Assembly: GCA_011525945.1 (NCBI GenBank)
Contig: WYBJ01000195.1
Span: 1-45,947 of the forward strand
Origin: Burkholderiaceae bacterium
Lineage (GTDB): Bacteria; Pseudomonadota; Gammaproteobacteria; Burkholderiales; WYBJ01
Direction: 5' to 3'
DNA: 45,947 nt
Below the pieces are notes generated by a model that saw nothing but the letters and a program-made list of their open reading frames with translations, was not told the DNA's origin and made no database searches. Shown here piece after piece: positions 1 to 45,947 of this stretch; within the stretch, counting starts at the first letter, position 1, and each line of letters starts with the position of its first letter. Both the position numbers and the translations under genes were made by a program.

Positions 1-824
1 GAGCGATGGAGGCACTGATCCAGTCGGGGCAGGTGACCGTGAACGACAGGGTGGCGCAACTCGGCGAGCGTGTCGGTCCCGCCGACCGCATCGCGGTGGC
101 CGGCGCCCCGCTGATACGAAGGCGCGGCCCGACACGGGCGCACGAACCGCGGGTCGTGCTGTATCACAAGGCCGAGGGCGAGATCGTGTCCCGGCACGAT
201 CCGGAAGGTCGCCCGAGCGTATTCGACCGCGTTTCGATCGTGCAGCGCGGCCGCTGGCTTGCGGTCGGGCGGCTCGACTTCAACACCTGCGGCCTGCTCG
301 TATTCACCGACTCCGGAGAGCTCGCCAATCGCCTGACGCATCCACGCTTCCAGCAGCCGCGCGATTATGCTGTGCGCATCGTCGGTAGCCTCACACCCGA
401 GCAGATGCGAACCCTGCGTAGCGGCGTCGCTCTCGAGGATGGCCCGGCGCGATTCGAACTGCTGGAACCTCAGGGCGGCGAGGGCACCAACCGCTGGTAC
501 CGGCTGCGTGTTCGCGAGGGACGCAACCGGCTGGTACGGCGGCTGTTCGCGTCCGCCGGTGTCACGGTGAGCCGTCTCATGCGCACGCGCTTCGGCCCGT
601 TCCAGCTTCCGCCGCGGCTCAAGCGCGGCCGCTGGCTGCGGCTCGATGCGGCGGAGGTTCAGCGCGCATTGCAGCAGATCGAACTCCAGCGAGCGGGCGC
701 TGCTCCGCCTGCGCCAGGAAAGCGGCCGCTCAGGCGATTCGACCGCGCGCGCGGGCTGCAGGCAGCTCAGGGCGATTCAGCACGAATACCGCATCGTCCG
801 CGCCGTCCAGCTCGAGCCAGGTGA
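1..824 (+). CDS. rluB: 23S rRNA pseudouridine synthase RluB, 5' end cut by the window
   Basis: Isomerises a uridine of 23S rRNA helix 89 (U2605 in E. coli) to pseudouridine during 50S assembly. The visible protein opens inside the S4 RNA-binding domain (MEALIQSGQVTVN), so the true start lies before base 1; the ATG at base 6 is internal. The catalytic domain follows: the Y-K-x-x-G-E-I-V-S motif near visible residue 53 and the RLDFNTCGLLVFT motif, whose Asp at visible residue 91 is the catalytic nucleophile of the family. The KP/basic C-terminal tail (about residue 235 on) is typical of RluB/RluE. The last 95 bases overlap the 3' end of prmB on the other strand, which is unusual. Family assignment is secure; RluB rather than RluE/F is inferred from the long form with an S4 domain. 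Confidence 0.9.
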   Translation, partial: AMEALIQSGQVTVNDRVAQLGERVGPADRIAVAGAPLIRRRGPTRAHEPRVVLYHKAEGEIVSRHDPEGRPSVFDRVSIVQRGRWLAVGRLDFNTCGLLVFTDSGELANRLTHPRFQQPRDYAVRIVGSLTPEQMRTLRSGVALEDGPARFELLEPQGGEGTNRWYRLRVREGRNRLVRRLFASAGVTVSRLMRTRFGPFQLPPRLKRGRWLRLDAAEVQRALQQIELQRAGAAPPAPGKRPLRRFDRARGLQAAQGDSARIPHRPRRPARAR

Positions 825-1681
825 ACGCGGGGGTACGCCGCCTCCATCGCCGAGCGCGCGTGACCGACTTCCATGACGAGCAGCCCATCGGGCACGAGGT
901 GCGTGCGTGCGGCGCCCAGGATGCGCCGCACGATATCGAGTCCGTCATCGCCCCCTGCCAGGGCCAACGCGGGTTCGTGACGGTACTCGGGCGGCAATTG
1001 CGCCATTGCGGCCGAGCGAACGTAAGGCGGGTTGGCGAGGATAAGATCGTAGCGGCGTTGCTTCAGTGCTGCGAACAAGTCACTTTGAACGAGATCGATG
1101 CGACGCTCCAATGCATAGTCGCCGACATTGCGGCGCGCCACATCCAGCGCGTCGGCCGACACGTCGACCGCATCGATGTGCGCGCACGGCAATGCGAGCG
1201 CGGCGAGTATCGCGAGGCAACCCGATCCGGTGCCGAGCTCGAGTACCTTTCCGATCCGCTCGGGTTGCGCGATCCAGGGCGACAACCCACCCAATAGCCA
1301 GTGCCCGATGTAGGAGCGCGGCACGAGTGCACGCGCGTCGACGTGAAAGCGATGCGGGCCGATCCATGCCTCCCGCGTCAGATAGGCGGCAGGTAGGCGC
1401 TCGCGCACGCGCCGCTGCAGCAGGCCGAGAACGGTCCGGATCTCGCTGAGCGTAAGTCGCGCATCGAGAAGCGATTCGGCCTGCGCGGGCGTCAGGTGCA
1501 GCGCGTGGCGGACCAGGTAGAACGCTTCGTCGAACGCGTTATCGGTGCCATGGCCATAGTAAAGTCGGGCTTCGTTGAAGCGTGAGACGGCGAAGCGCAG
1601 CAGATCTCGCAACGTGCGCAAGCGCTCGAGCCCCGCCCTGAATTCGCCTTCCAACGGCAGCGCGGCGCGCCGGTCTTCCAT
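730..1681 (-). CDS. prmB: 50S ribosomal protein L3 glutamine methyltransferase PrmB, frameshifted near its 3' end
   Basis: Transfers a methyl group from SAM to the glutamine of ribosomal protein L3. The SAM-binding loop ELGTGSG and the catalytic NPPY motif are both present, as is the helical N-terminal domain of PrmB/PrmC enzymes. As written, the reading frame runs off the family consensus after EAAYP and stops at 767. In the next frame the expected C-terminus appears at once (FTWLELDGADDAVFVL) and runs to a stop at 730. The switch falls in a run of five G (plus strand, 829-833); removing one base restores Y-P-A-F-T-W-L-E. This is either a homopolymer sequencing error or a recent frameshift. 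The gene is last in the minus-strand series, 36 bases after pilU. Confidence 0.88.
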
Positions 1682-1717
1682 CGGCTGCTTGCAGGTGATT
1701 CCGGCCGGTGACGTCGG

Positions 1718-2845
1718 CTAGATGTTCAGGCGGATGCTGGAAAGGTCGTCCGCCTGCGTCGATCTGCGAGTGGATTCGGGGCTCGTTCCCTTGGCGTTGT
1801 TGATGAGCCAGGAGAGGTTCGTGGCCGAATCGGCGTTCGCCAGCGCTTCATCGAGCGAAATGGTGCCCTGAGTATAGAGCCAGTAGAGCGACTGCTCGAA
1901 GGTCTGGCAACCCGGCGCCAAACTTTGTTCCATCGCATCCTTGATCTGGTCGATGTCGCTGCTCTTGATGAGCTCCTGGATGTGCTTGGTGTTCATCAGG
2001 ATTTCCGCTGCCGGGCAAAGCTTGCCTTGCGTGTCGCGCACCAGACGCTGGGAGACGATCGCGCGCAGGCTCACCGCGAGGTCCATCAGCAGACTGTTAC
2101 GGGCATCGTGCGGAAAGAAATTGATGACGCGATTGAGCGCGTAGTAGCTGTTGTTCGCATGCACCGTGGTCAAGCACAGGTGCCCGGTCTGGGCGTACGA
2201 CAGGGCCGCCTGGAAAGTCTCTCGGTCGCGGCACTCGCCGATCAGAATCACGTCTGGCGCCTCGCGCATCGCGTTGACCAGCGCATTGGCGTAGGAACGC
2301 GTATCGATGCCCACCTCGCGCTGATTGACGATGCTCTTGGCGTGCCGGTACATGAACTCGATCGGATCCTCGATGGTGAGGATGTGCCCCGACTTGGATT
2401 GGTTGCGATGATTGATCATCGCTGCCAGCGTGCTCGACTTGCCCGATCCCGTCGAGCCGACCACCATGATGAGCCCGCGCTTCTCCATCACCACGTCCTT
2501 GAGAACAGGCGGCAAACGCAACTCTTCAACGGTCGGGATCATGACCTTGATATGGCGGATGACCATCGCCACGGCGCCGCGCTGACGGAATACGTTCACG
2601 CGGAAGCTGCCCACACCCGATTCGATCAAGGAGAAATTGATCTCCAGTTCGGCCTCGAACACCTTGATCTGCTCCGGCGTCATGCACTCGTGGGCCATCT
2701 TCTGCACGGCAGTCGGATCCAGAATCTGGGCATTGATGGGCATCACCTCGCCCTGGATCTTGATCTGGATCGGTGAGCCGGCGGTGAAAAACATGTCCGA
2801 GGCCTGCTTCTCGGCCATGAGCTTGAACAAAGGCGTCAGTACCAT
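1718..2845 (-). CDS. pilU: Type IV pilus retraction ATPase PilU
   Basis: Hexameric cytoplasmic ATPase, a PilT paralogue that assists retraction of type IV pili in twitching motility. In order: an N-terminal PAS-like domain, Walker A GSTGSGKSS, the Asp box TIEDPIEF, Walker B with IGECRDRET, and the His box TGHLCLTTVHAN. The frame is open to 2929, but I place the start at the ATG at 2845. It has a GGAGG five bases upstream, and the resulting 375 residues match the usual PilU length of about 380. PilU is preferred to PilT by its C-terminal half and by ending in an Asp/Ser-rich tail. No pilT lies beside it in this window. It sits between dapD and prmB, so transcription with them is likely, but no functional link is implied. 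Confidence 0.9.
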   Translation of the reverse strand: MVLTPLFKLMAEKQASDMFFTAGSPIQIKIQGEVMPINAQILDPTAVQKMAHECMTPEQIKVFEAELEINFSLIESGVGSFRVNVFRQRGAVAMVIRHIKVMIPTVEELRLPPVLKDVVMEKRGLIMVVGSTGSGKSSTLAAMINHRNQSKSGHILTIEDPIEFMYRHAKSIVNQREVGIDTRSYANALVNAMREAPDVILIGECRDRETFQAALSYAQTGHLCLTTVHANNSYYALNRVINFFPHDARNSLLMDLAVSLRAIVSQRLVRDTQGKLCPAAEILMNTKHIQELIKSSDIDQIKDAMEQSLAPGCQTFEQSLYWLYTQGTISLDEALANADSATNLSWLINNAKGTSPESTRRSTQADDLSSIRLNI

Positions 2846-2963
2846 GCCGTCCTCCCACATCCCCTGCTGTGCCACGACATCCTCCCAAGTAACGGCCTCT
2901 GGCGTGGCTACTGAAGCCCGCCCCGGCAATTATCCCGGCGGCGCCGCGAGCGCCAAGCAGGAC

Positions 2964-3785
2964 TCAATCGCCGCGCAGGAGATCATTGATGCTCGTCTTG
3001 GCGCGGGTCTTCGCATCCACCTGTTTGACGATGACCGCGCAGTAAAGGGAATGCGTGCCGTCGGGCGAGGGCAGCGACCCCGGAACGACCACCGATCCGG
3101 GTGGAACCCGCCCAAAGCTCACCTCACCGCTGTCACGATGGTAGATGCGGGTGCTCTGGCCGATGAATACACCCATGGAGATGACGCTGCCGGCGCCGAC
3201 CACCACGCCTTCGACGATCTCGGAGCGCGCACCGATGAAGCAATCATCCTCGATGATGGTCGGGTTGGCCTGCAAGGGTTCCAGCACCCCGCCGATGCCG
3301 ACGCCACCCGACAGATGGACATTGCGGCCGATTTGCGCACACGAGCCGACCGTGGCCCAGGTATCGACCATCGTGCCTTCATCGACGTACGCGCCAATGT
3401 TGACGTACGAGGGCATGAGCACCACGTTGCGCGCGATATACGCCCCGCGCCGTGCCATCGCCGGAGGCACGACGCGAAATCCCTCGACCGAGAAGCGCTC
3501 GGCCGTGTACTGGGCGAACTTCGACGGCACTTTGTCGAAATAGCGCGTGCCGGCCCCTTCGGTCAGGGTATTGTCTTCAAGGCGGAAGGAAAGCAGAACG
3601 GCCTTCTTGATCCATTGATGCGTGACCCAATCCTCGCCCGACTTCTGCGCCACTCGCAGTTCGCCGCGGTCCAGACGCTCGATCACCGCGCCGACGGCAT
3701 CGCGGACCGCGGCGGGCGCGCTTACCGGGCCAATCGTCGTTCTTTGTTCGAAGGCGTTTTCGATCGTACGCTGCAAATCGTCCAT
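2964..3785 (-). CDS. dapD: 2,3,4,5-tetrahydropyridine-2,6-dicarboxylate N-succinyltransferase
   Basis: Succinyl-CoA-dependent acylation of tetrahydrodipicolinate, the committed step of the succinylase branch of lysine and meso-diaminopimelate synthesis. The 273-residue length is exactly that of the family. After the helical N-terminal domain come hexapeptide repeats of a left-handed beta helix (roughly residues 105-230), including the [18 protein letters not shown] stretch, then the conserved C-terminal segment with [18 protein letters not shown] start, six bases after the dapC stop, so the two are cotranslated in one operon. Very secure. Confidence 0.97.
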
Positions 3786-3791
3786 GGCGCT

Positions 3792-4985
3792 CTACAGCCC
3801 TTTGTAGAAATCGCGCAGCCGCCCGGCGGCTTCAAGACACTCTGCAGTGGCAGCTACGAGCGCGATACGCACGTAATTCTCCCCAGGGTTCACCCCGCGC
3901 GCCGAACGCGCGAGATAACTGCCCGGCAGTACGCTCACATTATATTCGGCGTGCAAGCGGCGGGCGAACTCGGTATCGGCGATCGGCGTGGGCAGCCACA
4001 GGTAGAAAGCGGCCTCGGGGCGCCGTGCCGGGACGGCATCGCCCAGGACCCCAAGCACCGCATCGAATTTCTCCTTGTACAGGCGCCGGTTCTCCGCGAC
4101 GTGCGCCTCGTCCTGCCAGGCCGCGAGGCTGGCCGCGAAATTGGCCGGCGGCATGGCGCCGCCCTGGTAGGTACGATACAGCAGGTAAGGCTCGAGTATT
4201 GCCGCATCGCCCGCGACGAAGCCCGAGCGCAGCCCGGGAGCGTTGGAGCGCTTGGATAGGCTCGAGAGCATCACCAGGCGCGGAAAGCCGTCGCGACCCA
4301 ATGCATGCGCGGCTTGCATGCCGCCGAGCGGTGCTACGCCCTCGTCGAAGTAGATCTCCGAATAGCATTCGTCCGACGCGATCACGAAACCATGGCGATC
4401 GGAAAGCTCGAACAGTTGCCGCCAGTCCTCCAGCGTCAGAACCGCGCCGGTCGGATTGCCCGGTGAGCAGACGTACGCGAGCTGCGTGCGCGCCCACACC
4501 GAATCGGGAAGTTGTCCCGGGTTCAGGGCGAAGCCGCCCTCGGCTGTGGTATTCAGGAACTCCGGCCGCGCACCGGCCAAAAGGGCCGCACCTTCGTAGA
4601 TCTGGTAGAAGGGATTGGGCATCACGACCACCGGATCCGGGCGCGTGCGGTCGACCACGGCTTGCGCCAGCCCGAACAAGGCCTCGCGGCTGCCGTTGAC
4701 CGGTATGACCTCGGTGCGGTAGTCGATGCCCGGCAAACCGTAGCGTTTCTCCATCCAGCTCACGATCGCCTTGCGCAAGCTCGATTCACCCAAGGTGCTG
4801 GGGTAGACCGCAAGCCCATCGAGTCCGGCGACCAGGGCATCGCGGATGAAGGCAGGGGTGGGGTGCTTCGGCTCGCCGATGTGCAGCCGGATCGGGCGCA
4901 AGTCCGCGCGCGGTTGCGCATCCTTGAGCAAGGCGTTGAGACGCTGGAAGGCGTACGGTTGCAGGTCGTTCAGGCTGGGATTCAC
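3792..4985 (-). CDS. dapC: Succinyldiaminopimelate transaminase
   Basis: PLP enzyme transferring an amino group from glutamate to N-succinyl-2-amino-6-ketopimelate, the step after DapD. It is a fold-type I aminotransferase of 397 residues: SPGNPTG motif, cofactor Asp in ASDECYSE, and Schiff-base lysine in SSLSKRSNAPGLRSGF. The start is a GTG at 4985 reading V/M-N-P-S-L-N-D-L, matching the usual DapC N-terminus. dapD begins six bases after its stop. A perfect TATAAT lies about 30 bases upstream on this strand. The next pathway enzyme, DapE, is not encoded between dapD and prmB here. Confidence 0.93.
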   Translation of the reverse strand: MNPSLNDLQPYAFQRLNALLKDAQPRADLRPIRLHIGEPKHPTPAFIRDALVAGLDGLAVYPSTLGESSLRKAIVSWMEKRYGLPGIDYRTEVIPVNGSREALFGLAQAVVDRTRPDPVVVMPNPFYQIYEGAALLAGARPEFLNTTAEGGFALNPGQLPDSVWARTQLAYVCSPGNPTGAVLTLEDWRQLFELSDRHGFVIASDECYSEIYFDEGVAPLGGMQAAHALGRDGFPRLVMLSSLSKRSNAPGLRSGFVAGDAAILEPYLLYRTYQGGAMPPANFAASLAAWQDEAHVAENRRLYKEKFDAVLGVLGDAVPARRPEAAFYLWLPTPIADTEFARRLHAEYNVSVLPGSYLARSARGVNPGENYVRIALVAATAECLEAAGRLRDFYKGL

Positions 4986-5014
4986 GTGTGTCTGGCCGAA
5001 GCGGAGATGGCGCG

Positions 5015-5020
5015 ATTATA
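5015..5020 (-). promoter_or_regulatory. Candidate -10 element for dapC-dapD
   Basis: The minus strand carries an exact TATAAT about 30 bases before the dapC GTG, giving a leader of roughly 24 bases. I find no convincing -35 hexamer 16-18 bases further up, so the promoter would depend on the -10 or on an activator. Confidence 0.4.
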
Positions 5021-5107
5021 TGGGCCTGCCATACGCGCCGGACGGGAATCGTGTCGACCCTCATCCGGGCTGCGGACCGTCGATGACGCTGCTCGCGGCC
5101 GCTGGAC

Positions 5108-5896
5108 TCACGGCCCGATGTACGAGGGGACCAGCGGGCGCATCCAGAACGGCGTGAAATCCGGTGTGGTGCCGTGATAGACGATCGGCGGCGGGGCGCG
5201 CAACAGCGCCTGTAGCCGAACCTCGATCTCCGGCTCGGGCACCTCGATGCCGTGGTCGCGCATGTAGTCGGCCGCCAACGCGGCACGCGCGGAATGCGCG
5301 TAAGCTCCGGACGCTTTCAGGCCGACGGTTCCGCCATAGCGCTGGTACAGCACTGGGTCGAGCTTCGCCTGCTCGACCCAGTGCGCCACCGTTTCGGTTG
5401 GAAGCTCCGGCGGCGGATCGAGCGCGCCACGCGCCACGTCGGCCTCATAGGCTGCCAGCCGTCGCAGCACGGAGCGAAACTCGATCAGCCGCGCGTGCTG
5501 CGCCGCGCTCATTTCATAACCCATGTGAACGAGTCTGGCCTCGACCTCTTCGAGCTTCTGCGCGCGTTGTGCCTGATCGTGCCGATCGAAAGCGCGCTCA
5601 TGCGCGCGCACAACCTCGATCTCGGTTGCGGTTGCCTCCAAGCCGTGTGCGACGACGAACTCCCGCTCGGCCCGGGTGCGGATCTCGCGCAGGAGGCCGA
5701 GCGCGCAAGAGCGCACATCGAGCGCGCCGAAAGCCTCGCAACTGATCTCTTCGGCACCGACACGAGCGGCGATGCGCCCGGCCGCCGCTGTGCTTGCGGT
5801 GAAAAAGCCGGCAAGCACTGCGGCCGCGAGCAGGCAGCATGTGCGCCTGGCGCAGCGGTTATGCTGCATTCGTCTGTCCCGGTCGTTCCGCGCCAT
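5108..5896 (-). CDS. Secreted protein of unknown function (SurA-N-like helical)
   Basis: I do not recognise a named family. From the ATG at 5896 the product is about 262 residues. Basic residues are followed by a hydrophobic stretch (CCLLAAAVLAGFF) and an A-x-A-type cleavage region ending TAAAG, so a Sec signal peptide and periplasmic location are likely. The mature part is charged and helical. The segment around residues 65-115 (ATATEIEVVRAHE) resembles the N-terminal chaperone region of parvulin-type foldases, but there is no PPIase domain. It ends in a Pro-rich, Trp-containing tail. It starts 14 bases after the queF stop with GAGGGG overlapping that stop, so it appears cotranscribed with queF. 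ATG 5869 is an alternative start. The frame is open much further upstream, but that part lies antiparallel in frame space to queF and is not coding. Confidence 0.65.
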   Translation of the reverse strand: MARNDRDRRMQHNRCARRTCCLLAAAVLAGFFTASTAAAGRIAARVGAEEISCEAFGALDVRSCALGLLREIRTRAEREFVVAHGLEATATEIEVVRAHERAFDRHDQAQRAQKLEEVEARLVHMGYEMSAAQHARLIEFRSVLRRLAAYEADVARGALDPPPELPTETVAHWVEQAKLDPVLYQRYGGTVGLKASGAYAHSARAALAADYMRDHGIEVPEPEIEVRLQALLRAPPPIVYHGTTPDFTPFWMRPLVPSYIGP

Positions 5897-5910
5897 CGCG
5901 CTCTTGCCCC

Positions 5911-6333
5911 TCACCCTGCGCGTATGCTCGCTTGCGAGGCGATGGCGTCGAATTCGACCTGCGGCGCGGCCTGCCAGCCCCGGGCCCTGTGCTCGGCGAC
6001 GACGGTGGTGAAAATCCCACCACGCACGAAGAATCGGGCTTCGAGCCGCACGTAGCGCGGCGCAATAGTCCGCACCAAGTCGTCGAGGATTTGGTTGGTC
6101 ACGGCTTCGTGAAACGCGCCGCGGTCGCGATACGACCAGATGTAGAGCTTCAGGCTCTTCAGCTCCACGCAATGCCGGTCGGGAATGTAGTCGAGCACGA
6201 GCGTAGCGAAATCCGGTTGTCCGGTCTTCGGGCACAGACACGTAAACTCGGGGATTTCCATGTGCACGCGGTAGTCGCGCGCGGGCTGCGGATTGGGAAA
6301 GCGCTGCAGGCGTCGGCTTGGTCGCGTCGGCAT
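5911..6333 (-). CDS. queF: NADPH-dependent preQ0 reductase, type I QueF
   Basis: Reduces the nitrile of 7-cyano-7-deazaguanine to preQ1, a step towards queuosine in tRNA wobble positions. The family signature [14 protein letters not shown] holds the catalytic Cys (residue 34 from the chosen start) and Asp (residue 41). The NADPH-binding stretch [20 protein letters not shown] follows directly. At about 140 residues it is the short single-domain type I form. I chose ATG 6333 because M-P-T-R-P-S fits the betaproteobacterial N-terminus. The frame stays open to 6429, where it would overlap the smc leader, and no strong ribosome-binding site decides the matter. Confidence 0.93.
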
Positions 6334-6346
6334 GGGATCGTCGGGG

Positions 6347-6374
6347 TTAACACGCGAACCAAATCGGTTAGAAT
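6347..6374 (+). promoter_or_regulatory. Candidate sigma-70 promoter for smc-zipA-ligA
   Basis: TTAACA (6347-6352) and TAGAAT (6369-6374) each match the consensus at five of six positions and are 16 bases apart. They lie in the queF/smc divergent region. Transcription would start near 6381, leaving a leader of about 114 bases before the TTG of smc. Confidence 0.5.
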
Positions 6375-6494
6375 CGCCCTCGCCAAGCAAGCCCACTTTG
6401 CGCCGTCGCGTTGGCGATGGCGGCGGCACATGTGCGCAAGCTCATGCGCGGGCGAACTTCACAACTGCGCCATTATAAGTCCAGAAGCACGCAC

Positions 6495-9400
6495 TTGCGC
6501 CTCAAGGAAATCAAGCTCGCCGGGTTCAAATCGTTTGTTGACCCGACGCACATTCCAATTCCGGGCCAGATCGTCGGCGTGGTCGGCCCCAACGGCTGCG
6601 GCAAGTCGAACGTAATCGACGCTGTGCGCTGGGTGCTGGGTGAGAGTTCGGCCCGGCATCTGCGTGGCGAAACGATGCAGGACGTGATTTTCAACGGCGC
6701 GGGCGAGCGCAAGGCCGGCCATCGCGCCTCGGTCGAGCTGCTGTTCGACAACAGTCTCGGCAAGGCCGCGGGCGCATGGTCGACCTACGGCGAGATCGCG
6801 ATCAAGCGCGTGCTCGAGCGCGAAGGTGCTTCCGAGTACTACATCAACGGCACCCACGTGCGCCGGCGCGACGTGGCCGACCTGTTCCTGGGCACCGGTG
6901 TTGGTGCGCGCGCCTACGGCATCATCGAGCAAGGGATGATCTCGCAGATCATCGAGGCGAAGCCCGAGGAGCTGCGCGTGTTTCTGGAAGAGGCGGCCGG
7001 TGTATCGAAGTATCGCGAGCGCCGCCGCGAGACCGAGCTTCGCATCGGCGACACACGCGACAACCTGCAGCGGGTAAACGACATTCGCGAGGAGCTCGGC
7101 AAGCAGTTGGAGAAACTGCACGCGCAGGCCGAGGTGGCGGCGAGGTATCGCAGCCTGCACGATGCCCTGAACAATACGCACCAGCTCATGTGGCTCGTGC
7201 GTAAACAGGAGGCGCAGGCACAGGGCGCACGATTCGCGCGCGAGCTCGAGCGCATTCTGGTCGAGACCGAAGCGGAGAACGCTCGTCTCGCCGATTCGCA
7301 GAAGCGCTCCGATGCGCTGCGCGTCGAGTTCTATGCCGCCAACGACCGGGTGTCGAGCGCCCAGGCGGAGTTCTACCAGACGGGCGCCGAAGTCGCTCGC
7401 CTGGAGCAGCAACTGCAGTTCCTACGCGACAGTCGCGCACGCGTGCAAGCGCAGCTCGCGCAAGTCGAGACGGATCTGCAGCAGTGCGAGGTCCGGGTCG
7501 AGCGGTCGCAGGCGGACTGCGAAGACTGGCGCGCGCAGCACGCGCAGGCCGAGCAGCGATCGCAGGGTCTCGCCGAGCGCGTGGCGGGTGAGTCGCAACA
7601 CCTGCCGCTCGCGGAAGCCGGTTTTCGCGATGCGCAGGAATCGGTCCGCGACGCACGCGATCAACTCGCCCGGTGCGAACAGGAACGGCAGGTTCAGGCA
7701 ACGCGCCGCGAACACGCCGACAAGGTGTTGCAGCAACTCGACAATCGCAGCGACCGCCTGGAGCAGGAGCGAATTGCGCTGGTAGCGCCTGACAATGCGG
7801 TGATGTCCGGGTTGCGCACCGACTCGAGCGCCTTGGAGCACGCGCTGCAACAACTGCGCGCGGCGCTGGAACGCGACGAGGCCGAATTGCCGGCGCGCGA
7901 GCAGGCAACGCGCGAGGCGCAACACTCGGCTGAAGCAACCGCCGCCCGGATCACGGCGCTCGAGGCGCGCCGTTCGGCGCTCGCCTCGCTCCAGGCACGG
8001 CTGGCGCGCGGCGAGCACATCAAGGCCTGGCTCGAACAGCACGGACTCGACGGCGGCCCCCGGTTGTGGCAGAAACTGCGCATCGAGCAGGGGTGGGAAG
8101 ACGCCCTCGAAGCCGTGCTGGGCGAGCGCCTGAACGCGCTTGCAGTCGAACGCATGACGGCCGACCAGTCCTGGTGGCGCGAAGGCCCGCCCGCAAAGCT
8201 TGCGCTTTTCAGCATCGAGGACGGCGCCGGGCCGCAACCCGTAGGGCCTTGGCAGGGCTTGCGGCCGCTGCTTGCATTTGTCACATGCCTCGATCCCGCT
8301 GTTGCGGCGGTCATACCCGAATGGCTCGGCGCCGTTTACGTTGCGGAATCGGCCGAAGTGGCGCTGGAACTGCGCCATCAGGCGCCCGCAGGTGCGCTGC
8401 TGGTCACGCGCGAAGGCCACGTCTTTACCCGCCACAGCGTGAGCTTTCATGCGCCCGACAACGAGCTGCATGGGGTGTTGTCGCGCCAGCGCGAGATCGA
8501 CGATATCGGCGTGCAGGTCGAATCCGAGCAGGCGGTGCTGAACGATCGCCGGCGCAGCGCCGATGAACGCGAGCAGGCGCTCAGCGCACTGCGCAACCGC
8601 ATCGCCTCGCTGCGCTTCGAGATCGACTCCTCGCAAGAGCGCGCGCATGAGCTCGAGCTGGAGATCCTGCGCCTGTCCGAACAGGCCGACCGCACGACCC
8701 AGCGCGGAGCGCAGATCCAGGCCGAGCAGGCCGAGATCGGCACTCAGCGCGCGCAGGAAGGTGAGCAGCGCGTTGCGGCCGAGGCGGAGCTGTCGCGCTT
8801 GTCGGCGGTCCGCGCCAATCTCGTGCAGCGCGTGCAGCACGCCGAGACCTCATACGGTGTGCGCGAGCAGCAACTCGCAGCACAACGAAAAGCCCTGCAG
8901 GAGGCGGAGAAAGAATCGCAGGCGGCGCAGTTTGCGTTGCGCACCTGCGCCCAGCGCATCGACGACCTGCAAGCGGCGCTGCAAACTCTCTTTGCTGCGC
9001 AGGCGCGCCTGCGGCAGCAGCGCGCGGAGCTCGACGCCGACCGGGCACGGTTCGACGAAGGCCCGCCGCTCGCTGATCTGCAGAGCGCACTGAGCGTGCG
9101 CGGCGAGCGTGAGCAGACGCTCGCGCAGGCGCGAGATGCACAGCAGGGTCTGGAGAACGAGCTGCGCCAGGTCGAGCAGGAGCGACTCGTGGTGGAACAA
9201 CGCCTGATTCCGCTGCGCGACAAGACCAACGAGCTGCGCTTGAAGGCGCAGGAGGCACGCCTGACCGAAGAACAGTTCGAGCGGCAGCTCGTCGACGCCG
9301 GAGCCGATCAGGAGGCGTTGCGCTCGCAACTGGAAAAAGGCGCACGCTCGAGCCGCCTGAATGCCGACATCGCGCGCCTGAACGACGAGATTGGCGCACT

Positions 9401-10022
9401 CGGCGCGGTCAACCTTGCGGCCCTCGAAGAGCTTGCGGCCGCGCGTGAACGCAAGACCTACCTCGATACCCAGTCGGCCGATCTCGAGCAGGCGCTCGAA
9501 ACCCTGGAGAATGCGATTCGACGCATCGATCGCGAAACGCGCGAGCTGCTCGCCGCCACGTTCGAAGCGGTCAATCGGCACTTTGGCGAGATGTTCCCGT
9601 CGCTGTTCGGCGGCGGCAATGCTAAGCTGGTTCTGACCGGCGACGAGATCCTGGATGCCGGCATCCAGGTGATCGCACAGCCGCCCGGCAAACGCAACAG
9701 CTCGATCCATTTGCTTTCCGGCGGAGAAAAAGCGCTGACGGCGCTCGCGCTCATTTTCTCGATGTTCCAGTTGAATCCCGCGCCGTTCTGCCTGCTGGAC
9801 GAAGTGGATGCACCGCTGGACGATTCGAACACACTGCGCTTCTGCTCGCTGGTGAGGAAGATGTCGGCCGAAACCCAATTCATGTTCATCAGTCACAACA
9901 AGCTCACGATGGAGATCGCCGAGCAGCTCATCGGCGTTACCATGCAGGAGCTGGGAGTATCTCGCGTCGTCGCGGTCGACATCGAAGAGGCTCTGAAGCT
10001 CACCGAGAAACAAGCAGCCTGA
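6495..10022 (+). CDS. smc: Chromosome partition/condensation protein Smc
   Basis: ATPase of the bacterial condensin complex with ScpA/ScpB; it loops and compacts DNA for segregation. The N-terminal head has LKEIKLAGFKSF and Walker A GPNGCGKS at residues 31-38. Two long Glu/Gln/Arg-rich coiled coils flank a hinge around residues 500-650. The C-terminal head carries the signature LLSGGEKALTALA (near 1073) and Walker B CLLDEVDAPLDD (near 1097). I place the start at TTG 6495, giving L/M-R-L-K-E-I-K, where Smc proteins normally begin, and about 1175 residues, the usual length. The frame is open to an ATG at 6411, but those 28 residues are unlike Smc. First gene of an operon with zipA and ligA. Confidence 0.95.
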   Translation: MRLKEIKLAGFKSFVDPTHIPIPGQIVGVVGPNGCGKSNVIDAVRWVLGESSARHLRGETMQDVIFNGAGERKAGHRASVELLFDNSLGKAAGAWSTYGEIAIKRVLEREGASEYYINGTHVRRRDVADLFLGTGVGARAYGIIEQGMISQIIEAKPEELRVFLEEAAGVSKYRERRRETELRIGDTRDNLQRVNDIREELGKQLEKLHAQAEVAARYRSLHDALNNTHQLMWLVRKQEAQAQGARFARELERILVETEAENARLADSQKRSDALRVEFYAANDRVSSAQAEFYQTGAEVARLEQQLQFLRDSRARVQAQLAQVETDLQQCEVRVERSQADCEDWRAQHAQAEQRSQGLAERVAGESQHLPLAEAGFRDAQESVRDARDQLARCEQERQVQATRREHADKVLQQLDNRSDRLEQERIALVAPDNAVMSGLRTDSSALEHALQQLRAALERDEAELPAREQATREAQHSAEATAARITALEARRSALASLQARLARGEHIKAWLEQHGLDGGPRLWQKLRIEQGWEDALEAVLGERLNALAVERMTADQSWWREGPPAKLALFSIEDGAGPQPVGPWQGLRPLLAFVTCLDPAVAAVIPEWLGAVYVAESAEVALELRHQAPAGALLVTREGHVFTRHSVSFHAPDNELHGVLSRQREIDDIGVQVESEQAVLNDRRRSADEREQALSALRNRIASLRFEIDSSQERAHELELEILRLSEQADRTTQRGAQIQAEQAEIGTQRAQEGEQRVAAEAELSRLSAVRANLVQRVQHAETSYGVREQQLAAQRKALQEAEKESQAAQFALRTCAQRIDDLQAALQTLFAAQARLRQQRAELDADRARFDEGPPLADLQSALSVRGEREQTLAQARDAQQGLENELRQVEQERLVVEQRLIPLRDKTNELRLKAQEARLTEEQFERQLVDAGADQEALRSQLEKGARSSRLNADIARLNDEIGALGAVNLAALEELAAARERKTYLDTQSADLEQALETLENAIRRIDRETRELLAATFEAVNRHFGEMFPSLFGGGNAKLVLTGDEILDAGIQVIAQPPGKRNSSIHLLSGGEKALTALALIFSMFQLNPAPFCLLDEVDAPLDDSNTLRFCSLVRKMSAETQFMFISHNKLTMEIAEQLIGVTMQELGVSRVVAVDIEEALKLTEKQAA

Positions 10023-10044
10023 TCCTTTGGCAGGACCCCTCGCC

Positions 10045-13289
<3,245 letters not shown>

Positions 13290-13297
13290 CATGGCGC

Positions 13298-13314
13298 CAC
13301 GACGTGGCGTCGTG
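13298..13314 (+). terminator. Small hairpin after ligA
   Basis: CACGACG and CGTCGTG form a perfect 7-bp stem with a TGG loop, nine bases after the ligA stop. No T-run follows, so it may slow or protect transcript ends rather than act as a classical terminator. Confidence 0.3.
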
Positions 13315-13422
13315 TAGCCGTACGTCTCGGGCAGGGCGCTGCCTGTTGCCCACGGCGATGCGACCGGCAGGGCCCGGCCCGTACACGGCGTAATACGATG
13401 GCGCGGTAGAGGACGCAGATCG

Positions 13423-13968
13423 ATGCTCGACCACGACGAAGCCTGGCAGATCCTGCATTCGGCAGAGCGGCTTGTGAGCGCGAGCGAGATCGACGCGACT
13501 TTGCACCGCCTTGCCCGCGAGATCGCAGCCCGCATTGCAGATCGAACGCCGCTCGTGCTTACGGTCATGGGCGGTGCGGTCGTGTTCAGCGGCCAGTTGC
13601 TGCCGTTGCTGGCGTTTCCGCTGGAGTTCGACTATTTGCACGTGACCCGCTACGGCGACACCACCCGCGGCGGGCACTTGCAGTGGAAGGTTCGACCACG
13701 CGTGCCGGTTCGGAACCGCACCGTGCTCGTGCTGGACGATATCCTGGATGAAGGTATAACGCTGGCCGCGATTCGCGACGGCATGCTGGCCGAGGGTGCG
13801 AAGGAGGTTTATAGCGCCGTCTTCGCCGACAAATCGATCGGCCACAGCAAGCCGATCGCAGCGGACTTCGTCGGCATCACGGTGCCGAACCGCTACGTGT
13901 TCGGCTTCGGCATGGACGTGCACGGCACTTGGCGCAACCTCCCGGAAATCTACGCCCTGCCCGAATGA
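13423..13968 (+). CDS. hpt: Hypoxanthine-guanine phosphoribosyltransferase
   Basis: Purine salvage: condenses hypoxanthine or guanine with PRPP to give IMP or GMP. The PRPP-binding loop VLVLDDILDEGITL is intact (around residue 105). The flexible-loop region and the GGAVVFSGQLL segment precede it, and KSIG plus VPNRYVFGFGMD, the purine-binding C-terminal part, follow. The 181-residue length and the hypoxanthine-type C-terminus are normal for Hpt, including the long-branch proteobacterial versions often annotated hypoxanthine-guanine PRTase. ATG with AGGA ten bases upstream. It lies 133 bases after ligA on the same strand and faces the AtuA-family gene. Confidence 0.9.
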   Translation: MLDHDEAWQILHSAERLVSASEIDATLHRLAREIAARIADRTPLVLTVMGGAVVFSGQLLPLLAFPLEFDYLHVTRYGDTTRGGHLQWKVRPRVPVRNRTVLVLDDILDEGITLAAIRDGMLAEGAKEVYSAVFADKSIGHSKPIAADFVGITVPNRYVFGFGMDVHGTWRNLPEIYALPE

Positions 13969-14021
13969 GAGACCGCTGCGGTCGGTCGAGAGCGCGCGTC
14001 CCCGCTTCGCGCCTCCTGTGA

Positions 14022-15422
14022 TCACAGCATCTCGATGCTTACGGGGAAAAGCGGCTCGAGCGCATCAACCTCCATGACGTGGTAAGCCGTGAACCGATAC
14101 GCCGTCCCGGCGGTGAGTTCGGGTGGTGTGAACGGGAAGGCGAGGTTGCCGCCAGTGGACAAGCGCCCCGGGAAACCGTGGTGAAGCAGATACTGCTTGA
14201 ACACGGTGGTGACAGCCCTGGCTTCCTGCGCGCTCGACGCGATGCACTCCACCAGGATGAAAATCTCGCGCGGAAGAGGTTGCGGCGGCTGCGGATGCTC
14301 ACACACGCCGTCGATGCCGTAGACCCGGTGATATAGACAATAAGGCGCGCGAGCGTCAGGGGGCGCCAGCTCGCGCACCGTCTTCTCGACGCCACCGAGG
14401 ATCGTCTGTATGTTCGCGATGACGCGCGGGTCGGCGCTGCCGGCGAGCAGCGCAGCGCGCTCGCCGACTCGAGTCGCACCCTCGATCTTCACCGACAAGC
14501 GCGCAGCCGGTTCCCAGCGTGCGCCCGATACGCGGGTGCGATGGCCATCGATCGCCTGGTAGCGTGCCCGGTCGACGTGCAGCGCACCCTCCGGCTCGTG
14601 CACGACGTATGGATCGGCCTGTTCATACAGACTGTGTGCAGCCACCGACGTCGGCGTGGCATGCCGCTGCGGGTTCATGCTTTCGAGCGTGAAGCTGTCA
14701 CCTTCCAGCGTCCCGAGCAGGGCATCGCGACCGCCGGGTTCGCAGCACAGCGAGCAGCATTCGATGATCTTTGCCATGTGCATTGCCGGCCCCAAGGCAA
14801 ACCCGAGGGCGGACGGAATCGCGGCGAATACGGCCGTATCGCAGGCACGCCCCGCAATGATGACATCCGCGCCGAGTGCGAGCGCGCGCTCGAAAGCCTC
14901 GGTACCCATCTGTCCGACGAGGTGCGCGGCCCGGTCGACGTCTACCTCGGTAAGTTCGCCGATCGCGCCAATGGGCCGCACCTTGCCGGCTCGAATCGCC
15001 GCCTTCACCACCTCGCGCGGCATATCGGCACGAATCGACGCCAGGCGGAAATGCAGATTCTCGCGTGCCGCGATAGCGCGAACGATCGCGAGCGTCGCAT
15101 CCAGGTGAGGTGCGGCGCCCGCGGTACCCGCCGTGCCGATCAGGAGCGGGATTTCGAGCGCACGCGCCGCGCGCAGCACCTTTGCCAAGTCTGCGCGCGT
15201 CATGCGCTCCGAGGTGGCCATCTCGCCGCTCCCGAGGTACGCCGGTCCGGGATCGATCGATCCCATGTCGGCGCCGATCGCGTGCGGCTTGCGCGCCAGC
15301 CCCGCGTTGAATGCCTCATCCGGTATCCCGTAGCCGAGTTGACCCGATGCAGCCAGGATGCGCAGCGCACCCAGGCTGCCGTCTGCTTGCAGCTCGCGAC
15401 GTAGGCGCTCCAGTGCGCTCAC
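14022..15422 (-). CDS. Acyclic terpene utilisation AtuA family protein (DUF1446)
   Basis: 466-residue member of the AtuA/DUF1446 family, which is found in acyclic terpene (citronellol/geraniol) catabolism and beside many acyl-CoA carboxylase or CoA-transferase operons; the exact reaction is not established. Visible family features are the N-terminal GSIDPGPAYLG region, IAGRACDTAVFAAIP, a Cys-rich ECCSLCCEPGG and the C-terminal NLAFPFTPPEL region. The start is a GTG at 15422 that overlaps the stop of the DUF4387 gene by four bases (GTGA), so the two are translationally coupled. No carboxylase, CoA-transferase or terpene genes are next to it, so the substrate here is unknown. Family call secure, function open. 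Confidence 0.85.
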   Translation of the reverse strand: MSALERLRRELQADGSLGALRILAASGQLGYGIPDEAFNAGLARKPHAIGADMGSIDPGPAYLGSGEMATSERMTRADLAKVLRAARALEIPLLIGTAGTAGAAPHLDATLAIVRAIAARENLHFRLASIRADMPREVVKAAIRAGKVRPIGAIGELTEVDVDRAAHLVGQMGTEAFERALALGADVIIAGRACDTAVFAAIPSALGFALGPAMHMAKIIECCSLCCEPGGRDALLGTLEGDSFTLESMNPQRHATPTSVAAHSLYEQADPYVVHEPEGALHVDRARYQAIDGHRTRVSGARWEPAARLSVKIEGATRVGERAALLAGSADPRVIANIQTILGGVEKTVRELAPPDARAPYCLYHRVYGIDGVCEHPQPPQPLPREIFILVECIASSAQEARAVTTVFKQYLLHHGFPGRLSTGGNLAFPFTPPELTAGTAYRFTAYHVMEVDALEPLFPVSIEML

Positions 15423-15721
15423 AGTTCGAGCCCCAACAACAGGACATGCTGCTGCGCGCCGTACACGTCGCGATCGCCGGGGTCACCGGCGATCACCCGG
15501 CGATCGAGGGAAATCTTGAGTGCGAGTGCCGGCGGGTAGGGCATCACGTGCACGCACCGGACTGGAACGCGGTAAAGCGCGGCAATAGCATCGGCGCGCA
15601 GAGCCGGCGCGGCGCAGGCGCGCGCATAATCTTCTGCGTCGTTGAACAGCAGGTCGAGCGTGAGAGTGGTCGGCCCTGCATTCTTGCTGCGGATCACCCG
15701 GGCGACTTCGGTGAGTTTCAT
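15419..15721 (-). CDS. DUF4387 family protein, AtuA partner
   Basis: About 100 residues starting M-K-L-T-E-V-A-R-V-I-R-S-K-N-A-G-P, the signature opening of DUF4387 proteins. These are nearly always encoded beside AtuA/DUF1446 genes. Later conserved pieces are LDLLFND and the C-terminal HVMPYPPALALKISL with RRVIAGDPGDRDVYGAQQH. I chose ATG 15721; AAGGAG lies 13 bases upstream, a long spacing, and ATG 15733 sits too close to it. The frame is open upstream but not family-like there. Here the small gene precedes its partner, with a four-base overlap. Biochemical role unknown; probably a subunit or cofactor of the AtuA-type protein (inference). Confidence 0.82.
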   Translation of the reverse strand: MKLTEVARVIRSKNAGPTTLTLDLLFNDAEDYARACAAPALRADAIAALYRVPVRCVHVMPYPPALALKISLDRRVIAGDPGDRDVYGAQQHVLLLGLEL

Positions 15722-16156
15722 CGCGGCACGCATTCTCCTTGGCAGGGTTTGATTCTCGCGTTTCGGGCCGCATCTCGCCAGCGCGCTATCCTGCCACCGC
15801 CCCTTCCCGTAACAGGGCGCTTCGCAGGCAACATCGGTCGCCCCGATCAGGCACGACCCGTGCGCGAGGCAACCGTGATCCGTGGCGCCGGTGTGCACAG
15901 TTCGGCAGAGCGTACAAGGGGGATGCCGGCATCGAATACGGGACGTCTGCGCGCAAGGAGCACACGCCTCATTGACTGAATTCCAGATTTACACGCGGCC
16001 TCGGCACGAGGCCGCCACAATGCATCTTATACACATCAAAAATACGCAATAACATCTTGAAATGACGTGTGAATCCCGGCACAGAAATTGCCTGCGCATG
16101 GGTGTAAAATGCCGCACCACCCGACGCAACAAAATCCCCGCATTCGGAGAAGCTTC
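15722..16156. other. Intergenic region between the AtuA pair and pckG
   Basis: 435 bases with no credible gene. The left part is GC-rich and only extends the DUF4387 frame. The right part (16016-16075) is unusually AT-rich for this window and probably carries the pckG control region. A TAAAAT at 16105-16110 could be a -10, but no fitting -35 is visible. A strong hairpin at 15995-16015 is listed separately. Confidence 0.6.
15995..16015. terminator. Perfect 9-bp stem-loop upstream of pckG
   Basis: GCGGCCTCG, loop GCA, CGAGGCCGC. It lies 142 bases before the pckG start and at the boundary between GC-rich and AT-rich DNA. No T-run follows on either strand. It could terminate stray transcription into pckG or be a regulatory stem. 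Confidence 0.4.
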
Positions 16157-17995
<1,839 letters not shown>

Positions 17996-18012
17996 CGCTG
18001 AGCCCGGAACGA

Positions 18013-18050
18013 TCGGGTAGGAGGCGGGGTCACCCCCGCCTCCTACCCGA
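18013..18050. terminator. Strong bidirectional hairpin between pckG and the receptor gene
   Basis: Arms 18013-18029 and 18034-18050 form a perfect 17-bp stem with a TCAC loop. It sits 17 bases after the pckG stop and 41 bases after the stop of the convergent receptor gene. There is no T-run, but stem length and location fit a shared terminator. Confidence 0.65.
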
Positions 18051-18091
18051 TGCGCCGTGCAGATGTACGACGCGCAATCGTGCTGGCGACG

Positions 18092-18946
18092 CTATTCCGG
18101 GTACGAGGCGATGCCGTACATGATGAGCAGCGCCTGCGTCGGCTGTGCATCGCGGCCGAAGGCGGCCCGGAAGATGTCGGCAATGACTGTACTGCTGTAG
18201 ATCTCGGACAGCGCGCGGTTCACCGCGAGCCGCATTGCCGCATCGTCATGCGGCAATGCGATGGCATATGGCTCGAAACCGAGATCCTCGTCCATGACGC
18301 CGTACTGAGACGGGTCTTTCACCTTGCGTGCCAGTCCGTGCAGCAGAACCTTGTCGCCGGCGAAAGCGTCGATCGAGCCGGCTTCCAGGGCAGCGACCGC
18401 CTCCTCCCGATTCTTCACCGTCACGACAGTCGCCTTTACGGCCTGGCGCGTCATGGCCGTTTCGAGCGCCCTCTGGTTGGTGGTCCCCGCAATTACTGCA
18501 ATCCTCTTTCCCGCCATGGCGGCAAAATTCGATGCGCTATTCGACCGGCGCACGAGCAGGCCGGTCGTATCGACGAAGATGGGGCTGGAGAAGTCGACCT
18601 GCGCCATGCGCGAAAGCGTCGCTGTGGTCGACCCGCATTCCATGTCGATCTGGCGCTTCTGTACCAACTCCAGACGGTTCTGCGAGGTTGTCGCGACCCA
18701 CTTGATGGCGAGCGGCTGAATCTTGACCTGGCGCCCGATGCTCGCAGCCACTCGTTTGCAGAGGTCGACACTGTAACCGGCCGGCTGCTTGGTCTGATCG
18801 ACATACGAAAACGGTAACGCATCGGTGCGATATCCGATGGTGATCGTCTTGTTGTTGCGTATCCGTTCCAGGGCAGGGCTCGCGCTCTGCGCCCATACGA
18901 CAGAGGATGCGAGAAATATCGCCAGTGCTGCGGTGAGTCGAATCAT
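18092..18946 (-). CDS. Amino-acid ABC transporter periplasmic binding protein (SBP family 3)
   Basis: Probably captures an amino acid (glutamate/aspartate-like) for an ABC importer. The 284-residue protein has a clean signal peptide (LTAALAIFLASSVVWAQ, cleavage after A-Q-type region near residue 20). The mature N-terminus matches the family: ALERIRNNKTITIGYR, then PFSYVD and GYSVDLCKRVA. Later come DMECGSTTATLSR and VDFSSPIF, characteristic of the GltI group. ATG start with GGAGG six bases upstream. Permease and ATPase genes are absent nearby, so it is an orphan receptor here. Ligand class is inferred from family resemblance only. Confidence 0.87.
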   Translation of the reverse strand: MIRLTAALAIFLASSVVWAQSASPALERIRNNKTITIGYRTDALPFSYVDQTKQPAGYSVDLCKRVAASIGRQVKIQPLAIKWVATTSQNRLELVQKRQIDMECGSTTATLSRMAQVDFSSPIFVDTTGLLVRRSNSASNFAAMAGKRIAVIAGTTNQRALETAMTRQAVKATVVTVKNREEAVAALEAGSIDAFAGDKVLLHGLARKVKDPSQYGVMDEDLGFEPYAIALPHDDAAMRLAVNRALSEIYSSTVIADIFRAAFGRDAQPTQALLIMYGIASYPE

Positions 18947-18973
18947 TTATAGCCTCCGATTGACGAATGCGCG

Positions 18974-19002
18974 AGCATAGTGGCTCGCGATGCAGACGGC
19001 AA
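18974..19002 (-). promoter_or_regulatory. Candidate promoter for the SBP gene
   Basis: On the minus strand TTGCCG (18997-19002) and TATGCT (18974-18979) are 17 bases apart, each matching sigma-70 consensus at four of six positions. They end 28 bases before the ATG. Confidence 0.33.
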
Positions 19003-19114
19003 CGGTCATGAGCGGGCTTGGAACGCAGTCGTTTGTGCTCGGCCGCGCAAACAACGCTTGGTCGTGACGGCGGCGCATGCTAGCCTGCGCCGATCCGACC
19101 GCGAAGGGCATGCG

Positions 19115-20014
19115 ATGAAACCACTTGACCGACTAACGTATTCGCCGATCATCGAACGGCCTGTGCTGAGTTTGCCCGGCAATGCGCGGGTGGCGGTTTG
19201 GGTCATCGTCAACGTCGAGGTGTGGGACATCGGTCGACTGATGCCGCGGCAGGTACTGCCGCCTCCGACTGGTCTCACGCAACAGCCCGACGTGCCGCAC
19301 TGGTCGTGGCACGAATATGGCATGCGTGTCGGATTCTGGCGCGTGAAGGCCGCGCTCGATCGGCTCGGCATCGTGCCTTCGCTCACCTGCAATGCGCGCG
19401 TGTGCGAGGTTTACCCGCAGGTGGCCGCAGCTGCGCGCGACGGCAACTGGGAGTTCATGGGGCACAGCTACGACCAGCGCCCGATCCATTCCGAGCCCGA
19501 TCAACGGGCCATGATCGGCCGCTCGCTCGATATCCTGGAGCGCTTCACCGGCAAGCGCCCGGTCGGATGGCTGAGCCCTGGTCTCACCGAGACCCTCTAC
19601 ACACCGGAGTATCTCGCCGAAGCCGGGGTGCGCTACATCGCCGACTGGGTGATTGACGACGAGCCGGTCTGGATCGACACGGAGCACGGCGCCTTGGCGG
19701 CCATGCCATACACGGTCGAGTTGAACGACATCGCCATGATGCCGGTGCAGCACCACGCCGCGAGCGAGTTCGTGAGTCGTTGCACGGATCAATTCGAGCG
19801 GCTGTACGAAGAGGGCAGGCAGCGGCCCAAGATCATGGCAATTGCGGTGCATCCGTATATCTCGGGCGTTCCGCATCGCATCCGCTATTTCGAGCAGGTT
19901 CTCGAAATGCTCCGCAGCAAGCCCGGCGTCGTTTTCTGGACCGGCGAGCGTATTCTCAACTGGTTCGAGCGCACGCTGCCGCGCCCAAAGGCCGCATCAC
20001 GCGCGCGGTCTTGA
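19115..20014 (+). CDS. Polysaccharide deacetylase family protein (PuuE/allantoinase-like)
   Basis: NodB-fold hydrolase of about 299 residues. The motifs are not those of classical chitin deacetylases but of the PuuE group, which acts on cyclic amides and imides: VWVIVNVEVWDIG at the first motif, EFMGHSYDQRPIH at the His motif, GWLSPGLTET, and AVHPYISGVPHRI near the end. A cytosolic amidohydrolase on a ring compound is therefore likelier than a wall enzyme. I chose ATG 19115 (GAAGG about eleven bases upstream, family-like M-K-P-L-D-R-L-T-Y-S). The frame upstream is not conserved. The hydantoinase-type wreck six kb away hints at past cyclic-amide catabolism in the region (inference). Confidence 0.85.
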   Translation: MKPLDRLTYSPIIERPVLSLPGNARVAVWVIVNVEVWDIGRLMPRQVLPPPTGLTQQPDVPHWSWHEYGMRVGFWRVKAALDRLGIVPSLTCNARVCEVYPQVAAAARDGNWEFMGHSYDQRPIHSEPDQRAMIGRSLDILERFTGKRPVGWLSPGLTETLYTPEYLAEAGVRYIADWVIDDEPVWIDTEHGALAAMPYTVELNDIAMMPVQHHAASEFVSRCTDQFERLYEEGRQRPKIMAIAVHPYISGVPHRIRYFEQVLEMLRSKPGVVFWTGERILNWFERTLPRPKAASRARS

Positions 20015-20028
20015 TCCGCTTCGGCGGA
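20015..20028. terminator. UUCG tetraloop hairpin between convergent genes
   Basis: TCCGC, TTCG, GCGGA: a short stem closed as C(UUCG)G, one of the most stable RNA tetraloops, placed directly after the deacetylase stop and 18 bases from the convergent dehydrogenase stop. Confidence 0.35.
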
Positions 20029-20045
20029 AACCGTCGATCCCGGAC

Positions 20046-21035
20046 TCAGAGGCGCGCGCGATTGCGTCCCTTGACAGCCCGGTTGACCACATTGACCGGC
20101 CACTCGCCGCGCAGCACTCGCCGCACCTCGTTCGGCGCGCCCGCCTGCAGGCCCTTCATCGCCTGCTCGCTGTACCAGGCGACGTGGGGGTTCACGATCA
20201 CGTTGTCGCGACCGCGCAGCGGGTGCGGATCGGGTAACGGCTCGGGATCGGTCGTGTCCAGCGCGCAGCCTGCTATCGTGCGTGCGTCGAGCGCGCGAAC
20301 GAGCGCCGCGGTGTCCACGATCGGCCCGCGCGCGCAGTTGATGAGAAACGCGCTCGGCCGCATGCACGCGAACAACTCGTCGTTGAACATCGCGCGCGTC
20401 TGCGCCGTGAGCGGCGGATGCAGCGAGACAATGTCGGCCTGCGCGAGCATTGCCTTCAGCTCGCTCGGCGAGCCCGGAATTCCAGCGGGCACTTCGCCTA
20501 CGAATGGATCGTGGTAGAGCACCCGCATGCCGAACGCATCCGCCCGCAACGCCACCTGGCGTGCGATATTGCCGAAGCCGACAAGTCCGAGCGTGCCGCC
20601 GGCGAGACGGAAAAGCGGCTTCCCTGGCGGTACTTCCCAACGTCCGTCGCGCACCAATCGATCGTAGAACACGACCTTGCGCGCGCAGGCCAGCACCATC
20701 GCCATGGCATGCTCGGCCACTTCCTCGATGCAGTAAGTGGGATTGTTGGTGACGATGATGCCGGCCGCGGTGGCGGCTTCCAGATCGATCGTGTCGACAC
20801 CGATGCCATAGCGGGCGATCAGCTTGCATCGCGGCATCTGCGCCATCACCTCGGCCGTGATCGGACCGGCGTAGGTATTGAGCAGCGCGTCGCAGTTGGC
20901 AGCTTGCGCGATGAACTCATCCGGCCTCTTGGATTGCAGGGCGGTGAGCTCGGCAAGCTCGTCCAGGATCTCGTGTTCGACCGCAAGTGAGTCCCACACG
21001 TAGTCGGTTATCACAACCTTCGCTTTGGCAACCAT
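20046..21035 (-). CDS. D-isomer 2-hydroxyacid dehydrogenase, CtBP-like
   Basis: NAD(H)-dependent oxidoreductase of 329 residues in the D-2-hydroxyacid dehydrogenase family. The N-terminal substrate domain ends in ARYGIGVDTIDL. The Rossmann motif is GLVGFGNIARQVA, the catalytic Arg is in INCARGPIVD, the Glu in DTTDPEPLP, and the His in VNPHVAWYSEQA. The last motif (H-V-A-W-Y-S) and YAGPIT are features of the group annotated C-terminal binding protein-like. GGAGG lies seven bases upstream of ATG 21035. It is downstream of, but only about 52 percent similar-looking to, the next dehydrogenase, so the pair is not a simple recent duplication (visual judgement). Substrate unknown. Confidence 0.88.
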   Translation of the reverse strand: MVAKAKVVITDYVWDSLAVEHEILDELAELTALQSKRPDEFIAQAANCDALLNTYAGPITAEVMAQMPRCKLIARYGIGVDTIDLEAATAAGIIVTNNPTYCIEEVAEHAMAMVLACARKVVFYDRLVRDGRWEVPPGKPLFRLAGGTLGLVGFGNIARQVALRADAFGMRVLYHDPFVGEVPAGIPGSPSELKAMLAQADIVSLHPPLTAQTRAMFNDELFACMRPSAFLINCARGPIVDTAALVRALDARTIAGCALDTTDPEPLPDPHPLRGRDNVIVNPHVAWYSEQAMKGLQAGAPNEVRRVLRGEWPVNVVNRAVKGRNRARL

Positions 21036-21187
21036 GTTACCGCCTCCGAACGCTCATCGAATGAAGAACGCCAAGCCCCTCGGCGACCTGGCCGCATGCG
21101 CGTTTGCGCTCGCTTTCCCGGCAAGCAGGCCTGCGCTCTCCCGGGAAGCGCACGGTGACCGGCTCTCGTGCCGCATGCCGCGGACCG

Positions 21188-22174
21188 TCATGTTGAGTGG
21201 TAGATGCCGGCGTTCCAGCAATTCGGCGGACGCCGTCCCGCCGCGACGGCGGCCACATTGTCGACCACCACGTCGGCCATGGCCGCACGCAGGCGCACCG
21301 TGGCGCTTCCCATATGCGCCGTCACCACGACATTGGCAAGCGCGAGCAGGCGCGGATCGATGTCCGGCTCGGTTTCGAACACGTCAAGACCGGCACCCGC
21401 GATTCTTCCGCTCTCCAAGGCAGCGATCAGTGCTTCCTCGTCGACCACCGGGCCGCGTGACGCATTGACGAGGAACGCGTGAGGTTGCATCAGTGAAAGT
21501 GCGCGTGCGTCGATCAAGTGATGTGTCTGGTCGGTAAGCGCGACATGCAGCGAGACGTAGTCGGAGCGGCGCAGCACATCGTCGAAGCCTGTCCAGGTGA
21601 GATTCAGCTCGCGTTCCTGCTCGGGTGAGAGGCGCCTGGGATCGTAATAGAGCACCTGCATCTTGAACCCGAGCGCACGCCGTGCCATCTCCTTGCCGAC
21701 ACCGCCCGCACCCAGGATGCCGAGCGTGCGCCCGGAGACATCCGCGCCCGCGAAATACAGCGATTGCGCACCGGGAATGATGCCCTGGCGCGCCTTGCGA
21801 TCCGATTCCGAGACCCGCCGAGCGACCGTCATCAGCAGCGCCCAGGCGAGATCTGCAGTCGAGTCGTCGAGCAACGCGGACGGGATGGTGGTCACGGGAA
21901 TGCGGTGCGCGCTGGCTGCCGCGACGTCGATGTTGGCGGGCGTGATGGTCATCGATGCGATCGCGTGTAGCCTCGGGTTGGCATTGATCACCGCGGCCGT
22001 GATTCGATCGTGCAGGAGGCAAACCAGGATGTCGCAGCGCCCGACTGCGGCGATCAGCTCTTGCTCGGTCGGAATGTGTAGCGCATCGGGGTTAAGAGCG
22101 ACCTCGCCCAGGGTGCGGAGGCGCTCTATCGCAGCAGGCGCGATCGGCTGGGTGAGGTAGATTCTCGGACGCAT
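21188..22174 (-). CDS. D-glycerate dehydrogenase / glyoxylate reductase-like
   Basis: 328-residue D-2-hydroxyacid dehydrogenase. MRPRIYLTQPIAP opens like hydroxypyruvate/glyoxylate reductases. GILGAGGVGKEMARRA is the NAD loop, VNASRGPVVDEEAL has the substrate Arg, DVFETEPDIDP the Glu, and VVTAHMGSATVRLRAAM the catalytic His. I chose ATG 22174 (GAGG four to five bases upstream). Likely reduces glyoxylate or hydroxypyruvate, or works in reverse on a D-2-hydroxy acid. It lies in a loose minus-strand series with the PEP-synthase-like gene 128 bases upstream and the CtBP-like dehydrogenase 152 bases downstream. Confidence 0.88.
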   Translation of the reverse strand: MRPRIYLTQPIAPAAIERLRTLGEVALNPDALHIPTEQELIAAVGRCDILVCLLHDRITAAVINANPRLHAIASMTITPANIDVAAASAHRIPVTTIPSALLDDSTADLAWALLMTVARRVSESDRKARQGIIPGAQSLYFAGADVSGRTLGILGAGGVGKEMARRALGFKMQVLYYDPRRLSPEQERELNLTWTGFDDVLRRSDYVSLHVALTDQTHHLIDARALSLMQPHAFLVNASRGPVVDEEALIAALESGRIAGAGLDVFETEPDIDPRLLALANVVVTAHMGSATVRLRAAMADVVVDNVAAVAAGRRPPNCWNAGIYHST

Positions 22175-22302
22175 GCTCCCTCTACGCAATGATGCTTCGC
22201 AGCCGGGTCGCGCAGATGCGCAAAGCTGCGTGGATTCTAGCGCCAATCATTCGCCGCGAGTTGCGCGACCGCTCGCAACGATGCGCCGCCGCACGGGCAG
22301 AC

Positions 22303-23598
22303 CTAGCGCGCCTCGCCCATCCAGCGCACGACGCCGGCCACGCCGTCCACCGCCATGCGCGCACCGTCAGGGATTCGTTGCGTCGCTTCGTGCACGCCGA
22401 GCACCATCGGGATGCCGCGTTCGCGTGCGAGCGATGCGAGGTGCGAGGTGCTTCCGCCCAGCTCCGAGACGAGCCCGGCAAGGCGCGGCAGCACCTGGCT
22501 GAGCGCCGGCCCGGCCACCTTGGTGACCAGGATGTCACCTGGCGCGACGCGCGCCAGTTCGCACTCGCAATTGACGACCACGGCGCGACCTTCGCCCCAG
22601 CCGATGCCGGCCGGGTGGCCGTTCAAGCGCGGATGATGCAACCACGCCTTGTCGGCCTTCTGCGCAGCGCGCATGCGTAGCGGCCGCGCCTGCAACAGCT
22701 TGAATCCTTCCTCGTCGAGCGCCCACTCGATCTCGACCGGCATGTTCATGAACCCGGCGATGGCCTTCATCATTCGGCCGAGTTCGGCCGCTTGCCCACG
22801 ATCGAGGCAGGGGGTCGTCGTCAATGCCTTGGGGACGAGGCGCGCCATGGGCTCGGCACGATGCGTGCAGCCGACGCTATGATCCTTGCGTCCTGCGACA
22901 ACTTCCGACACTTCGCCCTCGGCGCTTAGCTGATAGCGGTCGGGCGTCACCTCGCCTTGTGCGATCGACGAACCGAGGCCCCAGGTTGCGCTCAATAGCA
23001 TGCCGCCATCGGCTGTCTGGCTCATACCGCCACCCGCGGCGCGTGCGCTGATCAGAGGCTGCACCAACACAGCCATCGCCGTGTCGGCTGGGTCAAGCCC
23101 GTGTGTGGCCATGTAGCGCAGCGCGCGCGTCGCCCACAGCGCCCCCCAGCAGGCGCGCACCGCAGTCATGAACTCCTGCTCGTCTTCGATGCCGAGAAAA
23201 CTTTCGAACTGGCCGGCGAAGCTCGCGCCCTCGCGGTCTTCCACCAGGGCGGACGAGCGCACGACCAGCAGCGCCCCCGTTTCATCGGCCAGTCGCCTGC
23301 GCGCGGCGACCAGCGGCTCGAGAATTTCTGCAATGAGCGGCCGGTCGAGCAACCCCAGCTTCATGTCCAGCGCGTTGCGCCGCGCGCGCACCGCATCGTC
23401 AGTGGCGAACGCGCCGCGCGCCGAGCTCTCGAGTCCGAGGGCTTTTACCTGCGCACGATAGGCAGCCGCGGTCAGGCAGAAGCCGCGCGGAACCGGGAAG
23501 CCCGCCCGCTGCAACGCAGCCTGATTGGCCGCCTTGGGACCGACCCGGCTTGGGTCGCAGGATTCCGGTGTGCCGAGCTCGAGGATGTAATTGAACAT
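22303..23598 (-). CDS. PEP-synthase-like phosphotransferase without the PEP/pyruvate barrel
   Basis: 431 residues with two recognisable parts. Residues 1-310 are an ATP-grasp pyruvate phosphate dikinase N-domain: GPKAANQAALQRAG, VRSSALVEDREGASFAGQFESFLG, and VEIEWALDEEG with LLQARPL at the end. Residues 340-430 are the swivelling phosphohistidine domain: GDILVTKVAGP, then the phosphoryl-carrying His 386 in GGSTSHLASLARERGIPMVLG. The C-terminal alpha/beta barrel that binds PEP/pyruvate in PpsA (about 790 residues) is missing, so His-P must be passed to another acceptor, as in rifampicin phosphotransferase-type layouts. ATG 23598 has no clear ribosome-binding site. Function not assignable. Confidence 0.82.
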   Translation of the reverse strand: MFNYILELGTPESCDPSRVGPKAANQAALQRAGFPVPRGFCLTAAAYRAQVKALGLESSARGAFATDDAVRARRNALDMKLGLLDRPLIAEILEPLVAARRRLADETGALLVVRSSALVEDREGASFAGQFESFLGIEDEQEFMTAVRACWGALWATRALRYMATHGLDPADTAMAVLVQPLISARAAGGGMSQTADGGMLLSATWGLGSSIAQGEVTPDRYQLSAEGEVSEVVAGRKDHSVGCTHRAEPMARLVPKALTTTPCLDRGQAAELGRMMKAIAGFMNMPVEIEWALDEEGFKLLQARPLRMRAAQKADKAWLHHPRLNGHPAGIGWGEGRAVVVNCECELARVAPGDILVTKVAGPALSQVLPRLAGLVSELGGSTSHLASLARERGIPMVLGVHEATQRIPDGARMAVDGVAGVVRWMGEAR

Positions 23599-23626
23599 GA
23601 GGAGTGATGAACACCAGAGGGTTTGC

Positions 23627-23722
23627 TTCCCTCTCCCTCAGGGAGAGATCGAGGGTGAGGGAACTATGCGTCCCGCGCGGGGCTTCCCCTCACCCCCCAG
23701 CCCCCCCGGAAGGAGAGGGGAG
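23627..23722. repeat. Composite palindromic repeat (REP-like)
   Basis: Nested inverted repeats in a noncoding gap: a small hairpin CTCTCCC-TCA-GGGAGAG (23631-23647), arms GGGTGAGGG (23653-23661) and CCCTCACCC (23687-23695), outer arms CCCTCTCC near 23629 and GGAGAGGGG near 23712, and a self-complementary CCCGCGCGGG inside. This layout is typical of dispersed palindromic repeats in high-GC proteobacteria. Confidence 0.6.
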
Positions 23723-23808
23723 CGTGCTGGAAAACGGGCTTCAGTAAATTAGGCCGAGCGCTGCCTTTACGGCCGTACCGAAAATACCCTGACCTGGTCC
23801 TAGTTCGA

Positions 23809-25077
23809 TCAGCGTCCGGCAAGCGTGGAATACCCCGGCATCGGATCGACCACGGTGATCTGCTCCACCGGGAAGTTGGAGATGATCTCGACCTTGTCCT
23901 TGTGCACGATCAGCATTTCTTCGATACGCACACCCCACTGGTGCATCTTGCCGTGCTGGGTCTCCAAGGCGAACACCATGCCTTCCTGGATCTCCACCGG
24001 ATGGTCCAGCGACCAGATGCGCGAGATGACAGGCGGATCGTACTGTGCCAGTCCAAGCCCATGACCCCACAGGTTGGCCGCGGCCTGGTCCTCGTCCTTG
24101 TAACCCCAGGTCTCCATCGCGGAAGGCCACTTGGAGGCAATGTCGCGGGTGGTCGCACCGACCTTCACTTCCTTGATCGAATCGTACAGCCACTTCAGCG
24201 CCGTCGCGTAGACATCCTTCTGCTCCTGCGTCGGTTCCTTGCCCGCGCAGTAGGTTCGGTAATAACACGACTTGTAGCCATTCCAGGTGAGTGCCGCCAG
24301 ATCCATGAAGACGATGTCGCCAGGTTTGACGATGCGATCCGAGAAATTACGCCAGTTGGGCCAGGTGTTCGGACCCGAGGAGACGATGACGTCCTCGACG
24401 TCCTCCATTCCGGGAATGTTGTAGAGGTACTCCATGATATGCGCGGTGAGCTGGTTCTCGGTGCGCCCAGGTTGCAGGAATTTCATGAACTCCCAATGCG
24501 CCGCATCCCCGATCGCGCCCACCATACGCAGGCACTCCTGCTCGTCGGCGTTCTTCACCGCGCGCGCCTCCATCATCGGTGACATGCCGTCGGTCCACTC
24601 GATGCCTTCCTCCTTGAAGATCTGGATCATGTTGATGTCGACGAAGTCGACACCAAGCTTCATGCCCGAGACGTTGCTCTTTTTCATCTCCTGCTTGATC
24701 GCGTTAGTGAACTTGCGCACCTGCTGCAGCGAGGCAGGACCGGCGGCGCCTTTGATCCAGGCGTACGACCAGCGCACGTTCTCCTTCGGAATCCAGGGTG
24801 AGTGGCGTTCGATCTGGAAGCCGATATCGCCCTGCTCGAACAGCACCGGCTTGTCGTCGCCGCACAACATGGCATAGCGCAACCCGGGTTTGAGTCGATT
24901 CCAACCCGGGGTGAGCGTGCTCGTGACGTAACGGACGTTCTCGTCGTACATGAGCAGCATGGCGCCCAGACCGTGTGCCTTCATGCGGCTTCGCGCGCGC
25001 TCGAGGCGGTAGTTGCGAAGGCGCTCCCAGTTGACCCGCTGTTGCCAATCCAGACCCACCATTCCGAAATTTGCCAC
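23809..25077 (-). CDS. M24-fold (Xaa-Pro peptidase/creatinase-like) protein with an altered metal site
   Basis: 422-residue protein with the two-domain layout of creatinase/prolidase enzymes: N-terminal domain to about residue 165, then the pita-bread catalytic domain. Aligning motifs by eye, metal ligands Asp 259 (VFMDLAA), His 339 (GHGLGL), Glu 372 (ALETQHG) and Glu 386 or 387 (RIEEML) are present. The bridging Asp of the usual GYxSDxTRT is Cys 271 here (GYKSCYYRT). It may therefore be a metal-free hydrolase like creatinase, a single-metal enzyme, or a lyase of the DddP type. The start is GTG 25077 with GGAGG six bases upstream. It follows the hydantoinase/acetone-carboxylase-type remnant by 108 bases on the same strand and may once have been part of that operon. 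Confidence 0.85.
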   Translation of the reverse strand: MANFGMVGLDWQQRVNWERLRNYRLERARSRMKAHGLGAMLLMYDENVRYVTSTLTPGWNRLKPGLRYAMLCGDDKPVLFEQGDIGFQIERHSPWIPKENVRWSYAWIKGAAGPASLQQVRKFTNAIKQEMKKSNVSGMKLGVDFVDINMIQIFKEEGIEWTDGMSPMMEARAVKNADEQECLRMVGAIGDAAHWEFMKFLQPGRTENQLTAHIMEYLYNIPGMEDVEDVIVSSGPNTWPNWRNFSDRIVKPGDIVFMDLAALTWNGYKSCYYRTYCAGKEPTQEQKDVYATALKWLYDSIKEVKVGATTRDIASKWPSAMETWGYKDEDQAAANLWGHGLGLAQYDPPVISRIWSLDHPVEIQEGMVFALETQHGKMHQWGVRIEEMLIVHKDKVEIISNFPVEQITVVDPMPGYSTLAGR

Positions 25078-25185
25078 GTCGATCCTCCAGTCAGAGCGAA
25101 TGATGCGCGATCGCAGTCACGCGGCGCCGCGATCCGAAGCACGAAAAATTGTACCACGCGCCCGCGGCATGTCCGGACAAAAGAT

Positions 25186-25305
25186 TCAGCCCGCAAGCTC
25201 GATGTCGTGCAGCACCGGATCATGCTCGAGCGCGACCTCGTTCTCGATCAGACGCCCGCAGCCCGGACAGAAGAATTGGCGAAAAACCGGCCGGGCATCG
25301 ATAAA
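25186..25305 (-). pseudogene. 3' remnant of an acetone-carboxylase gamma-like gene
   Basis: In a frame different from the upstream hydantoinase-B piece, the minus strand reads VFRQFFCPGCGRLIENEVA and then a DPVLHDIEL ending before a stop at 25186. The CxxC knuckle followed by E-V-A and HDIEL is what I know from small gamma subunits of acetone/acetophenone-carboxylase-type enzymes. Only about 35 C-terminal residues survive, and no start codon or N-terminal half remains. The piece is joined directly to the hydantoinase-B fragment, as expected if one deletion removed the end of one gene and the start of the next. Confidence 0.6.
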
Positions 25306-25711
25306 ACGCGCGCTCGCCGTTGTCGAGGATGCGCTTCATCACCGCCTTGACCGCGCCGGCACCGTAGCGTCGGATGAGCGCAACAACGCGGTCCCGGGCA
25401 GTGGTGTTGCCGGCGAGTTGGGCGCGGAAGTCGAGCGCGACCGCGGCGGGCTTGCGCGAGGCACGCAGGTACAGCTCCTCGATGTCGCGCCGGACGCAAT
25501 CGCCCTCGACGATCTTCACCGGCGGAATCAGGATACCCTCGTCGAACGCGTCGCGCGCCGCGGGGCAGAAACTCCCGGGCGGGATGCCGCCGATATCGTA
25601 TTGATGCAGGCAGTTGGTGACCCAGCAGAACAGCGCCCGCTCCCAGACGTATGGCTTGTTGCGACCGTCGAACAGGCCATCGGAGATGGCGCTCAAGCGT
25701 GCGGGGGTCAT
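25290..25711 (-). pseudogene. Hydantoinase B / acetone carboxylase alpha-type remnant
   Basis: The reading frame starts at ATG 25711, sharing ATGA with the end of the hydantoinase-A remnant as in intact hyuAB operons. Most of the conserved N-terminal domain is lacking. What remains is an internal block: HQYDIGGIPPGSF, DEGILIPPVKIVEGD, RRDIEELYLRASRKP, LDFRAQLAGN and VVALIRRYGAGAV. Intact HyuB-type proteins have 550-780 residues, whereas here about 140 are recognisable. After DNGERAFY the frame loses homology and runs out at 25220, with the gamma-like tail continuing in another frame. Not expected to be functional. Confidence 0.72.
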
Positions 25712-26264
25712 GAGGTGCTTTCGAACGTCAGAACGAAGTTACCGAATTCGTCGACATGAAAGCGGACGCCCGGCTGGACCACGACCGTCGTAGTGCACGT
25801 TTCCATGATCGCCGGGCCGGTCAAGGCATTGCCCGCAAGCAGTTTATCGCCGTCGTACACGGCGGTGGCAACGAGCGCTCTGGCCTCAGACCACCAGATG
25901 GCGCGCGTGCATCCGCTCATGCGCTTCGCGCCTCAGTGCGGCAACGATCGCATCGATGCGCGCGGCATCGAACGGCGTGGCCAGGATCTCGGCATGTTCG
26001 AGGATGTGCAATACGTCGGCTACCGCGGCGCCGAAGGCACACCAGGTCGATGCCGCCTCCTTCTGTGGCACGACGACGCGCCCGATACCGAGCTCGCGTG
26101 CAAACGCGCCCGCGCTGTCGGGCCCTACGCTAATGCGCTGCGATTCGGCGTCGACTCGAACCAGACTACCGCCGCCGCTGCCGATCGATGACGACGCAAT
26201 CGGTGAACGTGCCGCCGATGTCGATACCGACTAGGAAACCGGTCGCGTGATCGGCCACAGGCAT
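25708..26264 (-). pseudogene. Hydantoinase A / acetone carboxylase beta-type remnant with several internal deletions
   Basis: Four recognisable pieces of a roughly 700-residue HyuA-type protein lie in the right order within 557 bases. (1) From ATG 26264, FLVGIDIGGTFTDCVVIDR, the ATPase-type N-terminus, which hits a stop at 26166. (2) In another frame from about 26180, GSGGGSLVRVD and VGPDSAGA, the central phosphate loop. (3) Fused to it, ELGIGRVVVPQ and ADVLHILEHAEIL, stopping at 25886. (4) In a further frame, VYDGDKLLAGNALTGPAIME and VVVQPGVRFHVDEFGNFVL, the C-terminus, stopping at 25708. At least three deletions and two frame changes are needed to explain this. Confidence 0.75.
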
Positions 26265-26604
26265 CACGTCGAGAGCGCATACCCCGGCATCGCGGGCACG
26301 CTCGATCGATCCCGGCGGTTGCGAGCTTCCGGCGTCATTGCAAAGGCCACGATGATCCTCCCCTTCGGCGAGGCATGGTAGCGGCTCCCGTGCCGCGATG
26401 TCCATCTGCGCCGCAGAATCGTTCCGGATGGTTGTGCGGGCACAGAATCAAGGTCGCGCGCAGCGAGCAGGATGTCCGCCACGACCTGCTGCGTGATGGG
26501 GCGAGCGCCTAGCCCGATAACGACAGCGCGTGTTACAGTCCTCGCATCGCTGACACTTCCAACACCGACGCCGGAACAACGCGCCGGCGCCGGGACGCGA
26601 CCGC
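26265..26604. other. Divergent gap between the hydantoinase-A remnant and the cupin gene
   Basis: 340 bases without a gene I can name. The minus strand has a protein-like stretch at about 26445-26530 (AVVIGLGARPITQQ, then ADILLAARDLDSV) that could be one more gene scrap, but it has no start, no recognised family and no clear boundaries. No promoter with both hexamers was found for the cupin gene. Confidence 0.4.
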
Positions 26605-27114
26605 ATGCCGTTCTACCGCTTCGAGCAGTTCCAGAGCCGATTGCTCACCCCGCACCTGTCCAGCGGCGCGGCGCCCGTGATCGAAGGCCGCTATATGTCC
26701 TTCTGCCTTCTGCACAAAGAGGCGGGCACGGGTTCGGAGTTGCATTACCATCCGAATGAGCTGCTGATTTTTCCCATTCGAGGCAAGATCAATGCGATCG
26801 TCGGGACGGACCGACGCATCGTCGCGCCCGGCACGTTCGTGCACTGCCCGGCATACGCGCGCCACTCGATGAAGGCGGCCGAAGACGGTCCGGTCGACTA
26901 TCTATACATCAAGGACATGATCGACGGTGAACGCAAGCGCTGCGGGCCGGGGGACATCGCTCATCTGCCACGCGGCGGTACTTGGACGCTGGTCGCATCC
27001 GCACCGGCGACTCGATATGCTGCGGTGCGCTCGACTGCGTGGCTCGAGCGCAAGATCGATACCATGAGCCCCGAAGAGCAGGCGCGGGCGCGAGTCGAGC
27101 GCAAGGCAAACTAA
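26605..27114 (+). CDS. Cupin domain protein
   Basis: 169 residues with a single cupin barrel. Cupin motif 1 is GSELHYHPNELLIFPIRG, with His/His/Glu ligands for a metal. Motif 2 follows as PGTFVHCPAYARHSM, with the second His. After residue 110 comes a non-cupin extension (GDIAHLPRGGTW) and a charged helical C-terminus. Small cupins of this type are dioxygenases, isomerases or sensor-like proteins; nothing here fixes which. First gene of a tight plus-strand series: 12 bases separate it from the next gene. The ribosome-binding site is weak. Confidence 0.82.
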   Translation: MPFYRFEQFQSRLLTPHLSSGAAPVIEGRYMSFCLLHKEAGTGSELHYHPNELLIFPIRGKINAIVGTDRRIVAPGTFVHCPAYARHSMKAAEDGPVDYLYIKDMIDGERKRCGPGDIAHLPRGGTWTLVASAPATRYAAVRSTAWLERKIDTMSPEEQARARVERKAN

Positions 27115-27126
27115 TCGAAGGGAGGC

Positions 27127-28131
27127 ATGATGGGGCGGGCGAAGCCGCCGGCATTGCGCGTGGGATTCGTCGGCTTGGGCATCATCGGATCGGCGCTTTC
27201 CAAGCATCTGCTCGCAGCCGGATTCGATGTCAGCGGTTACGACACCGATGCGGCGCGGCGGGCTTTGCTGGGCGAACGTGGCGGTCGCCCGCTCGCTTCG
27301 GCGGCGGCAGTAGCGGCACGTGCTGACGTGGTGATCACGGCACTGGCGAGCTACGCGGCGTACGAGTCCGCCTATTTCGGTCCGGACGGCATCGCGCAGG
27401 GCGGCTGGCGCGCTAGCACGCGACAGACGCGGCGCGATCGCGCGCATGCGTCTCGGCGTGCGCTGCTCGTGGCCGACGTGAGTACGATGCCGCTCGAGCG
27501 CAAGACCGGCGCGCGCGAGCGCCTCGCGCAACGCGGTATTCGCATGCTCGATTGCCCGATCAGCGGAACTGGCGCGCAGGCGGAGAGCAAAGATATCGCC
27601 GTCTATGCGAGCGGTCCTGAGGCGGATGTGCGCGGCGTCTGGGCCGTGCTGGAAGGTTTCTCGCGCAAGGTTTGGTTCGTTGGCGAGTTCGGTGCGGGCT
27701 CGAAGCTGAAGTACGTGGCGAACCATCTGGTCACGGTTCACAACGTGGCCGCGGCGGAAGCGCTGACGCTCGGGATCAAATCCGGCCTCGAACCGCAATT
27801 GATGCTCGAAGCGCTGAGCAGCGGCGCAGGTACCTCGCGCATGCTGGAGGTGCGCGGAGCGCTCATGCTCGCAGACGACTACGAACGCCCGACGATGAAA
27901 TGCGACGTCTATCAGAAGGATATCGATATCATCGGGGATTTCGCCACGCGCCTGCGCTGTCCGACGCCGTTGTTCGATGCATCGCGCGCGCTCTATAGCG
28001 CCGCGCTGGCGCAAGGTCGAGACAAACAGGACACTGCGGCGGTATGCGCGGTATTGAAGCAGATGGCCGGAGTGGCGCCCGCGACGGCGCGCCCGGCGAC
28101 GGCAGTACGCACACGAACGCGAAAGGGGTAA
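27127..28131 (+). CDS. NAD(P)-dependent 3-hydroxyisobutyrate dehydrogenase-family enzyme
   Basis: 334-residue beta-hydroxyacid dehydrogenase. The Rossmann loop is GFVGLGIIGSALSKHL. The substrate-binding motif DCPISGTGAQAESK stands in place of the common D-A-P-V-S-G-G. The catalytic Lys region is GAGSKLKYVANHLVTVHN, and KDIDIIGDFA lies in the all-helical C-terminal half. Unusually, an Arg-rich insert of some 25 residues (about residues 91-116, GWRASTRQTRRDRAHASRRA) precedes the V-A-D-V-S-T strand. GGGAGG lies just before the ATG pair at 27127. It ends four bases before the LVIVD gene, so the two are cotranscribed. Substrate unknown. Confidence 0.87.
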   Translation: MMGRAKPPALRVGFVGLGIIGSALSKHLLAAGFDVSGYDTDAARRALLGERGGRPLASAAAVAARADVVITALASYAAYESAYFGPDGIAQGGWRASTRQTRRDRAHASRRALLVADVSTMPLERKTGARERLAQRGIRMLDCPISGTGAQAESKDIAVYASGPEADVRGVWAVLEGFSRKVWFVGEFGAGSKLKYVANHLVTVHNVAAAEALTLGIKSGLEPQLMLEALSSGAGTSRMLEVRGALMLADDYERPTMKCDVYQKDIDIIGDFATRLRCPTPLFDASRALYSAALAQGRDKQDTAAVCAVLKQMAGVAPATARPATAVRTRTRKG

Positions 28132-28135
28132 CGCA

Positions 28136-29380
28136 ATGAGTACGAGCATGAATGTCGGCAGCCAGGCCGACCGCACCTTGTCGTTGAACATGACACTTCT
28201 CTCTCACCACGAGCTGGACGGTTTTGGCGGAGTGGGCGAAGGGGTGGCGATGCAGATGGCCAAGGACGGCCGACGCATCCTCTGGCTCGCGCACGAGTCG
28301 GCGCCAAAGAACTTCACTGCTGTCGACGTGAGCGATCCGCGCGCGCCGAAGATGGTCGTGCAGACCGATCTGCCACACGCACAGGTGCGCTCCAACTCGC
28401 TCGAAGTCTCAGGCGATACCCTCGCTGTGGCCTACCAGACCAAGCAGGTCGGGATGAAGCCGGCCGGATTCGATTTGTTCGATATCAGCGTGCCGGAGAA
28501 GCCGCGTCTGATCGCGCACTTCGATGCCTCCGGGCCGCATTCGCGCGGAGCGCACTGCTTGTGGTTCGTCGATGGCGAAACCGTCCACATGGCCTCGGGC
28601 GCGGCGGATTTCCAGCCGCGCAATCCCAAGGACGATCAGTTCTACCGCATCATCGACGTGCGCAATCCGAGCAAACCGACCGAAGTCGGCCGCTGGTGGT
28701 ATCCCGGCACCCGCGAGGGCGACAGCGAGCCGCCGGTGCGGCGCATGCCGAAGTTCGATTCGGGCTACCGTGCGCACAACACCAATGCGTATCCCGAACG
28801 ACCCGATCGCGCTTACATCGGCTATATCGATGGCGGCGCGGTCATCCTCGACATTTCCGACAGGGCGCAGCCGAAGCTCGTGGCGAACTGGCGCCATTCG
28901 CCGCCGAACACCGGTTTCACCCACACCGTGATGCCGCTTCCCAAACGCGAACTGCTGATCGTGACCGACGAGTGCACAAAGGACGACGGCGCCGACTGGC
29001 CGAAGATGACCTGGGTGGTGGACAACCGCGACGAGACCAACCCCGTGCCGATCGCGACTTTTCCGCTGCCGCCGGTGGAGGTGTTCGCCAAGCGCGGCGG
29101 CCGCTACGGCTCGCACAACCTGCACGAGAACCCCCCGGTGAAGTGCGCGCATCGCGACGACCGGATCGTGCTCGCGACGTTCTTCAACGGCGGCATGCGG
29201 GCGTTCGATATCTCCAACCCTTACCAGCCGGTAGAGGTGGGTTACTTCGTTCCCGGCGCGCCGAAGATGTCGCCCAAGGGCTCGGTTCAGATCAACGACG
29301 TGTACTGGGACGATCGTGGCGTCGTGTTCTGTGTCGACCGCTTCGCGGGCGGATTGTATGCGGTGGAGATGAAGATCTAG
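28136..29380 (+). CDS. LVIVD-repeat beta-propeller protein, candidate metalloenzyme
   Basis: 414 residues, no signal peptide. At least six blades show the LVIVD repeat: TAVDVSDPRAP (61), FDLFDISVPEKP (112), RIIDVRNPSKP (171), VILDISDRAQP (236), WVVDNRDETNP (293) and RAFDISNPYQP (355). At the matching place of successive blades stand His 140 (RGAH), His 214 (YRAHN), His 263 (FTHT) and His 327 (GSHN), with His 330 nearby. This recalls the axial histidine metal centres of selenium-binding/methanethiol-oxidase and carotenoid-oxygenase propellers. Known members of the LVIVD family are mostly uncharacterised. A COG0523 metallochaperone-type GTPase starts six bases downstream. Fold secure, metal site inferred. 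Confidence 0.85.
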   Translation: MSTSMNVGSQADRTLSLNMTLLSHHELDGFGGVGEGVAMQMAKDGRRILWLAHESAPKNFTAVDVSDPRAPKMVVQTDLPHAQVRSNSLEVSGDTLAVAYQTKQVGMKPAGFDLFDISVPEKPRLIAHFDASGPHSRGAHCLWFVDGETVHMASGAADFQPRNPKDDQFYRIIDVRNPSKPTEVGRWWYPGTREGDSEPPVRRMPKFDSGYRAHNTNAYPERPDRAYIGYIDGGAVILDISDRAQPKLVANWRHSPPNTGFTHTVMPLPKRELLIVTDECTKDDGADWPKMTWVVDNRDETNPVPIATFPLPPVEVFAKRGGRYGSHNLHENPPVKCAHRDDRIVLATFFNGGMRAFDISNPYQPVEVGYFVPGAPKMSPKGSVQINDVYWDDRGVVFCVDRFAGGLYAVEMKI

Positions 29381-29386
29381 CGTTAC

Positions 29387-30466
29387 ATGAGCAGCAACGG
29401 ATTCACGCTTGCCGGCGGACGCGACCCGTTCGCCGGCCGCATCCCCATAAGCGTCATTACGGGCTTCCTCGGCAGCGGCAAGACCACGCTGCTGAAAAAG
29501 CTGCTGCGCCACCCGGAAATGTGCAACGCCGCCGTCATCGTCAACGAGTTCGGCGAGGAGTCCATCGACCATGAGCTTCTCGAAACGTCCTCCGAGCGCA
29601 TGGCGCTGCTCGACAACGGCTGCCTCTGCTGCACGGTACGCACCGATCTGCAGGAGACCCTGCGCGACATCCTCACCAAGCGCTTGCATGGTCAGGTGAT
29701 CCAGTTCGATCGCGTGTTCGTCGAGACCACGGGTCTGGCGGACCCCGCCCCCGTGGTACAGACGCTTGCAAGCGATTCGCTGCTGGCAGACAAGTTCCGA
29801 CTCGACTGCGTCGTCACATTGGTCGATGCGGTCAATGGCCTGCAGCAGCTCGACACATTGAACGAGCCGCTCAAGCAGGCCGCAATAGCCGATCGGCTGC
29901 TCTTGAGCAAGACCGATCTCGCCAGACCCGAGCAGGTGGCGGCGCTGCGAGCGCGGCTCGCCGACATCAATCCGCAGGCCGTGTTGATCGAGGTGGTGCA
30001 AGGCGAAGTCGATCCGGCGCTGTTGGTCGATGTCGGGCTCGCCACGCGCAACGTTCCGGCCGAGAAGCTCTCACGCTGGATCGGCCCGCTCGCCGCCCCG
30101 GTCGGCTCAAGCGGGGGCAGTGGACTCAGCCCGCACGCGGGACACTCATCCGGCATCGAATCGTTTTGCCTCTGGTTCGAGCGGCCGTTCACCTGGTCCT
30201 CGTTCGAGACCTGTATGACGGTGCTTACGTCGCTGCGCGGTCCCGATCTGTTGCGAGTCAAAGGCCTGGTCAACGTCGAAGGCGAGGCGGGGCCAGTGGT
30301 GGTGCAAGGCGTGCAGCACATCTTCCATCCGCCAGCCACGCTGCCCGCATGGAGCGACAGCGACCATCGCTCGCGCATCGTCTTCATCACGCGCCGGATC
30401 GAGCGCGAGACGATCGAAAACCTGTTCCGGGCAGTGGGTGCGCTCGGTACCATGCGGGCCGGTTAA
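29387..30466 (+). CDS. COG0523/CobW-family GTPase, probable metallochaperone
   Basis: 359-residue G3E GTPase. Walker A is TGFLGSGKTTLL (residues 25-36). The metal-binding CxCC is C79-L-C81-C82, followed by T-V-R. Walker B region VFVETTGLADP and the base-recognition motif LLLSKTDLA come next. A linker containing HAGHSSG precedes the C-terminal CobW_C domain (residues about 250-355), which ends IFITRRI-like. Members insert or deliver Zn, Co, Ni or Fe to client enzymes in a GTP-gated way. The gene follows the LVIVD propeller by six bases, so that protein is the most likely client. Metal identity cannot be told from sequence. Confidence 0.9.
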   Translation: MSSNGFTLAGGRDPFAGRIPISVITGFLGSGKTTLLKKLLRHPEMCNAAVIVNEFGEESIDHELLETSSERMALLDNGCLCCTVRTDLQETLRDILTKRLHGQVIQFDRVFVETTGLADPAPVVQTLASDSLLADKFRLDCVVTLVDAVNGLQQLDTLNEPLKQAAIADRLLLSKTDLARPEQVAALRARLADINPQAVLIEVVQGEVDPALLVDVGLATRNVPAEKLSRWIGPLAAPVGSSGGSGLSPHAGHSSGIESFCLWFERPFTWSSFETCMTVLTSLRGPDLLRVKGLVNVEGEAGPVVVQGVQHIFHPPATLPAWSDSDHRSRIVFITRRIERETIENLFRAVGALGTMRAG

Positions 30467-30491
30467 CCCGGACGCGCATCCCGGCTACAAT
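30463..30491 (+). promoter_or_regulatory. Candidate promoter for the cystathionine-lyase-like gene
   Basis: TTAACC (30463-30468) and TACAAT (30486-30491) are 17 bases apart, matching sigma-70 consensus at four and five positions. They overlap the stop of the CobW gene and lie 54 bases before the GTG start, so the downstream genes may form a separate unit. Confidence 0.45.
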
Positions 30492-30544
30492 CGCCATCAA
30501 CACTTCGAGCAACCCGCGTCCCGGACACTGGGAGGAGCGAAGGC

Positions 30545-31738
30545 GTGACTGCAAAATGGCAGAAGCCGCCGCCGAACATGCGCAAGGATACGATCCTGAG
30601 CCATGCCGGACGCTCCCCCGAGCGTTTCGACGGCGCGGTGAACGTGCCGGTGATCCGGGCATCCACGATCCTGTTCCCGGATGTGGAATCACACGAGGAT
30701 CGAGGCGACCGCTTCTCTGGCGTTCGCTATGGCCGCTCGGGTACGACGACGCGTTTCGCGCTGGAAGAAACGCTGGCGCAGCTGGAGGGCGCGGCGCGCG
30801 TGTGCGCCGTCGGCTCGGGGCTGGCGGCGGTCGTCGTGGCGATGCTCGCCTTCTGCCGCGGCGGCGACCATGTTCTGGTCGCCGACAATGTCTACGGGCC
30901 GACGCGCAGCTTCTGCCTCGGACGCCTGCAGCGCATGGGCGTCGAGATCGAGTTCTACGATCCCGAGCTCGGCGGAGCGATCGAGCGGCTGCTGCGCGAC
31001 TCGACGCGGCTGGTCTATTGCGAATCGCCCGGTTCGCTCACGTTCGAGATGCAGGACATCCCGGCCATCGCCGCAGCGGCGCACGCACGCTCGATTCCCG
31101 TGCTCGCCGACAACACATGGGCGACTCCGTATTTCTTCCGTCCGTTCGACAAGGGCATCGACGTCTCGATCCACGCCGCCACCAAGTACATCGTTGGTCA
31201 CGCCGATGTCATGCTCGGAACGATCGGCGCAACCCCCGAGCACTGGCGCACGATCCGGCAGACCGCGGCGGACTACGGCTACACCGCGAGCCCGGACGAT
31301 TGCTACCTTGCCTTGCGCGGATTGCGCACGCTCGCACCGCGACTGCGCACGCAGCAGGCGAGTGCGCTGGAAGTCGCGCGCTGGCTCGAGCGGCGCCCGG
31401 AGGTGGCGCGTGTGCGCTATCCCGCGCTCGCGAGCGACGCCGGCCATGCCCTGTGGCGGCGCGACATGTCGGGCGCGGCTTCGCTGTTCGGGGTCGAATT
31501 GAGGCCCTTTCCAGATGCGGCCGTGAAGGCAGCGATCAACTCGCTGCATTTTTTCGGCCACGGATCGAGCTGGGGCGGATTCGAGAGCCTTGTCACCTAT
31601 CCCAAGCCCGAGCAGTTGCGCACCGCCACGATCTGGCGGGGTGGTCCATTGCTTCGCCTGCACATCGGGCTGGAAGACCCGGCGGACCTGATTGGTGATC
31701 TGGAAGCGGCACTCGCGCTCTTGCACGCAACGGTTTGA
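30545..31738 (+). CDS. metC: Cystathionine beta-lyase (PLP, Cys/Met metabolism family)
   Basis: Cleaves the C-S bond of cystathionine to homocysteine, pyruvate and ammonia; relatives also release H2S or methanethiol from cysteine or methionine. 397 residues, fold type I. Conserved pieces: RYGRSGTTTRFALEE, GSGLAAV, ADNVYGPTRSFC, YCESPGSLTFEMQD, LADNTWATPYFFRPF, and the Schiff-base lysine in IHAATKYIVGHADVMLG. GSSWGGFESLV and RLHIGLEDPADLIGDL match the C-terminal domain of MetC rather than MetB. The start is a GTG at 30545 with GGAGGA upstream. It lies 78 bases after the CobW gene with its own candidate promoter. Confidence 0.92.
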   Translation: MTAKWQKPPPNMRKDTILSHAGRSPERFDGAVNVPVIRASTILFPDVESHEDRGDRFSGVRYGRSGTTTRFALEETLAQLEGAARVCAVGSGLAAVVVAMLAFCRGGDHVLVADNVYGPTRSFCLGRLQRMGVEIEFYDPELGGAIERLLRDSTRLVYCESPGSLTFEMQDIPAIAAAAHARSIPVLADNTWATPYFFRPFDKGIDVSIHAATKYIVGHADVMLGTIGATPEHWRTIRQTAADYGYTASPDDCYLALRGLRTLAPRLRTQQASALEVARWLERRPEVARVRYPALASDAGHALWRRDMSGAASLFGVELRPFPDAAVKAAINSLHFFGHGSSWGGFESLVTYPKPEQLRTATIWRGGPLLRLHIGLEDPADLIGDLEAALALLHATV

Positions 31739-31794
31739 GGATGCTGCGATGAACGACACCGGGCAACGCCAGTAGTCACATACAAGGAGGAATC

Positions 31795-32586
31795 GTGTTT
31801 CCTGTCAATTACGTGCGAGCGAAATCGTTGAAGCATGCGGTCGAGCAGCTGGCTGCGAATCCGGACGCCAAGCTGCTGGCAGGCGGGATGACGCTGCTGC
31901 CAACGCTCAAACAACGGCTCGCGCGCCCATCGCACCTGATCGACATCGGCGCCTTGCGTGCACTGCGGGCGATCAAGCGCAGTCGGGACAAACTATCGAT
32001 CGGCGCCGGCGTACGCCACTACGAGGTTGCAGCCTCGGCGCTGGTGCGCGAGGCCATTCCGGCGCTTGCGTACCTCGCGGGCCAGATCGGCGATCCGCAA
32101 GTGCGCAACCTTGGCACGATCGGCGGCTCGGTAGCCAATAACGACCCGGCCGCCGACTATCCGGCGGCAGTACTCGGGCTCGCTGCAACGATCCTCACCA
32201 ACAGGCGCCGCATCAAGGCGCAGGACTACTTTCAGGGCATGTTCGCGACCGCTCTGGAGGACGGTGAGATCATCACGCGGATCGTGTTTCCGCTGCCGAA
32301 GAAGGCGGCCTACGAGAAATTCCGCCACCCCGCTTCGGGCTATGCGATGACCGCCGTGTTCGTGGCGGTTACGGGGCGTGGTGTCAGGGTTGCGGTGACC
32401 GGAGCAGGGCCTGGCGTATTCCGCTGGACCAAGGCCGAGCGCGCGCTCGGCAAGCATCTCGCGCCCGAAGCGGTCGAGAAACTGAGCGTCGATGCGCAGG
32501 CGATGAACGAAGACATGCATGCCTCACGTGAATATCGCGCGAACCTGGTCAATGTCATGACCCGGCGCGCAGTCGCGAAGCTGTAA
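31795..32586 (+). CDS. FAD-binding medium subunit of a molybdenum hydroxylase (CoxM/XdhB family)
   Basis: 263 residues. It carries electrons between the 2Fe-2S subunit and NAD or quinone in xanthine-dehydrogenase/CO-dehydrogenase-type complexes. FAD-binding motifs are AGGMTLLPTLK (near 30) and QVRNLGTIGGSVANNDPAADYPAA (near 103-125), followed by the CoxM-type C-terminal domain. The start is a GTG at 31795 preceded by an excellent AAGGAGG. The small iron-sulfur subunit follows 19 bases on, but the molybdopterin-binding large subunit is not in this window. Substrate cannot be inferred without it. Confidence 0.9.
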   Translation: MFPVNYVRAKSLKHAVEQLAANPDAKLLAGGMTLLPTLKQRLARPSHLIDIGALRALRAIKRSRDKLSIGAGVRHYEVAASALVREAIPALAYLAGQIGDPQVRNLGTIGGSVANNDPAADYPAAVLGLAATILTNRRRIKAQDYFQGMFATALEDGEIITRIVFPLPKKAAYEKFRHPASGYAMTAVFVAVTGRGVRVAVTGAGPGVFRWTKAERALGKHLAPEAVEKLSVDAQAMNEDMHASREYRANLVNVMTRRAVAKL

Positions 32587-32605
32587 TCACACCACAGGAC
32601 GATAA

Positions 32606-33073
<468 letters not shown>

Positions 33074-33101
33074 CGCTTCGGGTCGATGTCCTTATGCGCG
33101 G

Positions 33102-34736
33102 CTAGTGGCCGCGCGCCAGAGCCCCGAATCCGAACTCGCCGGCCTGGTCGACTTGAAACACGCCCCGGCCGAGGTCTTCGTTGATGTAGCGCGTGTGCTG
33201 TCCGAGGCAGACCGTGACGCCCGCGCACAAGCATTCGCCAGCGACGATTCTCGCGTTCTCGGCGAACTTCGCCTCCGCTTCGAGCTCCCTCTTGCGCCTC
33301 ATCTGCTCGACGATCTCGGCGCACACGTCCCCTAGCGCGACTCGAGCTTTGTCGTACAACGCCTGCTTGTCGGCGCGTCCTCGCAGGAGCTTCACGAGCT
33401 TGCTCACGTCCTCGTGTTCCCTGAGCTTCGCTGCCAGCCGCTGCCTGTGGCGCTCGATTTCCCGCTGCAGTTCGGGATCGATGCCGACCGTGATCTGAGT
33501 AGGCGCTGAACCTTCGCCACCGAGAAAGTCGGCCGCGACCAGGAGCGTCGCGCGCACGCGCCCGCCGAGGATCCGGCCCTTCCTGCCCTTGCCACCCGCT
33601 CGCACCTGCTCCAGACCCGTGATGTCCGACTGCACGATCGACTCGGCGACCTGAACCGTGTGTCGCGCCTCGATCACTGCGTTTTCGATGAAGTGCGCGC
33701 TGATGTTGCCTGCGGCCGAGATCCGGGCCGTGCGTGCGGTCACACCGTGGCGCGCCTCGCGCGGCACCAGCGAGTGGCCGATGATGCCGCCATCGACCTT
33801 GATATCACCCCCTGCGGACACCTCGGCCGACTCGATCACCCCTTTGACAACCACGTCGCCGTCTGCGTGCACCTTCATGCCGCTGCGAATGTCACCACGC
33901 ACCTCGATGCTGCCGGGGAAGTGGACGTTGCCCACCGAAAGATCGATATCGTCGTAGCGCACGATCGGCTCGACGGAAACGCCGTCGCGCTGCAACAGCG
34001 GCTGCCCGGAGATTTCGGCCAACAGTAGATCCGGATCGTCCGGACTCGGCGCCGCGCCTTGCAGCCGCGACGCGAATACGAGGTCCTTGCTCGGAGGGGC
34101 AGGTACGACCTGACCGTATACGTTGCAACCCGCCGCTCCGGGCTGCGGTGGATGACGTCGCATCAGGGCCTCGCCTGCACTGACTGATGGAATGTCGCCG
34201 AGATCGCAGAAGTCGACGTGCCCGCTGTCGTCGATCTGCGGATGCCGCTGCCGGTTCAGGTCGACCAGGGGCTCCAATATCGCGTCCAGGCCCGGCCGCG
34301 GTGGCATACCTCGGGCGACCCGGAGACGCTCGCCGCAGCGCTCGACGGCCGCCTCGACCGCGGCCGCGTCCACGCCTTCGCGCACGTTACGAGCGCCCAA
34401 TGCCGCAACCGCGTCCAGTGCGCTGGCTGGTTTGCCGCCGCGTGCAGCGATCACGGTGAGCCAGGCGCTCATCTCATCGGGCTCGACCTCGATACGGTAC
34501 TCTGCGCCGGCGCGGCGCGCGATCACGAGCGCGCACGGCTCGCTGCGACGGATCTTGACGGCGGCGGCACCGAGGCTGCGTTCATCGAATGCGAGCTCGG
34601 CAAAGCCGTTGGCGCCGGCGAACTCACGCAAGCCGGACACGTCCACGGACCGCCGCGCGTTCCCCTCGGCGGGGACATATCTCAGGACGAGCTGCTGCGC
34701 CTCGTCCTCGACCAGACTGACACCGGGCAACTCCAT
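33102..34736 (-). CDS. FapA/DUF342 family protein
   Basis: About 544 residues. The N-terminal region is degenerate. From about residue 180 the FapA core begins: PPRPG-D, then a glycine-spaced right-handed beta-helix ([52 protein letters not shown]). A long charged coiled coil follows (about 415-500), then a short C-terminal beta part ending [13 protein letters not shown]342 proteins are linked to polar localisation, flagellar or surface functions in Vibrio and others, but mechanism is unsettled. I chose ATG 34736, which has GGAG six bases upstream, over the upstream ATG at 34808. No polar or flagellar gene is adjacent. Confidence 0.88.
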
Positions 34737-34875
34737 GCATCGCTCCGCTGCAGCTGCGCGTGGGCGCAAATCGAACACATGTTCTCGATGCAGGCGAGCA
34801 GTCGCCAATCTCAGCTATTCATCGGCGTATTCTTGTGACCGTGCGCCTCATCTCGTCATACTGAAGCAACGACCG

Positions 34876-34907
34876 CGGCTCAGGCTGCCAATTGGCAGCC
34901 TGAGCCG
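34876..34907. repeat. Perfect 32-bp palindrome
   Basis: Each 16-base half (CGGCTCAGGCTGCCAA) is the exact reverse complement of the other, with no spacer. It lies 115 bases after the Bug-receptor stop and 140 bases before the fapA-like start, both on the minus strand. No T-run. It could be a terminator stem (with a few central bases unpaired) or a dyad binding site. Confidence 0.5.
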
Positions 34908-35022
34908 GGCTGCGCCCTGGACTTGAGCGCGCCCGGCGCTAGCCGCCATATTCCGGACCGGAGACGGCGCCGCCGCGGGCTTGCTTCGTTCGCTGGTTGT
35001 AACGGCCGATTACGACAAAGTC

Positions 35023-35985
35023 TTAATCGATATGGACGCCGGCATCGCGCACCACGTCGGCCCACTTGCGGATTTCGCTGCGGATATAGGCGCCAAGCGC
35101 GTCCGGCGTCCCGCCAACGGGGTCGATGGCGGAGTCGTGCAGCAGCTTGGCATAACTCGGCCGCTCGAGTGCCGCTACCACCGCGCGATTGAGCCGGTCG
35201 ATGATGACCACCGGGGTGCCCGCCGGTGCCAGCAGGGCGTACCAGACCCCCGCGTCATACCCTGGGACTCCGCTCTCGGCAACGGTTGGCAGGTTGGGAA
35301 GCGCCTTCGGGCGCGTGGCCGTGCTCACCGCCAGCGCACGAATGCGCCCGGACTGGATGTGACCCCGGCCCGACGCCCAGGTGGTAAACAGCACCTGCAC
35401 CTGGCCGGCGATCAGATCCACCAGCGCAGGACCGCCACCCTTGTACGGGACGTGTAGCATCTTGATGCCGGTCATGCTCTTCAGCAGCTCCGTACCGAGG
35501 TGCGCGCCGCTGCCGTTGCCCGAGGATGCATAGGCAAGCTCGTTCGGCCGCTTGCGGGCGAGCGCGATGAGCTCCTTGACGTTCTTCACGGGAACCGAAG
35601 GGTGCACCGTCAGCACGTAAGGACCTTGCGCGAGCAACGTGATCGGCGCGAAATCCTTGGCCGGGTCATACGGGAGCTTTCTGAACAGACTCCGGTTCAC
35701 CGCAAGCTGGGCGGTGAGCCCCATGACGATGGTGTAGCCGTCAGCCGGCGCCTTGGCAGCGTACTCCATGCCGATGTTGCCGCTGGCGCCGCCGCGGTTG
35801 TCGACGACGACCTGTTGGCCGAGTAATTCGGCGAGCGCTTGCGCGAGCGGTCGGGCGATGGTGTCGCTGCCGCCCCCGGGCGGGTAGGGCAGCACCAGTC
35901 GGATAGATTTGGCCGGGTAAGTCTGCGCCCATGCTGGCGCGCAGAGGGCGGCGAGCGCCGCCAGGATGATCGATGGGCGCTGCAT
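35023..35985 (-). CDS. Bug-family tripartite tricarboxylate transporter substrate-binding receptor
   Basis: Periplasmic receptor of 320 residues, a family greatly expanded in betaproteobacteria and binding carboxylates, amides or aromatics. The signal peptide is SIILAALAALCAPAWAQ. The mature start is T-Y-P-A-K-S-I-R-L-V, and the carboxylate-holding loops are PYPPGGGSDTIARPLA and YASSGNGSGAHLGTELL. VPYKGGGPALVDLIAGQVQ and PTVAESGVPGYDAGVWY complete the signature. I chose ATG 35985, with AAAGGAGG seven bases upstream, a near-ideal site. No TctA/TctB membrane genes are close, so it is an orphan receptor. A decayed second Bug fragment occurs at 41201. Confidence 0.95.
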   Translation of the reverse strand: MQRPSIILAALAALCAPAWAQTYPAKSIRLVLPYPPGGGSDTIARPLAQALAELLGQQVVVDNRGGASGNIGMEYAAKAPADGYTIVMGLTAQLAVNRSLFRKLPYDPAKDFAPITLLAQGPYVLTVHPSVPVKNVKELIALARKRPNELAYASSGNGSGAHLGTELLKSMTGIKMLHVPYKGGGPALVDLIAGQVQVLFTTWASGRGHIQSGRIRALAVSTATRPKALPNLPTVAESGVPGYDAGVWYALLAPAGTPVVIIDRLNRAVVAALERPSYAKLLHDSAIDPVGGTPDALGAYIRSEIRKWADVVRDAGVHID

Positions 35986-36355
35986 GCTTCCTCCTTTGCC
36001 GCTCGGCACTGTCGTGTCGTTCGTTCTACCTTGAGATCCAGATTCGGATTCTACGCGACGCGGCGTGGCGTCAAAGCGGATGCTTTCGATCGGCCGAGCG
36101 CTAGCGGCATCCGGCCCTCGCGTCGTATCGCGCAAGCGGGCGGCGTAGGACCATGGTGCAGCACACGCCTGCATCGAAGCCTCCTGCGGTCAGCGGTCCG
36201 GATGCCGTGCCTCGCCGAATGCATGCGCGGAAGCGAAAAGCGGCGCCCATCCGAAGCGAAACGCGTTGGCTGGGATCACCGGATTCGGCGAATATACGGA
36301 CCATGATCGGCCCGGGCCGCGGCCCGCTGCCGTCGATGCAAGGAGCCGATTGCCC
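35986..36355. other. Divergent region between the Bug receptor and the cyclodeaminase-like gene
   Basis: 370 bases with no convincing gene. It should hold promoters for both neighbours, but I see no pair of good hexamers. A GC-only palindrome GGCCCGGGCC occurs near 36310, just before the plus-strand gene. Confidence 0.5.
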
Positions 36356-37330
36356 ATGCAACGCCCGCCCCTGGACATACTCTTCCTGAGTGACGCCGAT
36401 GTCACGGCACTGGCGATTCCGCCCGGCGATGTCACCGCAGCCGTTCATGCGGCGTTCGCCGCAAGTAATGACGATCAGGCGCTCACTGGACATCAGCTCG
36501 AGATCGCCGTCGACGCGGGCCTGGATTTCAAGGCCAAGGGCGCGGTGCTCAAGCCGAGAGGGCTCGCGGCGGTGAAGTGGTTCGGCTTCGCGGGAGATAA
36601 CGCCGAGCGCGCTCTGCCGAACTTCATCCCGGTAATCGTGCTGAACGCGCTTCCCACCGGCAAGCCGGTGGCGATCATGGATGGCCATTGGATCTCGGGC
36701 GTGCGCACCGCGGCGATCAGCGCGGTCGCGGCCCGCGTACTGGCACGGCCGGACACCGCCTCGGTCGGCTTCGTCGCCGGCGGGCTGCAAGCGCAGTCGC
36801 ACCTCGCGGCGCTGCGGGCGCAGTTTCCGATCGAGCGTATAAGTGTCTACAGCCGTCGCGGCGAAAGCGCGCAGCGGCTGGCGGCTCACGCCCATGGGTG
36901 CGGAATCGAAGCTGTCGTGTGCAACGACCCGCGCGACGCCGTGCGCGGTCACCCGATCGTGATCACGAGCGTGCCGCGCATGACCGATCATGCGCACTTC
37001 CTGGATGTGGCATGGATCGATCCGGGCGCCTTCGTCTCCATGGTGGATGCCGGCCGCTCCTGGCGGAAGGCGTCGCTCGCCGCGTTCGACCTTCTGCTCA
37101 CCGACTATCGCGACCCGACCACCAGGCGATCGACCGAGAAGCTCAACTTCGACGGCACGTTCGACATCGATTTGTGCTCCCTCGTGGGTGCGAGCGGCAC
37201 TCCCGCGTTGGCCGCGGGCGCGCGTCGCGGCCTGATTTTCGGCGGTTCGGGCCTGGCCGATGCCGCCGTCGCAGCACTGGTGTACGAGCGCGCGCAAGCA
37301 GCCGGCGCGGGGAAGCGCCTCGCATTGTGA
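36356..37330 (+). CDS. Ornithine cyclodeaminase / mu-crystallin family protein
   Basis: 324-residue Rossmann protein of the OCD/Mu-crystallin group, whose members deaminate ornithine, reduce cyclic imines or act as alanine dehydrogenase. Landmarks: FLSDADVTAL at the start, FKAKGAVLKPRGLAAVKW with the substrate Lys region, DGHWISGVRTAAISAVAAR (signature), SVGFVAGGLQAQSHL (nucleotide loop, here G-x-A-G-G), and DPGAFVSMVDAGRSW. I chose ATG 36356, with GGAG about ten bases upstream. Next gene is a TauD-type dioxygenase 139 bases on. Substrate not predictable. Confidence 0.87.
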   Translation: MQRPPLDILFLSDADVTALAIPPGDVTAAVHAAFAASNDDQALTGHQLEIAVDAGLDFKAKGAVLKPRGLAAVKWFGFAGDNAERALPNFIPVIVLNALPTGKPVAIMDGHWISGVRTAAISAVAARVLARPDTASVGFVAGGLQAQSHLAALRAQFPIERISVYSRRGESAQRLAAHAHGCGIEAVVCNDPRDAVRGHPIVITSVPRMTDHAHFLDVAWIDPGAFVSMVDAGRSWRKASLAAFDLLLTDYRDPTTRRSTEKLNFDGTFDIDLCSLVGASGTPALAAGARRGLIFGGSGLADAAVAALVYERAQAAGAGKRLAL

Positions 37331-37434
37331 GCGATGTTACGCAGCACGCTCGCGACATCCGAACGGATCCCGCAAAGGTCTACAGCGAAGCCATGCGGGC
37401 GGCCTGCACGTACACGCCTGGAAAGCTGTCACGA

Positions 37435-37463
37435 TTGACTACGGTACCGCGAGCGCCTAGCCT
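37435..37463 (+). promoter_or_regulatory. Candidate promoter giving a leaderless TauD-type transcript
   Basis: TTGACT (five of six matches) at 37435-37440, 17-base spacer, TAGCCT at 37458-37463 (three of six). The expected transcription start falls on or next to the ATG at 37470, which has no ribosome-binding site. Confidence 0.35.
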
Positions 37464-37469
37464 TTGCAC

Positions 37470-38357
37470 ATGGAACCGACCTTTCGTTCGCTACACCCTT
37501 TGTTCGTCGCCGAAGTCGAAGGCGCCGACCTGCGTCAGACGAACGCACAGGCGCTGCTCGACAGGATCCGAGCAGGCATGGACCGATACGCGGTACTCGT
37601 GATCCGCGATCAACCCCTGACCGATGCCGAGCAGCTCGCGTTCGCGCAACGTCTGGACGGCGCACTGCACACCAAAACCGGTATCAGCGCCTTGCAGAAG
37701 AACCGCTTCGGCAACGAGGCTCTGACCGATATCTCGAACGTGAGCGAGCAGGGCGAGCTCATGCAGGCGGAAGACCGACGCCGCGCCTACAGCCTGGCGA
37801 ACCGCCTGTGGCATACCGATGCCTCGTTCCAGGATCCGCCCGGCCGTTATTCCTTATTGCATGCGCGCGTAGTGCCGCCGGTTGCCGCGGATACGGAGTT
37901 CGCCGATATGCGTTCCGCGTACGATGAGCTGCCTGGCGGGATCAAGGCGCGCATCGAGGGCCTGCAGGTGCATCATTCGATCGCCTATTCGCGCCAGACG
38001 CTCGGCTTCGAGTTCTCTGACGACGAAAAGGAGAAGCTCAAGGGGGCGGTGCAGCCGCTGGTGCGAACGTTGCCGCGCACCGGCCGCAAGTCGCTGTACC
38101 TCGCCTCGCATGCGCATCGTGTCCTGGGCTGGCCGGTCCCGGACGGGCGCCTCCTACTCAGGGATTTGAGCGAGCACGCCACTCAGCCCAGGTACGTCTA
38201 CCGCCACACGTGGCGCGTCAGTGACCTGGTGATCTGGGACAACCGCTGCACCATGCACCGTGCGACACCGTTCGAGGACCTCACGTACCGGCGCGAGTTG
38301 CGGCGCGTCACCACGCTCGACATCGAGCCGACGCCAGCGCTCGCCGGAGGTGGCTGA
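37470..38357 (+). CDS. TauD/TfdA-family 2-oxoglutarate-dependent dioxygenase
   Basis: 295 residues. Non-heme Fe(II) enzyme that oxidises a small molecule using 2-oxoglutarate and O2; characterised relatives act on taurine, alkylsulfates or 2,4-D. The iron triad is visible as LWHTDASF (His and Asp) and NRCTMHRATPF (distal His). The 2-oxoglutarate Arg follows in YRRELRRVTT. The N-terminus (FRSLHPLFVAEVEGADLR) and the ALHTKTGISAL region are closest to the TfdA/2,4-D-like branch. I chose ATG 37470; the possible TTG two codons earlier has no better support. Substrate unknown; the neighbouring cyclodeaminase and epimerase do not fix a pathway. Confidence 0.9.
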   Translation: MEPTFRSLHPLFVAEVEGADLRQTNAQALLDRIRAGMDRYAVLVIRDQPLTDAEQLAFAQRLDGALHTKTGISALQKNRFGNEALTDISNVSEQGELMQAEDRRRAYSLANRLWHTDASFQDPPGRYSLLHARVVPPVAADTEFADMRSAYDELPGGIKARIEGLQVHHSIAYSRQTLGFEFSDDEKEKLKGAVQPLVRTLPRTGRKSLYLASHAHRVLGWPVPDGRLLLRDLSEHATQPRYVYRHTWRVSDLVIWDNRCTMHRATPFEDLTYRRELRRVTTLDIEPTPALAGGG

Positions 38358-38444
38358 GCCGAAGCAACGCCTGCGCACGGGGCGCGCTCGCATTCGAGTG
38401 CCAGCGGCGCTCGGTCGGCATTCAACCAGTCAGGGAGCGAGACC

Positions 38445-38867
38445 ATGAAGATCAAGCGTATCGAGCACGTCGGCGTGGTGGTACGCGACGTGGAAGCGAG
38501 CCGGCGTCTGTGGGAGGACTGCTTCGGCATCAAGCTCGGTGGGGTGGAGGAAAATTCCGTCCGCCGCCTCGCCCTCTATCCGGTAGGCGAGTCGATGGTG
38601 GAGCTGATTGCAGGCACGGCACCGGACACCCGGCACGCGCAGATGGTCGCCGAAGGCAAGGGCGGGCTCAATCACATCTGCTTCGAAGTCGAGGACATCG
38701 ACGCCGCGCTCGCCGAGTTGAAGGCCAGGGGAATTGCGCTCATCGACCAGGTGCCGCGCATCGGCCATGCGGGCTGCCGCATCGCATTCATCGATCCTGC
38801 AGCGACCGAGAACTGCCTGATCGAACTGGCGGAACTGCCCGCGGACGGCACGCATACCTCGGCATGA
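38445..38867 (+). CDS. VOC-family protein, methylmalonyl-CoA epimerase-like
   Basis: 140 residues with two beta-alpha-beta-beta-beta units. Metal ligands fit epimerases: His 8 (IEHVGVVV), a Glu around residue 50 (MVELIAG), a His in LNHICFEVEDIDAAL, and the final Glu in CLIELAEL. HPKDT-like and DP-region motifs (IDPAATENCLIEL) are those of methylmalonyl/ethylmalonyl-CoA epimerases, which interconvert the 2R and 2S isomers. ATG 38445 has GGGAG eight bases upstream. No mutase or propionyl-CoA carboxylase is nearby, so another VOC activity is possible. Confidence 0.83.
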   Translation: MKIKRIEHVGVVVRDVEASRRLWEDCFGIKLGGVEENSVRRLALYPVGESMVELIAGTAPDTRHAQMVAEGKGGLNHICFEVEDIDAALAELKARGIALIDQVPRIGHAGCRIAFIDPAATENCLIELAELPADGTHTSA

Positions 38868-38977
38868 GCGTCACGTTGCGTACCGCTTCAGGGGTATCAC
38901 CGACAACCGCAGCGTGCAGCGCGGAAGAAGGATGGAAACGAGGCAGTTTCGTTCTTCCCGCGGATCGATAATGCGGA

Positions 38978-38998
38978 AATCGAACCTGTCCCCGTTCC
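38978..38998. repeat. Possible RAYT/REP-associated sequence tag
   Basis: The minus strand reads GGGGACAGGTTCGATTTCCG at this spot. I recall this kind of sequence as a widely repeated tag near REP-associated tyrosine transposases in proteobacteria. It abuts the end of the truncated ArsC-family gene. Recollection only; a genome search is needed. Confidence 0.3.
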
Positions 38999-38999
38999 C

Positions 39000-39308
39000 T
39001 CAGCGGCCGCGCGCGTACTTGCCAAAGGCGGTTTGGTAGCGCTGCGGATCGAACCCGAGCAGCAATCCTTTGCTCGTCTCGATCAGCGGGCGCTTGATGA
39101 CACCAAGCGCTTCCAGTATGAGCTCAGCCGCACGCACCTGGTCGAGCCCTTGCTGTCTCGATGGTGGCAGTCGGCGGAACGTATTGCCTCGGGTATTGAT
39201 CAGCTCCTCCCAGGGCACCCGCTCAAGCCACGCTTTCACCTTTTCGCCCGGGATACCGTTCTTCTTGTCGTCGTGCAAACGGTACTCAATCTCGCTAGCG
39301 CGTCAGAT
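39000..39308 (-). pseudogene. 5'-truncated ArsC/Spx-family reductase relic
   Basis: The minus strand codes for the C-terminal three quarters of an ArsC-like thioredoxin-fold protein: IEYRLHDDKKNGIPGEKVKAW, EELINTRGNTFRRLP, LGVIKRPLIETSKGLLLGFD and ALFGKY-like end. Intact relatives (YffB type, about 115 residues) begin with a strand and a Cys motif such as GI-x-N-C-D-T-V-K-K-A-R. That part is absent, because just upstream the frame meets a stop at the end of the Ldh2-type gene. Without the active-site Cys it cannot work as an arsenate or disulfide reductase. A start at TTG or later is formally possible, but the fold would be incomplete. Confidence 0.72.
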
Positions 39309-40278
39309 CGACCAGGTGCGCATAGACCTTGTCGTCGACCGTAATGACGCCAGCGCTCAGCGACTTCTGTCGATGTGATTGACTGCCATCCCCGGGCATT
39401 CGCATACGCGCATGCCCTGGCAGCGCGCGGCTCGCCGTGACGATGTGGCGAAACTCTGCCGCCTTTGCCGGGAAGCCTCCGCCAGGCGCGATGCGATCGG
39501 GATCGAAAACGACAAAGAACAGCCCATAGCCGCCGGTGCCGGCGACAACCGGCGCACTACCGGCCAGGATCCCGAGCAATTGCACCGCAATCGAAAGCGC
39601 GCTGCCGCGCTGCGCGCCCCAGGGCATGAAGGCGCCGTCGAGTGCCGCTTGCGGATCGCGCGTCATATTGCCGAGCGCATCGACGGCGACATCGGCCGGC
39701 AACGGCTGCCCTCTGGCTTGTGCGAGCACGACCTCACCCCAGGCGATCGCCGAAGTGCCGATGTCGATGACTACCGGGTCGGGAGCGCAGGGAAAGGCGA
39801 GCGCGAACGGGTTCGTGCCCATGATACGCTCGGCGCCGCAGAACGGTGCCACGCGAGCCGTGGTGTTGGTCGTGTGCAGCGCCACGAAACCCGCCCGCGC
39901 CGCGCGCTCCACATAGTAAGCGCAGCGCCCGCTGAACCAGGTGTTCGCGGCCGTCACGACCGCGACCCCGTGGCGGCGCGCGATCTCGATCGCCTTGTCG
40001 ACGGCAACTACCGAGACGACGTAGCCGATGTTGTCGCCACCGTCGATGTGCGCGAAGCATCCGTCTTCACGCACGACCTGGATAGGGGAGGGCGCAGAAG
40101 CTTTCGTGCGTAACTCCCGGACGATTGCGAGCACCCGCGGCAGGCTGGAAAACTCATGCCCACACAACGCGGAGTCGATCAGGTGGTCGGTAACCTGACG
40201 AGCATGGTCGCGCGGAAGGCCGTGGCGGCACAATGCCGCGACCGCCAGCTGACTTGCCTGTTCTATGGTGAGCTTCAT
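39295..40278 (-). CDS. Ldh2-type malate/L-lactate/ureidoglycolate dehydrogenase family oxidoreductase
   Basis: 327-residue NAD(P)-dependent enzyme with the Ldh2 fold, unrelated to Rossmann dehydrogenases. Landmarks: the helical N-terminus with ALCGHEFSSLPR, HIDGGDNIGYVV, ARRHGVAVVTAANTWFSGRCAYY with catalytic His-type neighbours, MGTNPFALAFPCAP, VIDIGTSAIAWGEV, and GSALSIAVQLLGILAG. The family reduces 2-oxoacids or cyclic imines; candidates include 2,3-diketogulonate, piperideine-2-carboxylate and ureidoglycolate. ATG 40278 looks right. The C-terminus ends at the junction with the ArsC relic, where a normal family tail still appears (VYAHLVDLTR), so this gene seems complete. Confidence 0.88.
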   Translation of the reverse strand: MKLTIEQASQLAVAALCRHGLPRDHARQVTDHLIDSALCGHEFSSLPRVLAIVRELRTKASAPSPIQVVREDGCFAHIDGGDNIGYVVSVVAVDKAIEIARRHGVAVVTAANTWFSGRCAYYVERAARAGFVALHTTNTTARVAPFCGAERIMGTNPFALAFPCAPDPVVIDIGTSAIAWGEVVLAQARGQPLPADVAVDALGNMTRDPQAALDGAFMPWGAQRGSALSIAVQLLGILAGSAPVVAGTGGYGLFFVVFDPDRIAPGGGFPAKAAEFRHIVTASRALPGHARMRMPGDGSQSHRQKSLSAGVITVDDKVYAHLVDLTR

Positions 40279-40463
40279 GTCGGCTGCAAAGCGGGCGCAA
40301 ACGATGCAGTGAGGCTCGTTCGCATCGTGCGCCTGCCCATATTATCGGAGCTCCTGGGCTAACATGGCGGTACACATTCATGCAGGACAGCGAACAGCGA
40401 TGACGTTCACAAACGGACCTGACCATACGACCCGCACTGCGGTCGCATCAGCGGCACCGCCGC

Positions 40464-41159
40464 ATGCGGTGCGCGGAGCCCGGGTATGATGCCGTGAATC
40501 GCGCCTTCGCCGGATGCATCGTCGCCACGATCGTTGGCGGGCTCGCGCTCGACAGCCTGGGCGCGCGCTGGAGCCAACCAGCAGTCGATGTCCTGGCGTG
40601 GAGCCTGTTTGGCGCGCTACTGTGGCGAAGCAAGCCGGCGCAGCGCACCGCTTTGACCGCATGCCTGTTATTTGCAACCGCCGGCGAGGTGGTGCTTGCC
40701 CTCGTCTGGCGCATCTACGACTACCGCCTGGGCAATCTGCCGTTGTTCGTGCCGCCGGGCCATGTGCTGTTATATGCGCTGGGCTGGTGGCTGTGCCAGC
40801 GCCTACCCATTCGCGCGATGTCTGCGGCGTGCGCATTGATCGTCCTGAGCGCCCTCGCACTCGCGCTGACCGGCCGCGACCAACTGAGCCTCGCACTCAC
40901 AGGGTTGTTCGTGTTGTGCATGCGCTACGGCCCGGCGCCGAAGCTGTACGCGACGATGTTCGTCCTGGCGCTGGCGATGGAGCTCTGGGGCACATGGCTC
41001 GGCGCCTGGACGTGGCGAACGCAAGCACCATGGCTCGGCTGGCACACGCTCAACCCGCCATTCGCTGCAGGCGCCTTCTACTGTGCGCTCGACTGGCTCG
41101 TGGGGCTGGTGCGCCGCCGGGCACCGAGCGCACGACTTGTCCCGCAGCGGCCGCTGTAG
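40464..41159 (+). CDS. Polytopic inner-membrane protein of unknown function
   Basis: 231 residues with about eight hydrophobic segments, for example CIVATIVGGLALDSL, WSLFGALLW, CLLFATAGEVVLALVW, HVLLYALGWWLC, ACALIVLSALALAL, LALTGLFVLC, MFVLALAMELWGTWLGAW and AFYCALDWLVGLV. Polar residues inside membrane segments (Glu in GEVV, His in PPGH, Glu in AMELWG, Asp in ALDW) could form a site. The E-x-x-G-T-x-x-G-A-W-T-W arrangement faintly recalls carotenoid-biosynthesis-type membrane proteins, but I do not assign it. The start may instead be GTG at 40494. A Bug gene scrap follows. Confidence 0.7.
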   Translation: MRCAEPGYDAVNRAFAGCIVATIVGGLALDSLGARWSQPAVDVLAWSLFGALLWRSKPAQRTALTACLLFATAGEVVLALVWRIYDYRLGNLPLFVPPGHVLLYALGWWLCQRLPIRAMSAACALIVLSALALALTGRDQLSLALTGLFVLCMRYGPAPKLYATMFVLALAMELWGTWLGAWTWRTQAPWLGWHTLNPPFAAGAFYCALDWLVGLVRRRAPSARLVPQRPL

Positions 41160-41200
41160 ACGTCGTTGCGAGTGCAGATTTATCGAGACCTCGCCCGGGA

Positions 41201-41272
41201 CTACAGACGGTGGCCGAGTCCGGCATCCCGGGCTACGAGGTCGACCAGTGGTACGGCATCGTCAAGCCGTAA
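41201..41272 (+). pseudogene. Scrap of a Bug-type receptor gene
   Basis: Twenty-three codons read LQTVAESGIPGYEVDQWYG, then I-V-K-P and a stop. This matches the C-terminal-third signature of Bug receptors, seen intact at 35 kb as P-T-V-A-E-S-G-V-P-G-Y. There is no upstream receptor sequence in frame, and the usual following block (A-P-A-G-T-P) is replaced by a stop. It is a deletion leftover. Confidence 0.65.
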
Positions 41273-41360
41273 CAGCCCGCATACCGATACGGGCACCGTC
41301 ACGCAGGATTCGGAGCTCGCGGGCACGACGCCGCGGGTTTCCGCAGGCAACGGGCCGCCC

Positions 41361-42353
41361 TCATAACAGGCCGCTGCCGAAATACCAGGCGAGTGCAGCG
41401 ATCAGCGCCGAGCAGGGGATCGTCAGCACCCACGCCCAGACGATTCTACGCGCCACCCCCCAGCGCACCGCTTTGACGTTACGTACCGAACCCACGCCGA
41501 CGATCGCCCCGGTTATGGTATGCGTGGTGGAAACCGGGATTCCCAGGCTCGTGGCAAGAAACAGGGTACAGGCTCCGCTAGCCGATGCGCAGAAACCGCC
41601 TGCCGGCTTGAGCTTGGTAATGCGCTGGCCCATCGTTTTTACGATGCGCCAACCGCCGAACAACGTTCCCAGCCCCATCGCGGCCTGACAAACGAGCACC
41701 ACCCAAAGCGGCAACGGATCGTTCGGACCCAACATGGCCGCCGCGATCAGCAGCATCCAGATGATACCCATGGTCTTCTGTGCATCGTTGCTGCCATGTC
41801 CCAAGCTGTAGGCTGCGGCCGAGATGAACTGCAGTTGCCGAAACAGCCGGTCCACGCGCTGCGGCGTCGCCCGCCGCGCAAGCCAGGCAATCGCGATCAT
41901 CAGCCCGGCGGCAAGAATCAATCCGAACAGTGGCGAGAGCACGATCGCAGCCGTGGTTTTGGCGAAACCGCTGACGATGAGCGAGCCGAACCCCGCCTTG
42001 GCGACAGCCGCTCCGCTGATTCCTCCCACCAGTGCGTGTGAAGAGCTCGACGGGATACCGAAATACCACGTGATCAGATTCCAGCAGATCGCCCCCGCCA
42101 AGCCGCCGAAAATCACGTAGTGATCGATGATGCCCGGGTCGACGATACCCTTGCCGATCGTGGCGGCCACATGCAACCCGAAAAACACGAACGCGACGAA
42201 GTTGAAGAACGCCGCCCACGCGATCGCCCACTTCGGGCTCATCGCGCCCGTGGAAACGATGGTCGCGATCGAATTGGCCGCGTCGTGGAAACCGTTGAGA
42301 AAATCAAACGCGAGCGCGATCACGACGAGGACGAGGAAAATCTCGAAGCTCAT
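41361..42353 (-). CDS. Inorganic phosphate transporter, Pit family
   Basis: 330-residue inner-membrane symporter of phosphate (often as metal-phosphate) with H+ or Na+. Both inverted-repeat signatures of the PHO-4 family are present: DFLNGFHDAANSIATIVSTGA near the N-terminus and SLGHGSNDAQKTMGII in the middle. GIPSSSSHALVGGISGA and GIPVSTTHTITGAIVGVG sit before the later helices. About ten hydrophobic segments. It is the short bacterial form rather than the 500-residue PitA. The DUF47 gene at 42478 is upstream on the same strand, the usual DUF47-Pit order, so the two work as a low-affinity phosphate uptake unit. Confidence 0.95.
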   Translation of the reverse strand: MSFEIFLVLVVIALAFDFLNGFHDAANSIATIVSTGAMSPKWAIAWAAFFNFVAFVFFGLHVAATIGKGIVDPGIIDHYVIFGGLAGAICWNLITWYFGIPSSSSHALVGGISGAAVAKAGFGSLIVSGFAKTTAAIVLSPLFGLILAAGLMIAIAWLARRATPQRVDRLFRQLQFISAAAYSLGHGSNDAQKTMGIIWMLLIAAAMLGPNDPLPLWVVLVCQAAMGLGTLFGGWRIVKTMGQRITKLKPAGGFCASASGACTLFLATSLGIPVSTTHTITGAIVGVGSVRNVKAVRWGVARRIVWAWVLTIPCSALIAALAWYFGSGLL

Positions 42354-42477
42354 CGGCTCACCTGGCGCGGCACCGGCACTCTATTCCAGCTCGATAGATT
42401 GGAGCTGCGGTGACGGGCGGTCCGATCCGCTGTGACGGTCGTGCAGGCTGATTTCTCCTGCGATGCCACCGGTTGTT

Positions 42478-43104
42478 TCACGCGTTCTCGACTACGATGC
42501 CTTCGATCAGGTTCGCGACGTCTTCAGCGGCGTCGGTGATGGTCTCCAACAGCTCGTAGATCGCGCGCAGTTTGATCAGGTTCTTCACATCGGTCTCGTC
42601 GCGAAAGAGCCTGGCGATCGCGGAACGCATGACGTGATCGGCCTCGGATTCCAGCTTGTCGATCTCTGCGCAAATCGTCAGGATCGATTCGGCATTGCCC
42701 ATGTTGCGGAGCAACCCGGCCGCCTGCCGGACGTGCTCGCAGCTCGCGACGCACAAGCTGGCGAGTTTGCACGCCTCACTCGTGGTCGCCTGTACGTCGT
42801 AGAGCACGACCGATTGTGCGACATCCTCGGACAGATCCAGGATGTCGTCCATGCGCGTGATGAGCCGATGGATCGAATCGCGATCGATCGGCGTAATGAA
42901 GGTCTTGTGCAGCAGATCGATGGTGTCGCGCGTGATCCGGTCGCCACGCTTCTCGATGGTCTCGATGTTGAAGGTGCGCTGCTGCAGGTCATCGAAATCG
43001 CGCAGCATTGCTTCCAGCTCGCGGCTGATCCTGACGCCCTCGTCCGCCAATGCTTCGAAGTAATCGAAAAAGCGGTTTTCCTGCGGCATGAGTTTGGCGA
43101 ACAT
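42478..43104 (-). CDS. DUF47 (PhoU-like) Pit accessory protein
   Basis: 208-residue all-helical protein of the TIGR00153/DUF47 family, which resembles half of PhoU. It starts MFAKLMPQENRFFDYFEALAD. It has the two E/DxxxD metal-type motifs: IEKRGDRITRDTID and KLESEADHVMRSA. Members are encoded beside Pit transporters and are thought to regulate or gate them. ATG 43104; 124 bases separate its stop from the Pit start, and both are on the minus strand. Confidence 0.93.
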   Translation of the reverse strand: MFAKLMPQENRFFDYFEALADEGVRISRELEAMLRDFDDLQQRTFNIETIEKRGDRITRDTIDLLHKTFITPIDRDSIHRLITRMDDILDLSEDVAQSVVLYDVQATTSEACKLASLCVASCEHVRQAAGLLRNMGNAESILTICAEIDKLESEADHVMRSAIARLFRDETDVKNLIKLRAIYELLETITDAAEDVANLIEGIVVENA

Positions 43105-43237
43105 GTCGATCCCTGGGGCTTCGGCGCGGGCCGAATTCTAACAGGCCGTCCCACAGGCTCTGGCGCGATCGAAATTGCGCTATGCAGGAAGCGCCGGGGA
43201 TCACGGAACCGCGCCAGCGCAGAATGGAAAGTGCATT

Positions 43238-43268
43238 CGTCTGTGCCTCGCATTGCAAGGCACAGACG
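43238..43268. promoter_or_regulatory. Inverted repeat in front of the aminotransferase, possible operator
   Basis: CGTCTGTGCCT and AGGCACAGACG are perfect 11-bp arms around a 9-base centre. A TACAAT at 43285-43290 could be the -10 of the plus-strand aminotransferase gene, which would place the right arm over its -35 region. That is typical for a regulator site in a divergent promoter region. Confidence 0.4.
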
Positions 43269-43350
43269 CCGCGGCCCGGAACGCTACAATGTCGCCCGGG
43301 CGCAGTGCCGGCGAAGACCTTGCGTTCATGGGTGAAAGCGGGGGATGGTA

Positions 43351-44565
43351 ATGAATTTTCCGATCGAAGCGCATGTGAATGTGCGCGCCATTGCAAGCTC
43401 GCTCATCCGCGAAGTCGCCAATGCGGGTCTCGGCAAGCGCGACGTGCTACCGTTCTGGTTCGGCGAGCCGGACGAGGTGACACCGCAGTTCATTCGCGAC
43501 GCCGCGACCGAAGCGCTGGATCGCGGCGAAACCTTCTACACGCACAATTACGGCTTGCCGGCATTGCGCGAAGCGCTCGCGAGTTATGTCTCGCGCTTGC
43601 ATCATGCGGTGTCGGCCGACGAGATCCTCGTGACCAGCTCCGGCATGTCCGCGTTGATGCTCGCCTCGCAGGCGTTGGTCGGCCGGGGCGATCGGGTCGT
43701 TGCCGTCACGCCGCTGTGGCCCAACATCACCTCCGCACCGCGCCTCATGGGTGCGGAGATCGTACGCGTCGCGCTCGAGTTGCGCGCCGCAGCCGACGGC
43801 AATCCGCAGTGGTCGCTCGATCTGGACCGGCTCCTTGCCGCGCTGACTCCCGCCACCCGCGCGCTGTACCTGAACGCACCAAACAATCCTACCGGTTGGA
43901 TGATCGATGCGGCGGGTCAGCAAGCCGTGCTCGAACACTGCCGTCGTCATGGCATCTGGATCGTTGCCGACGATGCCTATGAGCGCTTGTACTATCCCGA
44001 GACCGCCGATCGCCAGGGCTCGCTCGTCTGCGCACCATCGTTTCTCGATCTGGCCGAACGCGACGAACGCGTGCTCGCGACCAATACCTTCTCGAAATCC
44101 TGGCTCATGACCGGCTGGCGGCTCGGGTGGTTGGTGGCGCCGCGATTGCTGGTGCCGGAGATCGCCAAGCTGATCGAGTTCAATACCTCGTCCGCGCCGG
44201 CGTTCGTGCAGTACGCGGGCCTCGAAGCCGTCCGCCATGGCGAGCCCGTGATCGCGCACACCCTGGCAAGGTTTCGTCGTGCGCGCGATTTCCTGATCGG
44301 ACGCCTGCGTGCCATCAACGGCGTGCAGGCTGCCTCGCCTCCCGGAGCGATGTATGCGTTCTTCCGTATCGAAGGCATGGCGGATAGCCTCGCGTTCTGT
44401 AAGCGCATGGTGGTCGAGGCGGGCCTCGGACTCGCGCCAGGTGCTGCCTTCGGCCCGGAAGGCGAGGGCTTCGTGCGCTGGTGCTTCGCCGCCGACGAGC
44501 AGCGCCTGGCCGATGGCATCGAGCGGCTGCGACACGGACTGCGAATCCTTCGCGGTACGGATTGA
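43351..44565 (+). CDS. Class I/II pyridoxal-phosphate aminotransferase
   Basis: 404 residues, aspartate-aminotransferase fold type I. Landmarks: VLPFWFGEPDEVTPQFI, YTHNYGLPALREALA, LVTSSGMSALMLA, NAPNNPTGWMI, ADDAYERLYY, Schiff-base lysine in TNTFSKSWLMTGWRLGW, and an Arg near the C-terminus in EGFVRWCFA for the substrate carboxylate. The family includes aspartate, tyrosine and N-succinyl-type transaminases; the donor and acceptor are not evident. A start at ATG 43351 has GGGGG six bases upstream, while the ATG at 43345 is too close to it. It stands alone between the phosphate genes and an MFS permease. Confidence 0.9.
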   Translation: MNFPIEAHVNVRAIASSLIREVANAGLGKRDVLPFWFGEPDEVTPQFIRDAATEALDRGETFYTHNYGLPALREALASYVSRLHHAVSADEILVTSSGMSALMLASQALVGRGDRVVAVTPLWPNITSAPRLMGAEIVRVALELRAAADGNPQWSLDLDRLLAALTPATRALYLNAPNNPTGWMIDAAGQQAVLEHCRRHGIWIVADDAYERLYYPETADRQGSLVCAPSFLDLAERDERVLATNTFSKSWLMTGWRLGWLVAPRLLVPEIAKLIEFNTSSAPAFVQYAGLEAVRHGEPVIAHTLARFRRARDFLIGRLRAINGVQAASPPGAMYAFFRIEGMADSLAFCKRMVVEAGLGLAPGAAFGPEGEGFVRWCFAADEQRLADGIERLRHGLRILRGTD

Positions 44566-44594
44566 CCGGGCATATTCGTCCGGCGGCGGTGAGC

Positions 44595-45806
44595 CTATCT
44601 ACGACTTGCCGTGCCCGACGGTCGTGGTAGCTGTTTCCAAGCAGCGGCGAGCAGGCCGACTCCGCACACTGTTATGGCGATCGAAGCAGCATACATTCCA
44701 CGCAAACCGAGGGCATCGGCCGCGGCGCCGGCGATGATACCGCCTACGCCGGCGCCGAGCTGGAACGAAATGCTGAAAGTCGCCATCGCATGCCCGCGCG
44801 AGCGCGGGTTGGCGAGATCCATCGCGAGCGCTGTCGTCGTTGCTCCGATCAGGGCCATGCCGATCGCCACGAAAGCCCCGCCGATGAGAATCAAGGCGAG
44901 ATCGCTCGCCATGAAGATCAGCGCCAGCCCTGTGAGTTGCGCACCAAGCCCCAATCCGATCGCCGGGCCACGCCCGATCGCATCCGACCAACGGCCCAGC
45001 AGGGGTCGGATGGCGATGTTGATGGCCCCGGAAAGGACATAGAAGAGCCCGATGTGGGCGACGCCGAGCGAGCGCGCATACAACGGCAGGAAAGCGATCA
45101 CCGCGGGCATTGCAAGAGTGCTGCACAGATTGAGGCCGGTTGCGATCAGGACACCCCGATCCAGCAATCCCGGCGCGGCACCATCCCCGGCTCGCTGCGC
45201 ACCGTGCGCACCCGCCGCAGCGCGTGCGAGCAGTAGGGCAAACGGCAGCCCGAGCAAGGTGATCGCGCTCGCGGCCAACAGCACGGTCGAGAACGCTCCA
45301 GGCATGGCGAGCAGCCATAGCCCGAGCGCGGGGAAAACGATGGCGGCTCCGGACGTAGCGCTCGTGTAGTAGCCAGCAGCCTCACCACGGCGCTGCGCAG
45401 GCGCAGCAGCAGCTAGGGTGGTGTACCCGCCCGTGTTGACGCCCGCCCAACCCAGGCCGCGCACGATGTTGCCCACGAATACGAGCAGTAGCAGCGGCCA
45501 GAGCATTGCCAGACTTCCAAGCATCAAGAGGACGAGTCCCACAGCAAGCACGCCAGGCGCGTTCCAGCGGTCCGCGATGCGACCGACGTAGGGTCGGACG
45601 GCAAAGCTCGGAATAGAGAAGGAGAGCAGCGCCAGTCCGGCGAGGAACGTGGAGCCACCGAGCGCATCGACATAGAGTGGAAGCACGGGCATGAGCATCC
45701 ACTGGTTCGCGTACCCGAGGAACATCGCACAGCAGAGCACGACGAACGGTCGGGTTGCGAGCGAAATGCTCGCCCCGCTGCGTGCTGCATCGGGCGCTCG
45801 GGTCAT
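44595..45806 (-). CDS. MFS transporter
   Basis: About 403 residues and twelve predicted membrane segments. The MFS loop motif between helices 2 and 3 is visible as VRPYVGRIADRWNAPGV, and its counterpart in the second half as IRPLLGRWSDAIGRGP. Helix 4 has VRGLGWAGVNTGGY. The type suggests a drug- or metabolite-proton antiporter (DHA1-like, twelve helices). I chose ATG 45806, since the preceding 27 codons are polar and unlike the family; the ribosome-binding site is weak either way, and the frame is open to 45887. Substrate unknown. Confidence 0.87.
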   Translation of the reverse strand: MTRAPDAARSGASISLATRPFVVLCCAMFLGYANQWMLMPVLPLYVDALGGSTFLAGLALLSFSIPSFAVRPYVGRIADRWNAPGVLAVGLVLLMLGSLAMLWPLLLLVFVGNIVRGLGWAGVNTGGYTTLAAAAPAQRRGEAAGYYTSATSGAAIVFPALGLWLLAMPGAFSTVLLAASAITLLGLPFALLLARAAAGAHGAQRAGDGAAPGLLDRGVLIATGLNLCSTLAMPAVIAFLPLYARSLGVAHIGLFYVLSGAINIAIRPLLGRWSDAIGRGPAIGLGLGAQLTGLALIFMASDLALILIGGAFVAIGMALIGATTTALAMDLANPRSRGHAMATFSISFQLGAGVGGIIAGAAADALGLRGMYAASIAITVCGVGLLAAAWKQLPRPSGTASRR

Positions 45807-45947
45807 TGCGTGGGGGTCGACAGGATAGACGCTTCGAGCATATCGCATGCGCCCATCGGCCTCGAACGCGCGATCCTCACACGGCATCCATTAGCCGCGC
45901 AGCACGTGCGCGGATGGCACGGGGCAGGGTACCCGCCCGCCATTCGA

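Follow-up and report, generated by a model that had tools for sequence, protein, structure and literature searches.

A conserved pairing of LVIVD beta-propeller and COG0523 GTPase genes suggests a cytosolic metallo-propeller enzyme with its own metal-delivery partner

There is some precedent for a genomic link between beta-propellers and CobW-family GTPases. The zinc-binding beta-propeller AztD, whose central pore contains three histidines, is often encoded near CobW genes; it is eight-bladed, periplasmic, and linked to zinc ABC transporters (PMC6689063). COG0523 subfamily 5 genes of prokaryotes cluster with genes for WD40 propellers, znuABC, and creatinase (Haas et al. 2009, PMC2770081), and one study indicates that CobW-related proteins prefer zinc (PMC7895991). 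A further metallo-propeller, SELENBP1/methanethiol oxidase, is seven-bladed and holds a copper site of His, Asp, and Glu residues in a cavity (PMC10362175). For most COG0523 GTPases, a client enzyme is yet to be proven, and a literature search found no publication on LVIVD propellers and COG0523 together. Here, we analyzed a 45,947-nucleotide stretch of a Burkholderiaceae genome (the window), in which a gene for an LVIVD propeller directly precedes one for a COG0523 GTPase. With a probability of roughly 60%, the propeller is a cytosolic metalloenzyme, probably a hydrolase, with the GTPase as its dedicated partner.

The source assembly (339 contigs, 87% complete) carries the window as contig C160 and encodes three other LVIVD relatives; the closest relatives are mostly from Burkholderiales. 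An open reading frame scan found the cupin, 3-hydroxyisobutyrate dehydrogenase (HIBADH)-like, LVIVD, and COG0523 genes all intact and all on the forward strand (Table 1), with successive gaps of 12, 4, and 6 bases, and so agrees with the frames and spacing given in an earlier note made from the sequence alone. That note called the propeller fused to the GTPase, which are instead two adjacent, separate genes; the intact CxCC that it ascribed to the GTPase is seen as GCLCC. Alongside this motif and its cobW and CobW_C domains, the GTPase has an intact Walker A (GFLGSGKT) and ETTG, as expected of a COG0523 member, and SKTD in place of NKxD. Almost all linked relatives retain these motifs, and GCxCC is kept in 43 of the 43 linked GTPases listed. 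The GTPase falls short of every NCBIfam equivalog cut-off (PRK11537 scores best, with 216 of the 361 bits needed), so its metal is not readable from a family name. The HIBADH-like gene likewise scored under the cut-off of every equivalog model in a curated profile search.

Table 1. Genes and putative metal-binding residues or motifs of the window
Feature	Position	Strand	Evidence or conservation
Divergent M24-family metallohydrolase-like gene, which the GTPase could serve instead	23809..25077	-	Peptidase_M24 2.1e-37
Cupin, lineage-specific neighbor	26605..27114	+	Cupin_2 1.6e-12 (Pfam); found in a few relatives
HIBADH-like oxidoreductase, lineage-specific neighbor	27127..28131	+	NAD_binding_2 and NAD_binding_11 (Pfam)
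LVIVD seven-bladed beta-propeller, 414 aa, predicted cytosolic metalloenzyme	28136..29380	+	Pfam PF08309 3.8e-13
His140, blade 3 strand A	28553..28555	+	99% (86/87 homologs); Sb-PTE His258, blade-wise inspection
His214, blade 4 strand A	28775..28777	+	100% of 87 homologs; Sb-PTE His316, MAFFT
His263, blade 5 strand A	28922..28924	+	100% of 87 homologs; Sb-PTE His389, MAFFT
Glu279, end of blade 5 strand B	28970..28972	+	100%; Sb-PTE Glu407, gap-free local reading
His327, blade 6 strand A, G-S-H motif	29114..29116	+	100%; Sb-PTE His475, HMMER and MAFFT
COG0523/CobW-family GTPase, 359 aa, proposed dedicated metal-delivery partner	29387..30466	+	cobW 5.6e-49, CobW_C 5.9e-22
GCLCC metal-binding motif of the GTPase	29618..29632	+	Read in translation

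The propeller matches the Pfam LVIVD family with 49 bits (cut-off, 20.2), and AlphaFold2, supplied with an alignment of 33 relatives, returned a confident model (pLDDT 93.3, pTM 0.92) whose strands form seven blades of four strands each, the innermost strands starting at residues 33, 84, 138, 213, 262, about 323, and 386. In this predicted model, each innermost (A) strand of blades 3 to 6 has one of the four histidines at its start (His140, His214, His263, and His327, in this order), as the second or third residue of the strand or at the matching place. The equivalent position is held by Glu35 in blade 1, Asn87 in blade 2, and Asn387 in blade 7; Glu35 and Asn87 are kept in close relatives and altered in distant ones. 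Among 87 distinct LVIVD homologs from the fetched loci, with identity down to about 25%, the ring histidines are conserved at 99 to 100%. The other ten of the 14 histidines in the protein are conserved at 10 to 97%, the highest being His53, which, judged by strand position, also lies near the ring face. No hydrophobic signal was found at the N terminus of the propeller, which would place it in the cytosol together with the GTPase.

Sb-PTE, the haloalkylphosphorus hydrolase of Sphingobium sp. TCM1 (5hrm, 5ioj), is the sole PDB sequence match below 1e-5, and no other PDB sequence match agrees in fold as well. A profile search gave this match 4e-13, and Foldseek placed 5hrm at the top with 1e-17, compared with 6e-9 for generic WD40-type propellers, so that the seven-bladed fold has Sb-PTE as its best structural match. 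Sb-PTE was aligned via a plasmid copy essentially identical to 5ioj. An hhalign path between Sb-PTE and the LVIVD family had high probability yet plainly misaligned the middle blades and was rejected; for this reason, MAFFT and blade-wise reading were used. Three of the four ring histidines align automatically with Sb-PTE histidines in MAFFT, and His140 aligns with His258 by blade-wise reading. Glu279 pairs with Glu407 when the local strand is read without gaps (LIVTDE and LVGAAE, respectively); MAFFT is off by one residue there. Equivalents of the conserved histidines and of Glu407 are present on this combined reading. Of the metal ligands of Sb-PTE, which we take to include Glu201, His389, Glu407, and His475, Glu201 has no equivalent in the LVIVD protein, where blade-wise reading puts Val84 at the aligned place; thus, the site may differ in detail from that of Sb-PTE. 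The earlier note had claimed that the four histidines are equivalent on successive blades and recall the metal centers of other propellers, and had made this idea depend on their conservation; the strand list bears out the equivalence, conservation holds among the homologs, and the invariant set aligns with the histidines of a metallo-propeller. We consider a metal site on the LVIVD propeller highly likely.

The pairing with COG0523 was surveyed in 74 loci with an LVIVD identity of at least 55%, 69 of which have at least 900 bases downstream and some of which repeat one gene. A COG0523 gene lies within 400 bases of LVIVD on the same strand in 55 of the 74, nearly always directly downstream. 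Because same-genus genomes have four to five COG0523 genes each (E ≤ 1e-40), we estimate by hand a chance adjacency of ∼0.1% per gene. When 150 genomes of the order were searched with the GTPase, the best 17 matches (E ≤ 4e-115) all adjoined LVIVD; below these, scores fall to 1e-98, and only one later match was recognized beside LVIVD (genome G055, contig C31). A class-wide search outside the order yielded only one further genome. LVIVD-linked GTPases form one clade in a maximum-likelihood tree (support, 98/90, with the long Amorphus row excluded; with Amorphus, the linked label needs two changes), and this clade is separate from other COG0523 copies in the same genomes. Furthermore, pairwise identities of the LVIVD proteins and GTPases covary (Spearman 0.67; Mantel 0/2000), to which shared species history contributes. 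The survey thus agrees with the idea, put forward from the window alone, that the two genes are conserved neighbors, and a dedicated GTPase partner is likely.

Outside this clade, the pairing takes other forms. Amorphus coralli (L038) has a different, distant COG0523 gene upstream of LVIVD, the COG0523 gene is divergent from LVIVD in G392 (L161) and in the marine alphaproteobacterium G580 (L160), and on an Erwinia rhapontici plasmid, a ZigA-like COG0523 gene follows an LVIVD gene whose product is 36% identical. This altered gene order and altered COG0523 type indicate function rather than one frozen operon. The E. rhapontici pairing was dropped as an Erwinia-wide feature because it is absent from three other Erwinia plasmids. 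COG0523 at E ≤ 1e-20 was not found in seven LVIVD-bearing genomes (five of Rokubacteria and two of Chloroflexi), so the GTPase is not generally required. In marine alphaproteobacteria, COG0523 is located away from the main LVIVD gene, and acidobacterial LVIVD genes have no COG0523 alongside; given such lineages, the GTPase would help a subset only. Four acidobacterial relatives (L042, L044, L045, and L046) have hydrophobic, export-signal-like N termini, with an M24 gene close by in three cases.

The neighbors of LVIVD vary. Receptors of tripartite carboxylate transporters (TctC) are commonest; others include molybdenum hydroxylase subunits, Gfo/Idh oxidoreductases, CoA transferase, amidase, and alpha/beta hydrolases, as well as aldehyde-dehydrogenase-, creatininase-, cyclase-, and ThDP-like genes recognized by sequence reading only. 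Hydantoinase-like hyuA and hyuB are part of the cluster in close relatives, HIBADH lies alongside LVIVD in about 20 loci, and cupin does so in fewer. The suggestion that propeller, GTPase, cupin, and HIBADH-like gene form a metal-dependent catabolic module therefore stands in part: the transporters and the amide- and acid-processing neighbors speak for it, and it is weakened because cupin and HIBADH are conserved only in some lineages. A catabolic module for small acids or amides is plausible.

Further features of these loci were recorded. Between the M24 and cupin genes of the window (25078-26604) lies a hydantoinase B remnant (25220-25711, reverse strand) of 163 aa that covers profile positions 103-221 of 519; full-length hyuA-hyuB-like genes follow the GTPase in G055 (L165) and lie between cupin and M24 in G100 (L164). 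The M24 gene is 96 to 97% identical in G100 and G055, versus 88 to 92% for LVIVD. Its best curated model, the DMSP lyase DddP, reaches 88 bits, well short of the cut-off of 600. A half-length PPDK_N plus PEP-utilizers protein (22303-23598, reverse strand; 431 aa) adjoins two 2-hydroxyacid dehydrogenases and is conserved with the M24 gene in G055. CoxM and CoxS subunits are encoded at 31795-33073 (forward strand); no CoxL was found near them in the open reading frames scanned, and CoxL-type genes occur elsewhere in the genome (17 PF02738 matches). In marine alphaproteobacteria (L027, L031, L037, and L043), LVIVD is immediately preceded by tctC-tctB-tctA and a CoxL-type molybdenum hydroxylase gene. 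Enterobacterial plasmids (L086, L088, L091, L139, L140, and L141) carry an LVIVD subfamily, 33 to 36% identical, that follows a sugar ABC substrate-binding gene and, in Klebsiella, sits beside mtnK and mtnA.

The GTPase could instead serve a different metalloenzyme encoded in the cluster, above all the M24 protein (a dimetal hydrolase of the pita-bread fold), with LVIVD placed next to it for operon convenience. M24 is next door in the window, G100, and G055, and two marine alphaproteobacteria (G576 and G579; L158 and L159) have a row of M24, HIBADH, and COG0523 without an adjoining LVIVD, which makes M24 a rival client; the creatinase genes clustered with COG0523 subfamily 5 (PMC2770081) point the same way. 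However, the constant neighbor is LVIVD rather than M24, M24 is missing from the stretch read for most LVIVD-COG0523 pairs across five Burkholderiales families, and the GTPases adjoining M24 in the marine genomes are only about 42% identical to that of the window, all of which leaves M24 an unlikely client.

Other readings concern the histidine ring itself. In carotenoid cleavage oxygenases, a seven-bladed propeller has four histidines on its hub strands, an arrangement that the LVIVD protein is predicted to share. It could thus be a mononuclear four-histidine iron enzyme that cleaves C-C bonds with O2, with iron delivered by COG0523, as the COG0523 activator of Fe-type nitrile hydratase does (PMC2770081). 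This is quite unlikely, since the protein has no Pfam match to the carotenoid oxygenase family, to which it was therefore not assigned, and no carotenoid oxygenase is among the 50 fold matches listed, where Sb-PTE is clearly first. A role as an AztD-like metal carrier in zinc homeostasis, with the GTPase as a second zinc carrier, would suit the zinc-binding pore histidines of AztD and the CobW genes often found near it (PMC6689063); yet, AztD is periplasmic, eight-bladed, and tied to a zinc ABC system, whereas the LVIVD protein has seven blades and no signal peptide, its loci have no recognized zinc transporters, and the PDB search gave no sequence match to AztD. Membership in the AztD group was rejected on these features, and we regard the carrier role as very unlikely. 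That some LVIVD lineages are wholly without COG0523 would be compatible with a metal-free ring, structural or substrate-binding, and an adjacency due only to a shared mobile catabolic operon, but four invariant histidines and a glutamate aligned to a described binuclear site are then hard to explain, and such a ring seems most unlikely.

An invariant ring of hub histidines and the adjacency of the GTPase in many bacteria argue that the LVIVD protein is probably a metal enzyme with a dedicated loader. We propose that the mouth of the central channel would hold one or two divalent metal ions, bound by the hub-strand histidines of blades 3 to 6 together with Glu279, on the pattern of the remote homolog Sb-PTE. 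The bound metal would most likely activate water to hydrolyze an ester, lactone, or amide bond; hydrolase chemistry is moderately likely. The COG0523 GTPase of the same operon would load or guard this metal in the lineages that keep it, and the pair would work within gene clusters of differing makeup for the uptake and breakdown of small organic acids or amides. We see about an even chance that these proteins represent an undescribed but widespread family of cytosolic hydrolases built on a metallo-propeller, whose dedicated COG0523 insertase was taken from different COG0523 branches on more than one occasion. If so, they would constitute a new class of client for COG0523, whose clients are mostly unknown, and a biochemical function could be assigned to the large LVIVD propeller family. 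As conserved one-to-one genes with a strongly predicted metal site, the pair offers a clean, testable client.

Compared with known systems, the LVIVD protein is most like Sb-PTE, also a seven-bladed, LVIVD-like propeller, which carries a binuclear metal center; four histidines are at matching blade positions, a glutamate is on the B strand of blade 5, and the sequence homology is remote but significant. In contrast, identity in the structural alignment is about 17%, Sb-PTE has an N-terminal extension that the LVIVD protein lacks, and its gene stands in a different context, without a COG0523 partner. SELENBP1/methanethiol oxidase is likewise a seven-bladed propeller; assignment to it was rejected on NF052453 (NCBIfam; 17.8 versus 650 bits) and on SELENBP1 motifs that differ (HxxH, HH). 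As with AztD, a propeller with pore histidines has CobW-family genes nearby, and the GTPase shares its GCxCC and CobW_C architecture with the COG0523 subfamilies of Haas et al. (2009). The AztD and subfamily 5 precedents concern zinc homeostasis, whereas the pair described here has no recognized zinc transporter genes nearby, would occupy a different cellular place, and has a partner from another propeller family, LVIVD instead of the WD40 of subfamily 5.
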